A stretch of 64,000 nt of DNA, taken from positions 19,226 to 83,225 of the forward strand of contig JAFUFU010000041.1 of NCBI GenBank assembly GCA_017469785.1, in the 5' to 3' direction. This document shows, piece by piece, positions 1 to 64,000 of this stretch (positions within the stretch are counted from its first letter, which is position 1; each line of letters starts with the position of its first letter). This stretch comes from Treponema sp. (lineage in GTDB: Bacteria; Spirochaetota; Spirochaetia; Treponematales; Treponemataceae). The translations under genes were made by a program, and so were the position numbers. Under the pieces are notes generated by a model that saw nothing but the letters and a program-made list of their open reading frames with translations, was not told the DNA's origin and did no database searches.

Positions 1-715
1 AAATATGCTTGAGGAATCGGATTCCAAGGCCAGCTCCCTCACTGGCACCTTCGATAATTCCAGGAATATCTGCGATAATAACGTCCCGCTCGGCATCAGC
101 CCTGAGCACACCGAGGTTCGGAATCTTCGTTGTAAATGGATAGGGAGCGATTTTTGGACGGGCGTTTGTAAACGCATCCAGCAGAGATGATTTTCCAGCA
201 TTCGGAAAACCGACGAGACCGATATCCGCCATAATCGAGAGCTCAAGAAGCAGTTTTCTGTATTCGCCAGGCTGTCCTGGATTTGCATTCCGCGGAGCCT
301 GATTTGTAGAGGACTTAAAATGCACGTTTCCCCAGCCGCCGTTTCCGCCCCTGAGGAAAACGAACTGCTCATCCTCGCTCTCGGTGGTAAATTCCTTGAT
401 AAGCTCACGGGTTTCCGCATCCCTGATAGCTGTTCCAGGAGGAACCGCTATGACCACATCCTCGCCATCCTTGCCGTATTTATTCCACCCCTGCCCGTCG
501 CCGCCACTCTTGGCCTTAAAAAATCTCTTGAAGCGGATATTCGCAAGCGTCTTTACATTCCGTTTGACACAGAAAATGACGTCGCCCCCCTTGCCACCAT
601 CGCCACCATTGGGACCGCCCATGGGAACATATTTTTCGCGGCGGAATGACACGCAGCCGTTTCCGCCCTTTCCAGAGGTGACTTCGATTATTGCCTCATC
701 AGCAAATTGTTTCAT
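1..715 (-). CDS. obg: Obg/CgtA ribosome-associated GTPase (C-terminal part outside window)
   Basis: Essential GTPase that binds the 50S subunit and links ribosome assembly to growth state. The minus-strand reading from ATG 715 gives the glycine-rich Obg fold at the N-terminus ([15 protein letters not shown] and many GG repeats), then the G domain with Walker [10 protein letters not shown] near residue 165 and the G3 motif DIPGIIEGA. The frame is open to base 1, so the end of the G domain and the C-terminal domain lie outside the window. It follows rplU-prp-rpmA, the usual order in many bacteria, but a terminator hairpin lies between rpmA and this gene, so it may be only partly cotranscribed. 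Identity is secure. Confidence 0.96.
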
Positions 716-717
716 TT

Positions 718-882
718 TAAATTCCTCACAGATAGAGAGCGTTAAAAAATTGCATTGCAATTTTAGCGATTCTCCGAAGCAACTGTGTTGCGCAGGTTTT
801 AAGAGCACACAGAGAAAAGCCGAAAACTTCCCACAACAAAAATCACTCTGTGTCCTCTGTGTACTCTGTGAGAAATTTCAAT
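718..882. repeat. CTCTGTG-type inverted repeat element, copy 1
   Basis: The left arm reads ATTCCTCACAGATAGAGAG and the right arm carries CTCTGTGTCCTCTGTG followed by TCTGTGAGAAATTTC, so the ends are inverted copies. About 110 bases of unrelated sequence lie between them. The same arms recur at about 7.66, 18.47, 28.85 and 43.60 kb, always at gene ends and near a terminator hairpin. Confidence 0.75.
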
Positions 883-914
883 AAAAAACCCGGAGACAGA
901 AAACTGAATCCGGG
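883..914 (-). terminator. Rho-independent terminator after rpmA
   Basis: On the minus strand the stem CCCGGA / TCCGGG encloses a 14-base loop and is followed by TTTTTTAT. It lies 23 bases after the rpmA stop codon and before obg, so it should stop or attenuate the ribosomal-protein transcript. Confidence 0.8.
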
Positions 915-936
915 CTTTCATCAATTAAGTCGAAAC

Positions 937-1194
937 TTATGCTTCAACAGGTACGATTGATGCGTATTTTCTGTTTCTGCGCTCGTGGAATTTTACAGTT
1001 CCGTCTGCAGTAGCAAACAAGCTGTCATCTCCAGCCAGCTTAACATTGTCGCCCGGCCAAATTTTTGTTCCACGCTGTTTTACGATGATTGAACCGGCTG
1101 TAACGAACTGTCCGCCGTATGCTTTAACTCCCAAGTATTTCGGGTTTGACTGACGGCCGTTTTTTGCGCCGCTACCACCTTTACTTCGTCCCAT
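937..1194 (-). CDS. rpmA: 50S ribosomal protein L27
   Basis: Small ribosomal protein near the peptidyl-transferase centre. The protein starts [16 protein letters not shown] and continues [18 protein letters not shown], the L27 signature, at about 85 residues. I chose ATG 1194 because GGAGG lies seven bases upstream. An in-frame ATG at 1224 would add ten residues that simply translate through this ribosome-binding site. The gene lies in the order rplU-prp-rpmA. No LNLQFFA-type extension, the usual target of Prp, is visible at the N-terminus, which is odd next to a prp gene. Confidence 0.97.
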
Positions 1195-1300
1195 TTTAAT
1201 CCTCCGTAAGAGTGCAAGTTTCAAAAGTCTGTTACTTTTGAAACATTGCTACCAAAAACCTCATTCCATTATGGTTTTTGAGGTAATTTCGGAAATTTTT

Positions 1301-1651
1301 TCAAAACTCGTCTGACTTTTGAAAAAGTTCTAATTTTACATTCTCAGGAAATTCTTTTGTAAGAGCCGAAAATCCAGTTCTTAAAAAATCTCCGATACAT
1401 TTAAGCTGAGTTTCCGTTTCGGAGTTCTCAGTTTTTGCCTTGACCGTGAAAGAAATTACCCCACGCTCCAAAGGCCCTGTAATCAATAAGACATTTTCTG
1501 TATGTGAAAGAACCTGCATTGCCGTGCGGATTAAAATTGTTACCGCAGAGCATACAATGTCAGTTCCTTTCTTAGAAAAATCTGCGTGCCCGTTAGCTTG
1601 ACATTTTTTTATCACGCCATTTTTGCCATAAGAAAGTGCTATGACGGTCAT
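1301..1651 (-). CDS. prp: Ribosomal-processing cysteine protease Prp
   Basis: DUF464/YsxB family protein of 116 residues encoded between rplU and rpmA, the typical place for prp. In Firmicutes Prp removes an N-terminal extension from L27. The catalytic pair is visible as His22 in NGHADF and Cys34 in TDIVCSAV. It begins six bases after the rplU stop, so the two are probably translationally coupled. No strong separate ribosome-binding site is seen. Its usual substrate motif is absent from the L27 encoded here, so its target in this organism is an open question. Family assignment is firm from the motifs and position. Confidence 0.92.
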   Translation of the reverse strand: MTVIALSYGKNGVIKKCQANGHADFSKKGTDIVCSAVTILIRTAMQVLSHTENVLLITGPLERGVISFTVKAKTENSETETQLKCIGDFLRTGFSALTKEFPENVKLELFQKSDEF

Positions 1652-1656
1652 TCTAA

Positions 1657-1968
1657 TTAAAGAGTGATGTCCTTAACACGAATGTTTGTGTATTCCTGTC
1701 TGTGACCGATTAAACGGTGATAATCTTTCTTGCTCTTGTATTTGAAAACAAGAACTTTTTTGTCGCGGATGCTGTTCTCAACAACTGCGCTGATTTTTGC
1801 GCCTTTAACGAACGGAGTGCCGACAGAAATTTTGTCGCCGTCGCTAACCAAAAGGACTGAGTCGATATCAATAGCTGCGCCGTCTTCAGCATCGATTTTG
1901 TCGACCTGAATGAGGGCATCTTTCTCAGCCTTGTACTGTTTGCCTTTGTATTCAAAAAGTGCGTACAT
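1657..1968 (-). CDS. rplU: 50S ribosomal protein L21
   Basis: L21 of normal length (103 residues) with the family features YALFEYKGKQYKAEKDA at the start and KYKSKKDYHRLIGHRQEYT near the end. It binds 23S rRNA with L20 during 50S assembly. It is the first gene of the minus-strand rplU-prp-rpmA unit and has a good sigma-70-type promoter about 70 bases upstream. Start ATG 1968 is preceded by AAGAGG. Confidence 0.97.
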   Translation of the reverse strand: MYALFEYKGKQYKAEKDALIQVDKIDAEDGAAIDIDSVLLVSDGDKISVGTPFVKGAKISAVVENSIRDKKVLVFKYKSKKDYHRLIGHRQEYTNIRVKDITL

Positions 1969-2035
1969 GTAAAACCTCTTAATCGCCGCAAAGTGTAACG
2001 GAACTCTAACGACTAAAAATAAAATATGGTGGATA

Positions 2036-2065
2036 ATTATATCAAATTTAAAGAATTATGGTCAA
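2036..2065 (-). promoter_or_regulatory. Promoter of the rplU operon
   Basis: On the minus strand TTGACC at 2065-2060 is followed after 18 bases by a perfect TATAAT at 2041-2036. The start of rplU is about 65 bases downstream. No other candidate of equal quality is seen in this gap. Confidence 0.8.
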
Positions 2066-2121
2066 TACAGATAAAAAGATTTTGACAAGGGAATTTCCAT
2101 CCCGTAAATTCGACAGAAAAG

Positions 2122-2150
2122 TAAAAACGGGCAGCCTTGCTGCCCGAAAA
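2122..2150 (-). terminator. Terminator after htrA
   Basis: A perfect eight-base stem CGGGCAGC / GCTGCCCG with a three-base loop lies at 2128-2146. On the minus strand it is followed by TTTTTAC. It lies about 90 bases after the htrA stop codon. Confidence 0.85.
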
Positions 2151-2238
2151 ATTTGATTCTTGCCGGCGAAGAGGAGGAGGAACTCCGCCAGCATTTATTT
2201 TTTTTTGCGCGCTCACTGCTACATCCGCGCCTTGTTTT

Positions 2239-3756
2239 CTATTTTAACTTGTATTTTCCCGTGGAAATCGTGTGTCCGTCATTGTAGACATCGAACCAGA
2301 TTTCCTTGTTGCGGCTCAAGTCAAGAGCCTCATAGAATTCCCTGAGATTCGAGACTTTCTTGTCGTTTACAGCCGTGATGATATCGCCGTTCTGGATGCG
2401 GAGGGCCGCTGCCGGGGATTTCTCAAGCACGTTTGTGACTGCAACGCCTTTCACGCTATCATCGACTTTAAGGCTTTCCCGCAATTTTTTGTTAAGCGGA
2501 GAGGCGATGAAGCCCGGCCAGAGTTTTGCGTTGTCATTTGAGACAGCCTCTGTTCGTTCCTCAATCTTGACTGTGATTGTAAGCTTGCTTCCGCCGCGGA
2601 TAACGACGAATTCAGCATTTTTGTCAGCCGGGAGATAGGCGACTTCCCGGATAAGCTCGCTCTGTGATTTCACGTCCTTGCCGTTGATTGCGATGATATA
2701 GTCACCGGCCTGCATTCCGCCTTTAGCCGCTGGTGAATTGATAAAGACCTGTGAGGCGAAAGCTCCTTTCTGGCCTTTTACGCCAAGCTCATTTTTGTAA
2801 TCGTCCGTGACATCCACAAGCGAGATTCCGAGCCAGCCGTAAGTGATTTTTCCCTTTGAAATGAAGTCATCGATTGCCTTTTTGACAGAGTTGATTGGAA
2901 GGGCAAAGCCCAAGCCCACGCTGCCGCCAGAACCAGAGGCAATCCAAGTGTTGATTCCGATTACCTCACCGTAGATATTCACCAAGGGTCCGCCGGAATT
3001 TCCCTGATTGATTGCCGCATCAGTCTGAATGAAGTCATTCATGTTACCGATTTGGTCGCCGCTTCGGCCTGTGGCACTGACGATTCCCTGAGTGACCGAC
3101 TGACGGTAGCCCAAAGGAGCGCCCATTGCAAGACAGATGTCACCTGTCTGTACTTTATCACTGTCTCCAAGGGTAGCGACAATAACGCCCTCAGCGTCCT
3201 TCGCATCGAAGGAGACAAGAGCAATATCCTGCCTCTCGTCCGCGCCGACCAATTTACCCTCAAATTCCTGGCCGTCATTCAGTTTGACGGTGATGTTCGT
3301 TGCTTTTCCTGCGACATGGTTGTTTGTAAGGACATACACAGTGTCCCCCGTTCTGCGAACGATTACGCCTGAGCCAAGACCTTTCTGCTCGTACTCACGT
3401 TTTTTGTTGTTTTTTGAAGAATCGCGATCCGGATTAGGATTTCCGAAGAAGAAATCAAAGGGCCAGCCGTCAAATCCCTCGAAAGGATTCATTGCCTGTA
3501 CTTCTTTTTTTTCGGTGACATCGATTTCAACTACAGAAGGAAGAACGCCCGAAGAGATAGAGCGGAAAGAAGACTGCAAAGCCTCGATGACTTTGAGGGA
3601 TTCAGACGGAATCGTTACCGCCGGTTTTGACGTGTCGGCAAATGCCGTGGCGGCACTTCCCTGAACCTGAACGCGTGTGCAGGAAAGAGAAAGGGCAGCA
3701 AATGCTAAAGCACAAGCCGCTGTTCCTGCAAGAAGATGCTTTGTTATTTTTTTCAT
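2239..3756 (-). CDS. HtrA/DegP-type serine protease with two PDZ domains
   Basis: Periplasmic quality-control protease of 505 residues. The N-terminal signal sequence ends in LSLSC at Cys26, a relaxed spirochaetal lipobox, so it may be a lipoprotein. The trypsin-like triad is visible: His147 in TNNHVAG, Asp177 in QDIAL and Ser254 in GNSGGPL. Two PDZ domains follow, one around residues 310-400 (GWLGISL, GDYIIAINGKDV) and one around 410-500 (NGDIITAVNDKKV). An acidic/lysine loop lies at residues 95-125. The start is supported by GGAGG ten bases upstream. It appears to be a single-gene unit ended by a good terminator. Which of DegP, DegQ or DegS it matches cannot be decided from sequence alone. 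Confidence 0.94.
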   Translation of the reverse strand: MKKITKHLLAGTAACALAFAALSLSCTRVQVQGSAATAFADTSKPAVTIPSESLKVIEALQSSFRSISSGVLPSVVEIDVTEKKEVQAMNPFEGFDGWPFDFFFGNPNPDRDSSKNNKKREYEQKGLGSGVIVRRTGDTVYVLTNNHVAGKATNITVKLNDGQEFEGKLVGADERQDIALVSFDAKDAEGVIVATLGDSDKVQTGDICLAMGAPLGYRQSVTQGIVSATGRSGDQIGNMNDFIQTDAAINQGNSGGPLVNIYGEVIGINTWIASGSGGSVGLGFALPINSVKKAIDDFISKGKITYGWLGISLVDVTDDYKNELGVKGQKGAFASQVFINSPAAKGGMQAGDYIIAINGKDVKSQSELIREVAYLPADKNAEFVVIRGGSKLTITVKIEERTEAVSNDNAKLWPGFIASPLNKKLRESLKVDDSVKGVAVTNVLEKSPAAALRIQNGDIITAVNDKKVSNLREFYEALDLSRNKEIWFDVYNDGHTISTGKYKLK

Positions 3757-3860
3757 ATATAGGCCTCCGAAGAATCAGAACTAATCTGTGATTTTTAATT
3801 TCTATAAATAAAAATCCCGGAGAACCTTTTAGTTACATAAAAAATTGTTATTGGAAGAAA

Positions 3861-3942
3861 AGGGGGCGTTACGGGGGATATTCCCCCGTAGAGTGGGGTG
3901 CGGCGCAACAAAGTGCGCCGCAGGGGAGAGACTTCTCCCCTG
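3861..3942. repeat. Three consecutive GC-rich hairpins, includes a GGGGGA palindrome
   Basis: Between htrA and map lie TACGGGGGA / TCCCCCGTA (3870-3890), GCGGCGCA / TGCGCCGC (3900-3921) and CAGGGGAGA / TCTCCCCTG (3921-3942). The first resembles palindromes found inside two coding regions at 14465 and 40041. They follow the map stop codon on the minus strand and may also end its transcript. Confidence 0.7.
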
Positions 3943-3962
3943 CATCCGTGCGGGCTATTTCT

Positions 3963-4727
3963 CTAGCAGATTAAATCATCGCAGGCGGTCAAGACTTCCG
4001 TGTGGTCGGGGAAGACTGCGACCGTGTGCTCTTCGTGACAACTCCATTTTCCGTCGGAAGTGAGGACAGTCCAGCCGTCGCTTGCCAAATCCACATCGCC
4101 CGTGCCCAGGTTAATCATCGGCTCGATGGCAAGAACCATGCCCGCCTGAATGCGAGGGTTCGCACCGCTCTGCGGAAGGTTCGGCACGCTGGGGTCTTCG
4201 TGCACGTCAAGACCAACGCCGTGACCGCAATAATCGTAGACAACGCCGTAACCATAGCGGCCGTTTGCCACATCATAAACAGCGTTGGAAATGTCCCGGA
4301 TTCTGTTTCCGGCTACACAGGCGGCGATACCGGCCGCAAGGCTTTCACGGGTCGCTTTGACAAGGCGGCGGATTTCCGGCTTTACGTTTCCTACCATGAC
4401 AGTGTGGGTCGAGTCGGAAATGTAGCCGTCCAAGTCGATTCCGATATCAAGGGAAACGATGTCCCCGTCGTGAATAATGCGTTTTTTTGAGGGAATTCCG
4501 TGTATCACCTCGTTGTTGATACTGACACAAGCCGCACCAGGAAAATCTTCCCGATACCAGGCTGGCTTTCCGCCGATTTTTTTGATGAATTTGACACACA
4601 AATCATCAACGTCTTTTGTGCTCATGCCAGCGTGAACCTGGGGCACCACTTCCCGGAACAAATCTGCCAGCGCATGGCAAGACTTCCGGATTCCTTCGAT
4701 TTCTTTTTCGTTTTTCAATCGAATCAT
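3963..4727 (-). CDS. map: Methionine aminopeptidase, type I
   Basis: Removes the initiator methionine from nascent proteins in the cytoplasm. The 254-residue protein has the MetAP fold with its five metal ligands visible: the aspartates of SLDIGIDLDGYISDSTHT, the histidine of GHGVGLDVHE, and the glutamates of LAIEPM and CHEEHTV. Length and motif order match type Ia enzymes without an N-terminal extension. It is followed by a run of hairpins and then htrA. The start at ATG 4727 is preceded by AGGAGAT. Confidence 0.96.
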   Translation of the reverse strand: MIRLKNEKEIEGIRKSCHALADLFREVVPQVHAGMSTKDVDDLCVKFIKKIGGKPAWYREDFPGAACVSINNEVIHGIPSKKRIIHDGDIVSLDIGIDLDGYISDSTHTVMVGNVKPEIRRLVKATRESLAAGIAACVAGNRIRDISNAVYDVANGRYGYGVVYDYCGHGVGLDVHEDPSVPNLPQSGANPRIQAGMVLAIEPMINLGTGDVDLASDGWTVLTSDGKWSCHEEHTVAVFPDHTEVLTACDDLIC

Positions 4728-4759
4728 AAAAATCTATATCTCCTTGACTGTTTCTTCGT

Positions 4760-4948
4760 TCGCAAACATCCGTGTTTGCTCACTCCGGCAGAATTCTCTA
4801 CAGAATTCTGCCCTTGCTTTTTCGCCGCATCCTTGCGGCAGCACAGTTTTTATTTTGTTCGCCTAAAGGCAAGCAGAATTTTCTCTCTGTGCTTTTTTGC
4901 CGCATCAATGCGGAACATAATTGTTCGTTTTGCATTATACATTATGCA
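4760..4948. repeat. Run of six short hairpins between dnaJ-like gene and map
   Basis: The gap contains GCAAACA / TGTTTGC (4762-4779), GGCAGAATTCT / AGAATTCTGCC (4787-4812), GCCGCA / TGCGGC (4824-4839), GCC / GGC (4861-4870), CCGCAT / ATGCGG (4900-4913) and TGCAT / ATGCA (4931-4948). No ORF or promoter explains them. Confidence 0.65.
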
Positions 4949-5702
4949 TTAACCTTAAAGCTTCTTCTTCGCAGATTTTTGCTGTGGAAGTGTCGCCCAT
5001 TCTTTTGTAGGCCGCGGCCATTTTGCGAAGGAAAGCCGCGTCACTGTTTTTTCCGAAGCCTAGTTCCAAGGCCCTCTCCCAGCAATCCAGGGCAAGCTCG
5101 TCCGGAATTTTGCCTTCGAGGTGGTTTTTCAAAACGTTTGCGGCAAGCTCCATTACCTCCGAGAAGAAAAGCCGGAAATACTGGTAGCTATACTCCATGC
5201 GGATAATCTGCTCAAGCAGGATGAAGGCGTCGTAATATTCCTGCCGCAGGACAAGCTCCTCCGAGAGAATGAAACCGTAGTCCATAAAATCTTCACGGGT
5301 AAACCACTTCGCAAGACGGAAGCCGGCGTGATTCACGCTCATGCGCTTAAACTCGGCAACAGCATCATCCTCGCGGTTGTGCATGAGGTCGAAGAAAATG
5401 AGCTTTGCCCGGCTTTCTTCGTCACTCCGCGCAGAAAGCCACTTGCGGTAATCAAATGAATTAACCGAACGACTGTAGCGGCTCTGACTTCTCCGGGTAA
5501 AATAGGATTCGTCAAAAAGAGAACGCTGCTTTGCATCAGAAAGGATTTCGTAAGCCTTGACGAGGTTACGAAACTCTTCGGTGGTTTCCGCACTTTGAGA
5601 CGCATCAGGATGTAAAATCTTCGCTTTCTGTCTGTAAGCACGCTTTATTTCCGCTGCCGTAGCGTCGTGGCGCACTCCGAGAATCTTATAACAATCTTCC
5701 AA
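4935..5702 (-). CDS. DnaJ-domain protein with TPR-like C-terminal region
   Basis: A J-domain occupies residues 4-68 (CYKILGVRHDATAAEIKRAY, then HPD at 31-33 and YEILSDAKQRSLFDE), so it probably recruits a DnaK-type Hsp70. The remaining 180 residues lack the Gly/Phe region, zinc fingers and CTD of true DnaJ. They are helical and end in a TPR-like stretch (LDCWERALELGFGKNSDAAFLRKMA). It is therefore a specialised J-protein, not dnaJ itself. It lies 30 bases downstream of an RNB ribonuclease gene on the same strand and is probably cotranscribed with it. Function beyond the J-domain is unknown. Confidence 0.85.
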   Translation of the reverse strand: MEDCYKILGVRHDATAAEIKRAYRQKAKILHPDASQSAETTEEFRNLVKAYEILSDAKQRSLFDESYFTRRSQSRYSRSVNSFDYRKWLSARSDEESRAKLIFFDLMHNREDDAVAEFKRMSVNHAGFRLAKWFTREDFMDYGFILSEELVLRQEYYDAFILLEQIIRMEYSYQYFRLFFSEVMELAANVLKNHLEGKIPDELALDCWERALELGFGKNSDAAFLRKMAAAYKRMGDTSTAKICEEEALRLMHNV

Positions 5703-5732
5703 TTCGACTATATAATAGAACTTTTTGACATT

Positions 5733-7640
5733 TTATACAAATGAAAACACAAGCTCAAGGTTCGGTAAATCAATTTTTCCGGCTTTAAGAGTCACTTTTC
5801 CGTTCAAATCCACAGGGGCTTCCCCGCCTATTACCGTTTCCAGTCCTAACTGAGGGATAAAATACAAGGCCCTGCCCGGTTGTTTGTCCACGCAGATTGC
5901 CTCACCAGTCCAGTCCTGATGCTGCAGGAAATAAACCAGAGTCCAGTGCTGACGGCTGTTCCGCTCGGCTTTTTTGCTGGCCTGCATGGCGGCGTCTCCT
6001 TCGCTCATGCGCATTAGCATAGTGTCCTTGTCAATCAGTTTTTCGCCTTTAAGGAAAGCACGGAGCTGCTCATGTCCCAATAAATCACCGTAACGTCGTA
6101 AAGGAGATGTGACCTGAGAATACATTCCGACGCCAAGGCCGGCGTGGCTTGCAGGAGTAACATTCACATTGCGTTTCCGCATACATTTCCTGAGGCGGAA
6201 CTGTCCGGCAAGGCCATCGGGAATGTCCTTGGGGATTTCGGGAGCATCCTGAGAGATAAAGGGAAAAGGAAGATTATTCTTGAAGGCGAATTTTGCGGCC
6301 CCTTCTCCTGCCAGAACCATAGCCTCACGCACGACCTCCCCGCTTTCACAATGAGACACAGGCTCAAAAACCACCTCTTTTGTCTCCGGATTGACAGAAA
6401 TGTGCACCTCTGGAATTGAAATGTTCACAGCACCTGCCTTTACTCTGCGCTCGGCATTTTTTCGGGCTATTTCAAAGAGAGGTTTCAGCTCAGGACTGTC
6501 CTTAAGCTCATCGGCTTTTTCGTATGAGAGGCGCTTCACGTCTACAAGCGTGCGCAGGACCTCGCAATCCTCAAGCTCTCCGTTCTCGCCGAGCTTTATT
6601 TTAAAGGAAAGTGCGCGGCTTTCTTCACGAAGTCCCAAAGCATAGTCTTCAAGGCAGTCCTCGCTGAGCATTCGGGCAGCCCCCTCAGGAAGATAAAGTG
6701 TGGCTCCTCTGCCCCGGGCAACCTTGTCGATTTCTGAATCTGGCGTGACAAAAGCTGCCGGGTCAGCGATATGAACCCACAAATATTCACCGTCAAATGC
6801 AATGGCATCGTCAGGGTCAGTGGACCACTGGCTGTCAATTGCGTAAGAGACACCAGGCACACGGACGCGCTCTTCATCAGGGGGCGTTCCCAAAGAAACG
6901 GAGGCACTTTTTGCGCTCAAGCCCCAGCGCACGGGATAGGGATTCCGGGTGATATCCCAGAGTTTTGTATCGAGCAGAAGCTTGTGGGCTTTTTCTGGAG
7001 TTTCCTTGAAGCCCGCCTCTTTCATGGTTCGGCTCTTGTCAGTCGTACCAAGAGCAAGGGCTTCCACGTCACCCATGAACTTTGAGTCATCAGGAAGAAG
7101 ATTTTTTGTTTTAAGGCGCTCAATGAAAGCCGCACGGAGCTCGTCAGCATGTTCTTTCTCATAAGCCTTGTTTTTAAGCTCAGTGATTCTTTCGGGTGAG
7201 CGAGGAAGAAAGAAAATACGGCCATCACGCAAAATTTCCTCAAATTCAAAAGACGCCTTGAGAGAGGAATATATTCCCCAAGATTCATCGGCTTTCAGCT
7301 CACCGCGGAGCAATTCTGCCATGTCAGAAAAAGACTGCTCTGCAGAAGCCGTATCATCATCGCTCAATAAAAGCTCGTGTATCTCATAAATCTGAGTTTT
7401 AAGCTGGGAATTTTCTGACGCGGAAGATTCAGCAAAATCAAGGAGCGCATCAATTGAGGAAGCCGCCGCCTCGCACAAAAGGACCACGTCCTTTTCACGA
7501 ACTTTCTGACTTGCATACACGGCTTTTTTGCCTGTAGCAGTTGCCCGGCTTACGCACCAGTTTACAAGAAATTTATCGCCATCCCGTTCGCCGACGAGGG
7601 CAGGAAGATTTTTATAGATTACGACAGAAGATTTGTTCAT
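5733..7640 (-). CDS. RNB-domain exoribonuclease (RNase II/R family)
   Basis: Probable 3'-5' exoribonuclease of 635 residues. The RNB catalytic core is visible around residues 265-330: AIDSQWSTDPDDAIAFDG with its metal-binding aspartates, then VHIADPAAFV and ARGRGATLYLPEGAARMLSE. The C-terminal part has SQVTSPLRRYGDLLGHEQL, the conserved segment near the end of RNB domains. The N-terminal 250 residues do not show clear cold-shock motifs and the S1 domain is short or absent, as in many spirochaetal and cyanobacterial RNB proteins, so I do not call it rnr or rnb. The downstream gene is the J-domain protein. Confidence 0.9.
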   Translation of the reverse strand: MNKSSVVIYKNLPALVGERDGDKFLVNWCVSRATATGKKAVYASQKVREKDVVLLCEAAASSIDALLDFAESSASENSQLKTQIYEIHELLLSDDDTASAEQSFSDMAELLRGELKADESWGIYSSLKASFEFEEILRDGRIFFLPRSPERITELKNKAYEKEHADELRAAFIERLKTKNLLPDDSKFMGDVEALALGTTDKSRTMKEAGFKETPEKAHKLLLDTKLWDITRNPYPVRWGLSAKSASVSLGTPPDEERVRVPGVSYAIDSQWSTDPDDAIAFDGEYLWVHIADPAAFVTPDSEIDKVARGRGATLYLPEGAARMLSEDCLEDYALGLREESRALSFKIKLGENGELEDCEVLRTLVDVKRLSYEKADELKDSPELKPLFEIARKNAERRVKAGAVNISIPEVHISVNPETKEVVFEPVSHCESGEVVREAMVLAGEGAAKFAFKNNLPFPFISQDAPEIPKDIPDGLAGQFRLRKCMRKRNVNVTPASHAGLGVGMYSQVTSPLRRYGDLLGHEQLRAFLKGEKLIDKDTMLMRMSEGDAAMQASKKAERNSRQHWTLVYFLQHQDWTGEAICVDKQPGRALYFIPQLGLETVIGGEAPVDLNGKVTLKAGKIDLPNLELVFSFV

Positions 7641-7658
7641 AGGAAGATTTTAGCAGAA

Positions 7659-7802
7659 ATTCCTCACAGAGTACACAGAGTACACAGAGCACACGGAGAA
7701 AAAATATTACAAAAAAAAACCTCAGCCTAACATTTAGACTGAGGGGAAATATCTTGTATTTCAAAACTCTCTCTGTGAACCCGAAAGCTCTGTGAGAGAG
7801 TT
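7659..7802. repeat. CTCTGTG-type inverted repeat element, copy 2
   Basis: The left arm reads AATTCCTCACAGAGTACAC and the right arm CTCTGTGAACCC then AGCTCTGTGAGAGAGTT. A terminator hairpin lies between the arms. The element fills the gap between the RNB gene start and the end of the ABC ATPase gene. Confidence 0.75.
7711..7745 (-). terminator. Terminator after the sugar ABC ATPase gene
   Basis: On the minus strand CCTCAG / CTGAGG with an inner CTAA / TTAG stem is followed by nine T residues. It lies about 105 bases beyond the ATPase stop codon, inside repeat copy 2. Confidence 0.85.
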
Positions 7803-7849
7803 AAAAATTATTCTTACCAAAGTTATGCATTGTGGCAAGAATAAAAATT

Positions 7850-8968
7850 CTACCATTTCTTTTCAATCTCTGGTTCACAGATGTTGATTTCTGTGTCGAG
7901 ATCGAAGAATTTTGCACGGGTCATATCAGGTGTGAAGTTGATGGTGTCGCCGAGCTGAACAACAACTTCTGGAGAAACTTTTGCAACGATGTTTGCGTCC
8001 TTGACCTGAACGAATACGTGTGTTTCTGCACCAAGAGGCTCTTTGTTAGTAACTTTGACCTGCATGTTGTTTTCAGAAGCCGGAGCAGCCTGATACTGCA
8101 AGTCTTCCGGACGGATACCGAAAGTAACTTCCTTTCCGACATAGGCTTTGAGGTGTTTCTGCTGGTCTTCTGTTGGTGTGAGAGTGAAAGAACCTTCGTT
8201 CGCAACAACTTTTCCGTCTTTTTCTTCAATCTTGAGTTTGAAGAAGTTCATTGGAGGTGTACCAATGAAGCCAGCAACGAATTTGTTGATTGGGTGGTTG
8301 TAAAGATACAACGGCTCACCAATCTGCTGGATTCGTTTTTCAGACATAACGACGATTTTTGTACCCATAGTCATAGCTTCAACCTGATCGTGGGTAACGT
8401 AAATCATTGTTGCCTGCAAGCGGTGATGGAGAGAAGAAATCTCACCACGCATTGTAACGCGGAGCTTCGCGTCGAGGTTAGAAAGAGGCTCGTCGAACAA
8501 GAATACTTTTGGAGAGCGAACGATTGCTCGTCCTACAGCAACACGCTGACGCTGACCACCAGAGAGAGCCTTCGGTTTGCGGTCGAGGTACTGGGTAAGG
8601 TCGAGCATTTTTGCAGCTTCTTCGACTTTGCGCTGGATTTCGATTTTTGGCTCTTTGCGGATTTTGAGACCGAATGCCATGTTGTCGAATACGGTCATGT
8701 GCGGGTAAAGAGCGTAGTTCTGGAATACCATTGCGATATTGCGGTCTTTTGGCGGAACATCGTTCATGAGCTCGCCGTCGATAAGAAGCTCACCGTCAGT
8801 GATGTCTTCGAGACCTGCAACCATACGGAGAGTGGTTGACTTACCACATCCAGACGGACCTACGAATACACAGAATTCGCGGTCTTCGATTGTTACGTTT
8901 GATTTTTCGACAGCAAGAACATTGCCATCATACACTTTTGTAACGCCTTTAAGCTCTACTTTTGCCAT
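7850..8968 (-). CDS. Carbohydrate ABC transporter ATPase, MsmX/MalK/UgpC type
   Basis: Cytoplasmic ATPase of about 372 residues. It shows Walker A GPSGCGKST, Q-loop VFQNYALYPHMTV, signature LSGGQRQRVAVGRAIVR, Walker B VFLFDEPLSNLDAKLR and the H-switch YVTHDQVEA. The C-terminal 130 residues form the OB-type TOBE domain of sugar ATPases (GIRPEDLQ, NFTPDM). No permease or binding protein is encoded next to it, so like MsmX it may energise several sugar importers encoded elsewhere. I chose ATG 8968 (MAKVELKGV) because CAGGAGGAAAAA precedes it. An ATG six codons upstream would place this site inside the gene. It has its own terminator. Confidence 0.94.
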   Translation of the reverse strand: MAKVELKGVTKVYDGNVLAVEKSNVTIEDREFCVFVGPSGCGKSTTLRMVAGLEDITDGELLIDGELMNDVPPKDRNIAMVFQNYALYPHMTVFDNMAFGLKIRKEPKIEIQRKVEEAAKMLDLTQYLDRKPKALSGGQRQRVAVGRAIVRSPKVFLFDEPLSNLDAKLRVTMRGEISSLHHRLQATMIYVTHDQVEAMTMGTKIVVMSEKRIQQIGEPLYLYNHPINKFVAGFIGTPPMNFFKLKIEEKDGKVVANEGSFTLTPTEDQQKHLKAYVGKEVTFGIRPEDLQYQAAPASENNMQVKVTNKEPLGAETHVFVQVKDANIVAKVSPEVVVQLGDTINFTPDMTRAKFFDLDTEINICEPEIEKKW

Positions 8969-9135
8969 TTTTTCCTCCTGTGGCATAAGGGATTATGTTT
9001 ATGAAATTATTCTAAACGACATCATTCAGTAAATCAAGTAAATTCTTTGTCATTTATAGTAAAAATCAAGTGCTTTTTTGAAAAATTCCGCGAATTTCCT
9101 TAATTTTCTCCACAGCCACAGCCGACATGAAGAGC

Positions 9136-9312
9136 TTACGGCTTCCAACAAATATGTTCCCGAACAATCTTTGCCGGTGTTCCAGCAATAACTACATTTC
9201 CTTCACTAAATTCACGCGTCACGACGGAGTTTGTTCCCACAACAGAATCGTCTTTTACAGAAGCTCCTTTCAGGATTCGCACGCACGGCGCAACCCAAAT
9301 CAACAGACGTCT
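9136..9312 (-). pseudogene. 3' remnant of a hexapeptide-repeat acetyltransferase
   Basis: The minus-strand frame ending at 9136 gives VAPCVRILKGASVKDDSVVG, then a TNSVVTREF segment and AGTPAKIVREHICWKP. This is the C-terminal end of a left-handed beta-helix O-acetyltransferase of the colanic acid/sugar type. The sequence upstream in the same frame is not acetyltransferase-like and instead overlaps the end of the acyltransferase gene in another frame. The gene is therefore truncated at its 5' side, probably by a deletion that joined it to the acyltransferase. A 30-base perfect palindrome lies at the junction. Confidence 0.75.
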
Positions 9313-10390
9313 GTAACACTTTATGGTATCTATAAAAATTGCAATTTTTATAGATAACTTTATCCCGAATTCTCTTAATAATAGATTCTTCGAGGACGCT
9401 TGCAATAAAACCGGCGATGCAGGCTAAAATCACACAAAGTCCGTAAACCGCAAAGTCCGGCCAAGCGAATGATGCTATGAAATGATGCAAGCCTTTTTCT
9501 ATATAAAAATGAGTCACATAAATCATTGCGGAAATTTTTCCAGGAATTATCCAAATCTTAGAATCAAAAATCCTGAAAATCCTATGCTGGTCAAGATGCA
9601 GGATAAGGAGAAGCGCAGCGGAAGCAAAAAACATAAGGAATTCTGCATTGTTGAAGTTCTGCTTTACCATCAGATAGGCGACTAAAAAGAGAAATGCCAA
9701 TTCAACCACAACGGAAGCAAAAGCAACAGCTCCGGCCCGGAAATACGAGATTTTTCTATCTACATAATGCGCCAGATAAAAGGTCTCGATACCAAAAGAC
9801 AAAGCGCACATTCCACGGACGAGTCCGCTCGAAAACCATTCCCCGGCCAAAGGACGACCGCCAAGATTGCAATTTCCCCAGATATTCATAACAGAAAGGG
9901 AAACAAAGGCAATCAAAGGAAAATGGACAAGGACGGCACGCTTTTTGAAAAAGCAAAGGAGAGCGCTGGCCAATACTCCGCACCAAAACAATGCGCTGAT
10001 ATACCAAATGACATTCCAGCCTCTAAAGTTATTTATTCCTCCAAGGAAAAAGAAGGTTGGCCATTTCTCATAATAGAAATGACCTTTTACGCCTTCATAT
10101 ACAATTCCTTCAAGAGCCGCGATAAAAAGAAGCGGAAAAAAACGTTTGATTCTGGAAAAATTGTATTTTACATAGCCCGTATCACTGTATTTGCAGTCAT
10201 TGAAATCAACGCCAAAATGCCTTGCCATCAAAAACCCGGAGAGAACAAAAAAGAAATCAACACAGGCATTGTGAAAAATAATTGTATAAGTCGGATTGTT
10301 GTTTTGGAAAAAAACCGTGTACGCATGGCCGACAACCACACCAAGGGTAAAGAAAAAACGCAGGAATTCGATTGCATAATTTTTTTTCAT
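9212..10390 (-). CDS. Membrane acyltransferase (acyltransferase_3 family) with aberrant C-terminus
   Basis: Multi-pass protein of 392 residues. The N-terminal IEFLRFFFTLGVVVGHAY and FFVLSGFLMARHF are typical of OafA/acyltransferase_3 proteins, which acylate surface sugars at the membrane; the conserved histidine is in GHAY. About ten hydrophobic segments run to residue 340. After RDKVIY the last 45 residues are read out of frame through an acetyltransferase remnant and are cysteine/arginine rich, so the natural end has been lost or replaced. The start overlaps the previous stop in an ATGA arrangement, showing it is the last intact gene of the polysaccharide operon. Confidence 0.85.
   Translation of the reverse strand: MKKNYAIEFLRFFFTLGVVVGHAYTVFFQNNNPTYTIIFHNACVDFFFVLSGFLMARHFGVDFNDCKYSDTGYVKYNFSRIKRFFPLLFIAALEGIVYEGVKGHFYYEKWPTFFFLGGINNFRGWNVIWYISALFWCGVLASALLCFFKKRAVLVHFPLIAFVSLSVMNIWGNCNLGGRPLAGEWFSSGLVRGMCALSFGIETFYLAHYVDRKISYFRAGAVAFASVVVELAFLFLVAYLMVKQNFNNAEFLMFFASAALLLILHLDQHRIFRIFDSKIWIIPGKISAMIYVTHFYIEKGLHHFIASFAWPDFAVYGLCVILACIAGFIASVLEESIIKRIRDKVIYKNCNFYRYHKVLQTSVDLGCAVRANPERSFCKRRFCCGNKLRRDA
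9327..9356. repeat. Perfect 30-base palindrome at a gene junction
   Basis: Arms TATCTATAAAAATTG and CAATTTTTATAGATA are exact inverted copies with no loop. It lies exactly where the acyltransferase reading frame changes from plausible membrane protein to acetyltransferase remnant DNA. Confidence 0.85.
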
Positions 10391-11079
10391 AAAAAGACCT
10401 CTCTTTTAATTTTTTTCAGCGCGCGATAGAAGTTTCTGAAAGCACGGAAAAGAAATCGTTTGATTTCCCATCTGTTTTTTTTATAAATAAGCTCATCCGG
10501 CACAGCATCAAAATGCATGTTCAGCTCCCAGTCACTTGAATTAGTAACAAGATAGTTTTTTTCACTCATATAATCAAAAAGCAAAGTCCGGAAGCTTTCC
10601 GTGGAGTTTGATTGGGGACATTTTCCGCTCAAAAACGCGGAATATTTTTCCGGAATCTGCCCCTTATGAATGAGACAGTGGTAGAGAATCGAATAAAAAT
10701 AGTTTTCAGGATCCATCACAAAAATTCCGTTGAAGTTTTCTCTATATTTCAAAAAAGATTTTTCCCAATCAGCGCAATAGTAACCATCGCCGATTTCACG
10801 CACGTCAATTTCTATACGCTTCTCCCGGACAAAAATCTCATAATGAGCTTCATTCAATCCTGATCCGCGAAGCTCCGCTCCAAGGACACAAACCAGTTCT
10901 TTTCTGTTTTCACACAAGAAATCAATGTCGCCGGAAACATGCTCTGAATCAAGCACCCCCTCATAATTCCTCAGAACTATATAGTTCACACGTTTTTCAT
11001 TCAGCACGCGGAAGATTTCAGATAAAGAAGTCCAGTTTTTTGCTTTCCTGAAACCTCTGGAGCATCTAAAGTTTTTCAT
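10387..11079 (-). CDS. Nucleotidyltransferase-like protein of a polysaccharide operon
   Basis: Protein of 230 residues resembling the uncharacterised nucleotidyltransferase group found in sugar loci. The segment VNYIVLRNYEG followed by SGDIDFLCENRKEL has the GDxD arrangement of a polymerase-beta-type fold, and RIEIDVREIGDGYY could supply the third acidic residue. The end is basic (KRFLFRAFRNFYRALKKIKRE). It overlaps the upstream gene by 14 bases and the acyltransferase gene by four. The substrate is unknown. It might modify a sugar or polymer carrier, but nothing in the sequence shows this directly. Confidence 0.7.
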   Translation of the reverse strand: MKNFRCSRGFRKAKNWTSLSEIFRVLNEKRVNYIVLRNYEGVLDSEHVSGDIDFLCENRKELVCVLGAELRGSGLNEAHYEIFVREKRIEIDVREIGDGYYCADWEKSFLKYRENFNGIFVMDPENYFYSILYHCLIHKGQIPEKYSAFLSGKCPQSNSTESFRTLLFDYMSEKNYLVTNSSDWELNMHFDAVPDELIYKKNRWEIKRFLFRAFRNFYRALKKIKREVFL

Positions 11080-11947
11080 TTCTTAATTCTCGCTCTATTT
11101 CAGACAGTCTGTCCTCGATTCCCTGAAGACGCCTGAAATTCTCAGTTTTAATTTCATCCGCTTTTTTCCAGCTGCACCAGAATATTCTCTTAAACACTGC
11201 CTTTGCAAACCATTTAAGGGAGCGATGCTCTCGGAAGCGGCATTCTTCCTCAAGGAGCTGTTTTTCCAGCTGAATCCAAGCAGCATCTTCTGCCTGATTT
11301 ATTTGATTGTCTTTAAAATAAATAGAACGAACCTTGACCTTGATGTTCCCATACAGGTAATAAAGGCAGGCGGCCCGATGCTGTCCATCCCAAATCCGGT
11401 TCAAATGATCGATTCCGATAAGTTCATTTCCATGGGGATATCCGTACTTTTTTATCTGCTCAAGATTAAATGAGATTCTCTCGTCATTCGAGAGGCTGTC
11501 CAATGTCAAAGGGGATTTATAATTACTCTGAAAATAGGCTTCATTCTCTCGGCCAGCCCCGCACAACGCCTTGAACACGCGGGATTCATAAATCGGCGCA
11601 TAGACTCTGTTTCCCTCTGCGTCAAATGTATCAACCAGTATCTCCTCAAGGAAAACTTCCCTAAATTCCAAGCGGTCGATTCGCGTTAAATCAGCGGAAA
11701 TCATGGTGAGCAGCATCGGATCAAAATCTTTCACGGAAAAGCCAGATACATTGACTAAATCATCAATAATTTGCCCGCATTTTTTTGAGAGCTCCTCAAA
11801 TTCAGCCACCGTTAAATCAATTCTGATATCCTTATAGTGAATATGAACAGCCTCACCGATATTATCTTCAATCTCAAAACGATAAGGAAAAGCGATATTC
11901 GGGATTTTTTGAAGGGACGCAAGAGATATCACACCGGGATTTATCAT
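11066..11947 (-). CDS. ParB-motif protein of a polysaccharide operon
   Basis: Unassigned protein of about 293 residues. Residues 34-50 read VHIHYKDIRIDLTVAEFEEL, a pattern shared with the 73-residue protein encoded upstream. Around residue 190 lies IDHLNRIWDGQHRAACLYYL, which resembles the DGxHR motif of the ParB/Srx fold. The C-terminus is a charged, probably coiled-coil stretch. ATG 11947 was chosen because it lies one base after the preceding stop and has ACGGAG upstream. Longer readings would overlap the previous gene by 60 bases. Homologous ParB-motif proteins occur in surface polysaccharide loci but their role is not known to me. Confidence 0.7.
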   Translation of the reverse strand: MINPGVISLASLQKIPNIAFPYRFEIEDNIGEAVHIHYKDIRIDLTVAEFEELSKKCGQIIDDLVNVSGFSVKDFDPMLLTMISADLTRIDRLEFREVFLEEILVDTFDAEGNRVYAPIYESRVFKALCGAGRENEAYFQSNYKSPLTLDSLSNDERISFNLEQIKKYGYPHGNELIGIDHLNRIWDGQHRAACLYYLYGNIKVKVRSIYFKDNQINQAEDAAWIQLEKQLLEEECRFREHRSLKWFAKAVFKRIFWCSWKKADEIKTENFRRLQGIEDRLSEIERELRNEKL

Positions 11948-11948
11948 T

Positions 11949-12608
11949 TTAATACTCCGTAAAAGAAAGATAGCTGCTGAAGATTTTTGAATAACAGTCA
12001 GCATGAACAAGATTTATCAGGCTGTCCGTAAATTCGTAAAACACTGTTTTCAGCATCTTTCTCACATCTTCGTCTCCAAGGAGAGATTTCAGGTCCCCGA
12101 TTGCCTTTACGTAACTGTCACTGAAACAGCGCTTATCAAACAAGCAGTGTGCGATAAGATAGACCAGCAGCGTTTTTTCATCGAGCTGCGAGCAGCCGAG
12201 TTTTTCGTTCAAAACAGAATTTTTCCACACCCGCGAGTTTATTTTTTCATCGAGGGGAACCCACACCATCGGCGACAGAGACTTCACGCAAAGGGCAAAG
12301 CACACGTCGACAAAATAATCAGAGTTTTTTTTCTGCCAGAACTGATGGCTCTCAAGATTATAGGCAAAGTTCCAGCCATGCTCCCGCCCAAAGGGATGGA
12401 TTCGATATAAGAAATCGTTTTTTTTCATCACTTCCGCGAATTTCAATTTATCCGCCGGATTCACGATTATGCCGATATTTTTTCCGGGCTTCAGCTTTGC
12501 CGGGAGCTCATCCCCAGTGTTTTTTATCAGCAGGAAGCAGACATGATTTTCATTAAGCATCTTAAAAAAATCCATTACGTCTTTTTCGCTCACAAATTCT
12601 TTTTTCAT
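11949..12608 (-). CDS. Nucleotidyltransferase-like protein, acidic motif degenerate
   Basis: Protein of 219 residues with the same general layout as the one at 10387-11079: a short N-terminal helix, HVCFLLIKNTGDELPAKL, then the motif region, then DYFVDVCFALCV and a helical C-terminal half. Where the paralogue has GDIDFLC this one has GKNIGIIV, so the first two acidic residues are missing and it is probably inactive as a nucleotidyltransferase. Its ATG overlaps the TGA of the upstream 73-residue gene by four bases. It may be a non-catalytic partner. This is an inference from the motif comparison. Confidence 0.65.
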   Translation of the reverse strand: MKKEFVSEKDVMDFFKMLNENHVCFLLIKNTGDELPAKLKPGKNIGIIVNPADKLKFAEVMKKNDFLYRIHPFGREHGWNFAYNLESHQFWQKKNSDYFVDVCFALCVKSLSPMVWVPLDEKINSRVWKNSVLNEKLGCSQLDEKTLLVYLIAHCLFDKRCFSDSYVKAIGDLKSLLGDEDVRKMLKTVFYEFTDSLINLVHADCYSKIFSSYLSFTEY

Positions 12609-12826
12609 TCCTGTTCCCTGCCTTTCAGGATGTCAAACTGTTTTTTTGCCAGAAGAACAGCGCAGGCCATCTGTACAAATTCTTTTTCATCCAGTGCCAG
12701 CCGGAATTTCTCATTCTGAACATGAATCTCACGCTTGTCTTTTGACACAGTGCTTTTATTCAGCTCGATGTCAAATTCAGAGCCGCCGATTTTTATTTTC
12801 TCGATTTTTCTGATTATTTCGCCCAT
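12605..12826 (-). CDS. Small protein, 73 residues, in polysaccharide operon
   Basis: Not recognised as a named family. The middle, EIHVQNEKFRLALDEKEFVQMA, follows the same pattern (IH, R, L, EF) as the N-terminal part of the ParB-motif protein two genes downstream, so the two probably share a small domain. It starts 15 bases after the glycosyltransferase stop with GAGAAAAGGCGAG upstream, and its stop overlaps the next start in an ATGA arrangement. The tight packing argues that it is a real gene despite its size. Confidence 0.6.
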   Translation of the reverse strand: MGEIIRKIEKIKIGGSEFDIELNKSTVSKDKREIHVQNEKFRLALDEKEFVQMACAVLLAKKQFDILKGREQE

Positions 12827-12841
12827 TCTCGCCTTTTCTCC

Positions 12842-13990
12842 TTAAAAATGAAAGGTTAAAAGACGCCAGTAGCGCTGTATCCGGCATTTCGTAACATACA
12901 GAAAACGACAATGCTGCAAGAGGCTGTCTTCAAAATAGGGATTCCTTTTTGAGAATCCGCATTTTTTCCCGAAAAAGAAGTCGAAATTTGTCTTTGAAAT
13001 CGTGTTTTCAAAAAAGTGCACGAACTGCTCGTGGTTTATTCTGGGAAAACGCTCAAAAATCTTCCTGCGCTCATTCCTGAAGAACTGGCGCAGGGTGTTT
13101 GCGAACGACGTCTTCGCACGATAGGCATCACTTTCCGAAAGCTCCACAAGCTCGGGGATTGGATGCCCCCACTTCTCGAAGCTGAGTGTGTCGAAATCAG
13201 CCGAGGCCCAATCCAGAATTTTTTCCGACGGAGAGTGGCCAAGGAAATCCGCTCCGTGTCTCAAAGTCCTAAGTTTCCTGACAGAATACAAGCCCGGATA
13301 AAAATGCTCGGCGTAAGTTCCGTAAGTCTCGAATTCAGAAAAAAAACGTTGGTCGGTCTTTATCATGTCAAAATGATGCAGGTCAGCCGCCGCAAGAATC
13401 TTCTGCCAGAAATTTTCCCCTGAGATTTCAGGATTCCCTTCGATTTTTGAGAGCATTTCCCTGACTATATCCGTCTTGAAAAGCATGTGCTCAGATATGA
13501 ATGATTCACGGCGACTTTTCTTTATTCCGAAAAGAGTTTCAAGAGTCTTAAAATAAGCCGAAAAATACTCACGCTTCAAATTGAAAAAGGGATGCCCGTT
13601 TCTGTCGAAAAAATCAATAGGATTCAAGGGAACCGTGTCTCCATCCCAGACAAGATAAAAATCATCATTGCAGATTCTTGATATTCCAAGCTTGATGAAT
13701 TGCTGCAAGTACCAGCCCGTATTGCTCTCAAAAGCATCCAGACTTTTCAGGAAATCTTTTACGAGTGGATAGGAAAGGCCTGGCAGGATTTTATTTTCAT
13801 CGAGGAAGTCACACCCGAGCAAATCCTCTTCCAAAAGGCTTTCAGATGAGACAAGAAAAATTTTCTTGGCTTTTATGTTTTTCTTTATGTAGGGGATAGA
13901 TTTTTTTACATTGTTCCAGGATGATTTGTCAAAGATGAGGTACAAATCAAATGTATAGCACCCCCCCCCATTCATTATTTTAGTATCCAT
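12842..13990 (-). CDS. DUF6492-like glycosyltransferase with a G9 tract
   Basis: Protein of about 382 residues, first gene of the polysaccharide operon. The segment GWYLQQFIKLGISRICNDDF followed by YLVWDGDTVPLNPIDFF is the hallmark of DUF6492, a glycosyltransferase-like group; DGDT could bind the metal-nucleotide. ATG 13990 is preceded by AAGGTGA. Codons 6 to 9 are AAT GGG GGG GGG, a run of nine G residues, so slippage by one base would stop translation at once. As sequenced the frame is intact (ON). Promoter GTGACA-17-TATAAT lies 20 bases upstream. The sugar transferred and its target are unknown. Confidence 0.75.
   Translation of the reverse strand: MDTKIMNGGGCYTFDLYLIFDKSSWNNVKKSIPYIKKNIKAKKIFLVSSESLLEEDLLGCDFLDENKILPGLSYPLVKDFLKSLDAFESNTGWYLQQFIKLGISRICNDDFYLVWDGDTVPLNPIDFFDRNGHPFFNLKREYFSAYFKTLETLFGIKKSRRESFISEHMLFKTDIVREMLSKIEGNPEISGENFWQKILAAADLHHFDMIKTDQRFFSEFETYGTYAEHFYPGLYSVRKLRTLRHGADFLGHSPSEKILDWASADFDTLSFEKWGHPIPELVELSESDAYRAKTSFANTLRQFFRNERRKIFERFPRINHEQFVHFFENTISKTNFDFFFGKKCGFSKRNPYFEDSLLQHCRFLYVTKCRIQRYWRLLTFHF
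13961..13969. repeat. Homopolymeric C9/G9 tract at start of glycosyltransferase gene
   Basis: Nine consecutive C on the plus strand, nine G in the coding strand, about 20 bases into the gene. Such tracts are known slipped-strand switches in Treponema pallidum and other host-associated bacteria. Confidence 0.85.
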
Positions 13991-14008
13991 GATTTTCACC
14001 TTGAAAAA

Positions 14009-14037
14009 ATTATAATGCTTTACAGCATCCTTGTCAC
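14009..14037 (-). promoter_or_regulatory. Promoter of the polysaccharide operon
   Basis: On the minus strand GTGACA (14037-14032) and TATAAT (14014-14009) are separated by 17 bases. It overlaps the end of the DUF554 gene. The predicted start of RNA is about 12 bases before the AAGGTGA ribosome-binding site. Confidence 0.75.
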
Positions 14038-14781
14038 CAGAGGCTCGCAGAGAACGAATATCACGCTGAAAAGGACTGCCGGAAGATAATTGGCCGTCTT
14101 CAGTTTTTTGAGCCCCATGAGATTGATTCCAATGAGAATGATGAGGGCGCCGCCACTTCCTGTAAGCTCGGCAATCATCTCCTCGCTGACATAAGGGGCA
14201 ATCAGCACGGAAAGAAGAGTGAGGGCGCCCTGATAAAGGAAAATCGCGATGATGCTGAAAGCGGTTCCCACACCCATGGCCACGGCGAATCCAATGGAAA
14301 TAAAGCCGTCCAGAATCGATTTTAAGAAAATAATAGAATAATCATGCTCGATTCCGGCCTTAAAACTGCCAACAATAGCCATTGCCCCAACACAAAAGAG
14401 CACCGAAGCGTTCAAAAAGGCATAGGCGAAATTTTTCTGAGGCCTGCCAGATGAAAAAGATTCAGGCGCGGAAGGGGAAAGCCTTCCCCTCGCTTCAACA
14501 TCTTCTTTCTTCATAAAGATCCTTTCCAAAAATTTTCCGAAAGCGAGGATTTTTCCGTCGATGTCAAGGAGGGTACCAACGATGCCGCCGAGAATCAGGG
14601 CAAGGGCAAGGAAAACGACGTTCTGGTATTTGAAAGACATCTGCACACCCATTATAAAGGAAACCAGACCGCAAGCCAGCTGAATAGAATCAGTGACCTT
14701 CTGGGGGATTTTTTTTGCGAACAAAAGCCCGATAATAGAGCCTGCCAAAATCGTTGCACAATTTACAAATACGGCAATCAT
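14020..14781 (-). CDS. DUF554 family membrane protein (YdfK type)
   Basis: Integral membrane protein of about 253 residues with seven or so hydrophobic segments. MIAVFVNCATILAGSIIGLL at the start, GLVSFIMGVQM, ILGGIVGTLLDID and the paired ILDGFISIGFAVAMG are typical of DUF554. Its function is unknown; a transport role is often guessed. A linker of about 25 residues (positions 108-132) contains RGRLSPSAPE, encoded by a GC-rich palindrome that also occurs in an ABC transporter gene at 40041. I chose ATG 14781, which gives the family-typical N-terminus; an upstream ATG would read through tRNA-like sequence. Confidence 0.85.
   Translation of the reverse strand: MIAVFVNCATILAGSIIGLLFAKKIPQKVTDSIQLACGLVSFIMGVQMSFKYQNVVFLALALILGGIVGTLLDIDGKILAFGKFLERIFMKKEDVEARGRLSPSAPESFSSGRPQKNFAYAFLNASVLFCVGAMAIVGSFKAGIEHDYSIIFLKSILDGFISIGFAVAMGVGTAFSIIAIFLYQGALTLLSVLIAPYVSEEMIAELTGSGGALIILIGINLMGLKKLKTANYLPAVLFSVIFVLCEPLVTRML
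14465..14493. repeat. GC-rich palindrome inserted in frame in the DUF554 gene
   Basis: AGGGGAA-AGCC-TTCCCCT lies at 14473-14490 and is flanked by GGCGCGG on the left. It encodes GRLSPSAP in the linker. Related palindromes are at 3870 and 40047. Confidence 0.65.
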
Positions 14782-14783
14782 TT

Positions 14784-14905
14784 TTAAACCTGACTTGAAC
14801 ATAGGGAGACGTTTGAAGCGCAGCATCAGCAAAACGCGAAAGCGTTTTGGGCCGAGTCTCGACTGAAGCTATGCTTCGGGCGGCACAGCATGCGCCACTA
14901 GCTCC
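14784..14905 (-). pseudogene. tRNA-Leu remnant split by an 80-base hairpin insertion
   Basis: Two pieces match the intact tRNA-Leu 50 bases away: 14882-14903 (GGCACAGCATGCGCCACTAG, one mismatch) and 14786-14800 (ACCTGACTTGAACA). In the tRNA these are adjacent variable-arm and T-arm sequences. Here about 80 bases separate them, including CAAAACGC-GAAA-GCGTTTTG. The acceptor 5' half is missing. It sits directly upstream of the DUF554 start codon. Confidence 0.65.
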
Positions 14906-14908
14906 ACA

Positions 14909-14942
14909 TAAAAAATTGAGGCCTCCCATTTGGGAAGCCTCA
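14909..14942 (-). terminator. Terminator after tRNA-Leu
   Basis: On the minus strand GAGGCTTCCC / GGGAGGCCTC with loop AAAT is followed by AATTTTTTATG. It lies immediately after the tRNA gene and before the tRNA remnant. Confidence 0.8.
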
Positions 14943-14950
14943 TAAACTAG

Positions 14951-15032
14951 TGCGGAGAACCTGACTTGAACAGGCACAGCTTGCGCCACTAGCACCTCAA
15001 GCTAGCGTGTCTACCAATTCCACCATCCCCGC
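14951..15032 (-). tRNA. tRNA-Leu, anticodon GAG
   Basis: The minus strand folds into a class II tRNA of 82 bases. The acceptor stem is GCGGGGA with TCTCCGC and discriminator A. The D-arm contains GGTGGAATTGGTAGACACG. The anticodon stem CTAGC / GCTAG encloses TTGAGGT, giving GAG. The variable arm is TGGCGCAAGCTGTGCC and the T-arm has GTTCAAGTC. CCA is not encoded. Confidence 0.95.
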
Positions 15033-15048
15033 AACTGATGTATAATAT

Positions 15049-15075
15049 ATTATAGAAATGCGGATAAAGTGTCAA
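15049..15075 (-). promoter_or_regulatory. Promoter of tRNA-Leu
   Basis: On the minus strand a perfect TTGACA (15075-15070) is followed by overlapping TATAAT/TAATAT hexamers at spacing 15 or 17. The tRNA 5' end is 15-20 bases downstream. Confidence 0.8.
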
Positions 15076-15127
15076 TAGTAATCCAATATTTTTTACTTTT
15101 TTTTACAGATATTTTTTCTATTTTTTT

Positions 15128-15156
15128 TTGCAAAATTTAATAAACAACGTTATAAT
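15128..15156 (+). promoter_or_regulatory. Promoter of the diguanylate cyclase gene
   Basis: TTGCAA at 15128-15133 and TATAAT at 15151-15156 are separated by 17 bases. The start codon lies 36 bases downstream with AGGAG in between. Confidence 0.8.
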
Positions 15157-15191
15157 GGTAGGGTATAGCGTCACTAAAATCAGGAGATATT

Positions 15192-16400
15192 ATGTATTAT
15201 TCCAGTTTTGGGATTCTCGCTCTTTTAGTCCTTATCATAATCAATTACAATGTCCTGATTCATCCAAGTCAAGATGCGACGCTTCCAGCTCACAGAGCCT
15301 ACAGAACATTTCTTTTCAGCGTTATTGCTTTCTACATCTCAGACATTCTCTGGGGGATTTTCTATATTCTTGAAGACAAAACTTTTGTTTACGCAGACAC
15401 CGTAGTATATTTTGTAACGATGGCCCTTGCCATGTTCTTCTGGACGCGATACGCCATAGCCTACATCAACGAGAAAAACAAATTCGCTTCAATCATGCTG
15501 CATAGCGGGAACGTTTTCCTCTTCTTTATGGCTGCGAGCCTTGCCATCAATTTCTTCATTCCGGTGACTTTTTACTTCGACCAGAATGGAGTATATCACT
15601 CTGACAAGGCCAGATACCTGACACTTCTGATACAGATCCTGCTTTATTCTTCAACCGCCATCTACATGCTGGTCATAACGACACGAAAAGACAAAAAATC
15701 AAAACTGAGGCACAGGACCATCGGAGTTTTCGGGCTTACAATGACGATTCTTGTCATCATTCAAATCATATTTCCGCTGCTTCCCTTCTACGCAATCGGA
15801 TACATGATAGGAACCTGCCTTATCCATACATTTATCCTTGAAGATGAAAAGGAAGACCGGCGAAAAGAGCTTGAGAGAAGGCTCCAGATTGAAGAAATTC
15901 AGGAGCTGGAACTGGGCTCGGCAAGGCTCATGGCTTTCACCGATCCCCTGACAGGCGTTAAAAGCAAGGCGGCCTACAATGAAGACGTGCTGGGAATCGA
16001 AAAACGAATTGAGGACGGAATCCTAAAGAATTTTGGCCTTATTGTTTTTGACGTGAATGACTTAAAGCTCGTAAACGACACTAAAGGACACAAGGCCGGC
16101 GATGCCTACATAATAGAAGCCTGCTCAATCATCAGCCACGCATTCTCTCACAGCCCGATTTACAGAATCGGGGGCGATGAATTTGTCGTATTCCTGTACA
16201 AGGAATCATATAAAAACCATCAGGCAAACCTCGCTGAATTCAAGAACACAATCGAGGAGAACAAGAAATCGGGAGGGGTCGTAGTTTCATACGGTTTCGC
16301 CGACTTCAAGGAAATCAGCGAAAAAACCTACAAATGCCTCTTTGAGACCGCCGACGCCCGGATGTACGAGCGTAAGCGTAAACTGAAGAATCTGGTCTAA
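15192..16400 (+). CDS. Membrane-anchored diguanylate cyclase (GGDEF)
   Basis: Likely makes cyclic di-GMP. The 402-residue protein has six to seven hydrophobic segments in residues 1-220, a short charged linker, and a GGDEF domain at about 250-400. The active-site motif RIGGDEFVVF is intact at residues 325-334 and FDVNDLK with KLVNDTKGHKAGD precede it. No product-inhibition RxxD is obvious five residues before GGDEF, so feedback control may be absent. No EAL or PAS domain is present; the membrane part is presumably the sensor. It has its own promoter and AGGAG site and ends four bases inside the convergent fusA gene. Confidence 0.93.
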   Translation: MYYSSFGILALLVLIIINYNVLIHPSQDATLPAHRAYRTFLFSVIAFYISDILWGIFYILEDKTFVYADTVVYFVTMALAMFFWTRYAIAYINEKNKFASIMLHSGNVFLFFMAASLAINFFIPVTFYFDQNGVYHSDKARYLTLLIQILLYSSTAIYMLVITTRKDKKSKLRHRTIGVFGLTMTILVIIQIIFPLLPFYAIGYMIGTCLIHTFILEDEKEDRRKELERRLQIEEIQELELGSARLMAFTDPLTGVKSKAAYNEDVLGIEKRIEDGILKNFGLIVFDVNDLKLVNDTKGHKAGDAYIIEACSIISHAFSHSPIYRIGGDEFVVFLYKESYKNHQANLAEFKNTIEENKKSGGVVVSYGFADFKEISEKTYKCLFETADARMYERKRKLKNLV

Positions 16401-18457
16401 TAAGCCGAATCAAGCCCGCCAGCTTTTACCTGGAAGTGAGCAAATTCCATTGAGAAGCTTGCACGCCCCTGGGTTACGGAACGCAGGTTCGTTGAGAAGC
16501 CGAACATTTTTGCCATAGGCGCGATACAGTGGACGATTTCGCCAGAGGCTTTTGAGTCCTGACCTGCAATCTGTCCGCCCCGCTGCACAATCTGGCTGAT
16601 TGCGTCACCCACGAATTCAAGCGGACAAGAAATGTCAACGTTCATGACAGGCTCCAGAATCTGGGGAGTTGCCTTGGCAGCCGCCTCGTCAAAAGCCTGG
16701 GCCGCGCATGCGGTAAAGGCAAATGGAGTGCCCGTAAGCTCGTTGTAGTCGATTTTTGTGACGGTAACGCCCACATCGGCGCAAGGATAGCCGTATTTGA
16801 TTCCAGAAGAGAAGGAATTCTCGATTCCAGCCTTGATTGCGTCGTAAATCTCTTCAGGAACCTGAGAGTCGTGGACGGAGCAAGAATAGGTGTTTCCAAC
16901 GCCCTGCTCATTCTGACGGATTTTAATTGTAAGTCCTGCGGTGTTGTCCTTTCCGGCAAGGTTTTTCTCCCAGGAAGAAGAAACTTCGGCTTCGTTGGTG
17001 ACGCTTTCGCGGTAAGTGACCTGAGGAGCGCCGACATTCGCCTTTACGCCGAAATCGTCTTTCATGCGGGTAACGAGAACGTCAAGGTGAAGCTCGCCCA
17101 TGCCGGAGATGATGAGCTGGCCTGTCTCGGCATCCTCATGGCTGGTGAAAGTAGGATCTTCCCGGCTCATGACGGCAAGGGTTTCAACGAGCTTATCCTT
17201 GTCGCTCAAAGTTTCAGGCTCGATGGCGATTGAGATTACCGGCTCCGGGAATTTAAGGCTTTCAAGGAGAATCGGCATTCCCTCGCTTCCCAAAGTGTCG
17301 CCGGTCTGGGAGATTTTAAGGCCTACGAAAACGGCTATGTCTCCGGCCTGAACGCTATCCATCTGCTCCATGTGGTTTGCGTTTACGCGCAGGATTCGGT
17401 TGATTCGCTCCCGCTTTTTCTTTCCAACGTTGAGGCACTGGCTTCCCGTGGTGAATTTTCCAGAATAGACGCGGACGAAAGCGAGCGCGCCCATTTCCCG
17501 GTCCTGCTGAATCTTGAAAACAAGGCCAAGGGGCATTTTCTTTTCGTCACATGGGATTTCCACGCTCTCTTCCTTGTCTTTTTTGACGTGAAGTCCCTTT
17601 GCGGGGGGAACATCCGTGGGGCAGGGAAGATAATCGATTACCGCGTCGATGAGCGGCTGAACGCCCTTGTTGCGCCGTGCCGTGCCGCACAAACACGGAA
17701 CGAGGGTGCGGTTGATTGTAAGGGTGCGGAGAGCCTTTTTAAGCTGCTCGTTGGTGATTTCTCCGCCCTCAAGATAAATCATTCCCAATTCATCGTCGTT
17801 TGAGGCGATTGCGTCTATGAGCTTTTCCCGCCATTCCGCGGCAAGGTCTTTGTATTTGTCAGAGATTTCTGACTCGGTGAAAGTCTCGCCCTCATCCTCT
17901 TCGTTCCAGCGGATTTCTTTCATGGTGAAAAGGTCGATTACGCCCTCAAAATCCTCGCCCTGCCCCATGGGAACCTGAAGGGCCACGGTGTTGACGCCGA
18001 ATTTTTCGTGGACATCGTTAATAGAATAGAAGAAGTCCGCGCCGATTCGGTCCATTTTGTTGACAAAACACAAGCGGGGAACAGAGAATTCATCGGCCTG
18101 CTTCCAGACAGTCTCAGTCTGTGGCTGAACGCCGTCTACAGCGCAGATTACGGCAACGGCACCGTCCAAGACTCGCAAAGAACGCTCGACCTCGGCAGTG
18201 AAGTCAACGTGCCCCGGAGTGTCGATGATGTTGATTGTGTAGCCCTTCCAGTCAGTGGTGATTGCCGCCGAAGCGATTGTGATTCCACGCTCCTGCTCCT
18301 GCTTCATGAAGTCCATTGTTGCCGCGCCGTCGTCAATTTCGCCGATGCGGTGAATTTTACCTGTATAATAGAGGATTCGCTCAGTTGTGGTGGTTTTTCC
18401 TGCGTCGATATGCGCCATGATTCCGATGTTGCGCATTTTCTGTAAGTTAAGTGCCAT
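16397..18457 (-). CDS. fusA: Elongation factor G
   Basis: Translational GTPase of about 686 residues. The G motifs are clear: AHIDAGKTTTTERIL, TPGHVDFTAEVERSLRVLDG and FVNKMDRIGADF; domains II-V follow and end in a short acidic tail. I chose ATG 18457 (MALNLQKMRN) because AAAAGGAAAA precedes it; the 14 codons upstream are repeat sequence. Spirochaetes encode two EF-G proteins, one for translocation and one for ribosome recycling. I cannot decide from this sequence alone which one this is. The stop codon overlaps that of the convergent diguanylate cyclase gene, with no terminator between them. Confidence 0.93.
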   Translation of the reverse strand: MALNLQKMRNIGIMAHIDAGKTTTTERILYYTGKIHRIGEIDDGAATMDFMKQEQERGITIASAAITTDWKGYTINIIDTPGHVDFTAEVERSLRVLDGAVAVICAVDGVQPQTETVWKQADEFSVPRLCFVNKMDRIGADFFYSINDVHEKFGVNTVALQVPMGQGEDFEGVIDLFTMKEIRWNEEDEGETFTESEISDKYKDLAAEWREKLIDAIASNDDELGMIYLEGGEITNEQLKKALRTLTINRTLVPCLCGTARRNKGVQPLIDAVIDYLPCPTDVPPAKGLHVKKDKEESVEIPCDEKKMPLGLVFKIQQDREMGALAFVRVYSGKFTTGSQCLNVGKKKRERINRILRVNANHMEQMDSVQAGDIAVFVGLKISQTGDTLGSEGMPILLESLKFPEPVISIAIEPETLSDKDKLVETLAVMSREDPTFTSHEDAETGQLIISGMGELHLDVLVTRMKDDFGVKANVGAPQVTYRESVTNEAEVSSSWEKNLAGKDNTAGLTIKIRQNEQGVGNTYSCSVHDSQVPEEIYDAIKAGIENSFSSGIKYGYPCADVGVTVTKIDYNELTGTPFAFTACAAQAFDEAAAKATPQILEPVMNVDISCPLEFVGDAISQIVQRGGQIAGQDSKASGEIVHCIAPMAKMFGFSTNLRSVTQGRASFSMEFAHFQVKAGGLDSAY

Positions 18458-18470
18458 ATTTTTTCCTTTT

Positions 18471-18559
18471 AAATTTCTCACAGAGAACACAGAGTTCACA
18501 GAGAACTAATTTAATAAGTAAACTCCTCTGTGGACTCTTAAGCTCTGTGAGGAATTTTA
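18471..18559. repeat. CTCTGTG-type inverted repeat element, copy 3
   Basis: The left arm is AAATTTCTCACAGAGAACAC and the right arm is AGCTCTGTGAGGAATTTTA. About 50 bases lie between them. The element lies between tRNA-Lys and fusA and is bordered by a terminator. Confidence 0.75.
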
Positions 18560-18560
18560 T

Positions 18561-18594
18561 TCAAAAAAAAAGGAACATCGAGCAGATGTTCCTT
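18561..18594 (-). terminator. Terminator after tRNA-Lys
   Basis: On the minus strand AAGGAACATC / GATGTTCCTT with a short loop is followed by more than eight T residues. It begins six bases after the tRNA 3' end. Confidence 0.9.
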
Positions 18595-18599
18595 AAATG

Positions 18600-18672
18600 T
18601 GAGCTATGATGGATTCGAACCATCGACAGCCGCCTTAAAAGGGCGGTGCTCTACCTACTGAGCTAATAGCCC
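18600..18672 (-). tRNA. tRNA-Lys, anticodon TTT
   Basis: The minus strand gives a 73-base class I tRNA. The acceptor stem is GGGCTAT with ATAGCTC (one G-U pair) and discriminator A. The D-arm is TAGCTCAGTAGGTAGAGCA. The anticodon stem CCGCC / GGCGG encloses CTTTTAA, giving TTT. The T-arm has GGTTCGAATCC. CCA is not encoded. Confidence 0.96.
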
Positions 18673-18760
18673 ATGTGTTCATTGCTGAATGAATTAAATG
18701 TTATATGTTTTTTTGTTTTGTGTCAATAGAAAATTCCTATAAGACGATTAAAAAAACTTA

Positions 18761-19213
18761 TCAATGACACAGGCAATCCAGCAGGCTGCGGCAGCCAAGC
18801 AGGACGTCGTTCCAGGTTTCTTCAAAATTGCCCGTGTACCAGGGATCGGCCACATCCCGGTTCTGGCCGGCATATTCCATGAGGTAGTGAATTTTTCCGG
18901 CGCTGTCCTCCCCTACGCGACGCTTCAAGTGTCTCTCGTTTTCGCTGTCCATGATTACAAGCAGGTCAAAATCATTATAGTCGTCGGGAGTGACAAGGCG
19001 GGCGCGGTGGTCAGTGAAAGAGATTCCGTTTTTTGTGAGAATCTGCCTGCTTCCCCGGTGCATTCCGTTACCGATTTCGTCATAGTCGGTGGCGGCAGAA
19101 TCAATGTAAAAATCGTTCTCAAGCCCGGCCTGACGCACGAGATGCTTCATGACCATCTCGGCCATGGGTGAGCGGCAGATATTTCCGTGGCAGATAAATA
19201 GGATTCGTTTCAT
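18761..19213 (-). CDS. Low-molecular-weight protein tyrosine phosphatase
   Basis: Cytoplasmic phosphatase of 150 residues. The P-loop CHGNICRS (Cys8 to Arg14, the CX5R signature) lies right after the first beta strand, and the general acid is Asp123 in ADPWYTGNF. Length and layout match the family. In many bacteria such enzymes act on tyrosine kinases that control polysaccharide export, but no kinase is encoded nearby. The gene stands alone and is divergent from the DUF2798 gene. Confidence 0.94.
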   Translation of the reverse strand: MKRILFICHGNICRSPMAEMVMKHLVRQAGLENDFYIDSAATDYDEIGNGMHRGSRQILTKNGISFTDHRARLVTPDDYNDFDLLVIMDSENERHLKRRVGEDSAGKIHYLMEYAGQNRDVADPWYTGNFEETWNDVLLGCRSLLDCLCH

Positions 19214-19279
19214 GATAAAAAGAATACCAAAAGTCAGGAAAAGATAAAAGGGTAAGATTTTACATTCTTTTCATACTAC

Positions 19280-19308
19280 TTGCACAATTTTCTAAAATCC
19301 GTTAAATT
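19280..19308 (+). promoter_or_regulatory. Putative promoter of the DUF2798 gene
   Basis: TTGCAC and TAAATT are separated by 17 bases. The start codon is about 120 bases downstream, so the transcript would have a leader of about 110 bases in which I see no known riboswitch. Confidence 0.45.
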
Positions 19309-19427
19309 AATCCTGCTTGAGATTGAATCTTGGTTGCCACAGCTTCCGAGCCTCATGCGTTTTTCAGTTCTGAATGGCGTAGTTTAACAATCTTTGCAAA
19401 ATCTTTTTCGGCAAGGAGTAAACTAAT

Positions 19428-19895
19428 ATGCCAAAGTCTTTATTTCAGGAAATCATTTTCACAATCATCATGGTCTTTTTTATGGTCTACGCCCTTATCT
19501 GCTACAACATGACCCTCGCCATCGGGGATTTGTCCAACGCAGTGTTTCTGGGAGCTTTCCGGGAGCTTTTGATTATGGGGCCGATTGCCTTCCTGCTGGA
19601 CATGCTTGTGGCAGGTCCGTTGGCAAAGAGATTCACTTTCAAAATCTTCAATCCGGCCGAGACAAAGCCGATTTTCCTTATCCTTTCGATTTCGGTGCTT
19701 TCGGTCATGTTCATGTGCCCGCTCATGAGCCTGGCGGCAACGATTCTCTTCAAGGGCGGACTTTTGCAGAGCGAGGTTCTCGCAATCTGGATCAAGACTA
19801 CAATCATGAACTTTCCGATGGCCTTTTTCTGGCAGCTGTGCTTTGCAGGTCCTGTGGTACGCCGGATTTTTGGCGCGGTGTTTGGAAGGAAGTAA
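19428..19895 (+). CDS. DUF2798 family membrane protein
   Basis: Membrane protein of 155 residues with four predicted segments. The two halves have the same pattern: FTIIMVFFMVYALICYN with FRELLIMGPIAFLLDM in the first and a SVMFMCPLMSL segment with NFPMAFFWQLCFAGPVVR in the second. This internal repeat and the GP..F motif are typical of DUF2798, whose function is unknown. The start has GCAAGGAG upstream. It is followed by a strong hairpin shared with the convergent GPH transporter gene. Confidence 0.8.
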   Translation: MPKSLFQEIIFTIIMVFFMVYALICYNMTLAIGDLSNAVFLGAFRELLIMGPIAFLLDMLVAGPLAKRFTFKIFNPAETKPIFLILSISVLSVMFMCPLMSLAATILFKGGLLQSEVLAIWIKTTIMNFPMAFFWQLCFAGPVVRRIFGAVFGRK

Positions 19896-19968
19896 GATAA
19901 AATAAGGGGTGAGTCTGAAAATATCACTTTCAGCCTTTCCCCCGTAAAATTGGAAAGAAAAAGGATTG

Positions 19969-20014
19969 AAAGGGAAAAGGAAACCTTTTGAAGGTTGCCT
20001 TTTCCCTTTTTTTA
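19969..20014. terminator. Bidirectional terminator between DUF2798 and GPH transporter genes
   Basis: AAAGGGAAAAGG / CCTTTTCCCTTT with an inner AACCT / AGGTT stem is followed by T residues on the plus strand. On the minus strand it is followed by a T-rich tract. The two genes converge on it. Confidence 0.8.
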
Positions 20015-21463
20015 TTTTCTGGTTTTAAGTTCAGATGAGATTTCCTCGACTTTTTCGTCTGTGAGGACAAATCGGTATTTGAAAATCATTACGCCGAGAA
20101 TCAGGACGAGGATTGGAATCAGGGTCATTACCATTCGCAATCCCATTTTTGAAGCGTCAGAGACTCCCTGAGAGAAGTCGATGTTGACAGATTCGCCGGC
20201 AGCCTCGTCCACAGTCTGCTTGAGGTTGAGGACAGAAAGCGAGATGGACGCGATGAATGCGGCGACGCCGGAAGCCAGTTTGACGACAAAGGTCTGCATA
20301 CTGAAAATCACGGATTCATCCCTGCGGCTGTTCTTCAAATCGCCGTAGTCAACGGTGTTTGCGAGGAAAATCGTGATGATGACGTTGTTCACGCCGGCAC
20401 TTGCCATGACAAGGACGCCTGGAATCAGGAAGGGAACTACGCTGTTCACGCCAAGGCTTGCCATGACAAGGAGCGCGACGTAGCCCATAATGCTCATGGT
20501 AACACTCACATAGAAAATTTTAGTGTTGCTGAGCTTGAGACCGTTGCGGAGAAGAGGATAGAGAAGAATCATTGCGAGAATCTGGGTGCCGCCGCCCACC
20601 ATATTGAAGAGGGCATAACCGTCATTCCAGTTTGTTCCGCCCAAATCATATTTGAAGAAATAAATCACCAGATTTGAAGTGATGTAGAGGGCGATGTTCA
20701 CCACGACGATTGTGAGGACAACGCACACAGCCTGATCGTTGCGGAGAAGGGCGCGGAACATTTCGCCCATAGACGGAGTTTTCATATCGACGGTTGATTT
20801 TTCCTTGATTGAAAGGCAGAGAATCAGCGTGAAGATGATGAAAAGCAAGGCAACGCCGAGAGTGAAATACTTGAAGCCGACCAGCTCGCTCCACTGGCCT
20901 CCGGGAAAGCGGGATGACAGTTCAGCCGGAACGATTCCGCCCAGGATTTCACCGAGACGGGGAACCACAATCATCGTGGCGATTGAAATGATGGCAGAAC
21001 CAACGCCGGCGCAGCTTCGCGCGAGAGTGGTCAGCACTTCCCTGTCCTTTCCCCCCTCGGTGAAGGCCGGAATCATTGACCAATAGGGAATGTCCATCAT
21101 CGTGTAAGTGACACCCCAGAGAATATAGGTGACAGCCACATAAGCGATAAGGCCTTTCGGGTCAAGGCTCGGCGGAGCGGCAAACATAAGAAAAAGAACG
21201 ACGGCGTTCGTGAGAGTTCCAATCAAAAGCCAGGGGCGGAATTTTCCCCAGCGAGTCTTTGTTTTCGCGACGATAACGCCCATGACCGGATCGTTGAACG
21301 CGTCAAAAATTCGCGCCACAAGCAGGATAATGCCCATGGCAACGGCGCTCACGCCCATGATGTCCTGGAAATAATAAAGGATATAGCTGGCAGAAAGCAT
21401 GTAAACCATGTCCTTTCCGACCGCTCCAAGACCATAAGATGCTTTTTCTTTTGCCCCCAACAT
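20012..21463 (-). CDS. GPH-family sugar:cation symporter
   Basis: Inner-membrane transporter of 483 residues of the glycoside-pentoside-hexuronide group (melibiose permease relatives). Twelve hydrophobic segments are seen. Family motifs are SYGLGAVGKDMVYMLSASY, RIFDAFNDPVMGVIV and TKTRWGKFRPWLL near the N-terminus. As the last gene of an operon with an alpha-galactosidase-like enzyme, it probably imports an alpha-galactoside with Na+ or H+. It starts 13 bases after the TetR gene. Substrate is inferred from context only. Confidence 0.9.
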   Translation of the reverse strand: MLGAKEKASYGLGAVGKDMVYMLSASYILYYFQDIMGVSAVAMGIILLVARIFDAFNDPVMGVIVAKTKTRWGKFRPWLLIGTLTNAVVLFLMFAAPPSLDPKGLIAYVAVTYILWGVTYTMMDIPYWSMIPAFTEGGKDREVLTTLARSCAGVGSAIISIATMIVVPRLGEILGGIVPAELSSRFPGGQWSELVGFKYFTLGVALLFIIFTLILCLSIKEKSTVDMKTPSMGEMFRALLRNDQAVCVVLTIVVVNIALYITSNLVIYFFKYDLGGTNWNDGYALFNMVGGGTQILAMILLYPLLRNGLKLSNTKIFYVSVTMSIMGYVALLVMASLGVNSVVPFLIPGVLVMASAGVNNVIITIFLANTVDYGDLKNSRRDESVIFSMQTFVVKLASGVAAFIASISLSVLNLKQTVDEAAGESVNIDFSQGVSDASKMGLRMVMTLIPILVLILGVMIFKYRFVLTDEKVEEISSELKTRK

Positions 21464-21476
21464 AACAGCCCCCTTT

Positions 21477-22166
21477 TCAATTTCTTAGTGCAACAAGAAT
21501 AATGTTTATCAGTATTTCAATTTGTTTTCGTGCCTCGACGATTCTGTCCATGTTCAGCAATTCTCCTGAAATCGAGAGTTTCTGAGCAAGGCAGAAGAGG
21601 GAATGCATCATCGTAGTGAACATTTCCTGAACGCTCGCCTGTGCAAGCACGGGATTTTCCGAGCCGGTGAAAGAAATCGAGCCGTCAGAGATTCCTTTTT
21701 TGAGCGCGTTCACGACAATCGTGTTCGTATCGCCAATGGTTTTCTCATATTCGGCCAGCCGTTCCGCCGACACTTTTTCTTTCTTAATGAAAGAATCAAA
21801 ATAGTAAACGAAGCTGAAAAAACTCCGTTGACTGACCAAGGCGTCCTCGAAGATTTCAAGGAGGACTTTGAGCTGCTCATAGCCCGAAAGTTCCTTGTAC
21901 GAATCCGCCGTAAAAACTTCATTGAAAATCGATTTCTCGATTCTCCAAGCGTAAATCGCCACTTCAATCGCCAGCTCTTCCTTGGTCTGGAAGTAGCGGT
22001 ACAGTGAAGCCACGCCGATTTTTGCCTCGGCCGCAATATCATTCATCGAAATATTTTCGATACCGTCTTCTGCGAAAAGGCCAAAAGTACACTCGATAAT
22101 CGACTGAATCCTACCGTCTTTTTTTTCCTTGCGTGTCTCTTTTACCTCAACGTCCCGGCCACTCAT
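21477..22166 (-). CDS. TetR-family transcriptional regulator
   Basis: Regulator of about 229 residues. The helix-turn-helix is at residues 20-65: IIECTFGLFAEDGIENISMN, then DIAAEAKIGVASLYRYFQTK. The C-terminal ligand domain is family-specific and gives no clue to the inducer. I chose ATG 22166 (MSGRDVEVK) because GAGGAG lies upstream; it then overlaps the previous gene by 20 bases. It lies inside the operon headed by the promoter at 27552, which carries two identical palindromes suitable for a TetR dimer. Autoregulation of the whole operon is therefore likely. Confidence 0.9.
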   Translation of the reverse strand: MSGRDVEVKETRKEKKDGRIQSIIECTFGLFAEDGIENISMNDIAAEAKIGVASLYRYFQTKEELAIEVAIYAWRIEKSIFNEVFTADSYKELSGYEQLKVLLEIFEDALVSQRSFFSFVYYFDSFIKKEKVSAERLAEYEKTIGDTNTIVVNALKKGISDGSISFTGSENPVLAQASVQEMFTTMMHSLFCLAQKLSISGELLNMDRIVEARKQIEILINIILVALRN

Positions 22167-23643
22167 ATCTGCTGTTCTCCTCGCCGACAGCTTTTTCAAC
22201 CGCGTGATACGCTCCGTTATAAATGCCGGCTTTTTTATTAGCAATAATCGCATGATTCATCATTTCAAGCAAGTCGGGATATTCAATGAACTGGCAGAGC
22301 ATGTTTTCGGCATACTCAAGGCTTGGACATTCGGGAGTTCCGTCGCCAACCTCTGCGGCTCTGATTGCCCCCCAGCACTCGTGTCCGCCAACATGCTGAA
22401 TCATCAGTTTCGGAACCGGATAGAAGGCAAGCTCGCTGGGCTTTGTGATGAGACAGTCACAGGACCGGATAAGCAGGTTAGTGGCGTAGACGGCGGCAAA
22501 AATGTCCTTATGGCAGAAAACGTGGATTCCGAAGGATTCTTCGCCGACACAGCCGTTGTCATTCAAGGCGTTTTCCGCAAAATTCCGGGTGTAATTCCAG
22601 TCGTGGAAGTGAGTGAGCGAAATATCCTCAATTCCCGGAATCTTCGACTTGAACATATTCCACACGTTTTCGTAATCGCCGATATTCAGGTAGAGAGCGG
22701 CCTTCTTTGACTTGATGTAAGGAATGAGAGTCCTGATGAGAGAGGCAAAATAGTCTCCCTGGGCGCCGGCACCGCCAATCGTCAGAAGGAAGCGGAGGGG
22801 TTTTCTGCCAGAAATGCGGTCAAGACGTTTTTTGCAGTCAGACTCGATGTTGCTAACCATTTCATCGTCCATGTAGTGACCGGCATAGCAGATGTCCTTT
22901 TCGCCCATGGGACTGAGGATTTTCTCGCCGTCAAAGCCCTTTAAAGTTCTGTAAGAAAGATAAGAAGACGGAGTCTGCACCAGATGAAGGGCACCCTCGC
23001 TCAAATGCAAGCCCATGGCCCAGTTGTCGGGAATTGCGTTCACCACGGATTTGAAGCCCGCATGAACGGCAGCCTGACTGGGCCAGACATGAGTGGCAAT
23101 ATAGGGTGTTTCCCGAGGAAGGTCGTGAAGAACCGGCGTCATCAGCTCGGCTGTTTTCTGGTCTCCTGCATTGTAGGTGAGTTTTTTGAAGCCCTCGGTG
23201 TTAAGGGGATCCCAAACCAATTTATTGAAGAGTTTTGATTTCTGTGAAAGACGGCTGGCCATGGAATACAATTTATTCTGATAGGCGATGATTTTCGTGC
23301 CGGTCGTTTCCGGGAAAGAATTCAAGTCCAGCCAGAGCGGCGTGTAACCAAGAGCGTGAGCCGCGCTTGCCATTGCCATGGAGATTCTGTAGTGGCCGAA
23401 TCCCATGCGGATATTTCCGATTATGATTGATTTTTCAGGCAAGGCTCCCATAGGCTCTTTTGAAAGCACAAGGACTTTTGCCCCGAAAGCCGGAGTCAGC
23501 ACATCGTTGTCCACGGCGGCAAGATGATAAGGAGTATTCCTGTCATCGCCGAACTTTTTGAGGAATTTCTTCTGCTGTGCCGCCGCTTTTTTCAGCGTTT
23601 TTCTGTCGATTACATTTCCAAAAATTACCGATGACTTGTCCAT
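22147..23643 (-). CDS. GT-B-fold glycosyltransferase-like protein (MGDG-synthase-like)
   Basis: Protein of about 498 residues. GNIRMGFGHYRISMAMASAA near residue 75 resembles the N-terminal glycine-rich loop of MGDG synthase/MurG-like enzymes, and LLTIGGAGAQGDYFA near 285 resembles the start of the second Rossmann domain. The end has KPSELAFYPVPKLMIQHVGG followed by HECWGAIRAAEVGDGTPE, the usual acceptor/donor region. No signal peptide. I cannot name the product; it may act on a galactoside or glycolipid, or be a phosphorylase-like enzyme. It lies between the GH36 gene (20 bases upstream) and tetR. ATG 23643 is preferred to ATG 23649 by spacing from AAAGGAG. Confidence 0.65.
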   Translation of the reverse strand: MDKSSVIFGNVIDRKTLKKAAAQQKKFLKKFGDDRNTPYHLAAVDNDVLTPAFGAKVLVLSKEPMGALPEKSIIIGNIRMGFGHYRISMAMASAAHALGYTPLWLDLNSFPETTGTKIIAYQNKLYSMASRLSQKSKLFNKLVWDPLNTEGFKKLTYNAGDQKTAELMTPVLHDLPRETPYIATHVWPSQAAVHAGFKSVVNAIPDNWAMGLHLSEGALHLVQTPSSYLSYRTLKGFDGEKILSPMGEKDICYAGHYMDDEMVSNIESDCKKRLDRISGRKPLRFLLTIGGAGAQGDYFASLIRTLIPYIKSKKAALYLNIGDYENVWNMFKSKIPGIEDISLTHFHDWNYTRNFAENALNDNGCVGEESFGIHVFCHKDIFAAVYATNLLIRSCDCLITKPSELAFYPVPKLMIQHVGGHECWGAIRAAEVGDGTPECPSLEYAENMLCQFIEYPDLLEMMNHAIIANKKAGIYNGAYHAVEKAVGEENSRYEWPGR

Positions 23644-23663
23644 TTTCATCTCCTTTCCACTTT

Positions 23664-25544
23664 TTATTTTGCTTCATAAATCGAAATCGAGTGAGGCTCA
23701 AAAAGAAAGCCCTCTTTCATTCGCTCGGCATAATCCACAACAGCCTCAAGATTTTCCGGACGTACGCCGAATCTTGAAACCAGTTCAGTTCTTTCTATAT
23801 AAATGGCTTTGTCACTCAAATTGATAAAGCCAATGTATTTCTGATTTTTCGAAAAGATGAAGTAGGATTCGGCATTTCTGTTCTCCACGCCAAAGTCTTC
23901 GTCCTCAAAAATCTTGTAAAGGGCTTCGATTTTTCTGGTTAATCCGCCCTCTTTTTCAGCATCAAAATGCACCGGATCATCCGAATGCATAATCTGGCTG
24001 GCAAAAAGATAATTCACCAGGGCTATCAGGATTTTTTCCTTGTCTGTCAGACTGATATTCTCGTAACGAAGGAAAACCACGTCCGGGTCGTTGACGAAAA
24101 TACCGTTATCCCAGAAAGCGTGCCCCAGCGTGTCCTGCATGTTCACGAATGCGCTGGGCCGTGACGGATAATTCGCCTTTTTCATCCAGGAAATATCCCA
24201 GGCCTCTTTGGTGTCAGTGCCGATTCGTGAAAGGGGGAAGGCTTTGAAACTGGCCTCAAAAGGCATTCCGCAGCCAAGGTAAGCCACCCGCTCGCCTTTT
24301 TTGTTCATCGTGCGTTTTGTAAGCACCTTCACTGCCCTGTCGTACCATTCGTAAGCAGAGCCGCCATTGGCAAATTTGCCTTTAAGAAGCCCCGCAAAAA
24401 GGAAGTCCAGCTTAAGGTAGCGAAAGCCCCAGTCGTTCACGGCCTTGTCAATCAGCGAGCCAAGATGAGCAAGAACATCGTCCCGGCTCAAGTCAAGGCA
24501 GAAGTAAGAGCCGGGCCAAGAAGGCTGCTCCTTTCCGAAGTTGGCTCCCCAAAGCGGATTGAAACCGGCCGCAAGAGGCTTTCCCTTTTCGTCACGCAAA
24601 ATCCAGTCGCGGTGAGTACGGGCAAAGTTGCTGCGCAAATCCACGATGAAGGGGGCAATCCACAAGCCCGGAACATAGCCTTTATCCGAAATGGAAGCCG
24701 CCAGTGCCGACATGCCCTCAGGAAAGCGGTCAGGGCGGGCATCCCAGTCCCCCAGTGAGATTTCCCAGCCGTCGTCTACCTGAAAGACACAGGGCTTTTG
24801 ATTGTCAAGGAAGTGAGTCTTAATCAGATTTTCGGTCTGAGAAAGGCCAGCCAAATCCCCCTGAATCAACTCGTCGTTGATATTGGCATAGTGATTGTAC
24901 CATGATTCCCAGCCGCCCACGGTGATTTTGCCTTTAAGCGGAGTGGAATTAAGGAAGCCCAGACTTCCGAAACGCCCGTTTTTATCAGCAGCGAAGAGTT
25001 TCTGCGTTTTTTCCCGCAATTCAAAGAAATCCGAGGCAGAAAAAAGCGCAAGCTCGGCGATTTTGTCGCCCTCATGCCATTTTTTGCCGTCGCTGTACGC
25101 CGTACAGGTGATTTCCCGCTTTTTCCGGTCCACGTAGAAGCTAACCGGCGGAAGAAGGCCACCCACATTTCCTACCGAAGCAAGAGCGAGATAGAGATTC
25201 TTTCCGTTCCAGTTCCAGCGGAGATACATGATGAAACTGCCCACAAGAAGTTTTTTTGAATGAAGCTTTTTAGGCAGCTTTCCAGGAAGGGTGAAATAAT
25301 TTTTCCACTGGGGAACCACAGGAAAATATCTTTTCTGAAACTTTCCCGCGTCAATTTCGCCACCGAAAGCCCAGCCCTGCCAGCCAGAGCCGTAAAAGGC
25401 GAAGTCGTTGTCTTTGCAGAATTTTCTGTCTCCCTCGCCTTCAATTTGTCCGTCAATCAGGGAGTCAATCGAAAGAACCGTAAAAATCCTGTTTTCCTTG
25501 TCAGTGACTTCTTCACCATGATAGAAATATTCAGTACGCTCCAT
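23664..25544 (-). CDS. GH36-type alpha-galactosidase
   Basis: Glycoside hydrolase of 626 residues. Clan-D features are visible: QVDDGWEISLGDW, GLWIAPFIV, the nucleophile Asp380 in RYLKLDFLFAG and the acid/base Asp444 in RIGTDTKEAW. The N-terminal half is a beta-sandwich. No signal peptide is present, so it should act in the cytoplasm on a sugar brought in by the GPH transporter of the same operon. Within GH36 some members act on raffinose-type sugars and some on other alpha-galactosides; the exact substrate is not decidable here. It starts 30 bases after the outer-membrane protein gene. Confidence 0.88.
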   Translation of the reverse strand: MERTEYFYHGEEVTDKENRIFTVLSIDSLIDGQIEGEGDRKFCKDNDFAFYGSGWQGWAFGGEIDAGKFQKRYFPVVPQWKNYFTLPGKLPKKLHSKKLLVGSFIMYLRWNWNGKNLYLALASVGNVGGLLPPVSFYVDRKKREITCTAYSDGKKWHEGDKIAELALFSASDFFELREKTQKLFAADKNGRFGSLGFLNSTPLKGKITVGGWESWYNHYANINDELIQGDLAGLSQTENLIKTHFLDNQKPCVFQVDDGWEISLGDWDARPDRFPEGMSALAASISDKGYVPGLWIAPFIVDLRSNFARTHRDWILRDEKGKPLAAGFNPLWGANFGKEQPSWPGSYFCLDLSRDDVLAHLGSLIDKAVNDWGFRYLKLDFLFAGLLKGKFANGGSAYEWYDRAVKVLTKRTMNKKGERVAYLGCGMPFEASFKAFPLSRIGTDTKEAWDISWMKKANYPSRPSAFVNMQDTLGHAFWDNGIFVNDPDVVFLRYENISLTDKEKILIALVNYLFASQIMHSDDPVHFDAEKEGGLTRKIEALYKIFEDEDFGVENRNAESYFIFSKNQKYIGFINLSDKAIYIERTELVSRFGVRPENLEAVVDYAERMKEGFLFEPHSISIYEAK

Positions 25545-25574
25545 GATTTTCCCCCTGATTTGTATTCGTTTGGA

Positions 25575-27473
25575 TTAGAAGAACATTTCTACGCCGATTG
25601 GCATGTAGAATCTGTTTGCTTTTCCATCGTAAGAAAGATCAACGATACCATTGACCGTTCCTTCCATTTTCTGAATCGAGAAGTTTCCTGCGATACCAGC
25701 GAACATGAAGTTGTTGGCAGCGAAAGTCTTCTTTACATAGAGCTCAGCGGCGAACTTGTGCTGTGTCAGTTTCAAGTCTTCTACAGAAAGACCACTTTTC
25801 ATTGAACCGTCAGCAGAAGCAGATGTGATATTATAGTTTCCAGAAAGACCGACGAAGAGATCCTGTTTTCCGAAAGGATTGACACAGACTTCAGTAAGGA
25901 AGTCAAAGCCAGCCATAAGGATGTCTGCTCCGTCACCCGCATTCATGTCAACAAGGTTGTAAGAATACTGGCTCAAGTTTGAAACGCCCTGTCCGCCCCA
26001 GACGTGACCTTTGTACATGATGAATCCTTTCTGAATCACACCCATTGTACCAAGGCATGAATACCAGTTGTAGAATTTCTCCGGATCATAGTCACGCAAA
26101 TCATTGTCAGTAACAATCGGAACCTTGAAACCGAGCTCGATAAGGTGAGCGTTCGGCGTTTTCTCCAAGTCGAGGGAAGGATCAAGGAAGCTTGTAGCTC
26201 CACCCATGCCGCCGAGCCAGTCAATGCCGAATTCCATGCGACCATAGTAGTCGTTCAAGCCGAAACCAGCCTCCCGGGCACTTTTATAGGTACTTACTGC
26301 ATATCGGTAGTTATTCTCTGAAATCGAGTCGCCCCAGTACTGAGCCTTAATCTGGAACAGCCCCGGAAGAGTGTAACCAACGCCAGCCTGAGCCGATCTC
26401 ATGCCTTCGTAGAAACTGATTGCCTTGTCGCTGTCTGTGTCTGCAGCACTTTCGCTTCGTGTAGTTGTTCCGTCCGCATTTGTCGTAGTGATTCCAAGAG
26501 TTCCCGCAAGGTCAATCGCACCGTTTACATAGAAGCCTTTGAGAGGAGAATCCTCGTTTGCCTTCGCCGAGAGGAAGAGACCTGTGGCAGTCCAGATTTC
26601 CTGAAAAATATCGTCCTCTGATTTTACGTCGCTTGACTCGCGCTGACCGAAATCACCGATTGTGCCACGAAGTTCCTGCTCCCTCATTCGTCCGAAAGCA
26701 ACTTTTGTCTGGAAGAGAGAATTGTCAAAAAGTCCCCAGATTTTTGCCTGGTCGCCGATTGCCACGGCGTATTTTCCGTCCTCATTGTAGTTCACGTCGT
26801 CAGTGTCTTCGTCTGAATCCCAGAGTTTGTGGACGAAAAGAGCGCGGGCATCAGCGTCAAGGTTAAAGTCGAAGCCAAAGTGCTGGTCAGGAGTGCGGCC
26901 GATAATCCAGAAGCCAACGCGGTTTCCGTAAGACCAGTCAGGCTCAAGCCCCATGTATCCGCGAGAGTTTGACTCATCTTTTTCCTGAGCCTTGAGGGCT
27001 TTGATTATATAATTCCCAGCTACGAGATTTCCAAGTGTTTCTCCGTCTACAGTCTGCCCGTTCATCATAGCATTTACCGCATTGTATGTCGCAACAGCCG
27101 TAGCATAATCTTCAAGATTACTTAAATCTTCTTTTAAGGATACTTCCTCCAACGTATACCCTGCAGCAGCAGCCGCCGCAGACACTGTAGCAAAATTTCC
27201 GCCTTCTTTCAAAGCATTAGCATACAAGGTTTCCGCACCAGTAGCCACTGCAGCATTTGCTACAACTGCATTTCCCGTCGCAGTCAAATCCGCCGTAATC
27301 TTCGTGCTCGTATTCTGACGTCCCACATTGAAAGTAGAGCGTCCCCAAGCGCCGAACGAAATGTCACCCACGCTTGTCTGCAAAGTGTGAGCCTTAAGGG
27401 TCTCGTGTGTCTCGGCAAAAGCCAAGCCAGCCGTAAGGGCAAGAGCCGAAGCAGCTGCGATAATTCTTTTCAT
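25575..27473 (-). CDS. Outer-membrane beta-barrel protein with alanine-rich insert
   Basis: Protein of 632 residues with a clean Sec signal ending AGLAFA before residue 21. Many amphipathic strands and a terminal phenylalanine (GVEMFF) indicate an outer-membrane barrel; treponemes have several such proteins. As first gene of the carbohydrate operon it may serve as a porin for the sugar. Residues 45-165 form an alanine-rich, apparently helical and low-complexity insert that does not look like barrel sequence. The start has AGGAGGAAAA upstream. Promoter and operators lie 80-105 bases upstream. Confidence 0.8.
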   Translation of the reverse strand: MKRIIAAASALALTAGLAFAETHETLKAHTLQTSVGDISFGAWGRSTFNVGRQNTSTKITADLTATGNAVVANAAVATGAETLYANALKEGGNFATVSAAAAAAGYTLEEVSLKEDLSNLEDYATAVATYNAVNAMMNGQTVDGETLGNLVAGNYIIKALKAQEKDESNSRGYMGLEPDWSYGNRVGFWIIGRTPDQHFGFDFNLDADARALFVHKLWDSDEDTDDVNYNEDGKYAVAIGDQAKIWGLFDNSLFQTKVAFGRMREQELRGTIGDFGQRESSDVKSEDDIFQEIWTATGLFLSAKANEDSPLKGFYVNGAIDLAGTLGITTTNADGTTTRSESAADTDSDKAISFYEGMRSAQAGVGYTLPGLFQIKAQYWGDSISENNYRYAVSTYKSAREAGFGLNDYYGRMEFGIDWLGGMGGATSFLDPSLDLEKTPNAHLIELGFKVPIVTDNDLRDYDPEKFYNWYSCLGTMGVIQKGFIMYKGHVWGGQGVSNLSQYSYNLVDMNAGDGADILMAGFDFLTEVCVNPFGKQDLFVGLSGNYNITSASADGSMKSGLSVEDLKLTQHKFAAELYVKKTFAANNFMFAGIAGNFSIQKMEGTVNGIVDLSYDGKANRFYMPIGVEMFF

Positions 27474-27519
27474 ATTTTCCTCCTTTTTGAATAACCTTTC
27501 AAAAGTTCTTTTGTTTTTC

Positions 27520-27536
27520 TGATAGTATCACTATCA
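27520..27536. promoter_or_regulatory. Operator O2, 17-base palindrome
   Basis: TGATAGTATCACTATCA, with seven-base arms TGATAGT / ACTATCA. It is identical to O1 and lies 33 bases from it, three helical turns. It falls just downstream of the predicted RNA start. Confidence 0.8.
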
Positions 27537-27551
27537 GTTCCTTTCAAAATT

Positions 27552-27580
27552 ATGATAGTATCACTATCACTTTCTGTCAA
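27552..27580 (-). promoter_or_regulatory. Promoter of the galactoside-type operon, overlapped by operator O1
   Basis: On the minus strand TTGACA (27580-27575) and TATCAT (27557-27552) are 17 bases apart. The palindrome TGATAGTATCACTATCA (27553-27569) covers the spacer and most of the -10 box, so a bound dimer would block RNA polymerase. No second copy of this palindrome was noticed elsewhere in the window. Confidence 0.85.
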
Positions 27581-27608
27581 TAAGAATTTTCATTTTTTTT
27601 CGTTTTCT

Positions 27609-27616
27609 GTTATAAT
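27609..27616 (+). promoter_or_regulatory. Extended -10 promoter of the DUF763 gene
   Basis: TGTTATAAT ends six bases before the ATG. No ribosome-binding site fits in the space, so the mRNA is probably leaderless. No good -35 box is seen. Confidence 0.55.
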
Positions 27617-27622
27617 TTCCCC

Positions 27623-28846
27623 ATGCTCAAACGCTCTGGCTATGCCGATTTGCCCCTTCACACGGGCGTGGTTCCCAAGTGGCTCGCCGACAGGATGAAG
27701 CTTTTGGGAACGGAAATAATCGAAGCCCTGCTCATAAATTACGGAAAAAAGGAAGTTCTCACCCGCCTTTCAGACCCCCTCTGGTTTCAGTCTCTGGGGG
27801 CGGTTTTGGGCATGGACTGGCATTCAAGCGGCATCACCACCAGCGTAATGTATGCCTTGAAGCGGGGAATCAACGAGCGGGCGCGGGAATTCGGCCTTTG
27901 TATTTGCGGCGGCAGGGGAAAATACTCGCGAAAGACGCCGGATGAGCTTTTGTATCTGGCAGATGCCACGGGCTTGGACGGAACTTCCCTCGTAAACGCA
28001 AGCCGGCTCACCGCAAAAGTTGACGGAAACGCAGTTCAGGACGGATTCCAGCTTTACATGCACAATTTTGTCCTGAGCGATCAGGGCGACTGGGTCGTAG
28101 TCCAGCAGGGAATGAACACTCTCACCCGCACCGCCCGCCGCTATCACTGGTCTTCGGAAAATCTCCGCTCCTTTGTTGAAGAGCCTCACTCAGGCGTTAC
28201 TGGCGAAAATCAGGGAAAAATCTTAAATCTCACGGACTCGGCCGCCAAGGAAACACGGGGAAGCATTCTCTCCCTGACTCAGGAAAATCCCGACAAAATG
28301 ATGAAGGAGATTGCGAAAATCTCAAATGAAGAATATGCGCTGACCTTTGAGCTGCATAATGACAGGAATTTAAAAATGCCCGCTCATCACGATGTCCGCG
28401 CTGAAGATGTGGATTTAAAGCGACTGGGAAGCGTTCTTGCCACGGCCTACGAAAGCAACAATCAGGATTTTGAGAGCCTTTTGCTCACGCCGGGGCTTGG
28501 CCCCAGAACGCTGCAGAGCCTTACTTTGGTGAGCGAGGTGATTTACGGAACTCCAAGCCGCTTCACCGACCCTGCACGATTCAGTTTTGCCCACGGAGGA
28601 AAGGACGGCCACCCCTTCCCTGTTCCGCTGAAAATCTACGACGAGTCAATCCGCGTCCTGGGCGACGCAATCGAAAAATCACGCTTGGGCTACAATGACA
28701 AAAGCGAGTGTATCCGCCGCCTCAACGCCACAGCCCGCCAAATCGAAGCCAACTGCTCGCCCCTGGCCGACTTTGAAGCCACAATCGCCCACGAAAAAGC
28801 CCACAGCAAAGAATGGGGCGGCAGAACCTGCATGGACGAGGTTTAA
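27623..28846 (+). CDS. DUF763 family protein
   Basis: Protein of 407 residues. YADLPLHTGVVPKWLADRM at the start, then RLSDPLWFQSLGAVLGMDWH and SSGITTSVMYALKRG, are the DUF763 signature. The family is best known from archaea and is scattered in bacteria, function unknown. LLLTPGLGPRTLQSLTLVSE near residue 290 looks like a helix-hairpin-helix, so nucleic-acid binding is possible. It is divergent from the galactoside operon and shares its 150-base control region. It seems to be translated from a leaderless mRNA. The patchy distribution suggests transfer. Confidence 0.88.
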   Translation: MLKRSGYADLPLHTGVVPKWLADRMKLLGTEIIEALLINYGKKEVLTRLSDPLWFQSLGAVLGMDWHSSGITTSVMYALKRGINERAREFGLCICGGRGKYSRKTPDELLYLADATGLDGTSLVNASRLTAKVDGNAVQDGFQLYMHNFVLSDQGDWVVVQQGMNTLTRTARRYHWSSENLRSFVEEPHSGVTGENQGKILNLTDSAAKETRGSILSLTQENPDKMMKEIAKISNEEYALTFELHNDRNLKMPAHHDVRAEDVDLKRLGSVLATAYESNNQDFESLLLTPGLGPRTLQSLTLVSEVIYGTPSRFTDPARFSFAHGGKDGHPFPVPLKIYDESIRVLGDAIEKSRLGYNDKSECIRRLNATARQIEANCSPLADFEATIAHEKAHSKEWGGRTCMDEV

Positions 28847-28996
28847 ATTCCTCACAGAGCTAAGGAGTACACAGAGGTTATTTCCCGATAATATAAGGCT
28901 AATCTTCAGTCATATTTTTAGGCGTGACCGAGGTGTTTTATTTTCGTATAACCAAAGTACTCTCTGTGACCTCTGTGTCTCTGTGAGGAATTCTAT
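28846..28996. repeat. CTCTGTG-type inverted repeat element, copy 4
   Basis: The left arm is AAATTCCTCACAGAG and the right arm CTCTGTGTCTCTGTGAGGAATT. Inside lies GGCGTGACCGAGGTGTT, whose reverse complement recurs in copy 5 with two changes. It fills the gap between convergent genes. Confidence 0.75.
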
Positions 28997-29826
28997 TCCA
29001 CAATGCTTCTTACGAATTTAAGAGAAGCAGGCACGTCCTTTACGCCCTCGAAAATAAGGTAAGCGTCCGGGCACTCTGCTTTAATCATAGGCAAAAAGTC
29101 CTTCCAGCCCATGATTCCCTGACCAAGCGGCGCGATTTCAAGCTCCTCGCCATTGACCACATAATCCTTTAAGTGGAAGCCGCAGATTTTTCCTTTAAAA
29201 AGCTTGAGGCAGGTCTCAAAAATCTTCGCCCTCTCCTCGTGATTTCCGATGTAAAGATAATTGTAAATATCCACGATAAAGCGGAAATTCTCCTGACCGG
29301 GATCAATTTCATCGGCCAGGCGTTTCAGCATCTCCGGCTTGTACATACAGTGGCCCCATGCTCCCTCAAGAGCCATGCAGACACCAGAGTCTTTGGCGAC
29401 AGCCGGCATGGGAGCGAAAATCTTCTTGACTTCCTGAAAGGCCTCTTCCGTCTGATTTTTGGGATTGTAAGTCCATTTGTCATCGTTGTAGCTGCCGGTC
29501 TCGCTGGCAACGAATCTCGCCCCGAATTCAGCGGCATGACGGAGATGGTCGGCATATTTTTCGGCTCCGGCCTTCACTTTTTCCTTGTTTGAGTGAACGG
29601 GATTAAAATAAGCCCCTAAAAGAGGAATCTCAACCTTGTGCGAGTTAAAGCCAGTCCTGATTTCTGAAATCACTTCCGGCGTGAGAGTGCCCGGGTTTCC
29701 GTTCTGTCCCTCAACAGCCTTCGCAATCGCCAGCTGAACGCCGTCAAAGCCCCATTCATGAGCATTTTTTCCCAGCCAGTCAGCGCTTCCCTTTCCGATA
29801 TCATGCGGTCGAATCAAAATCTTCAT
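28993..29826 (-). CDS. Sugar phosphate isomerase/epimerase-like TIM barrel
   Basis: Cytoplasmic protein of about 277 residues of the xylose-isomerase-like/AP endonuclease 2 superfamily. Metal-site residues are likely in ALEGAWGH, FIVDIYNYLYIGN, GFHLKDYVVNGEE and LIFEGVKD, the usual E, D, H, E order. Such proteins act on sugars, inositols or hydroxypyruvate; the precise reaction cannot be told. It stands alone between convergent DUF763 and a divergent lipoprotein gene. ATG 29826 (MKILIRPHD) is supported by TGGAG nine bases upstream. Confidence 0.82.
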   Translation of the reverse strand: MKILIRPHDIGKGSADWLGKNAHEWGFDGVQLAIAKAVEGQNGNPGTLTPEVISEIRTGFNSHKVEIPLLGAYFNPVHSNKEKVKAGAEKYADHLRHAAEFGARFVASETGSYNDDKWTYNPKNQTEEAFQEVKKIFAPMPAVAKDSGVCMALEGAWGHCMYKPEMLKRLADEIDPGQENFRFIVDIYNYLYIGNHEERAKIFETCLKLFKGKICGFHLKDYVVNGEELEIAPLGQGIMGWKDFLPMIKAECPDAYLIFEGVKDVPASLKFVRSIVE

Positions 29827-29997
29827 GTTTTTCTCCAAAAATTACTGAGAAAAGATTAAATTATTTTCAGGGGCAAATCAACTGCCTGCGGCTGTTCCAC
29901 CCTTCGCTAACGCTCATTGCTCCACTTAGTTCCGCAACTTCGGGGTTCCATAGCCGAGCCGCCATTTCTTCCAATGAAAATTTTTCTTGCAGAAATA

Positions 29998-30026
29998 ATG
30001 ACAAATGAAAAATCCTCGGTTATAAT
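29998..30026 (+). promoter_or_regulatory. Promoter of the C9-tract lipoprotein gene
   Basis: ATGACA and TATAAT are 17 bases apart and 32 bases before the ATG, with AAAGGAG in the leader. Upstream, 29877-29965 holds an intergenic stretch with short GC-rich inverted repeats and no ORF. Confidence 0.7.
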
Positions 30027-30057
30027 TTTAAAATAATATAAAAAAAGGAGTCGCGGT

Positions 30058-31827
30058 ATGAAAACTAAAATCTTCACAACGTTTTCACTTCTTATTATTC
30101 TTCTTGCTTCCTGCGCTTTCAATGAAAAATCTTCCGGCAAAAGTAGCCTCTCTTTCTCAATTCCACAAGAGACCCTTGTAAAAATTGCAGAAAAACGGCA
30201 TGTCATTTCACCATCGCTAAATTATACCCCCCCCCGTATCTACAAAAACGAGGTCAACAATCAAACCGAAGAAACTGAAACTTTAAAAATCACGGCCGAA
30301 CTCACTGGCTCTTCAAGCGGCACGCAGACAAAAAATTCTTCCGCAGATTTTGAAAGCATTTACAAGACTTCAGACATTTCATTCACCTTCTCAGACCTTG
30401 ACTCAAGAGACACCTATAAAATCACCGTCAATGTTTACGATTCCTATTTCGGAGAAGATTACCTGATTTACACAGGCACAACCGAAAATATCGAGCTTCA
30501 GAAAAATCAGCCAACAACAGTGACAGTCAAGCTCAGTTACGCAGAACAAGAACCTGAGCAGGAAGAGGGATTCACTACAAGCATCGTGCTGTATAACAAG
30601 ATTGCGGCAGTTATGAACGGTGACGGAACTGTTAAAACTCCGGCAAACTATGCGATGTACAAATTCGACAAAGATTTCTTGGAATCTGGAACTCAAACTT
30701 CCCCAACCAAGACTTTCTCAGAGGGCAAAACATTCACGGATTTTGTGATTGATACAAATGATTTTGTTTATTACACCGATGGCGAAAAACTTTATTGCGA
30801 AGCGTATGAAGAGCCTGAGATTGCGACTTTAGACATATCATCCGCCGTAACAGATATAAAACTTTACAAGGATAAAACTGGATTAATCTTCTACGCAGGA
30901 TTTGCAGAAGGAAATATTATAATCAATGCCTATGATGTTGGATTTGGCACAAATGCCACAATGATTTCAGAACAAATTGCCGATAGTTCTATCGACACAT
31001 CTGAATTCTTTGATTTCGCGACAAATCTTGAAAAAACAAACTACGATGAAGTAAACAACATCTCGGTATACGAAGGTTATATTTATATTGCAGTTAAAGG
31101 GCAAGAATCAGGAATCTGTTTCGTAAAGATTCCGATGAAGTACACTGCGAATTACAATAACGGCAATTATATAGAAACCATTGAACTTGAAAATACAACA
31201 GATAAAATTGAATCCATCAAACTTTCAGAAAAAGACGGAGCTTTCACAAGCAGCATTACAGCAAAAGGAAAAATCACCGACATGATTTTGCAGAACGAGT
31301 ACCTGTATGCGTTGTTTAGTGAAAGTTCAGTACAAACGGACTCTTCTATACAAGAAGCTGATTCTTCACTGATTTTTAAACATTATGCACGTGGAGCTTT
31401 AATCAGAATCAGCCCCAACAATTTCACGAAGGAAGAAACAAATATTCTTGGTGATTCCTCAATTGCATCAAACTCACCTATAAGATTCTCATCCGAAGAC
31501 GGAAACTTTAACATGTCACTTTACCAAGCCACGAATAATTTCTTCGGGCCCCAAAAATTTATCGCAATCAAGCCAAAGAAGCTTGTCATTTCTGATGACG
31601 GACGAAAATTCTTCTACGATGAAGAAAAATCAAAATTCTGTTACAAGAATATAAATCAGGTTATCATTTTTGACGAGGAAACTTCTGTAAGCACGGCATA
31701 TACAATAAACGCAACGCAGAATATTAAGTTTGATACAGAGACAACAGAAAGAATCGATTATATTTACAGTGGCTCACCTTATACTAATGATACGGTCGCT
31801 ACCTGTGAAAATGCTGACGAAGAATAA
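30058..31827 (+). CDS. Putative lipoprotein with a C9 tract
   Basis: Protein of 589 residues with a lipoprotein signal ending LLASC at Cys19. The rest is rich in acidic and hydroxyl residues and has several strand-rich repeats (for example FVIDTNDFVYYTDGEKLY), suggesting a beta-propeller-like surface protein, but no family is recognised. A run of nine C at 30227-30235 (codons for T-P-P-R near residue 57) makes it a candidate phase-variable gene; the frame is open as sequenced. The next gene, a glycosyltransferase, starts directly after its stop codon. Confidence 0.7.
   Translation: MKTKIFTTFSLLIILLASCAFNEKSSGKSSLSFSIPQETLVKIAEKRHVISPSLNYTPPRIYKNEVNNQTEETETLKITAELTGSSSGTQTKNSSADFESIYKTSDISFTFSDLDSRDTYKITVNVYDSYFGEDYLIYTGTTENIELQKNQPTTVTVKLSYAEQEPEQEEGFTTSIVLYNKIAAVMNGDGTVKTPANYAMYKFDKDFLESGTQTSPTKTFSEGKTFTDFVIDTNDFVYYTDGEKLYCEAYEEPEIATLDISSAVTDIKLYKDKTGLIFYAGFAEGNIIINAYDVGFGTNATMISEQIADSSIDTSEFFDFATNLEKTNYDEVNNISVYEGYIYIAVKGQESGICFVKIPMKYTANYNNGNYIETIELENTTDKIESIKLSEKDGAFTSSITAKGKITDMILQNEYLYALFSESSVQTDSSIQEADSSLIFKHYARGALIRISPNNFTKEETNILGDSSIASNSPIRFSSEDGNFNMSLYQATNNFFGPQKFIAIKPKKLVISDDGRKFFYDEEKSKFCYKNINQVIIFDEETSVSTAYTINATQNIKFDTETTERIDYIYSGSPYTNDTVATCENADEE
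30227..30235. repeat. Homopolymeric C9 tract inside lipoprotein gene
   Basis: Nine consecutive C residues in coding sequence, about 170 bases after the start codon. It is the same length as the tract at 13961. Confidence 0.85.
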
Positions 31828-32829
31828 ATGACGGAAACTATTAAAATCTCCGTTTGCATTCCAGTCTGCAATACTGAAAAATGGCTCGCACAATGCCTCG
31901 AAAGTGTCGCCGCACAGGATTTCATCGGAATTGAAATTCTTGTGCTGAGCGATGCAAGCCGCGGCAGGGATGAAAACGGACGGAGCGCAAAAAAGATTGT
32001 AAAGGAATTCTCCAAGACAATCAAAAAACGCGGACTTTCGGATAATATTTCTGTCCGTTATCTTGAAAATCAGCGGAATCAGGCTCTTGTCGAAGTCCGC
32101 CGGACTCTGGTTGAGGAAGCGGCGGGAGATTACATTTTCATGCTGGATTCTGACGATTTTCTTCCGCCAAACGCACTTTCTTCTTTATACAGTGAGGCAA
32201 TTAAACACAATGCAGATGTAGTTCAGGGCGACTGCGTGACACTCGACAGCGAAGGGAAAAATCATGTTGAGAGCCGGAACGAAGTCCATCCATACGAAGG
32301 CATTCTTGAAGGAAAATCTGTTTTTTCCGGGTGTTTTATTGAAGGAAAATACCGCCCCGTAATCGCCACAAAACTGATTCGCCATAAGATTTACCAACAA
32401 GCGTTCGAGCAAGTTCCGTTTATTTACGCCCACATGGCAGAAGAAGTTCTCCAGTATTTTTTCATCGCAAGATTTTCAAAGCTTTATGTCGGAATCAAAA
32501 CGCCGGTGTATTTTTACCGTCAGGGTGTCGGAATCACATCCAAAAAAATCACGGAAATTTCAGAATGGCAGAAAGTCTGCTCCGCCGCAAGCATAATCAC
32601 AGCCCTTTACGACTGGGCCGAAAATGAAGAAAAGAACGGAAATCTGCCGTCCGCCGAAGAAATGGAATCCCTGCAGCGGCTTGCAAAATTCTACTGTGTG
32701 AACAATGTCCGACAACTGAACGAAAAAGTTGTACCAGAATTGCATGAAAAAGCAAGGGAAATGCTGTGCGACTACTGGGGCGAAGACGCAATCAAGCGCA
32801 CAGAAGAATTCATAGCCAAAAATTGCTAA
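31828..32829 (+). CDS. Family 2 glycosyltransferase
   Basis: GT-A fold enzyme of 333 residues. ISVCIPVCNTEKWLAQCLES at the start, a VRRTLVEEAAGDY segment and the metal-binding FMLDSDDFLPP are typical of GT2. No membrane segment is seen, so it works at the cytoplasmic face. Its ATG immediately follows the TAA of the lipoprotein gene, with no spacer, so translation is coupled and the C9 tract upstream could control both genes. Donor and acceptor are unknown. Confidence 0.9.
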   Translation: MTETIKISVCIPVCNTEKWLAQCLESVAAQDFIGIEILVLSDASRGRDENGRSAKKIVKEFSKTIKKRGLSDNISVRYLENQRNQALVEVRRTLVEEAAGDYIFMLDSDDFLPPNALSSLYSEAIKHNADVVQGDCVTLDSEGKNHVESRNEVHPYEGILEGKSVFSGCFIEGKYRPVIATKLIRHKIYQQAFEQVPFIYAHMAEEVLQYFFIARFSKLYVGIKTPVYFYRQGVGITSKKITEISEWQKVCSAASIITALYDWAENEEKNGNLPSAEEMESLQRLAKFYCVNNVRQLNEKVVPELHEKAREMLCDYWGEDAIKRTEEFIAKNC

Positions 32830-32849
32830 TTCCTAATTTTCCAAGAATC

Positions 32850-32858
32850 TGCTATAAT
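32850..32858 (+). promoter_or_regulatory. Extended -10 promoter of the RsmI-like gene
   Basis: TGCTATAAT ends seven bases before ATG 32865. There is no room for a ribosome-binding site, which points to a leaderless transcript. Confidence 0.5.
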
Positions 32859-32864
32859 TTTCTC

Positions 32865-33572
32865 ATGGAAACAGCCCTTTATCTAATCCCCTGCCCGATG
32901 GGAGTGACTCCCAATGAGCAGGTCTTGCCCTCTTACAATCTTGAAATCGTGAGGAATATCCGGCATTTTATCGTTGAAAGCCGCAAGGCAGCCGTAAGAT
33001 TTTTGATTTCTCTGGACAAAAATTTTCCGATTGATGACTGCACTTTCACCGAGCTCAGCGAGCACACGGACGAAAAAGCCGACCTTTCGAAGCTTCTTCT
33101 TCCGCTGGAAAAAGGCGAGTGCATGGGAGTGATTTCTGACGCGGGCTGTCCTTGCATTGGAGACCCGGGAAGCCGTGCGGTGGAAATCGCTCAAAAAAAG
33201 AATTTGCGAGTCGTCCCCCTTGTCGGCCCCAACTCGATGATTATGGCTCTCATGGCTTCGGGATTTAACGGCCAGAATTTCGCCTTCAACGGCTATCTTC
33301 CGGTCAAGAACGGAGAGCGGGAATCTAAAATCAAACAATTGGAAAACAAAGTCTACAAGGAAAATCAGACCCAGCTTTTTATCGAAACGCCCTACCGCAA
33401 TCAGAAAATGTTTGAGGCGATTCTAAAAACCTGCCGAGCGGAAACAAAGCTCTGCATCGCCAGCGGAATCACCACAGACCAGGAATTCATCAAGACTAAA
33501 ACCATAGCCGCCTGGAAAAAAGAAAAGTCGGAACTATCAAAAATCCCGACCATTTTTCTTCTATATAAATGA
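32865..33572 (+). CDS. RsmI-like SAM-dependent methyltransferase (tetrapyrrole methylase fold)
   Basis: Protein of about 235 residues. YLIPCPMGVTPNEQVLP at the start, GVISDAGCPCIGDPGSRAVE and VVPLVGPNSMIMALMASGFN match the SAM-binding loops of the tetrapyrrole methylase fold, in the RsmI-like group common in Bacteroidetes and spirochaetes. RsmI 2'-O-methylates C1402 of 16S rRNA; this shorter relative may or may not do the same. I chose ATG 32865, which gives the family N-terminus; a longer reading overlaps the GT2 gene out of frame. Confidence 0.85.
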   Translation: METALYLIPCPMGVTPNEQVLPSYNLEIVRNIRHFIVESRKAAVRFLISLDKNFPIDDCTFTELSEHTDEKADLSKLLLPLEKGECMGVISDAGCPCIGDPGSRAVEIAQKKNLRVVPLVGPNSMIMALMASGFNGQNFAFNGYLPVKNGERESKIKQLENKVYKENQTQLFIETPYRNQKMFEAILKTCRAETKLCIASGITTDQEFIKTKTIAAWKKEKSELSKIPTIFLLYK

Positions 33573-33612
33573 TGGTGTGAAGGGCGTAGATTGCAGCAAT
33601 CCAGAAAAATGC

Positions 33613-33737
33613 AAAAAAAACAGGCGGAATCGGGGTTCTGACACAAACTCGCCTGAGCTTTGCTCACTGCGATGTTTGGGGCAGGTTCCCGATGCAAGCA
33701 CTAGCGTTGTCGTGCTTGTTTGGAGCCTGTTTTTTTT
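33613..33737. other. Structured 125-base element, possible bidirectional terminator or RNA
   Basis: Lies between convergent genes. The outer stem is AAAAAACAGGC / GCCTGTTTTTT. Inside are ATCGGG / CCCGAT, CAAACTCGC / GCGATGTTTG (one bulge), GAGC / GCTC and CAAGCAC / GTGCTTG. Both strands end in T runs. It does not fit 4.5S, 6S or tmRNA by motif. Confidence 0.55.
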
Positions 33738-33740
33738 GAT

Positions 33741-36545
33741 TTATTTCAGTAATTCCGCAATGTCCGATCTTCCCCATCTTGCTGCCATTTGAGCCGGTGT
33801 CTCGCCTGAGATATTGCGGGCGCTTTTATCGAGTTTAAGAGCAAGCAGATGCTCAACGATGTCTCTTCCTGCAAATCTTGCCGCATAATGAAGGATTCCG
33901 TCTCCCTGGCGGTCTGCCTTCGTGCTGTTGTATTTTGCGATTGCGTCAAGCAAATCCATGTTCTTCGTTTTAAACACAGTCGTAAGGGCATTTTCTCCGC
34001 TTGCAGTTGATACGTATGGGTCAGCGCCGTACTCCAGAAGGACAAGTGCCAGATTTTTTTCATTTTCTGCCACTGCAAGATTCAAGGCCGTCAAGCCCTG
34101 CCCATTTCGCTGGCTTGCAGGATATCCCATATTCAAAAGCTGGGTAAGCGTTTTTTTACTTGCGTGATGTTTTACGGCAATGTGAACCGGCGTATTTCCG
34201 TCAGAATCCGCAACAGTGGTGTCATTTCCGAGAACAGCCTGAATCACGGAGATATCAGAATTCAGCACGAGGGAGAAAGGTGTATCTCCTGCCGCATCCC
34301 TTGAAAGCGGATTTCCTCCGGTCTTCCGAATCAGATTGATTATTCCGATGTTTCCCGTGAGAGCGGCTTCATGATATGCGTTTCGTCCGGACATTTCCTG
34401 AACCTGAACATTCGCCTTGTACTGGAGAAGCAGGCGCACCATCTCCTCGTTCGAGCTTGAAATCGCATCCATGAGCACAGTACGTCCTGTGGCATCGGTT
34501 GAATTTATGTCAGCTCCGCTGCGAATCAAAAGAACGGCCATATCTTTTTTTGCAGAACGGCAGGCATCGCTAAGGGCTGTCTTTCCGCTGAGGTTCTGCG
34601 CATCAACATCGACGCCAAGGCCGATAAGCGTTTTTGCCGTGTTGAATGCGCTCCACTTCACGGCCGCATGAATCGGCGTATTGCCGAGATTGTCTCGCCC
34701 CAGCTTGTCCTTTGAATCAATCACGAGTCCCTTCGAGACAAGCACATTAATCGTTGACGGAGAATCATCTCCGCCCTTAACGGCAGAATAGGCCGCGCTC
34801 TCACCGTTTCCGTTCTGGGCATCAAGTTTAGCGCCTTTCTGAATCAGAGCAAGAATCGCGTTGTTCAAGTGCCATTCAGCGGCATAATGAAGAGGCGTAT
34901 TTCCGCTTCCGTCAGTGGAGTTCAATGTTTTTGAAGTGATGAGCCAGTCCTGAACCTCGCCGCCACGGGTAAGGGCAAGTCTGAGCGGAGAATTGTTCTG
35001 GGTGTTTGTGGCAAAAATATCTGCGTTTTTCTCAAGAAGCAAGTCACCCGCATCCCGGCGGTTTTTCTGAACCGCGATAAACAAGGCTGAGTCCCCGTTT
35101 TTGTTCCGGGCGTTCACGTCCGAGCCGATTTCCACAAGATAGCGGATGTAATCAATCGGAGCATCCCGTTTAAGGGCGATGTGCAGGGCAGTGTTTCCGC
35201 TTGAGTCTATTGAAGAAGCATTCGTCTTGCTGATAAGCATTTCCAGCATGGCCCGGCTTTCAGAATCAAGGGCTTTTGTAATCGGCGTGTTTCCTTCCAT
35301 GTCTTCTGCATAAATGTCGGCTCCGTTCTGGGCGTAAAAACGAACCTGCTCAGGGTGTTCGGTCTCGATTGCAAGGGCAAGGGGCGTGACACCTTCCTTA
35401 TTTCGTTCATTTACCACGGCACCGTTGCTCACCAAAAGAGAGAGTGTGTTCACGGGAGCGTTGGCCATTGTCGCCACATGCAGGACAGTGTCGCCGTACA
35501 TGTCTTTTTGATTGACGTTCGCCTTGTGCTGGAGAAGAAGAGGATAAAGAGCCTGCTGTGCCACTGACGGAATAATCAGAAGAATCGGTGTCTTTCCGAT
35601 CGAATCCATGGCATTTACGTTGGCACCATGAGAAAGCAGAAGCCTTGCGATATCAACACGTCCATAGCGAACGGCCTCGTGAAGGGCTGTCGCACCGCTG
35701 ATATCCTGTGCACCCAGCAAATCGACTGTTCTGACAGAAGTCTGCTCATTGAGAATATAATCAACCACGCCGGTATGACCGTCAATCGTTGCGATGTGAA
35801 GGGGTGTCTGTCCGTCATTAAAACGGAGAATCATATTATGGGTACGGACAGCATCCTCGAAATATGCATAATCCCCGCGGACCGGACTTGCCCCTGCAAG
35901 CAAAAGCTTTGCCGCGATACGCACTGAAGCCGCATTGTCCGAGCTTTTGAATGCCAAATCAAGGGGGGAAAGGCCATAATTATCACGTACAGAAAGCGGC
36001 ACTCCCACAAAAATACATCGGTCAATAGCCTTCTCATCCCGGGTTTTAACGAAATAATGAACGATTGATTCGCCGTCAACATCGCGAAGCTCTCCGGTTT
36101 GTGACGTAATCATGGCATCATACCATTCAGGCCCCTTCGCAAGGGCAAGCTCGAGAGCCGTATTGTCGGCAGAATCTTTTGCAAAAATATCGCCATGCAC
36201 GATGCCAAGAACTTTTGCCGCGTCAATGGCGTCATTTTTGATTGCAACATGAAGTGGAGTGTCTCCGTCATTGTTGCGCAGTTCCGTGTCAGCACCTTTG
36301 ATGATAAGGAAACTGACCAAATCAGCCTCGTTTACGCGGGCAGCAACATGAAGCGCAGTATCTCCGTTCTCGTCAACAGAATTTATATCGGTTTTCGTCT
36401 TGAAAATTTCCTTTGCCTCGTCATAGCGTCCCTGCATAATCAGCTCTTGAACGCTGTCTGATTTTGCAAGCGTAGAAGTCGCACAGGCAGTAATCAGAAC
36501 TGATACAAAGAAAACTGAAGCCGCTTTTGTGAACAATGTTCTCAT
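33741..36545 (-). CDS. Ankyrin-repeat lipoprotein
   Basis: Protein of about 934 residues with a lipoprotein signal (SVFFVSVLITAC). From residue 45 to the end it is made of about 26 ankyrin repeats of roughly 33 residues with the consensus DxxGxTPLHxAxxxxxxxxxxxLLxxGAxxN. This is far larger than most bacterial ankyrin proteins and is exported, so it is likely a surface or periplasmic scaffold that binds proteins. Partners are unknown. ATG 36545 is chosen because of the lipobox and the GGGAG site; the upstream TTG reading would add six residues. It is a single-gene unit. Confidence 0.9.
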   Translation of the reverse strand: MRTLFTKAASVFFVSVLITACATSTLAKSDSVQELIMQGRYDEAKEIFKTKTDINSVDENGDTALHVAARVNEADLVSFLIIKGADTELRNNDGDTPLHVAIKNDAIDAAKVLGIVHGDIFAKDSADNTALELALAKGPEWYDAMITSQTGELRDVDGESIVHYFVKTRDEKAIDRCIFVGVPLSVRDNYGLSPLDLAFKSSDNAASVRIAAKLLLAGASPVRGDYAYFEDAVRTHNMILRFNDGQTPLHIATIDGHTGVVDYILNEQTSVRTVDLLGAQDISGATALHEAVRYGRVDIARLLLSHGANVNAMDSIGKTPILLIIPSVAQQALYPLLLQHKANVNQKDMYGDTVLHVATMANAPVNTLSLLVSNGAVVNERNKEGVTPLALAIETEHPEQVRFYAQNGADIYAEDMEGNTPITKALDSESRAMLEMLISKTNASSIDSSGNTALHIALKRDAPIDYIRYLVEIGSDVNARNKNGDSALFIAVQKNRRDAGDLLLEKNADIFATNTQNNSPLRLALTRGGEVQDWLITSKTLNSTDGSGNTPLHYAAEWHLNNAILALIQKGAKLDAQNGNGESAAYSAVKGGDDSPSTINVLVSKGLVIDSKDKLGRDNLGNTPIHAAVKWSAFNTAKTLIGLGVDVDAQNLSGKTALSDACRSAKKDMAVLLIRSGADINSTDATGRTVLMDAISSSNEEMVRLLLQYKANVQVQEMSGRNAYHEAALTGNIGIINLIRKTGGNPLSRDAAGDTPFSLVLNSDISVIQAVLGNDTTVADSDGNTPVHIAVKHHASKKTLTQLLNMGYPASQRNGQGLTALNLAVAENEKNLALVLLEYGADPYVSTASGENALTTVFKTKNMDLLDAIAKYNSTKADRQGDGILHYAARFAGRDIVEHLLALKLDKSARNISGETPAQMAARWGRSDIAELLK

Positions 36546-36677
36546 GATTAGATTCTCCCACAAACCAATTTCTCCCTATGAATATCGGAAAAATTGAAAG
36601 GCAAATTAACCATAAAAATCAAAAGTCTGTGGCATTATTCATTGAATTCCTATAAAATATGAAAAGGAGGTTTCACT

Positions 36678-37403
36678 ATGGAACGAACTATTTCAGCAGT
36701 TGAATCTGAAAAATCAAAATTCATTGCAAAAACATACGGTTGGATGGGGCTCGCACTTTTAATCAGCGCGATTTCCGCATTCACTACGTCAATCACCATT
36801 TTTAATGGAGCAGAACTTTCTCCATTCGGAAATTTTCTCTACAAAAACAACATGATGGGCTTCTGGATTCTTGCCATCGCAGAAATTGTCATCGTTATCG
36901 CACTGTCCTCGCAAATCCGAAAAATCTCGCTTCAGACGGCAGTCCTGGGATTCGTGGCCTACTCTGTCATAAACGGAATCACCCTTTCTTCGATTTTCCT
37001 TGTATACCAGATTGAATCAATCGCAATTGCATTCGTGGCAACCAGCGTAATGTTCTTTACCATGGCCTTCTACGGAATTACGACAAAAAAGAATCTCGCC
37101 ACTGCCGGCCGCTATCTCATGATGGCGCTCGTAGGTGTCATCGTCGTTTCGCTGCTTGAATTCGTGATGTCACGACTTCTTAATTTGAACACAGGCATTC
37201 TTGACTTTGTAATCGCAATCGCAACTATCATCATCTTCACCGGCCTTACAGCCTACGATTCCCAGAAAATCATGAAAGTAGCCGCACACTCAAACGGAAG
37301 CGAAGATTATCAGAAAGTCTCGGTTATGGCAGCCCTTGAGCTCTACCTCGACTTCATCAATCTCTTCCTCGCAATTTTAAGAATTTTCGGCCGTCGAAAA
37401 TAA
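36678..37403 (+). CDS. Bax inhibitor-1/YccA family membrane protein
   Basis: Protein of 241 residues with seven hydrophobic segments. FIAKTYGWMGLALLISAISA near the start and the end TGLTAYDSQKIMKVA with LELYLDFINLFLAILRIFG carry the BI-1 hallmarks, including the paired aspartates thought to act as a pH-sensitive latch in BsYetJ. In bacteria such proteins are calcium-leak channels or protease modulators. The start has AAAGGAGG upstream. Confidence 0.94.
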   Translation: MERTISAVESEKSKFIAKTYGWMGLALLISAISAFTTSITIFNGAELSPFGNFLYKNNMMGFWILAIAEIVIVIALSSQIRKISLQTAVLGFVAYSVINGITLSSIFLVYQIESIAIAFVATSVMFFTMAFYGITTKKNLATAGRYLMMALVGVIVVSLLEFVMSRLLNLNTGILDFVIAIATIIIFTGLTAYDSQKIMKVAAHSNGSEDYQKVSVMAALELYLDFINLFLAILRIFGRRK

Positions 37404-37407
37404 ATCC

Positions 37408-37434
37408 AAGGGGCTGTCTAATATGCAGCCCCAT
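37408..37434. terminator. Hairpin between convergent genes
   Basis: GGGGCTG / CAGCCCC with a nine-base loop at 37410-37432. The T-run is weak on both strands, so termination activity is uncertain. Confidence 0.45.
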
Positions 37435-37444
37435 CAATTTCATA

Positions 37445-39235
37445 CTATTCCAGCTTGAAAGCGCCGGTATACAAATCGTAATAACGCCCTTTCTTTTCCA
37501 TGAGGGCGTCGTGATTTCCCCGCTCGATAATCTCGCCTTTTTCAAGGACAAGAATCTCATCCGCATTCCGTACCGTAGAAAGCCTGTGAGCAATGACAAA
37601 GACAGTTCGGCCGCACATCAGGGAATCCATGCCTTTCTGAATGAGCCGCTCCGTTCTGGTGTCGATGGAACTTGTCGCCTCGTCCAGAATCAGGACGGGA
37701 GGATTTGCGACGCTGGCTCTGGCAATGGCAAGAAGCTGCCTCTGTCCTGCGCTCAAGGATGAGCCGTCGCCGGTGATTTCCGTGTCGTAGCCATTACTAA
37801 GATGGCTAATAAAATAATCAGCGTTGGCAAGCTTGGCCGCCGCAATCACTTCTTCCCGCGTGGCATCAAGTTTTCCGTAGCGGATGTTATCAAAAATTGT
37901 TCCCGTAAAGAGATGCGTGTCCTGCAAGACCATGCCCAGAGAACGACGCAATGAGTCTTTTTTTATGGATTTCAGGGGGATTCCGTCGTAAAGTATTTCG
38001 CCGCTCCCCTCTTCGATGTCATAAAATCTCGTAAGCAGGTTCGTTATGGTCGTTTTCCCGCTTCCAGTGGAGCCGACCAGGGCGATTTTTTCTCCCGGCC
38101 GCGCGTGAAGGGAAATATTCCTTAAAACCGGTCGTCCCTCCTTGTATGAGAAAGTCACATTTTTAAGCTGGAAATCTCCTTTCGGATGCTTTCCCAAATC
38201 AATTTTCCCATCATCACTCTCGATTTCCTCGTCTATGGCGGCAAAAATTCTTTCCGCGCCGGCGAGGGCGTTCAGGACCGAGTTGAACTGCTGGCTTACC
38301 TGCGTCAGAGGACGGGAGAAAGAGCGGGTTGACTGCAAAAAACTTGCGATGGTTCCCACATCGGAAAAACCCTTGATGACAAGAAAGGAACCTAGAATCG
38401 CCGTAAGGGCGTACTGGATATGGCTAAGATTGTTCATCATGGGGCCGAGAACGGAAACATAGCTCATAGCGCTTGTACCGGCCTTCCGCAAATCCTCGTT
38501 CAGGGCATCAAATTTTTTCTGTACATCCCCTTCCTTCGTAAAGACCTTGACCACCCTCTGGCCTTCAATCAATTCCTCTATGTAGCCGTTTACCCGGCCG
38601 ATGTTCTCCTGCTGCCGGCGGAAGGCTTTTCCGCTCCGTTTTCCGATTTCCGCTGAAAGAATCATAATCAGGGCGATTGTCAGAATCACCAGAAGGGTAA
38701 GAGGAATTGAAAGCAGGCACATCATGATGAAAATGCCAGTCACCTGAAAGAAAGTTGAGAAAAGCTGGGGAACGCTCATGCTGAACATTTCCCGGAGCGT
38801 ATCGGTGTCGTTGGTGTAAAGCGACATTAGGACGCCGTGCTGGTGGCTGTCATAGTAACGGAGAGGCAGTTTTTCCATATGGTGAAACAAGTCTTTTCTG
38901 AGGGCACAGAGAGTATTTGTAGATATGGAAATCAGAATCCGTTCGGAACCGTAGGAAGCAAGGGCGCCTGTAACATAGACCGCAATCATTGTGACAATGA
39001 GACGCACAAAGCCTGAAAGGTCGGGATTTTTCTTTCCAATCAGGGGCAGAATGTAATCGTTGATGGCAGGCTTTAAAAGATATGCCCCGGCCACCTCTGC
39101 CAGTGCCGAAAGAATCACGAAGAAAAAGACAAAAATCCACAAGGTTTTGAAACGGCCCATGTAGGAGACAAGTCGGAGAATCGTTTTTTTTGTATTCCGG
39201 GGTTTCTGTGTTCCCCTCATTTTTACTGGTGGCAT
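37445..39235 (-). CDS. ABC exporter subunit with canonical Walker B
   Basis: Fused permease-ATPase half-transporter of 596 residues: six membrane segments in residues 25-320, then the ATPase domain. Walker A GSTGSGKTT, Walker B VLILDEATSS with the catalytic glutamate, and H-loop IAHRLSTVRNAD are normal, but the signature is LSAGQ instead of LSGGQ. It starts 26 bases after the partner gene at 39262-41034. Together they form an asymmetric heterodimer of the TM287/288, BmrCD or LmrCD type. The substrate (lipid or drug) is not shown by the sequence. Confidence 0.92.
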   Translation of the reverse strand: MPPVKMRGTQKPRNTKKTILRLVSYMGRFKTLWIFVFFFVILSALAEVAGAYLLKPAINDYILPLIGKKNPDLSGFVRLIVTMIAVYVTGALASYGSERILISISTNTLCALRKDLFHHMEKLPLRYYDSHQHGVLMSLYTNDTDTLREMFSMSVPQLFSTFFQVTGIFIMMCLLSIPLTLLVILTIALIMILSAEIGKRSGKAFRRQQENIGRVNGYIEELIEGQRVVKVFTKEGDVQKKFDALNEDLRKAGTSAMSYVSVLGPMMNNLSHIQYALTAILGSFLVIKGFSDVGTIASFLQSTRSFSRPLTQVSQQFNSVLNALAGAERIFAAIDEEIESDDGKIDLGKHPKGDFQLKNVTFSYKEGRPVLRNISLHARPGEKIALVGSTGSGKTTITNLLTRFYDIEEGSGEILYDGIPLKSIKKDSLRRSLGMVLQDTHLFTGTIFDNIRYGKLDATREEVIAAAKLANADYFISHLSNGYDTEITGDGSSLSAGQRQLLAIARASVANPPVLILDEATSSIDTRTERLIQKGMDSLMCGRTVFVIAHRLSTVRNADEILVLEKGEIIERGNHDALMEKKGRYYDLYTGAFKLE

Positions 39236-39261
39236 AAGTTCCTCTTATCGCTTTTCTGAGC

Positions 39262-41034
39262 TTAGTTTTCTGACATTTGGGATTCGTAGACTTCACGGTA
39301 GATTTGATTTGACTTCATCAGCTCCTCATGCCTTCCGATTCCGTTGATTTTCCCGGCATCCAGGACGATGATGAAATCCGCATCCTGAACCGAGGCGATT
39401 CGCTGAGCTATGATAAGTTTTGTGGTCTCTGGCAGGGAAGAGCGGAGAGCGTTTCGGATTCTCAGGTCTGTCGCCGTATCTACCGCGCTGGTGGAATCAT
39501 CGAGAATCAGGATTTCCGGATTTTTGACCAGTGCGCGGGCAATGCAGAGACGCTGCTTCTGTCCGCCTGAAAGATTCACTCCGCCCTGAGAAAGCTTGGT
39601 GTCATAACCATCGGGAAAAGCCTGAATAAAATTGTGGGCGTCGCTGGCCTTGCAGGCGGCAATCAAATCCTCATCAGTGGCATTTTCATTTCCCCAGCGA
39701 AGATTATCCGCGATGCTTCCTGAAAAGAGAGTGTTTTTTTGAAGCACGAAGCCAATTTTCTCCCGCAGAGACTTTACATCCCACTGCCGCACATCCACTC
39801 CCCCAACCTTCACGGCTCCCTCCGTGACCTCGTAAAGCCGGGGAATGAGCTGAACAAGGGTAGACTTTGAGCTTCCAGTTCCGCCAAGGATTCCCACAGT
39901 GCTTCCTTTCGGAATCGAAAGATTAATGTCACTAAGAACCGAATGCTCCATTTTTTTGTCATAAGAGAAATAAACATGAGAAAACTCGATGTCATTCGGG
40001 GCGTTGAAGTCCGCAGAAGGGGTAGCGACCAACTGCGTGGGCGCGTAGGGGGAGGCTTCCCCCTCCTCATTGCTAATTTCTATCTCTTCATCCAGAATTT
40101 CCATGACCCGGGAAAGGGACGTTCGGCTCAAGATGAACATGACAAAGAGGCGGGAAAGCATCATCAGCGACATGAGAATTTGCGTGACATAGGAGATAAA
40201 ACTGATAAGACCGCCGGTCTCCATGTCCCCGGAGATGACCATATTTCCGCCGAACCAGAGGGCACTCGTGATGCAGCCGTAAATCATAAGCTGCATTACC
40301 GGCATATTCAGTATGACGATTTTTTCAGCCCCCACCTGAGTGCGCTGCAAGTCTTCTGCGATTGAGTCGAATTTTTCGTTCTCGTGCTCCCCGCGGACAA
40401 AGGCTTTCACCACCCGGATTGCGATCAGGTTTTCCTGCACCACCCGGTTCAAATTGTCATACTTTTTGAGCATCTGACGGAAACGGGGATAAACGACGCG
40501 CACAATGGCGATAAGAATGATGGCAAGAAGGGGAATCACTACGAAGAAAATAAGGGCCAGCCGGGCGTTGATTCTTGAGGCCATGATTGTTCCGAAAATC
40601 ATCATAACAGGGGAGCGAACTGCGGTGCGGATAATATTCTGGTACATGTTCTGAAGGTTTGTCACATCAGTGGTAAGGCGGGTGACCAGTGAATCTGTGC
40701 CAAAGTGATCCATGTTCGAGAAAGAAAAATCCTGAACTTTTCCGAAAAGTTTTCGTCTCAGGTTCTTTGAAAAGCCGAAGGCCGCAAGGGAAGAAATCCT
40801 TCCGCACATGGCGCCGCAAAAAAGGGAAAAAGTCGCCATCGCAACCATCAGAAGGCCATGTCTTATCACAAAATCGGAGTCAGCGTTCTTGATTCCCACA
40901 TCGACCAGGCGGGCCATAACAAGGGGAATGGTTGTTTCCATGCCGACTTCACCCAACATAAAAAGCGGAGAAAGGACAGTATAGAGCCAGTAACGTTTTT
41001 CCAATCCTGACGTAATTTTTCTGACAAATGACAT
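39262..41034 (-). CDS. ABC exporter subunit with degenerate Walker B
   Basis: Half-transporter of 590 residues with six N-terminal membrane segments. Its Walker B is ILILDDSTSAVD, aspartate replacing the catalytic glutamate, and Walker A is GGTGSSKST, serine at the usual glycine. Its signature LSGGQ is canonical and would face the good site of the partner. The linker before the ATPase domain contains EEGEASPYAP, encoded by a GC-rich palindrome related to one in the DUF554 gene. It is first in a two-gene minus-strand unit. Confidence 0.92.
   Translation of the reverse strand: MSFVRKITSGLEKRYWLYTVLSPLFMLGEVGMETTIPLVMARLVDVGIKNADSDFVIRHGLLMVAMATFSLFCGAMCGRISSLAAFGFSKNLRRKLFGKVQDFSFSNMDHFGTDSLVTRLTTDVTNLQNMYQNIIRTAVRSPVMMIFGTIMASRINARLALIFFVVIPLLAIILIAIVRVVYPRFRQMLKKYDNLNRVVQENLIAIRVVKAFVRGEHENEKFDSIAEDLQRTQVGAEKIVILNMPVMQLMIYGCITSALWFGGNMVISGDMETGGLISFISYVTQILMSLMMLSRLFVMFILSRTSLSRVMEILDEEIEISNEEGEASPYAPTQLVATPSADFNAPNDIEFSHVYFSYDKKMEHSVLSDINLSIPKGSTVGILGGTGSSKSTLVQLIPRLYEVTEGAVKVGGVDVRQWDVKSLREKIGFVLQKNTLFSGSIADNLRWGNENATDEDLIAACKASDAHNFIQAFPDGYDTKLSQGGVNLSGGQKQRLCIARALVKNPEILILDDSTSAVDTATDLRIRNALRSSLPETTKLIIAQRIASVQDADFIIVLDAGKINGIGRHEELMKSNQIYREVYESQMSEN
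40041..40068. repeat. GC-rich palindrome inserted in frame in an ABC transporter gene
   Basis: AGGGGGA-GGCT-TCCCCCT at 40047-40064, preceded by GGGCGCGT. It encodes EGEASPYA in the linker between the membrane and ATPase domains. Confidence 0.65.
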
Positions 41035-41080
41035 GAGGAAATTGTATCAAAAAGCGCCAAGGAATTCTAATAAAAGACTG

Positions 41081-41731
41081 TTATTTTGAGAGCACCCTGA
41101 AAGATTCCACCGCTTCCTGAGTGAGGAAGACTTTTTCGATACCGAATGAGCGGAGATTTTCGTTCCAGTTTATCGTGATATTGAGGCCTGTTTTTCCAGT
41201 ACGGAAAGTTTTTTTGTCCTTCTCGAAAAGAGAAGTGACCACAGGCTCGAATTTATCGCTGAACTGACGGGCAAAAGAGCCTGCCAGAAAGTTAACGACG
41301 AATTCTTTGAGAACTTCGCTCTGGAAAAAGTTGATTTTATGCTTGGTATCGATGTTCATGCCTGAAAGGGCGCCGAAAAGGAAACTGTCCAGCTTGATGA
41401 ATGCCTTGAGCTCTCCAAAACTGACTTCGTAAAGAAAGTCGTTGTCGGTAATTGTATCGAAAAACTCGTTGATATTAATCTGTTCCAAGGATGAAATAGT
41501 AAGTTTACGGATTTTGGGCTCACCGAATTTTCCACGAAGGTCAAGCTTAAAATGCTTGTAGACGCTTTTGCAGACTCCCCTGACTTCTTCAAGCTGCTCA
41601 GGAGTGAGGAATTCCTTGACTTTGTATGACTTCTTTTCTTTTTTGACGACAGAATCACTCCTATCACCACTTGAGAGCCCCAAAAGTTTATCGACTTCTG
41701 CCTGTGAAAGCGCAACCTGATTGTTTTCCAT
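41081..41731 (-). CDS. FliM-like protein lacking the C-terminal SPOA domain
   Basis: Protein of 216 residues. ALSQAEVDKLLGLSS at residues 7-21 matches the conserved N-terminal peptide of FliM (usually LSQxEIDALL), which binds phospho-CheY. Residues 40-210 resemble the CheC-like middle domain of FliM (FLTPEQLEEVRGVCKSVYKH, a SFGELKAFIKLDSFLFGAL segment, NFLAGSFARQFSDKFEP). The C-terminal FliN-like domain is absent. It is not in a flagellar operon. It may be a stand-alone CheY-P sink or motor modulator; this is inference. It is divergent from the DUF4230 gene. Confidence 0.65.
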   Translation of the reverse strand: MENNQVALSQAEVDKLLGLSSGDRSDSVVKKEKKSYKVKEFLTPEQLEEVRGVCKSVYKHFKLDLRGKFGEPKIRKLTISSLEQININEFFDTITDNDFLYEVSFGELKAFIKLDSFLFGALSGMNIDTKHKINFFQSEVLKEFVVNFLAGSFARQFSDKFEPVVTSLFEKDKKTFRTGKTGLNITINWNENLRSFGIEKVFLTQEAVESFRVLSK

Positions 41732-41807
41732 AGAATATAGTGTATACTAGATTGAAATAAATTTAAAGGAAAAAGTGATAAGTGACCGGGATAATTTGGA
41801 GGTACTT

Positions 41808-42449
41808 ATGAAAAAAGATAAAGGCGCGAAAAAAAGTAAAAGTCCTTTGATTTTGAAGATTTTCTCAAAATTCGCCAACAAAATTCTTTTCAAGATAATA
41901 GTGATTCTCGCCCTGCTCTGCGCTCTCTTTTTTGGCGGGAAATTTAGCTGGCAGAAGCTGGGGGAAGTCAAGACTGAAAAATCTTCTGCCATTGTTTTTA
42001 GGGAATTGGCAAAATGCGCGGAGCTTGCCACGGTCAAAAACACATACTCTGATGTCATCTCTATCAAAAAGACCAGAATCGCGGGACTGGCAAAAACTTA
42101 CAGCATAGTAAAATACACAGGCCTTATCCGCGGGGGCATTTCCGACATATCCAAGGCAAAAATCTCTGTGTCAAACCGGGGGAAAAGCGTAAAAGTCGAG
42201 CTTCCGCCAGTGGAAGTGCTTTCAAATGACATTTCAAGCATTGAAGTATTCGATGAAAGCAAGAGCGCCTTCGTTTCTATTTCCGTTCAGGAGATTATGG
42301 CAGAAATACGCTTTAATCAGGAATCGGCCTCAGCCGAGATTTTAGAAACAGGCTTTTTGGAAGAAGCAAAGTCTCATGCAAAAGAAATCACCGAAACAAT
42401 CCTCCTGGCCTCAGGCTTTGAAGAAGTCTCGGTAAATTTTACGGAATAA
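41808..42449 (+). CDS. DUF4230 family membrane-anchored protein
   Basis: Protein of about 213 residues: a basic N-terminus, one membrane segment (LFKIIVILALLCALFFGG) and an extracytoplasmic domain with the DUF4230 pattern LATVKNTYSDVI, then KYTGLIRGGIS and VELPPVEVLS. Function unknown. ATG 41808 is chosen because TTTGGAGG lies just upstream; an earlier ATG lacks such a site. Confidence 0.82.
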   Translation: MKKDKGAKKSKSPLILKIFSKFANKILFKIIVILALLCALFFGGKFSWQKLGEVKTEKSSAIVFRELAKCAELATVKNTYSDVISIKKTRIAGLAKTYSIVKYTGLIRGGISDISKAKISVSNRGKSVKVELPPVEVLSNDISSIEVFDESKSAFVSISVQEIMAEIRFNQESASAEILETGFLEEAKSHAKEITETILLASGFEEVSVNFTE

Positions 42450-42477
42450 AAAACACGAATTACATGCCGTGCTATTT

Positions 42478-42560
42478 CATTCATCCACAGATAGGCACAG
42501 ATTATCACAGATTAAAATAAAAATCTGTGTACATCTGTGTTAATCTGTGGATTCTTTTTA
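42478..42560. repeat. CACAGAT-type inverted repeat element
   Basis: TCATCCACAGATAGGCACAG on the left and TCTGTGTTAATCTGTGGATT on the right form a long imperfect hairpin with further CACAGATT / AATCTGTG pairs inside. It is similar in style to, but different from, the CTCTGTG elements. Confidence 0.7.
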
Positions 42561-42577
42561 TCTCAAAGCTCTATAAA

Positions 42578-42700
42578 TTATCGTTTTCTGTCAATCATTT
42601 CGATGCACTTGTCGCCGAAGTTGTCAACGGCGACTCCCAGAATCGAAAAGATGACAGCAGAAACAACGATTAAAACAATAGCAATAAATCCGAATAACAT
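42578..42700 (-). CDS. Small membrane protein, 40 residues
   Basis: Starts MLFGFIAIVLIVVSAVIF and continues into a short charged tail ending MIDRKR. One membrane segment fills residues 2-25. The ribosome-binding site AGAGGTGA lies five bases upstream and is near perfect, which is the main reason to trust this gene. It follows a 125-residue hypothetical gene by ten bases. No known family. Confidence 0.65.
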   Translation of the reverse strand: MLFGFIAIVLIVVSAVIFSILGVAVDNFGDKCIEMIDRKR

Positions 42701-42710
42701 AAAATCACCT

Positions 42711-43088
42711 CTATAATTTTTTAAGTTCACAAATGATTTGCCCGCATGAAAAATTTTTCTCTGCGGATTTCTGCAGGAAATGTGAGATTTTCGAAAGTTT
42801 ATCAAGGATATGCTCAGTCATTTCATTCCACAAAAGAAGAATTTCAAGACACCCATCAAGAGATTGACTGCAAGCAAGGCAAAACGCTGAGATTCCGCTT
42901 GTGCGAGCCGTATGAACGAAAACCTTTCCAAAAGAAGTCGAGTTTCCGCCCTTTAATGACTCGCGAAACAAAATATCAGAAAGAATCTGTTTTTTGTCCC
43001 GAATGTAGTTTGAGTCAATCAAATCAATAAGCGATGCGAACAAATCATTGCTCTCCCTAAGAATTTGCGGGGAGAAAAATTTTTTCAT
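42711..43088 (-). CDS. Hypothetical protein, 125 residues
   Basis: Soluble-looking helical protein (for example a LRESNDLFASLIDLIDSNYI segment and MTEHILDKLSKISHFLQKSA) with five cysteines, among them FCLACSQSLDGC and FSCGQIIC. No family recognised. AAGGA lies nine bases before the start. It is flanked by two very small membrane-protein genes on the same strand, and may be cotranscribed with them. Confidence 0.55.
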   Translation of the reverse strand: MKKFFSPQILRESNDLFASLIDLIDSNYIRDKKQILSDILFRESLKGGNSTSFGKVFVHTARTSGISAFCLACSQSLDGCLEILLLWNEMTEHILDKLSKISHFLQKSAEKNFSCGQIICELKKL

Positions 43089-43103
43089 ATAAAATCCTTG
43101 CCG

Positions 43104-43172
43104 CTATCTAAAGAAAATAATGCAACACACGGTCGTCACGACAAAAATTCCAATGAGAATTACAGCACTCAT
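43104..43172 (-). CDS. Very small membrane protein, 22 residues
   Basis: Begins MSAVILIGIFVVTTVC and ends FFR; almost the entire peptide is one hydrophobic segment. GGAG lies seven bases before the ATG, and the stop is 15 bases before the next gene. It is below the usual annotation size, so the case rests on the ribosome-binding site and the hydrophobic composition. Confidence 0.5.
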   Translation of the reverse strand: MSAVILIGIFVVTTVCCIIFFR

Positions 43173-43235
43173 ATAAAACTCCAAAACGAGAAAATTAAAA
43201 ATTAAAAATTGAAAACTGAAAAAGCGGGAGTTAAT

Positions 43236-43598
43236 CTAGACGAGGGTTTGGAGAAAAATTACAGTTTGAAGGGATTTTGGAAGAAGCAGGATTCTTGAAG
43301 ATGGAATCGTACTGCTTGTAAAAGAAGGGAAAGAAAAAGAAAAATCAGCGGAAGCACAGAAAGATTCGTGGTTGAATTCCTGCGTACTCGCTGATTTTTT
43401 TTGAGAGCGGACAAGAGTTCGCTCAATGATTTTTGATTCAGTTACAAGCAGGGGGGTAAGTTCCCGGCTTGAAGAATGAATCGTAACGACTTTTATGTCG
43501 TCGGAAGAATCAAGAAATGCCGTCTGCACACTCGTTCCAAAGGGAGCTGAAAACAAGAGAAGAAAAGCAAGAATAAAGTGCAGAAAGCGTGATTTCAT
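43236..43598 (-). CDS. Hypothetical exported protein, about 120 residues
   Basis: MKSRFLHFILAFLLLFSAPF is a plausible signal sequence. The mature part is serine-rich without recognised motifs and ends in a hydrophobic LLLPKSLQTVIFLQTLV. No good ribosome-binding site is seen; the upstream DNA is the repeat element copy 5. Coding status is uncertain. Confidence 0.4.
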   Translation of the reverse strand: MKSRFLHFILAFLLLFSAPFGTSVQTAFLDSSDDIKVVTIHSSSRELTPLLVTESKIIERTLVRSQKKSASTQEFNHESFCASADFSFSFPSFTSSTIPSSRILLLPKSLQTVIFLQTLV

Positions 43599-43603
43599 AG
43601 AGT

Positions 43604-43756
43604 TTAAATTTCTCACAGAGCTTTAGAGCGCACAGAGAGCATCGCTTATAACAAATAATAACACCTCAGTCACGCTCTTAACAAAGGCTTGATTGAGGGT
43701 GTTATATTCCTATTTATAAGATTCCTCTGTGAACTCTGTGCTCTCTGTGAGGAATT
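43604..43756. repeat. CTCTGTG-type inverted repeat element, copy 5, with internal hairpin
   Basis: AAATTTCTCACAGAGC on the left and TCTGTGCTCTCTGTGAGG on the right. Inside, TAACACCTCA and TGAGGGTGTTA pair with one bulge and may act as a terminator. Confidence 0.75.
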
Positions 43757-43773
43757 CCTTAGCGGAGACCACC

Positions 43774-43925
43774 GTTAATCGAAGCGATCGAGTTTTTTGC
43801 ATTGCAAAAAACTCGTTAAGCAACGTATGGCGGATTATCTTAATCCACCATAAAATCGAAGCGCTCGAGTTTCTGCCATAGCAGAAACTCGCTAAGCCAC
43901 TTGCGGTGGGATTCGCTTTAGCGCA
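43774..43925. repeat. Two-unit hairpin array after oadB
   Basis: AATCGAAGCG-TCGAG units start at 43774 and 43852, 78 bases apart. Unit 1 has CGAGTTTTTTGCA / TGCAAAAAACTCG (43787-43813) and unit 2 has CGAGTTTCTGC / GCAGAAACTCG (43864-43889). The arms differ between units but pairing is kept. The second unit runs into the end of oadB. Confidence 0.7.
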
Positions 43926-45393
43926 GCCCACCGTAAGTGGCGATAAATACACCGGCTGCCATAGCGGTACCGATGACACCTGCGACATTCGGGCCCATTG
44001 CGTTCATCAAGAGGAAGTTTGATGGATCTTCTGCCTGACCGACTTTGTTTGCAACGCGGGCTGCCATAGGAACTGCCGAAACACCAGCAGAACCGATGAG
44101 CGGGTTGATTTTCTTTCCTTTTGGCAGGAATACGTTCATGAGTTTTGCCATGAGCAAACCGCCTGCTGTAGCGACAGCGAATGCAACCAAACCAAGAACA
44201 ATGATACCAACAGACTCACCCTTGATGATTTTCTCCGGAGTCATCTGTGAGCCTACGCCCAATGAAAGAACGATTGAAACGATGTTCATCAATTCATTTT
44301 CCATTGTCTTAGAAAGACGCTGAGCGGCACCAGATTCTTTTACGAAGTTACCGAATGCAAGCATACCGATAAGAGGAGCTGCAGGTGGCAACAAAAGAAT
44401 TGTAAGAATCAAGAGCATGAGAGGGAACAAAACCTTCTCCATTTTTGGAACAGCACGTGGGTTTGGCATTTTAATCAGGCGTTCTTTTTTAGAAGTAAGA
44501 AGCTTCATGATTGGAGGCTGAATCATCGGAACCAAAGCCATGTAAGAGTAAGCTGCAACTGCAATTACACCCATCAACTCAGGAGCAAGTTTTCCAGAAA
44601 CATAGATTGATGTCGGGCCGTCAGCGCCACCAATGATACCGATGGCACAAGCCTGCATGATGTTGTAGTTGAGGCCGAAGAGGTTCATTACGGCAACACC
44701 GAAGAGTGTGAAGAATACGCCGAACTGAGCCGCACCACCGAGGATGGCTGTTTTTGGGTTAGCGATAAGAGGACCGAAGTCTGTCATTGCACCGATACCC
44801 ATGAAAATGAGCATGGGGAAGAACTCGTTGCCGACACCAGCATGGTAGATGATTGCCAGCATACCGTCAGGCAATTCACCCATGTTCGCGCCGACGATGT
44901 TGACGAGAATCGTACCGAATCCGATAGGAATCAGAAGGAGAGGCTCAAATCCTTTGCCTACAGCGAGATAAACGATAAGGAAGCCAACTGCAATCATAAT
45001 AAGTGACTGCCAGCCAGGAGCCGTTCCCCAGTCTTTCTCTGGAGCTTCAGCAATCGGATCTTTGAATTCAGCCTTTGGTTCAACCTTTTTCTGATTCATC
45101 ATCTGGTAGATACCAGTTGATTTTCCGATATTCTGAACGAATTTGAGGGGGTTGATATTGTGCTCTTCGCCCCACTTCTCTGTTCCCTTGATGACGCGGT
45201 TAAGACCGTGACCAGAAGCCTGCTCTGCTGCAGCTGGAGTTTCGGAAACAACCTCAATGCTTGTATTATCGGCCGGAGCTTCTGCTGTCTGTGCGAGAAC
45301 CTTGGAAGTTGTACTCAAGACGAAAGCAATTGCTGTAATTGCAAGAGTAACTCCAAGAACTCTTTTTTTAAAAGTATTGTTCAAATCAATCAT
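43918..45393 (-). CDS. oadB: Sodium-pumping decarboxylase beta subunit
   Basis: Membrane subunit of the oxaloacetate/methylmalonyl-CoA decarboxylase Na+ pump. The C-terminal 370 residues carry about ten segments and the family motifs [18 protein letters not shown] and [16 protein letters not shown] with [18 protein letters not shown]. The first 115 residues are an extra region: a hydrophobic signal-like segment ([19 protein letters not shown]), an alanine-rich part and a soluble linker, longer than in proteobacterial OadB. It follows oadA after a 93-base gap that holds a palindromic repeat. Confidence 0.93.
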
Positions 45394-45412
45394 TTCTATT
45401 TCCTATTTTCCA

Positions 45413-45476
45413 TGTCATTCCGAGTCATACCCGGAATCTCTTTTATAAGAGATGCTGAAATAAATTCAGCATGACA
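45413..45476. repeat. TGTCATTC...GCATGACA palindromic element between oadA and oadB
   Basis: The 64-base stretch begins TGTCATTCCG and ends CAGCATGACA, with CCGAGTCATACCCGG, then GAATCTC / GAGATGC and GCTGAAATAAATTCAGC as smaller palindromes. This is the TGTCAT-ATGACA style of dispersed repeat known in many bacterial genomes. Confidence 0.65.
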
Positions 45477-45486
45477 CAGTTATTTT

Positions 45487-47562
45487 TTACTGAACAGAAG
45501 CAACTGCCTGTCCGGCTGTTACCTGAGAGCCAGTTGGTGCTGTGAAGTGGATTTTACCCGAGCTACCTGCTTTAATTTCAAGTTCCATCTTCATAGATTC
45601 GATGATTACGACTGTTGTGTCAGCCTGTACGCTTGCCCCCTCTGCTACTGCATATTTGAGCAAAGTACCAGCAACCGGAGCGTTAACTGGCTTTCCACCA
45701 GCTGGAGCGGTTGCAACAGGTGCTGCTGCTGGAGCAGGAGAAGCTGCAGGAGCTGCAGGAGCTGGAGAAGCTGCAGGAGCTGGAGCTGCTTTTACAACAC
45801 CGCCGATTGTAGCGAGTGTCTGACCAGCTGTAATCTGTGTTCCTGTTGGAACAGAATATGTGATTGTGCCCTCGTCAGAAGCCTTAACTTCCAATTCCAT
45901 CTTCATAGATTCGATGATGATGACAGTCTGACCTTTTGAAACTTTTGTTCCGTTTGCGAAGCACTGTTTGAGAAGTGTGCCTGCAACTGGAGCCTTAACA
46001 TCAACTCCTCCAACTGCAACTGGAGCGGCGCTAGCCGGAGCTGCGCTTGGAGCGCCGAATGAAACATTGTATGGAGTTCCGTTGACTGTGACTGTGCTGC
46101 CATTAGACTGAACATTGTAGCTCTGTCCGTTGACTGTAACAGTGTATGAGCCGTTTGAAGAAGAAGCGGCTTTTGGAGCCTCTTTGAGACCGAATGTTTT
46201 TTCTGCGTCTACAGGACCGTTTGCGCGAGTCTCGAAGAATTTTGTAGCAACTTTCGGGAACATAGCGTAAGTGAGGACATCCTCAACTGAGCCGTTTCCG
46301 CCGTTTGCTTTTGCTTCTTCAACCATTTTGTCCCATTCCGGCTCGATTTTGTCTGCCGGACGGCAAGTGATGGCTTCTTCCATTTTGTTCTGCTCAAGAG
46401 CCTTTTTAACGAGATCTTTGTTTGGCTCAGCAGGAACTTTACCATATTTACCTGTGAGAAGGTCACAGAATTCACCGGTCATGCGCTCGTAGCGGCCGAA
46501 GAGTACATTGAATACAGCCTGTGTACCAACGATCTGTGAGGTCGGTGTAACGAGAGGAACGTATCCAACGTCTTTCTGAACGAGTGGAAGCTCTGCCAAA
46601 ACCTGGTCGATTTTGTCTGAAGCACCCTGCTGTTTGAGCTGTGACTCGAGGTTAGAAAGCATACCGCCTGGAACCTGGCTTTTAAGGATTCGAGTGTCAG
46701 CTCCGAGGAATTTTGATTCCAAAGAAGCATAGTGCTTGCGGATGTCGCGGAAGTAAGCTGCGATTTCAAGAAGAGCTGAAATGTCGAGGCCTGTGTCGAA
46801 ATCTGTGCCTTTGAGCATCTCAACGACAGTCTCTGTCGGTGAGTGAGAAGTTCCCATAGCCATTGCAGAAATTGCAGTATCGAGAACGTCTGCACCAGCC
46901 TCAGCAGCCTTCAACAAAGTAGCAACTGAAAGACCAGTTGTAGCGTGTGAGTGGATTTCAACCGGCAAGTCAACCTTTGATTTGATTGCTTTTACGAGAT
47001 CATAAGCCTCGAAAGGTTTGAGCAAGCCAGACATATCCTTGATACAGATTGAGTCTGCGCCGAAATCAGCATAAGTTTTTGCAAGGTCAGCGTAGATTTC
47101 TTTTGTGTGATATGGAGTTGTGGCATAAGAGATAGCCATCTGAACATGCTTTCCAGTTGCTTTTGCGGCTTTAGTAGCGCGCTCAAGGTTGCGTGGGTCG
47201 TTACAAGCATCGAAAATTCGGAATACATCGACGCCGTTCTTTGAAGCGTACTCAACGAACTTATCAACAACGTCATCTGCATAGTGACGGTAGCCCAAGA
47301 GGTTCTGACCGCGGAGGAGCATCATGATTTTTGTGTTTGGCATTGCAGCGTGCAATTTGCGGAGGCGCTCCCAGGGATCTTCGTTAAGGAAGCGGATACA
47401 AGAGTCGTAAGTAGCTCCACCCCAAGCCTCAGCAGCCCAGTAGCCGATTTTATCAATTTTTGGAGCGATTGGCAGCATATCCGCCAAAGTCATACGAGTA
47501 GCGTGAAGTGACTGTGTAGCATCACGCAAAACAAGTTCAGAAATTCCGATTTTCTTAGCCAT
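45487..47562 (-). CDS. oadA: Sodium-pumping oxaloacetate decarboxylase alpha subunit with two biotinyl domains
   Basis: Cytoplasmic carboxyltransferase subunit of 691 residues. The TIM-barrel carboxyltransferase domain (ISELVLRDATQSLHATRM, GLLKPFEAYDLVKAI, EIHSHATTGLS) fills residues 5-300 and the PYC-type domain follows. An Ala/Pro-rich linker leads to two consecutive biotin-attachment domains, each with ESMKMELE: Lys554 and Lys658. Usual OadA/PycB proteins have one. The two are separated by a second Ala/Pro linker, and the DNA of both keeps near-identical segments (45585-45607, 45895-45917), pointing to recent duplication. It is encoded between oadG and oadB. Confidence 0.94.
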   Translation of the reverse strand: MAKKIGISELVLRDATQSLHATRMTLADMLPIAPKIDKIGYWAAEAWGGATYDSCIRFLNEDPWERLRKLHAAMPNTKIMMLLRGQNLLGYRHYADDVVDKFVEYASKNGVDVFRIFDACNDPRNLERATKAAKATGKHVQMAISYATTPYHTKEIYADLAKTYADFGADSICIKDMSGLLKPFEAYDLVKAIKSKVDLPVEIHSHATTGLSVATLLKAAEAGADVLDTAISAMAMGTSHSPTETVVEMLKGTDFDTGLDISALLEIAAYFRDIRKHYASLESKFLGADTRILKSQVPGGMLSNLESQLKQQGASDKIDQVLAELPLVQKDVGYVPLVTPTSQIVGTQAVFNVLFGRYERMTGEFCDLLTGKYGKVPAEPNKDLVKKALEQNKMEEAITCRPADKIEPEWDKMVEEAKANGGNGSVEDVLTYAMFPKVATKFFETRANGPVDAEKTFGLKEAPKAASSSNGSYTVTVNGQSYNVQSNGSTVTVNGTPYNVSFGAPSAAPASAAPVAVGGVDVKAPVAGTLLKQCFANGTKVSKGQTVIIIESMKMELEVKASDEGTITYSVPTGTQITAGQTLATIGGVVKAAPAPAASPAPAAPAASPAPAAAPVATAPAGGKPVNAPVAGTLLKYAVAEGASVQADTTVVIIESMKMELEIKAGSSGKIHFTAPTGSQVTAGQAVASVQ

Positions 47563-47577
47563 TTTGATTAACCTCTT

Positions 47578-47814
47578 TTAGTTTTTTTCGTGCAAAGCCG
47601 TTGCGATTGCGGCAACGATAGCATTTTGGTCGACTGCGGGCGCTACTGGCGCCGCGACATCAGTTTTAGCTTCTTCTTTGTCAAGACCAGTTGCATGAAC
47701 GAAAATACGAAGACCGTTCATACAAACAATCATGATGACAAGGAAGCTGAAAACAACACACATACCGAGCAGAGTAAGGATAATACTCTGGTTAAGCATT
47801 TCAGCGATTGTCAT
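47578..47814 (-). CDS. oadG: Sodium-pumping decarboxylase gamma subunit
   Basis: Small subunit of 78 residues with one N-terminal membrane segment (LTLLGMCVVFSFLVIMIVCM) and an Ala/Pro-rich tail leading to IVAAIATALHEKN. This matches OadG, which anchors the alpha subunit to the membrane part. ATG 47814 has GGAGG six bases upstream; a longer in-frame reading would start inside the promoter. It is the first gene of oadGAB and ends 15 bases before oadA. Confidence 0.88.
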   Translation of the reverse strand: MTIAEMLNQSIILTLLGMCVVFSFLVIMIVCMNGLRIFVHATGLDKEEAKTDVAAPVAPAVDQNAIVAAIATALHEKN

Positions 47815-47860
47815 AATTCCTCCAAAGGATATGATTTCATAAAAATAGAATTTGGATAAA

Positions 47861-47889
47861 ATTATAGAGGATTTTTGAGATTTACTCAA
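47861..47889 (-). promoter_or_regulatory. Promoter of oadGAB
   Basis: On the minus strand TTGAGT (47889-47884) and a perfect TATAAT (47866-47861) are separated by 17 bases. The oadG start is 47 bases downstream of the -10 box. Confidence 0.8.
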
Positions 47890-47955
47890 TGTGAGCATAC
47901 TCAAATTTGGAAATAAATTTTCAGGCAGAAAAAAACAGCTTGCTGACAAGAGAAT

Positions 47956-50319
47956 CTATTCCGTCTCCACGATTGAAACCACAACGCTGTCGCTGCGGCC
48001 TTTTTGGTCAGAGACGGTAATATCGTAAACTCCCGGCTTAGGCGACCATTCCAGAGACTTTCCCGGCTCGCTCCGGCCTATGTAATCGCTTCCGCAATAC
48101 CACAAAAGCTCGGCAGAATCCGCGTCTGCCACCGCATGAAGCATGATTTTGTTGCGACTTGTGTCTGATTTTCTGAAAACATAGTCCGTGCCTGTCATGG
48201 GCGAGACAATTTCCGGCGGAAAGCCCTGACCGTGGGCAGAATATGAAAAATCTTCGGGAGGATACTCCGGTGGCTTTAAGCGGGGAAGACCTGCCTGCTC
48301 AAAAAGGCTCTGCAAATCGCTGGGCCAGAATTCCCTGGAAACGGTTTTTATGTAAGGCTCCCCGCTTTCGTCCGTGCGGTAGCCAGTGCGGGTGTCGATG
48401 TTGATTTTCCGGTGAATTTTACAAGTCTTGATGGGCGAGACTCCCGGAATAAACCAGCTCCACTCAGTCTGCTCGCAGGCCTCGGTGGGAAGGCTGCCGG
48501 AAACAGAGCAGACCTTCACCTGAATGGCATTTTTTGGCGGAATGGCCGCCTTCATCCTCTCATTTTGCGGAATCTCGGACAAAAGATGATAGGCCAGATT
48601 GAACAAAAGAGGGGCCGCCATAGTCCTGCCCAAAAAAGAATTGTTTCCGTGACCGTCAAAGTTTCCAATCCAGACACAAAGAACATAGCGGTCAAAAATT
48701 CCTGCACTCCAGCTGTCCTTAAAGCCGATGGAAGTTCCTGTCTTGTAGGCGACTTTTATATCCTCAAGCTCTTTGGGCTTATGCTGATAAGGCGGAGTGT
48801 TCTCCTCAAGCATTTTTTTTACGATAAAGGCACTTTCCGAAGTCAGCATACGCTTTCCCACTTCGTTTTTCGGCGAATAGACTGCGCGGATTTCCTTTTG
48901 GATTCCGTTGCTTGCCAGAATCGCGTACATTTTTGCTAACTCCAGCATGGTCACTTCACAAGTTCCCAAAACGATTGAAAGTCCGTAGTGCTCCCTCTCT
49001 TTCATCAGGGAAACGCCGGAATCTACCATAAAATCATACAAATCCCGCTCTTTTAAATCACGGTTCAAGGCAATGGCAGGAATATTGCGGCTGTCACCCA
49101 GGGCAAACCAAGCCTTTACTGGCCCCTTGAAAATACTTCCGTAATTGTCCGGGGAGTATTCGTTGAAGGTGACAGGCGTGTCTTTCAGCATGGTGTCGTA
49201 GTGAATCAGCCCCTGTTCCAGAGCCATTGCGTAGATGAAAGGCTTTAGGGTAGAACCGGGGGAGCGTTTTGAAGTGGTAAGATTCACCTGCCCCTGGATA
49301 GAATCATTGTAATAGTCGGCGGAGCCAATGTTGGCCACGATTTCCATATTCTGCCAGTCCAGCAAGAGAATTGCGCCGTTCTCAACACCGAAATGCCGGT
49401 TCTGATGAATATAAGTGTCAAAAATCTCCTCGCACTGCTTTTGAATCCGCAGGTCAAGGGTAGTCTTCACGGCCTTACGGCTTTTTTTGACTGAATCAGA
49501 AGTTTTTTCCCTGTCATAATAAAGCATTTCGCAAAAATGGCGGGCCTCGTTGGGAAAGCGACATTCCGTTGACATCTGCATGTCCATGAAGGGAGCTTTG
49601 GAAGCATCTTCGGGATGATTTTCCGCCCAGCGCTCAAAAAGAACTTTCCTTGCTTCAATAAGCTCGCTGGGGGTGCGATTGGGAGAAGGGCTTCGCTTCG
49701 TGGGGTTTTGAGGCAGGACGGCCAGCATTATGTTCTCGGACAGGTTCAGCTCGCGGATTGATTTATTGAAGTAATACCAGCTGGCCGTTTCAAATCCTTC
49801 TATATTATAGCCGCAGGGAGCGAGGTTAAGGTAACACTCAAGGATTTCCTGCTTGGAATAGCAGAATTCAAGGACAAGAGCCATGTAAATCTGCCTGAGT
49901 TTTCCGAAAATTGATTTTGTGTAAAGGCCGTATTTGAGTTTCGCCGTCTGCATGGTGATTGTTGAAGCCCCCATGCGGCGGGATTTTTTGATATAAGTCT
50001 CGATTCCGGCCTTCACGATGGCCACAGGATTTATTCCCTTGTGGGAGTAAAAATACCGGTCCTCCTGCAAGAGAACCGCCTCCAGAAATTCCTTGGGAAA
50101 ATCCGACATGGGGCGGTAAATTCGGAATTTATCATCCTCTGTGAGAAAAATCTGAAGAAGCTCGCCTTTTTTGTCAGTGTAAACGACGGAAAATTCGAGA
50201 CCGTGAAAAATGTCTCCTCGCATTTTTTCCGCGAGGAAAGCCCCTGCGACTGCCAGATGAAATGCCTCCATGACAAGGCAAAAGGCTATCAGCAGGGAAA
50301 GCTGCTTTTTAGAAAACAC
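47956..50319 (-). CDS. pbpC: Penicillin-binding protein 1C
   Basis: Bifunctional-type PBP of about 787 residues: an N-terminal membrane anchor, a GT51 transglycosylase with the catalytic Glu in LLQEDRYFYSHKGINPVA and GASTITMQTAKL, a transpeptidase with SxxK in RSPGSTLKPFIYA and KTGTSIGFKDSWSAG, and the C-terminal BiPBP_C domain (residues 700-787). It directly follows the alpha-2-macroglobulin gene, the classic pbpC-yfhM pairing. GTG 50319 is preferred since it comes just after the upstream stop (TAGGGTG); a TTG at 50337 would overlap by 17 bases. Confidence 0.92.
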   Translation of the reverse strand: MFSKKQLSLLIAFCLVMEAFHLAVAGAFLAEKMRGDIFHGLEFSVVYTDKKGELLQIFLTEDDKFRIYRPMSDFPKEFLEAVLLQEDRYFYSHKGINPVAIVKAGIETYIKKSRRMGASTITMQTAKLKYGLYTKSIFGKLRQIYMALVLEFCYSKQEILECYLNLAPCGYNIEGFETASWYYFNKSIRELNLSENIMLAVLPQNPTKRSPSPNRTPSELIEARKVLFERWAENHPEDASKAPFMDMQMSTECRFPNEARHFCEMLYYDREKTSDSVKKSRKAVKTTLDLRIQKQCEEIFDTYIHQNRHFGVENGAILLLDWQNMEIVANIGSADYYNDSIQGQVNLTTSKRSPGSTLKPFIYAMALEQGLIHYDTMLKDTPVTFNEYSPDNYGSIFKGPVKAWFALGDSRNIPAIALNRDLKERDLYDFMVDSGVSLMKEREHYGLSIVLGTCEVTMLELAKMYAILASNGIQKEIRAVYSPKNEVGKRMLTSESAFIVKKMLEENTPPYQHKPKELEDIKVAYKTGTSIGFKDSWSAGIFDRYVLCVWIGNFDGHGNNSFLGRTMAAPLLFNLAYHLLSEIPQNERMKAAIPPKNAIQVKVCSVSGSLPTEACEQTEWSWFIPGVSPIKTCKIHRKINIDTRTGYRTDESGEPYIKTVSREFWPSDLQSLFEQAGLPRLKPPEYPPEDFSYSAHGQGFPPEIVSPMTGTDYVFRKSDTSRNKIMLHAVADADSAELLWYCGSDYIGRSEPGKSLEWSPKPGVYDITVSDQKGRSDSVVVSIVETE

Positions 50320-50320
50320 C

Positions 50321-53300
50321 CTACTTTCTTGCCTCAATCGTAAGCGGCGCGTGAGGAGAAAGGGCGCGGATATCCTTGTTGTACATTGATTCCGCGAACA
50401 TTGGCGGAACTACGAATTTTCCTGTATTCGTTGCCTTTGCCTTGTAGGTGAAAGTGTTTATCTTGTCCGTGACAGTGCCGTAAATCACGACACGGTCTTC
50501 GCGGATGTCAACATAATCGGCAGACCAGCCCTTGTTGTATTTTCCAGAGCGGATAGATTCTATGTCTGCCTCAAGGCCGGCCGAAAGCATGTCCACCATG
50601 GCGATATTTGGAATCGAACCTTTGAGAGAGCGGAAGGAGACTTTTACGAGAATGTCATCCCCTGCTTTCACAGAGTCGATTTTTTTGCCGTCAAGATTTG
50701 TGAATTCCCGGCTCACTTCAAGGCCTTCTTTTATGTCCTTTTCAGGAATTGAAGTCTCGAAGCCCGCCTGCAAGGTCTGGAAGAAAATCGGCATTTTTTC
50801 GCTGGTACGGAAAGAAATCTTCTCGGCATCTTTCGTGAAATCGCCTTTAAGAATCTGATTGCCGGTAAGAGGAAGTTCCCGCTCAGTCTTTCCGAAAATC
50901 TCGTAGGCTGAATAGATTCCGCCCTTTTCTACATTGGAATAGCTTTCAAAAGCCCGGATTGCCGCACTCACAGAATAAGTGTTGTATGAGCTCATGCTTT
51001 CAAGGCCCTCGCAAAGATATTCCACCTGATTTGATTTGATGTCGGTGATACGCTCAGGGAAGTAGCGGGCAATCACGTCGATGTAGGTTGAAACATAGTG
51101 CAGGCCATTGTGGAACATCCATGAAGAATCAAAAATCTTCTTGCGCTTGATTTTGCCGAGAATTGAATTCGCCTTTTTGTCCTGTTTGAGCATGGCGTAG
51201 CTGGCGGCAAGGTAAAGCCCTTCGTAGTCAGTTTCGCTGTAATTCTTGCGGTTCAGGTCGCCCTCAAGTTTTTCAAGATAGCTGGTCGTGACAATCTCGT
51301 TGTTGGTGAGGATATAAATCGCATGTGCGCGCAGCATAATGTCGAAGCCAGAATCTTTTGAAGAATTGGCGATTGATTTAACCGCACCCAAAACCTTGTC
51401 GAAGAATCTCTGTGGAACGAAGAATCCGTGCTTTTTAGCGTCTGTCAGGAATTCCGCGCAATAGAGAGTGATTTCTGGCATAGGAGAGCTCTTGTTAGTC
51501 CAGTAGCCGATGTTTCCGTCAGAAAGCATCCGTGCCTGCAGAATAGCGATTGTGTCGCTGACCATTTTCTGGGCGTCGGCATGGGTTTTTCCGCCCGCCT
51601 TGACAAAATCCTCAAAGAGATAAGGATAAGCCTTGCTGGTGACTTGCTCCGCGCATCCGTAAGGATAATTTGCGAGGTAGAAATTCAAGCCGTCAAGGAA
51701 GGTTGTTGGAACATTGGAAACGGACAGGCTGCGTTTTGCAAATTCATCGTAGAGTTTGTGATTTACCTCTGCGGAGATTTCTTTTTTGTCGGTTTTGCCC
51801 GATTTAATCCAAATCTGATAAGGCATTGACGGCCGGACGCTTAAAGTCGCGCTCAGTTTTGAAGACTCGCTCGCATCAGAAGCCTTGAATGTGATTTCCG
51901 CACCGCCAAGAACATTGTTTGCCTTAACCTTGAATGAAACAGTGGCTTCTTTACCCTCATCAATCGTGAGTGGTACAGATTTTTCGCCCACAATCGAAAG
52001 GTGCTGGCTTGGGCTTGCCGTGAGAGTAACCTTATTTGCAGAGCCAGAGCCACGGTGATTGTTAGTGACAGTGACGCTTACGTCAAATTCATCGCCGGGA
52101 GCCGCCGCAAGGGGGGCGTTAGGGCTGATGATGAAGGTATTTCTGGCAAGTGTCGAAGACTGCTCAACGCCGATTGTTTCCTTTGAAACAGCGACTGCGA
52201 TAATGCGGATTGTGCCGTTAAAGTAATCCGGGACATGGTAAGTGACACTTCTCTGCTCGCGGCCGGTATCGATGATTCCGGACCAGTAGGCCACGGGAGC
52301 GTTCTGCTTTCGCTTGAAAGGATTGAGATTCTTTGAAAGCTCGTCCATGCCGGCACCGCCGCCCATTGCGCTCATAGTTTTGAGAACTTCAAATTCAGGA
52401 AGAACAAGGTCAAGAATCTGTGAGGTTCGGACTTCAAGGGCACGTTTCTTGAAGAAGAATGAAAGAGGATTTGGATTGCGGTATTTGGCAACCTGCAGGA
52501 TTCCCTCGTCCACGGCATAGATTACGATTTTTCCTTCGTCAGAAGAAGAATAGTTAATCGTCAAGTCCTCGCCAGACTTAATCTCGTCTTTGAAATCCAG
52601 CTTGATTTTGTTAGTTCTGTTGCCCTTGTCCAAAGTGAAAGGAATTGCCCCGTAACAGAAAGGACTCATAAAAATCTCTTCTGAATCCGGGCTGCGGCTG
52701 AACATGACATTGATGTAGGCGTTTCCTTCAATTCCCTGAGGAATCTGAATGGTCTGGACGCTGGAAAGCTCGCTGGCCTTGAACCACTTGTAAGAATAAA
52801 CCTTGTCCCGCTCCACGGTAATCAAGCCGAAGCCCGTGTAAGGCGCCTTGATGAAGACTTTTGCCGTGTCGCCGCAGGCAAGGTCAGATTTTTCCAGTTT
52901 AAGCTCAAGCTCTGCCGTGCGGGTAAGGCTGCGGCTGGTGTTCTGGTCGCCGACAATGGTGTAAGAAATCGTGTTGAAGACAAGTCCTTCACTGTCCAGC
53001 AGGGTGATTTTGTATTCTCCCGACACATTCGACGGAACAAAGAAATCGGTACCGTCTTTAGAAATCGTGATTTTCTCAGAAGAAAGAGGATAGGCCTTTT
53101 TGACCGACTGATACTTGAAGAGGCCGTTGGGCTGTTTGACCAAAGTGGAAATGTACTTGACTTCTTCTATATTAACGGTGACATCGCTGAGATTGATTCG
53201 GTTCAAATCCTGATCAATGGCGATGAAAGAAAGCTTGCGTTTTGAATCCCGGTTGATGTATGAAAGCGAGCCGTCTGCCTTGTAACCAATCAAGTGCTTG

Positions 53301-55942
53301 AGCGGCGAAACATACATGCTGGACATCTGGCTGACGCTCCTTCCGCTCTCCTTTTCGTAGCCTTCCACATAGAATTCAAGACGGTAAGTTGCTTTTTCAA
53401 ATTTTTCGATGTCCAAGTCAAAAGAAGCCTCGCCATTGTCATCTGTCTGCTTGGTGCCCAGGAATTCATCGTATGAATTTGATTTATAGAAAGGATCAGA
53501 GAAATAGTAGTCCGAATACTTTCTGAGCACAGGGAAGCCCGGATAAAGAGTCATCTGAGCCTTTACGTCGTTGCCCCGGGCAGGAGTGCCGAAGAGATTT
53601 TTGAGGCTGACCAGACCTTTGAGCTTCTGCGGGTTAATCCAGCCCTCTTTTGGCAGAGGCTCGAAGCTGGCGGAAAGTTTCAGGGTGTCAGGCAGGAATT
53701 CCTCGATTTTTACGCTGGTTGAAGCCAGATATTCCCGCTCCAGCTTGCCGTTTCGCTCCTTGAGGATGTAAAGGTTGATGTCATACATGCCAGTGGGCGA
53801 ATAATCTTTTGTAGAGAAAGTTATTTCCTCGAAGCCCGAAGAAGAAAGGCGGAACTGATTTGAGTAAATGACCGAGCTTTGCGAGTCAAGGACTTCCGTT
53901 TCAAGAGGAAGATTCTTCAAATCAATGTCCCAGTCTCCTGATTTTGCGATTACTCCGATGTGAACGGTGTCGCCGGGCCGGTACATTCCACGGTCAGAGA
54001 ACATATAGGCCGAAATTTTTGTAGGCTCGTCCGAACCATATTCGCCGCCCACGTCATAATTTGAGTAATCAAGGCTTCTGCCCCGCTCTGAATAAGGCAT
54101 GAAAGACAAATCATTGGAAGTTTTTACCACATAAGCCGTCGGCCGGTGCTCAGGATTTCCGCTGTAAGAATAATCAGGGATTTGGGCGTGACCGTTTGAA
54201 TCAGTGTAAGTGGAGATGACCGCATTTCCGTTCAGACCGATAATCTGAACCTGAGCGCCAGCCACCGGACTTCCCTTTGAAATCGACTGGACAAAGATAT
54301 CCCGTGAGCCGTCCCGGTTCTTTTTTACGATGAAGCCCAAATCAGTTATGAGGATAAGACGCTTGTCGCTTCGGGAAGAAGAATTATATCCGTCAGAATA
54401 ATCAGAGACCTCAAAGAGGAAAAGGCCGTTGGAAAGATTCTTGCTTGGATTAGGAGCCAGGTGAGAAGAAAAATCAAAGGAATAATAAGAGACGAATTCT
54501 TTTGACCAGTTCGGAACCTTATAATAAGAAGATTCTTTTTCGGAAATATTGTTCTCATCAAAATTGTAGGAATCAAAGCGGAAATTCCTCATGTCTCCGT
54601 TTGACTGAGAAACAAGGTGATTCACGTCTTTCGGCATGATTCTTGAAAGAGAATACTTGACCTGTGAAATTCCTCGGGAAGAAAGGGCCATTTTTCGGCT
54701 GCCGGAAAGGGAAAGAATCGTTCCCTCAGACAAGATTCCCAGTTCCACGGGATAACTTTTTATTCTCAAAAATTCGTAGTTCTGATTATCATTGTCGTTG
54801 ACCAGTTTGTAGCCGCCGAAGAAATTAATCGTTCCCGTAAAGCGCACGAGGATATAAGAAAGCTCCGGCACTTTGATAATAAAATTGTTCACGGTAGAGG
54901 CGTTTTCCGGAGTAGGAATTATTTCCGGCTCAATCTTAACCGACTGGGATTTTACTTTGTCAGTAAAGAACTGGATGCCCGTGTCTCTCCAGTCATAATT
55001 TCTCTCATAATCCCAGCCCTGCTCTTCCGGCCGGTCTTTTGGCAGCTGATAAACTTCCATGTGAGAAAGAAGCTCTTCCGCGCTGACAGAGCCTTTTGTC
55101 TCAACGGTAATAACCTGATCGTAATTCTGCTCCTCATTTTTGATAAGGGAATGGGAAATATCTGTGATTCGCACAAAATCGCTCATACCGGGAATCTCAA
55201 CTTCCTCAGAATCAGAACTTGATGAAGAGGCATCGCCGACAATCGTTTTGATACCGGAAGACATTTCGACCTTAAAATAAGTGGTGCGGGGAGGAACAGG
55301 AATGATGTCGCTCACAAGATAAGCTTCAAGACCGTCCTTGCTCCATGAAATCGTAAAATTAACGGCAGTGCGCTTGTGGCTTGTCGGGTGGTAGATTCCC
55401 ATGGAAAGGCACTTTTCAAATCCTTCTTTTTCGATTGGATGGCTGCCCCGAACAGTGGCAGTGACCCGCTTTTCAAGAGGATTTTCCGGATTGATATAGA
55501 ATTCAACGTTTCTAAGGCTTGTGCTGAAAGAACCTGTCTCAAAAGAAAATGTGTTTTTAGAGACGATGACATTTTCCGAGAAGATTTCGGCAGGAAGGCT
55601 CACCTTGTATGAAGTGCCCAGCTTCCAGCGCTCATAAGGAATAAAGCGGAGAACAGAATCCCCTGACCAAAGCCATTTTCCGTCAATGGCTGGAGAAACC
55701 GAGGGAAGCGGCCCCTGAGAATCAAGTTCTTTGTCGGCCTTGTCAATGGGCGAGGTAGAGCCGTCAAATTCAATGCTTAGAGTGTCTGGCTTGGAATCAG
55801 GACTGTAGGCAACACTAGGCTCGTAAACAGTATAAGACACTCTGACTTTCTCAGCGTTTTTTTCTTTGCAGGAAATGTTCAAAAAAGTAAAAATTGAAAA
55901 AAACAGACAAATAAAGAGACTAAGGGGGGAAAACTTTCTCAT
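50321..55942 (-). CDS. Alpha-2-macroglobulin family lipoprotein with thioester motif
   Basis: Very large protein of 1873 residues with a lipoprotein signal ending FLNISC at Cys25. MG domains fill the first 1200 residues. The bait/A2M region near 1110-1200 includes SFFFKKRALEVRTSQILDL, and the thioester motif PYGCAEQ has Cys1430, followed by an alpha-alpha barrel. In this family the thioester and bait region trap foreign proteases, and the linked PBP1C is thought to repair peptidoglycan after envelope damage. This is the YfhM type. It is the first gene of a two-gene unit. Confidence 0.95.
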   Translation of the reverse strand: MRKFSPLSLFICLFFSIFTFLNISCKEKNAEKVRVSYTVYEPSVAYSPDSKPDTLSIEFDGSTSPIDKADKELDSQGPLPSVSPAIDGKWLWSGDSVLRFIPYERWKLGTSYKVSLPAEIFSENVIVSKNTFSFETGSFSTSLRNVEFYINPENPLEKRVTATVRGSHPIEKEGFEKCLSMGIYHPTSHKRTAVNFTISWSKDGLEAYLVSDIIPVPPRTTYFKVEMSSGIKTIVGDASSSSSDSEEVEIPGMSDFVRITDISHSLIKNEEQNYDQVITVETKGSVSAEELLSHMEVYQLPKDRPEEQGWDYERNYDWRDTGIQFFTDKVKSQSVKIEPEIIPTPENASTVNNFIIKVPELSYILVRFTGTINFFGGYKLVNDNDNQNYEFLRIKSYPVELGILSEGTILSLSGSRKMALSSRGISQVKYSLSRIMPKDVNHLVSQSNGDMRNFRFDSYNFDENNISEKESSYYKVPNWSKEFVSYYSFDFSSHLAPNPSKNLSNGLFLFEVSDYSDGYNSSSRSDKRLILITDLGFIVKKNRDGSRDIFVQSISKGSPVAGAQVQIIGLNGNAVISTYTDSNGHAQIPDYSYSGNPEHRPTAYVVKTSNDLSFMPYSERGRSLDYSNYDVGGEYGSDEPTKISAYMFSDRGMYRPGDTVHIGVIAKSGDWDIDLKNLPLETEVLDSQSSVIYSNQFRLSSSGFEEITFSTKDYSPTGMYDINLYILKERNGKLEREYLASTSVKIEEFLPDTLKLSASFEPLPKEGWINPQKLKGLVSLKNLFGTPARGNDVKAQMTLYPGFPVLRKYSDYYFSDPFYKSNSYDEFLGTKQTDDNGEASFDLDIEKFEKATYRLEFYVEGYEKESGRSVSQMSSMYVSPLKHLIGYKADGSLSYINRDSKRKLSFIAIDQDLNRINLSDVTVNIEEVKYISTLVKQPNGLFKYQSVKKAYPLSSEKITISKDGTDFFVPSNVSGEYKITLLDSEGLVFNTISYTIVGDQNTSRSLTRTAELELKLEKSDLACGDTAKVFIKAPYTGFGLITVERDKVYSYKWFKASELSSVQTIQIPQGIEGNAYINVMFSRSPDSEEIFMSPFCYGAIPFTLDKGNRTNKIKLDFKDEIKSGEDLTINYSSSDEGKIVIYAVDEGILQVAKYRNPNPLSFFFKKRALEVRTSQILDLVLPEFEVLKTMSAMGGGAGMDELSKNLNPFKRKQNAPVAYWSGIIDTGREQRSVTYHVPDYFNGTIRIIAVAVSKETIGVEQSSTLARNTFIISPNAPLAAAPGDEFDVSVTVTNNHRGSGSANKVTLTASPSQHLSIVGEKSVPLTIDEGKEATVSFKVKANNVLGGAEITFKASDASESSKLSATLSVRPSMPYQIWIKSGKTDKKEISAEVNHKLYDEFAKRSLSVSNVPTTFLDGLNFYLANYPYGCAEQVTSKAYPYLFEDFVKAGGKTHADAQKMVSDTIAILQARMLSDGNIGYWTNKSSPMPEITLYCAEFLTDAKKHGFFVPQRFFDKVLGAVKSIANSSKDSGFDIMLRAHAIYILTNNEIVTTSYLEKLEGDLNRKNYSETDYEGLYLAASYAMLKQDKKANSILGKIKRKKIFDSSWMFHNGLHYVSTYIDVIARYFPERITDIKSNQVEYLCEGLESMSSYNTYSVSAAIRAFESYSNVEKGGIYSAYEIFGKTERELPLTGNQILKGDFTKDAEKISFRTSEKMPIFFQTLQAGFETSIPEKDIKEGLEVSREFTNLDGKKIDSVKAGDDILVKVSFRSLKGSIPNIAMVDMLSAGLEADIESIRSGKYNKGWSADYVDIREDRVVIYGTVTDKINTFTYKAKATNTGKFVVPPMFAESMYNKDIRALSPHAPLTIEARK

Positions 55943-56012
55943 AAAAGACTCCGACTACTTATTTTTCAACAATACTACCATAGAAGGGTATTTAAGTATA
56001 TGTAATTTTCTG

Positions 56013-56040
56013 TTGACTTTTAATTATTCTCCATTAGAAT
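56013..56040 (+). promoter_or_regulatory. Promoter of rubrerythrin gene
   Basis: TTGACT and TAGAAT are separated by 16 bases; the ATG is 33 bases downstream with GGAGG in between. No clear PerR or Fur box was recognised. Confidence 0.65.
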
Positions 56041-56072
56041 GGATACAATATATTTTCCGGAGGTACTAAAGA

Positions 56073-56615
56073 ATGGAAAACATTAAGGGAACGCAGACCG
56101 AAAAGAACTTGCAGACAGCTTTCGCTGGTGAATCTCAGGCTCGCAACAAATACACTTACTATGCAAGCAAAGCACGCAAAGACGGATTCGAGCAGATTGC
56201 CGACATTTTTGAGGAAACAGCCCGCAACGAAAAAGAACACGCAAAAATCTGGTTCAAATTGCTTCACGACGGCGAAGTTCCATCAACAATCCAGAATTTA
56301 AAGGATGCCGCAGACGGCGAAAACTACGAATGGACCGACATGTATGACGGTTTTGCGAAAACAGCAAAGGAAGAAGGATTCCCCCGCATCGCAAAACTCT
56401 TCGAAATGGTGGGCGCAATCGAAAAAGAGCATGAAGAGCGATACCGCAAATTGCTGGACAATGTAACAGGCGAAAAAGTCTTCTCAAAAGACGGCGATGT
56501 TATCTGGCAGTGCGCAAATTGCGGTCACATCGTTGTTGGCAAAAAGGCTCCGGGAGCTTGCCCGGTTTGCAATCACCCCCAGAGCTTCTTCGAAGTCAAA
56601 AAGAACAACTACTAA
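56073..56615 (+). CDS. Rubrerythrin
   Basis: Cytoplasmic non-haem iron peroxidase of 180 residues that detoxifies hydrogen peroxide in anaerobes. The ferritin-like domain shows the diiron ligands in [32 protein letters not shown] and [13 protein letters not shown]. The C-terminal rubredoxin-like domain has [12 protein letters not shown] and [12 protein letters not shown]. Its presence supports an anaerobic or microaerophilic host. GGAGG lies ten bases before the start. Single-gene unit. Confidence 0.97.
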
Positions 56616-56628
56616 TTAAATTCTGCAA

Positions 56629-56680
56629 AAAAAGGGCTGTCCTAGAAGTAATTAAAGACTTCAAAAAGGACAGCCCTGTC
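56629..56680 (-). terminator. Terminator after the LRR lipoprotein gene
   Basis: GGGCTGTCC / GGACAGCCC (56634-56642, 56668-56676) encloses a smaller GAAGT / ACTTC stem. On the minus strand it is followed by seven T residues. It may also stop rubrerythrin transcripts. Confidence 0.75.
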
Positions 56681-56697
56681 CGGGCCTTGCGCGTTTC

Positions 56698-58341
56698 CTA
56701 ATCAGTCAGGCTTACTTCTCCATCAGAGCAGGTCACTTTCGAAACATTCGCATTGTCAAGCCAGTTTGTGCCCTTTGTAATGGCATTCCACTGCGCCATT
56801 GTGCCGGCAAAGGTAATGGCTGTAAGCTCGCTTGTATCGAAGGCACTATCTCCAATTGATTTCAGGCTTGCAGGAAGGGCTATTTCTTCTAAATTGTTGA
56901 AATAAAAAGCCTCTTCCCCGATGCTTTCCAGCTGACTGCCTTCTTCAAAAATAATGGTCTGCAAGGGGCTCTTGTAAAAGGCTCTGTCTGCAATTGTTGT
57001 AACGCTGGGAGGAATGATGATTTCTGTAGGACCAGAAAATTCTCCACCCAGTGCATTAATTTTCGTAATTTCAGTTCCTTCCTCAAAGCGCATGGTCAGC
57101 TTTGAATTGTAAAGAAACGGCGCGTCCATCATTACAGTTACATTTTTTGGAATGGTAATGTCACTGATCCCCACTGCCAAAAAAGAGTAAGTGAACAATG
57201 CGGTAAGGGTTTCCGGCAGGGTGAGCTCCACAAGATTTACCGGCATTTTAACATTTTCAAGCTTCCCTCCGTTCAGAAAAGTAAGATCACAAAAAGCCGC
57301 AAGAGGAAGATAGGTAAGAGCAGTTTCGCTCAGGTCAAGGGAAATTGCCATGCCGCTAAAGGTAAAGTCACAATAACCAGTTTCATGGTTCATTTCCATA
57401 GTGGTCTCTCCCTGAACGGCACAGATGGCTTCAAGAAGCGTGCTAAAGCGCTCATCGGCATATTCTGAGAGGGTGCTCATAGTGTTTTCATCCGCTGTAC
57501 CAAGAGTAGTCCAGTCCATGGCTTCTTTTGCGTCGGTCATATCAGTAATTTTTACGGTTACAAAGTCAAAACCGGCTTCCTGCTTTGCCTTCAATGTGTC
57601 CTGAAGCCCCTCAAGTTCGCTTGCCTTAACCGTAATCAGGGACGGAATGGTACCAGCCGCATAAGCTTTAAGAAAAACACCGCCGTTACAGAACTGGTAT
57701 TTAGGATGAGCAGTCTGGATTTCGCTGCGCTTGTATTCTTTTCCGTCAGCAGGGTCCCGGCTAAAAAGAACGCCGCTTTTCTTGTAGGTCAAAAGGTAAT
57801 GCAGAGAAGATGAACCGGACTTTATGATTTCGATACAGTAGTCGCTGTCAGAAAAGCCCTGGTCAAAAGAAGTAAGGCTTGTAATGCCTGTAATGCCAAG
57901 GCCGCTTGCAAGACCTGCCAGAAGTTCTTCTGCCTCAGTGCTGGCAGTGGCAAGCATTTTAAGGTTGGCGCTTTCTGCCCAGGTCGTCTTAAGCTTTGAG
58001 GCAATCAGTACCGGGTTTGAGTAGCCTTCAAGAAATTCATAATCACCGCTTGCTTCCTCTTCAGTAAACTGAACTTCAGAATAAAAGCGGTTTGCCGTCT
58101 TTTCGATGTCGCTTTCTGCAATCTGGCCTGTTCTTGTCAGAAAGTAAGCCATTGCATAGGCTCCGCAGGTGCTGGATTTTTTCATCTGTGCGCTATAGAT
58201 TGCGGTGTCTGCAACTGGCTCAGGTGTGCTGTCTGAGTCAGAATCATTACCACAGGAAGTAAGCCCCAAAAGAAGCGATGCTGCCATAAGGAGCGCAGCA
58301 GCTTTGACTGTCACAAAGTGAGTTTTGCTGATTTTCATCAT
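56698..58341 (-). CDS. Lipoprotein with C39-like peptidase domain and BspA-type leucine-rich repeats
   Basis: Protein of 547 residues with a lipobox LTSC at Cys30. Residues 48-210 resemble a papain-like C39 peptidase: Gln52 and Cys59 in AQMKKSSTCGAYAMAYFL, His181 in LHYLLTYKKSGVLF and Asp196 in RDPADG. Residues 330-540 contain BspA/LRR_5 repeats (LTAFAFCDLTFLN-like units, IPPSVTTIADRAFYKSPLQT, LPASLKSIGDSAF), known from oral treponemal and Bacteroides surface adhesins. The combination suggests a surface peptidase-adhesin. GGAGG precedes the start. It borders the cassette array. Confidence 0.75.
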   Translation of the reverse strand: MMKISKTHFVTVKAAALLMAASLLLGLTSCGNDSDSDSTPEPVADTAIYSAQMKKSSTCGAYAMAYFLTRTGQIAESDIEKTANRFYSEVQFTEEEASGDYEFLEGYSNPVLIASKLKTTWAESANLKMLATASTEAEELLAGLASGLGITGITSLTSFDQGFSDSDYCIEIIKSGSSSLHYLLTYKKSGVLFSRDPADGKEYKRSEIQTAHPKYQFCNGGVFLKAYAAGTIPSLITVKASELEGLQDTLKAKQEAGFDFVTVKITDMTDAKEAMDWTTLGTADENTMSTLSEYADERFSTLLEAICAVQGETTMEMNHETGYCDFTFSGMAISLDLSETALTYLPLAAFCDLTFLNGGKLENVKMPVNLVELTLPETLTALFTYSFLAVGISDITIPKNVTVMMDAPFLYNSKLTMRFEEGTEITKINALGGEFSGPTEIIIPPSVTTIADRAFYKSPLQTIIFEEGSQLESIGEEAFYFNNLEEIALPASLKSIGDSAFDTSELTAITFAGTMAQWNAITKGTNWLDNANVSKVTCSDGEVSLTD

Positions 58342-58438
58342 TTTTCCTCCGAAAACATATTTTCCTATAGTATAGCAAAAAATACACTTTAATAAATATA
58401 AAACAGGGCAAATATCGAGTTTTACATACTGAAAAATA

Positions 58439-58573
58439 TTAACTGTGGCGCAAGTTTATACGCAGAAATTCCAAGTGGAATAAGGGATTCTTCACTGTGT
58501 CCCCGACAAGCTGCTCAAGGTGATTGCTTAGCGGAACTCGTAAATCTTCCAGACACTTTGCATTATCTATCAT
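58439..58573 (-). pseudogene. Chimeric higB-higA remnant
   Basis: An open frame of 44 codons gives CLEDLRVPLSNHLEQLVGD, the middle of a HigB toxin. Immediately after this, the +1 frame gives EESLIPLGISAYKLAPQL, the N-terminal part of a HigA antitoxin. In the intact pair at 59680-60253 these segments are about 150 bases apart, so an internal deletion joined them. Confidence 0.65.
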
Positions 58574-58601
58574 CGGGCTCGACTCAAGGAAATTATATTC
58601 C

Positions 58602-58811
58602 TCATATTCTCATGTCAAAAGCCTTTTTTGTTTCACTACTAAATCCTAAATTTTCATAAAACTGGTGGGCTTCTTTTCTTGCAATTCCACTTAAAAGTAT
58701 TACTTTGTAGCAGTTATTCTTTTTTGCTGCTTCTATGGCTTTGTTAATTATTTTTTTTCCGAGCCCCTGATTTCTGTAGTTTTTATTATTTTCTGATAAT
58801 TGTATGTATAA
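58602..58811 (-). pseudogene. 3' remnant of a GNAT acetyltransferase
   Basis: The minus-strand frame ending in TGA at 58602 reads LYIQLSENNKNYRNQGLGKK, then a helical segment and ARKEAHQFYENLGFSSETKK. RNQGLGKK is the acetyl-CoA loop and YENLGF the C-terminal GNAT motif. A stop precedes the segment in frame, and no start or first half is present. Confidence 0.75.
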
Positions 58812-58825
58812 TTATAATAGAGAGG

Positions 58826-58911
58826 GCAAAATTGGCGCAAAAGTTGCGGTGGTGCAAAGCCACGAAGAGCAACTTTTGTGACAAACACTTTCGGAAAGGA
58901 CATTGTTAGGC
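58826..58911 (-). mobile_element. Degenerate attC-like site
   Basis: GCCTAAC (minus strand, 58911-58905) follows the stop of an HTH fragment by five bases, as R'' should. Further on, CAAAAGTTGC / GCAACTTTTG with inner TGG / CCA forms a hairpin. No clear R' was found, so this assignment is weak. Confidence 0.35.
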
Positions 58912-58915
58912 GATA

Positions 58916-59022
58916 TTACAACATTGCAACCCGAAGTTGCTTTCCAAATACAGATGCGACTTTCTGCAAAGTCGATAATCGTATATCCTCAGAATGATTT
59001 TCCATTCTTGAAATTACACTTT
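58916..59022 (-). pseudogene. C-terminal fragment of an XRE-type antitoxin
   Basis: The minus-strand frame gives LKSVISRMENHSEDIRLSTL then QKVASVFGKQLRVAML and a stop, the second half of an HTH antitoxin. The first half is missing because the GNAT gene ends directly before it. Confidence 0.6.
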
Positions 59023-59580
59023 TCAAAGTTTCCACTCATCTTTTAGGATAGAATACCAAACTTCATCAATAATGCCTTGATTACAAAATCCAGCTTTTCT
59101 TAAAGTTCCTTCATATTTCATTCCAATTTTTTGCATAACTCTGCCGGATTTTGGATTATTCTTATCATGATCCGCGGCAATTCTATTAAAGCCGACTTCT
59201 TCAAATAAATATTTAAGAACGGCAGAAGCTGCTTCTGGCATTATTCCATTTCCCCACCATTTGCTTCCCATGCAATATCCAAGTATTGCAGACATAGTTT
59301 CTTCACGGTAATTAACAACAGAAATATTTCCAATAATTGTTTTTTCAGATTTTAACTCAATTGCCCAATTATAGTAATCCTTTTTTGAATAGTTGTTTAT
59401 CCAATCTGTTAAAACAGACTTTGTAACTTCAGGATTTGAATGGGTGGGCCATGTTAAGAATTTTGTTACTATATCCTCACAAGCCCAATTGTTATACATG
59501 GCAAGATAATCTTCCATCCTAAACTTTCTAAGTATTAAACGGTTTGTTTCTAATTTTTCAGTTCCCTTATGATTTAACAT
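59023..59580 (-). CDS. GNAT N-acetyltransferase (RimJ/RimL type), cassette gene
   Basis: Acetyltransferase of 185 residues. ETNRLILRKFRMEDYLAMYN at the start, GYCMGSKWWGNGIMPEAASA with the acetyl-CoA loop, and FNRIAADHDKNNPKSGRVMQ then KIGMKYEGTLRKA are the RimJ/RimL-type signature. Substrate unknown; such genes are very common integron cassettes. AGGAAGCGAA lies before the ATG. The upstream leader begins right after the R' end of the attC at 59612. Confidence 0.9.
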   Translation of the reverse strand: MLNHKGTEKLETNRLILRKFRMEDYLAMYNNWACEDIVTKFLTWPTHSNPEVTKSVLTDWINNYSKKDYYNWAIELKSEKTIIGNISVVNYREETMSAILGYCMGSKWWGNGIMPEAASAVLKYLFEEVGFNRIAADHDKNNPKSGRVMQKIGMKYEGTLRKAGFCNQGIIDEVWYSILKDEWKL

Positions 59581-59611
59581 TTCGCTTCCTAAGCCCTCCA
59601 GTGGGGTGTCC

Positions 59612-59675
59612 GCCTAACAATGAGTTGTACCGCAGCGGGCTTGACCCGCTGTCGGCTTTGAACTTCTTGCTATGT
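59612..59675 (-). mobile_element. attC site of the higBA cassette
   Basis: On the minus strand it runs from ACATAGC through AAGTTCAAAGCCGACAGCGGG, loop TCAAG, CCCGCTGCGGTACAACT to GTTAGGC. It has the pairing and the unpaired bases expected of attC. It starts four bases after the higA stop codon. Confidence 0.7.
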
Positions 59676-59679
59676 GATA

Positions 59680-59997
59680 TTACGCATAAGCATACATTTT
59701 TATTGTTTCAAACTCAGGTGCATGATTATTTTCTTCTTCTTCCAAATCGTAAAGATTCTGAAGATTGAGCCAGAACTCTGCGGTTGTTCCAAAAAACTTA
59801 GAAAAACGAATTGCTGTGTCAGCTGTTATGGAACGATGCCCATGAATTATTTCTGAAATACGGGTTTGAGGAATATTAATTTCTTTTGCAAGACGATATG
59901 CTGAAATATTCATTGGAACAAGAAATTCTTCCTTCAGGATTTCTCCAGGGTGAATATTCGGTAATTTGTCATTAGTGGTAATCTGTGATTCGAACAT
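59680..59997 (-). CDS. higA: HigA-type antitoxin
   Basis: XRE helix-turn-helix protein of about 105 residues. NIHPGEILKEEFLVPMNISA at the N-terminus and YRLAKEINIPQTRISEIIHG then TADTAIRFSKFFGTTAEFWL are the HigA family pattern. It neutralises HigB and represses the pair. ATG 59997 is chosen since GGAGG lies eight bases upstream; it overlaps higB by 26 bases. Confidence 0.9.
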   Translation of the reverse strand: MFESQITTNDKLPNIHPGEILKEEFLVPMNISAYRLAKEINIPQTRISEIIHGHRSITADTAIRFSKFFGTTAEFWLNLQNLYDLEEEENNHAPEFETIKMYAYA

Positions 59998-60253
59998 TGT
60001 CTGCGCCTCCATTTTCAAAGGTAAATACAATTCTCCATTGGTCGTTTATACGGATTGACCAAAGCCCTGCAAGATTTTCTACCAACTGTTCAAGATTATT
60101 TCCTGGCGGAATTCTTAAGTCTTTAACTTCTTTTGCAGCTGCAATCATTCGGAGTTTCCGTCGGGCAACATTGTGAATAGTCGGCGGAAGTTTTTTACTT
60201 CTCTGTCCTTTGTAAATTAATTCTGTTTCAGAATCTCCAAATGAATTTATCAT
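59972..60253 (-). CDS. higB: HigB-type toxin (RelE superfamily)
   Basis: Ribosome-dependent mRNA interferase family protein of 93 residues. KDLRIPPGNNLEQLVENLAG and LWSIRINDQWRIVFTF are the HigB signature. It is encoded before the antitoxin, as usual for higBA. The promoter -10 box ends seven bases before the ATG and no ribosome-binding site is visible, so translation may be leaderless and weak. In cassette arrays such pairs stabilise the array. Confidence 0.9.
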   Translation of the reverse strand: MINSFGDSETELIYKGQRSKKLPPTIHNVARRKLRMIAAAKEVKDLRIPPGNNLEQLVENLAGLWSIRINDQWRIVFTFENGGADNVRITDYH

Positions 60254-60259
60254 AAATAT

Positions 60260-60288
60260 ATACTAACGCAAAACGGAAGTATTGTCAA
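60260..60288 (-). promoter_or_regulatory. Promoter of the higBA cassette
   Basis: On the minus strand TTGACA (60288-60283) and TAGTAT (60265-60260) are separated by 17 bases. A cassette with its own promoter is typical of toxin-antitoxin cassettes. Confidence 0.75.
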
Positions 60289-60335
60289 GGAAAAAGATAT
60301 ATAACTGTTTCTTTGTTCTAGCCTTAAAGTTCAAT

Positions 60336-60632
60336 TCATTTTTTTAGCAAGCTTTTTACACAATTTAATGACAAAATTTTGGCATTTTTGAAAATTATAT
60401 TATAAAACTTTGTTTTGTTTCGAGTAAACGCATAAATTGAAATGTCATTTTTATTCTTTTTTATTTCAATATCTGCATCATGTAAAAATTCTCTGATTGA
60501 TAAAAACTGTTTATAAGGAATGCTTTTTTCGTATTCTTCAAGTTTCTTGAAATATAAATTATCATCTATATCTTCACAATACATATACTTTAAGATTCTT
60601 GATTTTCTTATATTTCCATATGTTAATAACAT
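60336..60632 (-). CDS. Hypothetical cassette protein, 98 residues
   Basis: Lysine-rich protein without recognised motifs. It has two likely helices and a strand pair (DISIYAFTRNKTKFYNIIF). The leader after the attC R' end resembles that of the GNAT cassette. AT-rich codon use differs from most of the window. After its stop comes TTGAACTTTAAGGC, also found after the gene at 60941, then a short possible R' (GTTATAT) without a full attC. Confidence 0.55.
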   Translation of the reverse strand: MLLTYGNIRKSRILKYMYCEDIDDNLYFKKLEEYEKSIPYKQFLSIREFLHDADIEIKKNKNDISIYAFTRNKTKFYNIIFKNAKILSLNCVKSLLKK

Positions 60633-60671
60633 TTTTCTACTTAAACCTAGCGCCTCAAGTAGCGGGCGTCC

Positions 60672-60738
60672 ACATAACTAGCGTTTTAAACCGCACAGCG
60701 GCTTGACCGCTGTGTCGGCTTTGAAAACCATGTTATGG
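60672..60738 (-). mobile_element. attC site, well preserved
   Basis: On the minus strand CCATAAC, then GGTTTTCAAAGCCGACACAG, loop TCAAG, CCGCTGTGCGGTTTAAAAC and GTTATGT. Pairing covers nearly the full length, with one unpaired base in the GTTTT-C-AAAGCCG arm, as attC requires. Confidence 0.75.
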
Positions 60739-60940
60739 CAACTTTATTTCTTATACAGAATTAGCTTTCTTAATTTCTTTTTTCTTTAAGAATTTTTCTG
60801 TACAATTTTTGAATCAACGCTTCTATTATTATTTATTTTTTCAAGAGGCGTAAAGCCGCGTACTACCGCTTCTTCGTCCAGGCCTTAAAGTTCAATTTAA
60901 TTTTAGAAAGCAAGCTTGACTTGCTTTCTAAAATATTCTT
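60739..60940. other. AT-rich spacer with a 14-base perfect hairpin
   Basis: At 60901-60933 TTTTAGAAAGCAAG and CTTGCTTTCTAAAA are exact inverted copies; on the minus strand the loop is again TCAAG, as in the two attC sites. The rest of the spacer shows no gene. The hairpin begins eight bases after the stop of the gene at 60941. Confidence 0.55.
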
Positions 60941-61738
60941 TCACCATATTGGTGATGCAGAAATTCCGGTTATACAAGTATCTTTATATTTTGTTCCTTT
61001 GTATACATCATCAATTATTAGTTTTATTTTTTTTACCTCTCCAGAAATTTTTACATTTGTAATTTCAACGTAATCATTGAACTGTATTTTTATTTCTTTT
61101 TTATCATCTACAATCAATGTGGCACTTTTTAATCTTGAATTTTCCTTATACAAATGCGGCTTTTCAGGATTTACATATCCATTTAAAATCCTAATTATCC
61201 AACCGTTGTGAGAATTATTTTTATACACATCTTGCATTAATTCAAACTCAAGATATTCTCCAATTCCATAATCTTCTTTTCCTTCAACCCATGGAATATT
61301 ATCTTTTACAAATCCCCATATATCACAATCACCTGTGTACCATGCAAACAATGCCCCCTCCGGAGAATATGTATGATACTTGTCTGTTAAGGTTGAAGAC
61401 GCTTTTATGTTTTCTATCATACGACCATTTAAATTAGCATTTCCTAATAAGTCATTAATCTTGTAAGAATCAATTTTATCATCTATAAAACAGTCCATGC
61501 CATCAATAAAAAATAAATCATATTCATCATTTTTTAATTTTAAATAGCCATTTTTTTCAATTTCAAGAAAGATTTCCTTCTTATTGTCTGAATAAAATGG
61601 GTTGGTATAAATTTTTCCTTTATCATCGGTTGTTATTTCGCAGGTATCAGAATAATTATAATGGTTGAATTGTAATTGTTGCGAAAAAACAAACATACTT
61701 GTAAATGATATAAGCAAAATAAAAAATAATTTTTTCAT
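60941..61738 (-). CDS. Exported protein with NADase-type glycan-binding-like domain, cassette gene
   Basis: Protein of about 265 residues with a signal sequence (KLFFILLISFTSMFVFS). The C-terminal 130 residues, with NGWIIRILNGYVNPEKPHLY then SRLKSATLIVDD and DDVYKGTKYKDTCITGI, match a discoidin-like domain found in many exported bacterial proteins. The first half is not recognised. ATG 61738 is chosen because GAGGAAGGAAA lies upstream. AT content is high compared with the chromosome genes, in line with a cassette. Confidence 0.75.
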   Translation of the reverse strand: MKKLFFILLISFTSMFVFSQQLQFNHYNYSDTCEITTDDKGKIYTNPFYSDNKKEIFLEIEKNGYLKLKNDEYDLFFIDGMDCFIDDKIDSYKINDLLGNANLNGRMIENIKASSTLTDKYHTYSPEGALFAWYTGDCDIWGFVKDNIPWVEGKEDYGIGEYLEFELMQDVYKNNSHNGWIIRILNGYVNPEKPHLYKENSRLKSATLIVDDKKEIKIQFNDYVEITNVKISGEVKKIKLIIDDVYKGTKYKDTCITGISASPIW

Positions 61739-61778
61739 TCTTTCCTTCCTCAAAAAAAGCAGGCCAGTGTGCCTGTCG

Positions 61779-61857
61779 TCATAACATAATTTCTCCGTAT
61801 CAGCCATAATTTTTTTAAAGCCGACAAAACTGTCAGTATAAACTTCTTTCGGCTTTT
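61779..61857 (-). mobile_element. attC-like site, partly degenerate
   Basis: On the minus strand AAAAGCCG and CGGCTTTAAAA pair around a 26-base loop, and GTTATGA (61785-61779) forms the R' end. The next cassette begins CGACAGGCACACTGGCCTG, like the other leaders. The region in between is longer than in the two good sites. Confidence 0.45.
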
Positions 61858-61893
61858 ACTAAGTTCTTATTATATCATATTTTCAAGTTTTTG

Positions 61894-62145
61894 CTAAATT
61901 TTATACGGATACGCATCCGCTTTGGAAAGCATCCTTACGGCTTCAAATCCATTGTAGGCGTAGTCAGAGTTTCCCTTTATCTGAATGTCAACCACGGCCA
62001 CAATCTGCCCCTGCCCTGCCTGCTCTGAGTTAAGAACGGAAATTTTTTCTATAATTTGTGGGATTTCTTCAAGCCCCTCTGCCTCGGCAAAAATATGCCA
62101 GTCCGAGTTTTCTGTGATATAGGAAGAAATGCCTTTGCGCAGCAT
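61894..62145 (-). pseudogene. Response-regulator receiver fragment
   Basis: MLRKGISSYITENSDWHIFA, then EGLEEIPQIIEKI and VAVVDIQIKGNSDY with NGFEAVRMLSK, resemble a NarL-type receiver domain with the phospho-acceptor Asp in VVDIQ. The first strand and acidic pair are missing and there is no DNA-binding domain, so the gene is truncated at both ends. Confidence 0.65.
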
Positions 62146-62155
62146 TTTGTGGAAG

Positions 62156-62379
62156 AAGTGTTACAATCGGTGATTTATATGTGAGCGACCATGAAGTAAA
62201 GGGTAAGAAAGCGGACTCTCTTGGTATATACTGCATGAGCGGAAATGTATAATGGTACTTCATACTCTATGACCGCAAAAGGTTCAAGCAATCCATCCAA
62301 CCGAGATAATAACCTTGGATCCCGTGTTGTTCGGAACTCGGAATATTTGGACAGCTATTCTGACAATGCCATTCTATAA
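62156..62379 (+). pseudogene. C-terminal remnant of an FGE/sulfatase-modifying-factor-like gene
   Basis: On the plus strand one frame gives HEVKGKKADSLGIYCMSGNV, the core of the GNVWEW region, then a stop. The next frame continues NGTSYSMTAKGSSNPSNRDN then NLGSRVVRNSEY and ends at TAA 62377. Both are parts of the same FGE-type domain, so the gene is frameshifted and truncated. Confidence 0.65.
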
Positions 62380-62404
62380 ATGGTTCTTATTCAACTAACT
62401 GTTG

Positions 62405-62593
62405 TCATTTTTTTACTCCGCTTTTCTCCAGCCACTTGGCCACGTCTTTTGGAAGCGAGGAGCCGCCAGAGTAATGCACGGAAAGGCCGTCGCCGATTTT
62501 CGCATTCGGGGCGAGTTTCGATATGGCGGTGATGCTCTGCCCGAACCTGTCTCCGCAAGCACTGATTTTAGTTTCAGAGTTTCCTCCAAAAAT
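62405..62593 (-). pseudogene. C-terminal remnant of a flavodoxin
   Basis: The minus-strand frame gives ISACGDRFGQSITAISKLAP, then NAKIGDGLSVHYSGGSS and KDVAKWLEKSGVKK before TGA. This is the last third of a flavodoxin-type protein. A stop lies before it in frame, next to the end of the esterase gene. Confidence 0.65.
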
Positions 62594-62607
62594 CTATATC
62601 GAGAGCA

Positions 62608-63111
62608 TTATTTTCCGAACAGCCAGTCAAGCACCGCGTCGGATAGTCCGTTTTTCGCGGTCGCCTGATGGTCGCAGTCTTTCAGAACCATAATGTGCGC
62701 TTCGCCGCCTGCGGCTTGCAGTTGCGCGGCAAAATCCTCGTTTTTCCATACTTTGTTCGCGGCGGCTTCCGATTTTTTCTGTCCTTTTTCCGCACCTACC
62801 GTGTCGCTGTCGCCGATGATGATGAAAAATTCCGTTTTAGCAAGATTTTTGCTCGCCGACTTCGGCGGGTTTGATGCCATAACAACGGCTTTTGCGGCAA
62901 GGTCTGGATAGCGTTCTGCGAGAGACCACACGCCGACCGCGCCCTTCGATTCGCCCATAAGAAAAACCCATGCAGGCGGAACACCGTTTTCTGTGGCGAT
63001 TCGTGAAACGAGCGCGTTTACAGTGCCGCCGAGCGCACCCCACGATTTTTCAGCAGGACTCTGCGGCGCAAGTACAAGCGCATTGATTCCATTCCGCTCG
63101 ATGTACGACAC
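62608..63111 (-). CDS. Alpha/beta-hydrolase (esterase type), N-terminally truncated
   Basis: A 167-residue open frame with the second half of an esterase fold: nucleophile Ser55 in MGESKGAVG, acid Asp101 or Asp103 in IIGDSDTVG, and His148 in KDCDHQA. Full-length relatives have a further 80-150 N-terminal residues including the oxyanion loop. Upstream, five sense codons run back to a stop that directly follows an SH3-type gene. The reading starts at GTG without a ribosome-binding site. Probably a broken gene. Confidence 0.6.
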   Translation of the reverse strand: MSYIERNGINALVLAPQSPAEKSWGALGGTVNALVSRIATENGVPPAWVFLMGESKGAVGVWSLAERYPDLAAKAVVMASNPPKSASKNLAKTEFFIIIGDSDTVGAEKGQKKSEAAANKVWKNEDFAAQLQAAGGEAHIMVLKDCDHQATAKNGLSDAVLDWLFGK

Positions 63112-63143
63112 GGCGTCCGCCTTCCCCCTTACTTCTTGTGCTA

Positions 63144-63488
63144 CTAGGCATACATCTTGACATATCTTCCGTCTACCCAGCCGAGCGGAGTGCCTGGTAT
63201 AAGTTCGCCGTCTTTGTCATACGCCCATGTGCGGACATAGTACCAGTAATACCCTGCCTCGTTTTTTTCTGCGGTGTGCTTTTCCAGATAGACCTCAAAC
63301 GAGTCTTGATGAACGGTAAAAATCATTTCGCCGTCAGGAACATCATAAATGGGAATCATATCGCCGCCGTCCTGCTCCAGAAAGGCGTAATAGTCCTCGA
63401 CCACAGCCTTTGACAAATCGAATTTGCCAGCGAACGCAAAAGACGACAACACAACCGCCGACGCCAGAATCAGAAATATCTTTTTCAT
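63144..63488 (-). CDS. Exported SH3-like protein, 114 residues
   Basis: Sec signal MKKIFLILASAVVLSSFAFA, then a small beta-rich domain (MIFTVHQDSFEVYLEKHTAE, YYWYYVRTWAYD) ending LGWVDGRYVKMYA, a pattern seen in bacterial SH3 domains that bind peptidoglycan or proteins. AAAGGAGCGG lies before the ATG. It is the only gene between 61.9 and 63.6 kb that looks intact. Function unknown. Confidence 0.65.
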   Translation of the reverse strand: MKKIFLILASAVVLSSFAFAGKFDLSKAVVEDYYAFLEQDGGDMIPIYDVPDGEMIFTVHQDSFEVYLEKHTAEKNEAGYYWYYVRTWAYDKDGELIPGTPLGWVDGRYVKMYA

Positions 63489-63506
63489 AATCCGCTCCTT
63501 TCCCTA

Positions 63507-63662
63507 TTATACCACAAAAAAGGCGGGCAAGCCTACCCCGAAGTGCCAGCCGACCGTGCCGCCCCTAATCAGCACGAAGTCCGCGCTCGGTGAAGGAAAT
63601 TGCGTTGCGCTTGCCATTGCTAGCACTCCTAAAGCCAATAAAATTGAACTGAGTTTTTTCAT
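63507..63662 (-). pseudogene. N-terminal remnant of an FGE-like exported protein
   Basis: An open frame of 51 codons has a signal sequence (KKLSSILLALGVLAMASA) and then DFVLIRGGTVGWHFGVGLP. The part FVLIRGGT is the usual start of an FGE/SUMF1 domain, which normally continues with FxMGS. After this the frame diverges and stops. Confidence 0.5.
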
Positions 63663-63670
63663 CTTGCACC

Positions 63671-64000
63671 TTACCCTAATTTGTCATATTCCTCGTCCGA
63701 CACCGCCTCAAGCCATTCGTTGCTGGTGTCCTCGCCGCTGGGCTCGAATGTGATGTGGCTGAACCATGAATCTTTTTTCGCGCCGTGCCAGTGCTTCACG
63801 TTGGCTGGAATGACGATGACCTTGCCCGTCTCCAAACTCTCGGCCGGCTTTCCCCATTCCTGATACCAGCCGCTTCCCGCCGTGCAAATCAAGACTTGTC
63901 CGCCGCCCTTGCTTGCGTGGTGGATATGCCAGTTGTTGCGGCAGCCAGGCTCGAAAGTCACGTTGAAAATCGGAATCTCGCCCGCCTTCATGTCCGTGAG
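63671..64000 (-). CDS. Cupin-domain protein (5' end outside window)
   Basis: The minus-strand frame is open to the window edge. IPIFNVTFEPGCRNNWHIHH, then GGQVLICTAGSGWYQEWGKP and KVIVIPANVKHWHGAKKDS, give the two cupin motifs with metal-binding histidines (WHIHH, HWHG). Proteins of this type are often encoded with flavodoxins and esterases; remnants of both lie just downstream here. Enzymatic role unknown. Confidence 0.88.
   Translation of the reverse strand, partial: LTDMKAGEIPIFNVTFEPGCRNNWHIHHASKGGGQVLICTAGSGWYQEWGKPAESLETGKVIVIPANVKHWHGAKKDSWFSHITFEPSGEDTSNEWLEAVSDEEYDKLG

Follow-up and report, generated by a model that had tools for sequence, protein, structure and literature searches.

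A probable Treponema integron platform lacking its integrase gene but retaining attI and a promoter-like site

Cassette arrays without an integrase gene are commonly classed as degraded integrons. Chromosomal integrons have been published for T. denticola, T. succinifaciens, T. vincentii and T. brennaborense (PMC3607928); in the portion of that paper used here, the Treponema intI is described as reading towards attI, in the same direction as the cassettes, one attI is stated per integron, and a T. phagedenis array lacking the integrase is presented as one loss in one branch, so that integrons in this genus, and one integrase-less array in it, are already known. From the portions used of two broader papers, CALINs are defined as two or more attC sites without intI, and IntegronFinder 2.0 detects attI of class 1 only (PMC9024848); nearly a third of intI genes are pseudogenes, a fifth of bacteria carry more than one intI, and many phyla are involved (PMC2426708).

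The locus described here lies in a 64-kb window (the whole stretch of DNA analysed) whose end is also the end of its contig, C46 (83225 bases), 2.1 kb upstream of attI. With a probability of roughly 85%, it is read as a Treponema-type chromosomal integron platform which has lost its integrase gene while retaining a promoter-like site (Pc) and attI.

The platform start and its cassettes

Two models were used. R1, a covariance model, was built from 27 attC sites near intI in G042, G049, G077, G001, G095 and G025, with the window sites excluded; R2 was built from 13 attI sites beside intI and contains no leader sequence. An earlier sequence-only reading had proposed an integron-type cassette array with two hairpins as its attC sites, and the covariance-model search confirmed both on the minus strand: 59612-59675, closing cassette 2 (67.2 bits, E 9.9e-17), and 60672-60738, closing cassette 1 (63.7 bits, E 1.1e-15). 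Both thus belong to the attC type which accompanies intI in the genus. On the plus strand 60672-60738 scores 18.1 bits, and an unfiltered minus-strand R1 search over 56000-64000 gave, besides both attC, a best place of 16.1 bits. That the hairpins are ordinary chromosomal terminators or repeats, with no integron at all, is hardly credible: their palindromes would suit such elements, but the R1 and R2 matches and the anatomy of the array refute this. An Rfam search of the window found one tRNA and nothing else.

Read along the minus strand, the order is promoter-like site, attI, and cassettes 1, 2 and 3. The attI (61779-61848, minus strand) was located by an R2 match at 61780-61848 (35.4 bits, E 5.7e-10), the sole match in the 64-kb window at E<=10, and its crossover would fall between G 61785 and T 61784. 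R2 also recognized attI sites outside the model, in L077 (28.9 bits) and L082 (36.8 bits), and at E<=1 had no match in L026, L030 or T. denticola L099. A profile of the attI alignment gave, at >=20 bits, 0 matches in 7.17 Mb of order-1 decoys versus 50 in 0.72 Mb of real loci, the latter including one training locus and loci fetched as attI matches.

Ahead of attI, at 61869-61897 on the minus strand, is a consensus match of the form TTAGCA-17-TATAAT with TG before the -10. There are 21 such sites in 4 kb (16.6 expected); among the five with 10/12 matches this is the sole one with TG. Going by its consensus match, the window Pc would drive transcription of the cassettes. It sets the right limit of the feature at about 61897, beyond the range first given to it.

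The first cassette encodes a 265 aa protein (60941-61738, minus strand, as are all the genes that follow) with a signal-peptide-like start, judged by eye, and a C-terminal NADase_transloc (F5/8 type C) domain (PF25302, E 2.2e-17). A start at 61807 for this ORF was dropped; the ATG at 61738 comes after the leader. Cassette 2 opens with a 98 aa ORF of no family (60336-60632; best Pfam E 0.056), followed by a 93 aa HigB-like toxin gene (59972-60253; PF05015, E 1.3e-21) and a HigA-like antitoxin ORF of HTH_3 type (59680-60030; PF01381, E 2.1e-9 for 59680-60000). Cassette 3 carries a 185 aa GNAT acetyltransferase (59023-59580; Acetyltransf_3, E 3.6e-34), and the GNAT gene and HigA/HigB-like pair expected from inspection are thus confirmed by Pfam. 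The attC of cassette 3 is broken, and beyond it lie broken pieces; the long array once envisaged is ruled out, there being three cassettes.

The missing integrase and the broken flanks

No integron integrase was found in the source genome (97% complete, 63 contigs), where the best match, a general tyrosine recombinase, reached 71 bits where the cut-off is 265, nor did a search of that genome for IntI remnants find any. This upholds the earlier statement that the integrase is missing, which as "no integrase in 64 kb" was uninformative by itself because the window stops at the contig end, 2.1 kb upstream of attI; no intI lies within that distance. An intI elsewhere may still exist, given an assembly of this completeness in so many contigs. 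Of the parts of a complete integron, attI and an attC array are present at the locus and intI is not. Since attI stands behind a promoter-like site, the locus is a platform without intI rather than an array without a start, and the cassettes would be immobile in this strain unless an integrase comes from elsewhere.

Both flanks are broken. On the right, a piece of a LuxR-type response regulator gene (61894-62145, minus strand; codons ~10-82 of 208-216 aa), 72-73% identical to open genes in G048, G032 and G026, is broken at both ends, and its left end abuts the platform. The piece itself had no Pfam match at E<=1, while its intact counterpart in G048 has Response_reg and GerE domains. The junction lies within GCGTATCCGTATAAAAT (61898-61914, minus strand), recognized by eye as the right part of an inverted repeat which is found upstream of Pc/attI in many relatives. 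On the left is a truncated attC of the long type (58825-58911, minus strand), which retains the first R box, GCCTAAC (58905-58911), and some of its inner stem but lacks its second half; stretches of 61-64 bp match long attC of the genome's own contigs C23 and C38 at 92-97%, whole sites of this type being about 131-133 nt. Around it on the same strand lie the 3' end fragment of an XRE-type (HTH_3) gene (58916-59020; E 0.0039, below cut-off), the 3' fragment of a GNAT gene, adjoining the broken attC (58605-58811; Acetyltransf_1, E 3.5e-10, covering only positions 69-116 of the 116-position profile), and a weakly matched piece of a HigB-like gene (58439-58573; E 0.028, below cut-off). Because of the gene fragments at both ends, and because the window attI scores below many others (35 versus up to 63 bits), the locus may be decaying and silent.

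These fragments and the broken attC, together with two attC sites and no intI, would also fit a plain CALIN, a piece cut from a larger integron whose attI is a fossil without promoter function. We consider this quite improbable: the attI score is far above the decoys, a cassette leader lies exactly at the attI crossover, and a -10/-35 pair precedes attI. The detached array (CALIN) of the sequence-only reading therefore applies by formal definition but does not describe a locus which starts at attI with a promoter-like site.

Four contigs of the source genome carry at least 11 attC between them (8 by R1 and three more long ones), and the genome's contigs C38 and C57 share a 728-bp block at 88.6%. 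A gene order ordinary in relatives, which the sequence-only reading had taken as speaking against an array, was not found in one close case, G059, where the lipoprotein orthologue is 84% identical, different genes lie upstream, and its 15.9-kb contig has no attC. A search there for the empty site of the array gave no clean junction, since the lipoprotein gene has other neighbours in G059.

The cassette leader hairpin

In this genus, most cassettes carry another small hairpin at their start, immediately at the crossover; it has a bulged A, a covarying stem and the loop CACTG. Its strict form follows 167/204 attC sites from 38 loci, pairing having been computed on all 204, although this set is not random because most loci were chosen as attC-rich or near intI. 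Covariation was tested on those 176 of the 204 leaders whose loop falls at a fixed index, reduced to 64 distinct ones, and cassettes were counted where 60-3500 nt separate two sites (n=166). The similar leaders noted earlier after both window hairpins are real. The cassette 1 leader, CGACAGGCACACTGGCCTGC (61759-61778, minus strand, like the other two), follows attI at its crossover, is itself followed by a T run, and scored as terminator-like. That of cassette 2, GGACGCCCGCTACTTGAGGCGC (60650-60671), is a wider-loop variant which fails the strict test and occurs also in contigs C57 and C38 of the same genome, while that of cassette 3, GGACACCCCACTGGAGGGC (59593-59611), has a partly decayed stem, fails strict pairing, and retains the bulged A and the loop. 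The motif also follows integrase-less attI sites, an independent check on R2 given that no leader sequence went into that model: it was seen after 41 of the 44 which could be evaluated (a 45th lies at a contig end), against a background of 283/57348 positions in 42 of these loci, and by strict pairing after 34/43.

Two roles can be weighed. The leader may be part of the recombination end of the cassette, extending attC on the folded single strand, a proposal we hold tentatively and at just short of even odds. It may instead be a 5' element of the mRNA, shielding the start site or attenuating transcription and having no part in recombination, which we regard as possible though somewhat doubtful. 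An mRNA role would agree with its position 7-28 nt ahead of the start codon in 78/126 measured cases, with the T-rich stretch which follows it in 59/167, with the terminator-like score of the first window leader, and with its absence from the one cassette whose ORF was classed as reverse. Against this, the leader lies at a constant distance from the crossover, and it is present in all seven cassettes classed as having no ORF (two of which are the same 145-nt cassette) and in 34/43 cassettes whose first ORF is >=60 nt away, versus 103/117 with a near ORF (background for this comparison, 225/150194 positions). A hairpin so conserved, covarying and fixed in place raises the question of what besides attC defines a cassette.

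Platforms across the genus and their relation to described systems

Among 98 genomes of the genus, at least 38 hold at least 62 attI sites (>=28 bits, with weaker matches left out); the numbers given for attC and attI are minimum values, since some 50 first-look candidates were scored per genome. An intI over the family cut-off adjoins 17 of the 62, leaving 45 without such a neighbour; R2 training sites account for at least three of the 17 (G095:C18, G048:C11, G002:C39) and none of the 45. Two or more attI occur in at least 16 genomes, the source genome having three, on contigs C46, C23 and C34. A piece of intI was found upstream of 15/43 integrase-less attI (tblastn, E<=0.01); eleven of these pieces reach the C-terminal end (residues 309-312), and three are at only 35-42% identity. 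The intI gene seems to have been deleted many times across the genus, its last codons sometimes being left behind. At the Pc distance, a -10 like hexamer (>=5/6) is present in 35/45 integrase-less attI versus 29/180 control windows, the other 10 having no five-match hexamer there. Pc and attI would then often be retained after loss of intI, perhaps owing to the dependence of the cassettes on the promoter, though this picture is biased by the method of discovery, R2 missing both the attI of more distant integrons and platforms without attI. A separate attC scan of 80 IntI loci by a recipe of our own (one analysis of IntI loci took in 79/80) was crude, with false sites mixed in, and serves as a hint on other phyla only.

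One integrase might serve several platforms in trans, the intI of the source strain being in the unassembled part or recently lost. IntI-bearing genomes G005, G041, G066 and G096 each have two attI (>=28 bits), one away from intI, and the three attI and scattered attC of the source genome would also agree with such service; the lack of a detectable intI in that genome and the close pairs of attI on one contig in G081 and G009 argue against it, and on balance we think it unlikely. Similarly speculative, and in our view rather improbable as a whole, is a genus of multi-site integrons in which cassettes have a two-part recombination end (attC and, one base later, the bulged hairpin), one integrase acts in trans on scattered attI, and most platforms are integrase-free. 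At least 18 of the 41 genomes with attC and without intI over the cut-off hold at least one attI; many such arrays are therefore orphaned platforms which might be expressed or used in trans.

In the literature searched, neither the leader hairpin nor dispersed attI platforms lacking an integrase turned up, and the portion of PMC3607928 used here does not describe the attI of integrase-less arrays or a cassette leader. Compared with the Treponema integrons as presented there, the locus shares attC-bounded cassettes and the attC type found near intI, and differs in that intI is gone. Like this locus, the T. phagedenis array (PMC3607928) combines attC and cassettes with the lack of intI; here such loss extends to many genomes and leaves the start of the platform in place. 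As far as the intI pseudogenes are covered in the part of PMC2426708 used, integrase decay with other parts remaining is common to both, whereas here intI is deleted fully or to a piece and counting is by attI. Finally, with two attC a few kb apart and no neighbouring intI the window locus falls within the definition of a CALIN in the part of PMC9024848 used but, unlike a CALIN, retains attI and a promoter-like site.

attC sites and cassettes

The two attC-like hairpins that the sequence-only reading had placed at 59612-59675 and 60672-60738 lie at those positions, and a covariance-model check bears out their identity. Among the 98 genomes of the genus, 28 have an IntI above the curated cut-off and served as the source of integron-integrase loci; the attC covariance model, R1, was trained on 27 aligned sites from arrays close to intI in six of these genomes, with both window sites left out to avoid circularity. 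At least one sequence in the training alignment is altered on both sides for 14 of the 22 predicted pairs. On the minus strand, R1 matches the two hairpins with 67.2 and 63.7 bits, respectively; the next-best minus-strand place in 56000-64000, with filters off, reaches 16.1 bits. A third attC, at 58825-58911, is broken. It matches the initial portion of a long form of attC (some 131-133 nt), complete copies of which lie in contigs C23 and C38 of the source assembly, and it adjoins the 3'-terminal part of a further GNAT gene. This long type, whose inner part has a branched stem and is very alike across genomes, was seen at L047:11716-11848, L047:13144-13276, L046:7164-7296 and L058:9434-9565.

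All three cassettes lie on the minus strand. The first after attI encodes a protein of 265 aa bearing a NADase_transloc domain and ends in attC 60672-60738; near the 3' end of its gene is a 15-pair palindrome (60900-60934), terminator-like on the plus strand, with loop letters resembling those of attC. Cassette 2, ending in attC 59612-59675, carries an ORF of 98 aa that belongs to no family, together with a HigB/HigA-like pair. Cassette 3 contains a GNAT acetyltransferase gene plus the 3'-terminal part of an XRE-type gene (a weak HTH_3 match) and ends in the broken attC. Beyond that lie pieces of GNAT and HigB-like genes. Both ends of the locus are decaying, and the gene pieces there suggest later deletions. 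More gene fragments were noted right of the platform, at 62150-63111, including one at 62608-63111 that resembles a hydrolase (a weak match to Pfam Hydrolase_4).

The lack of an integrase in the 64 kb, already remarked from the sequence, extends to the whole source assembly: general tyrosine recombinases were all that came up in the family search and in one based on 12 aligned IntI proteins (best 71 and 64 bits, respectively). Since this genome is 97% complete, the absence of intI is strong but not final. No attC was found around the orthologue of the lipoprotein gene in genome G059.

The attI platform in the window and across the genus

In the relatives, the stretch from the end of intI to the first cassette is a conserved core terminating in the crossover triplet, and the window carries this same core. 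R2, a sequence model of 13 attI sites adjoining intI in relatives, has its sole match in the 64 kb at 61780-61848 on the minus strand (35.4 bits, E 5.7e-10). Both held-out sites, in loci L077 and L082, were recovered, at 28.9 and 36.8 bits; L062 was not counted as held out, since its contig is that of model site L084. Loci L026, L030 and L099 (T. denticola) gave no match at E<=1, so the model covers nearer relatives only. A profile of the R2 alignment had 0 matches at >=20 bits in 7.17 Mb of order-1 decoys versus 50 in 0.72 Mb of real loci, among them one training locus and the loci fetched as attI matches. Inspection of alignment A5 by eye shows an inverted repeat, for example TTTACACTG...CAGTGTAAA (window 61820-61848), downstream of the expected transcript start in several attI.

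Directly upstream of attI on the minus strand is a promoter-like site, TTAGCA-17-TATAAT (61897-61869). It is one of five 10/12-match sites in 4 kb, and the only listed one with TG before the -10; the match by itself proves nothing, as the scan of these 4 kb gave 21 sites against 16.6 expected. Further upstream, the sequence turns into part of a response regulator of the LuxR type, whose gene is open in G048, G032 and G026. The start of a platform is thus there in the window, and intI is not. In such an arrangement the promoter-like site (Pc) would most likely drive the cassettes and attI would be their place of entry, the array being frozen without IntI.

Over the 98 genomes, R2 gave 62 matches of >=28 bits, in 38 genomes. 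Seventeen adjoin an intI above the cut-off, at least three of them being model sites; the other 45, none of them a model site, do not. All 45 of these loci were read, the window's own included. A strictly paired leader, the small hairpin that begins cassettes, follows 34 of the 43 in the first set examined, and a looser motif follows 41 of 44 evaluable sites versus 283 of 57348 background positions. R2 contains no leader, so this check is independent evidence that these are occupied attI sites. In 35/45 a -10 like hexamer (>=5/6) is present at 70-115 nt ahead of the crossover, versus 29/180 control windows. Upstream of 15 of 43 there is a piece of intI (E<=0.01), extending in 11 to the C-terminal end; three are at only 35-42% identity. 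At G063:C9:64805 and G024:C8:171599 the intI coding sequence meets the platform, by eye, at a short shared ATCCGC, as if the last part of intI had been deleted between short repeats, and within G081:C8:3500-6900 a pair of attI and several broken, stop-containing pieces of intI are clustered.

Two or more attI occur in 16 genomes, with two of them closely spaced in G081 and in G009; the source genome has three, on three contigs (C46, the window's own, C23 and C34). Four IntI-bearing genomes (G005, G041, G066 and G096) also have two, so that in these an integrase could act in trans. Of the 41 genomes with attC (R1, E<=1e-6) and no intI above the cut-off, 18 hold attI; some genomes are fragmented bins in which an absent contig could conceal intI, and the better integrase-less examples are G018 (99% complete, 30 contigs) and G063 and G004 (94%, 20 contigs each). 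A search by R2 favours platforms that retain attI. If moving cassettes is costly and expressing them useful, intI would be expected to be lost repeatedly while Pc and attI are kept; passages of PMC2426708 report intI pseudogenes at high rates.

The leader hairpin

Most cassettes start, directly after the last R box, with a leader of the form N-N-A-[5 bp]-(n)-CACTG-[5 bp]-N, in which the second base pairs with the base past the stem and the A is bulged. It is found after both attC and attI. A strictly paired leader follows 167 of 204 attC versus 314/4080 for shuffled leaders; register shifts of 1, 3, 10, 20 and 30 gave 10 to 26 of 204, and a shift of 2, which preserves the inner stem, gave 73. 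A looser hairpin count is far less telling (139/150 versus 86 to 107 in controls). For 64 distinct leaders picked by loop alone, 351 of the 384 stem cells are paired, whereas shuffles average 256 and reach 274 at most, and in a MAFFT alignment the four testable pairs are 93.0% paired versus 80.3% shuffled and <=47.7% slid. The window's three leaders comprise one good copy, one wide-loop variant and one partly decayed. In contigs C57 (L045) and C38 (L047) of the same assembly some leader motifs have no preceding R1 attC, and extra decayed or unusual attC sites may exist there; these arrays also have in common a 728-bp block (L047:15415-16142 and L045:10356-11083, 88.6% identity).

By cassette class, the strict form is kept in 126/150 with a forward ORF, 6/8 ambiguous ones, 7/7 classed as ORF-free (two being the same 145-nt cassette) and 0/1 with a reverse ORF; a motif count gives 34/43 cassettes with a distant first ORF versus 103/117 with a near one. 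Two roles are each favoured by part of the data. The leader may act at the recombination end, in favour of which are the constant spacing between it and the crossover and the fact that it also occurs where no ORF is near. Alternatively it may act in the mRNA, in keeping with its place 7-28 nt ahead of the start codon in 78 of 126 cases and a T-rich tail in 59 of the 167 strict leaders.

The leader is likely specific to spirochaetes, judging from the arrays compared. Shorter versions with different loops, few in number and weak, occur in T. denticola (L099) and elsewhere among the spirochaete loci. Outside the spirochaetes, five arrays have hairpins in this position at roughly the shuffled frequency: L113 1/13 (2.1 expected), L115 2/13 (2.8), L122 0/13 (1.7), L127 3/15 (3.4) and L155 1/14 (0.7). 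Counts exceed expectation in L135 (5/8, 3.1), L134 (3/7, 1.6) and L137 (2/4, 0.7), where the scanned sites look doubtful, and a Nitrospira site (L128) has a hairpin in this position.

Relation to known integrons

In the open-access literature, screened mostly at overview level, neither the leader hairpin nor the presence of several integrase-less attI platforms in one genome was found described; the portions available of PMC4909258, PMC8876359 and PMC6557892 contain no second hairpin like it. Treponema integrons and their intI-to-attI orientation are already published, as is one integrase-less array, in T. phagedenis; in the sections bearing on this, PMC3607928 reports that single loss and focuses on attC. 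Spirochaete attC have been modelled earlier (extracts of PMC8352920), genomes with more than one intI are known (PMC2426708, in part), and IntegronFinder 2.0, by a statement in PMC9024848, does not detect attI outside class 1. The delta-attI cassettes of mobile integrons, as outlined in parts of PMC12901181, contain attI instead of attC and differ from the platforms described here.
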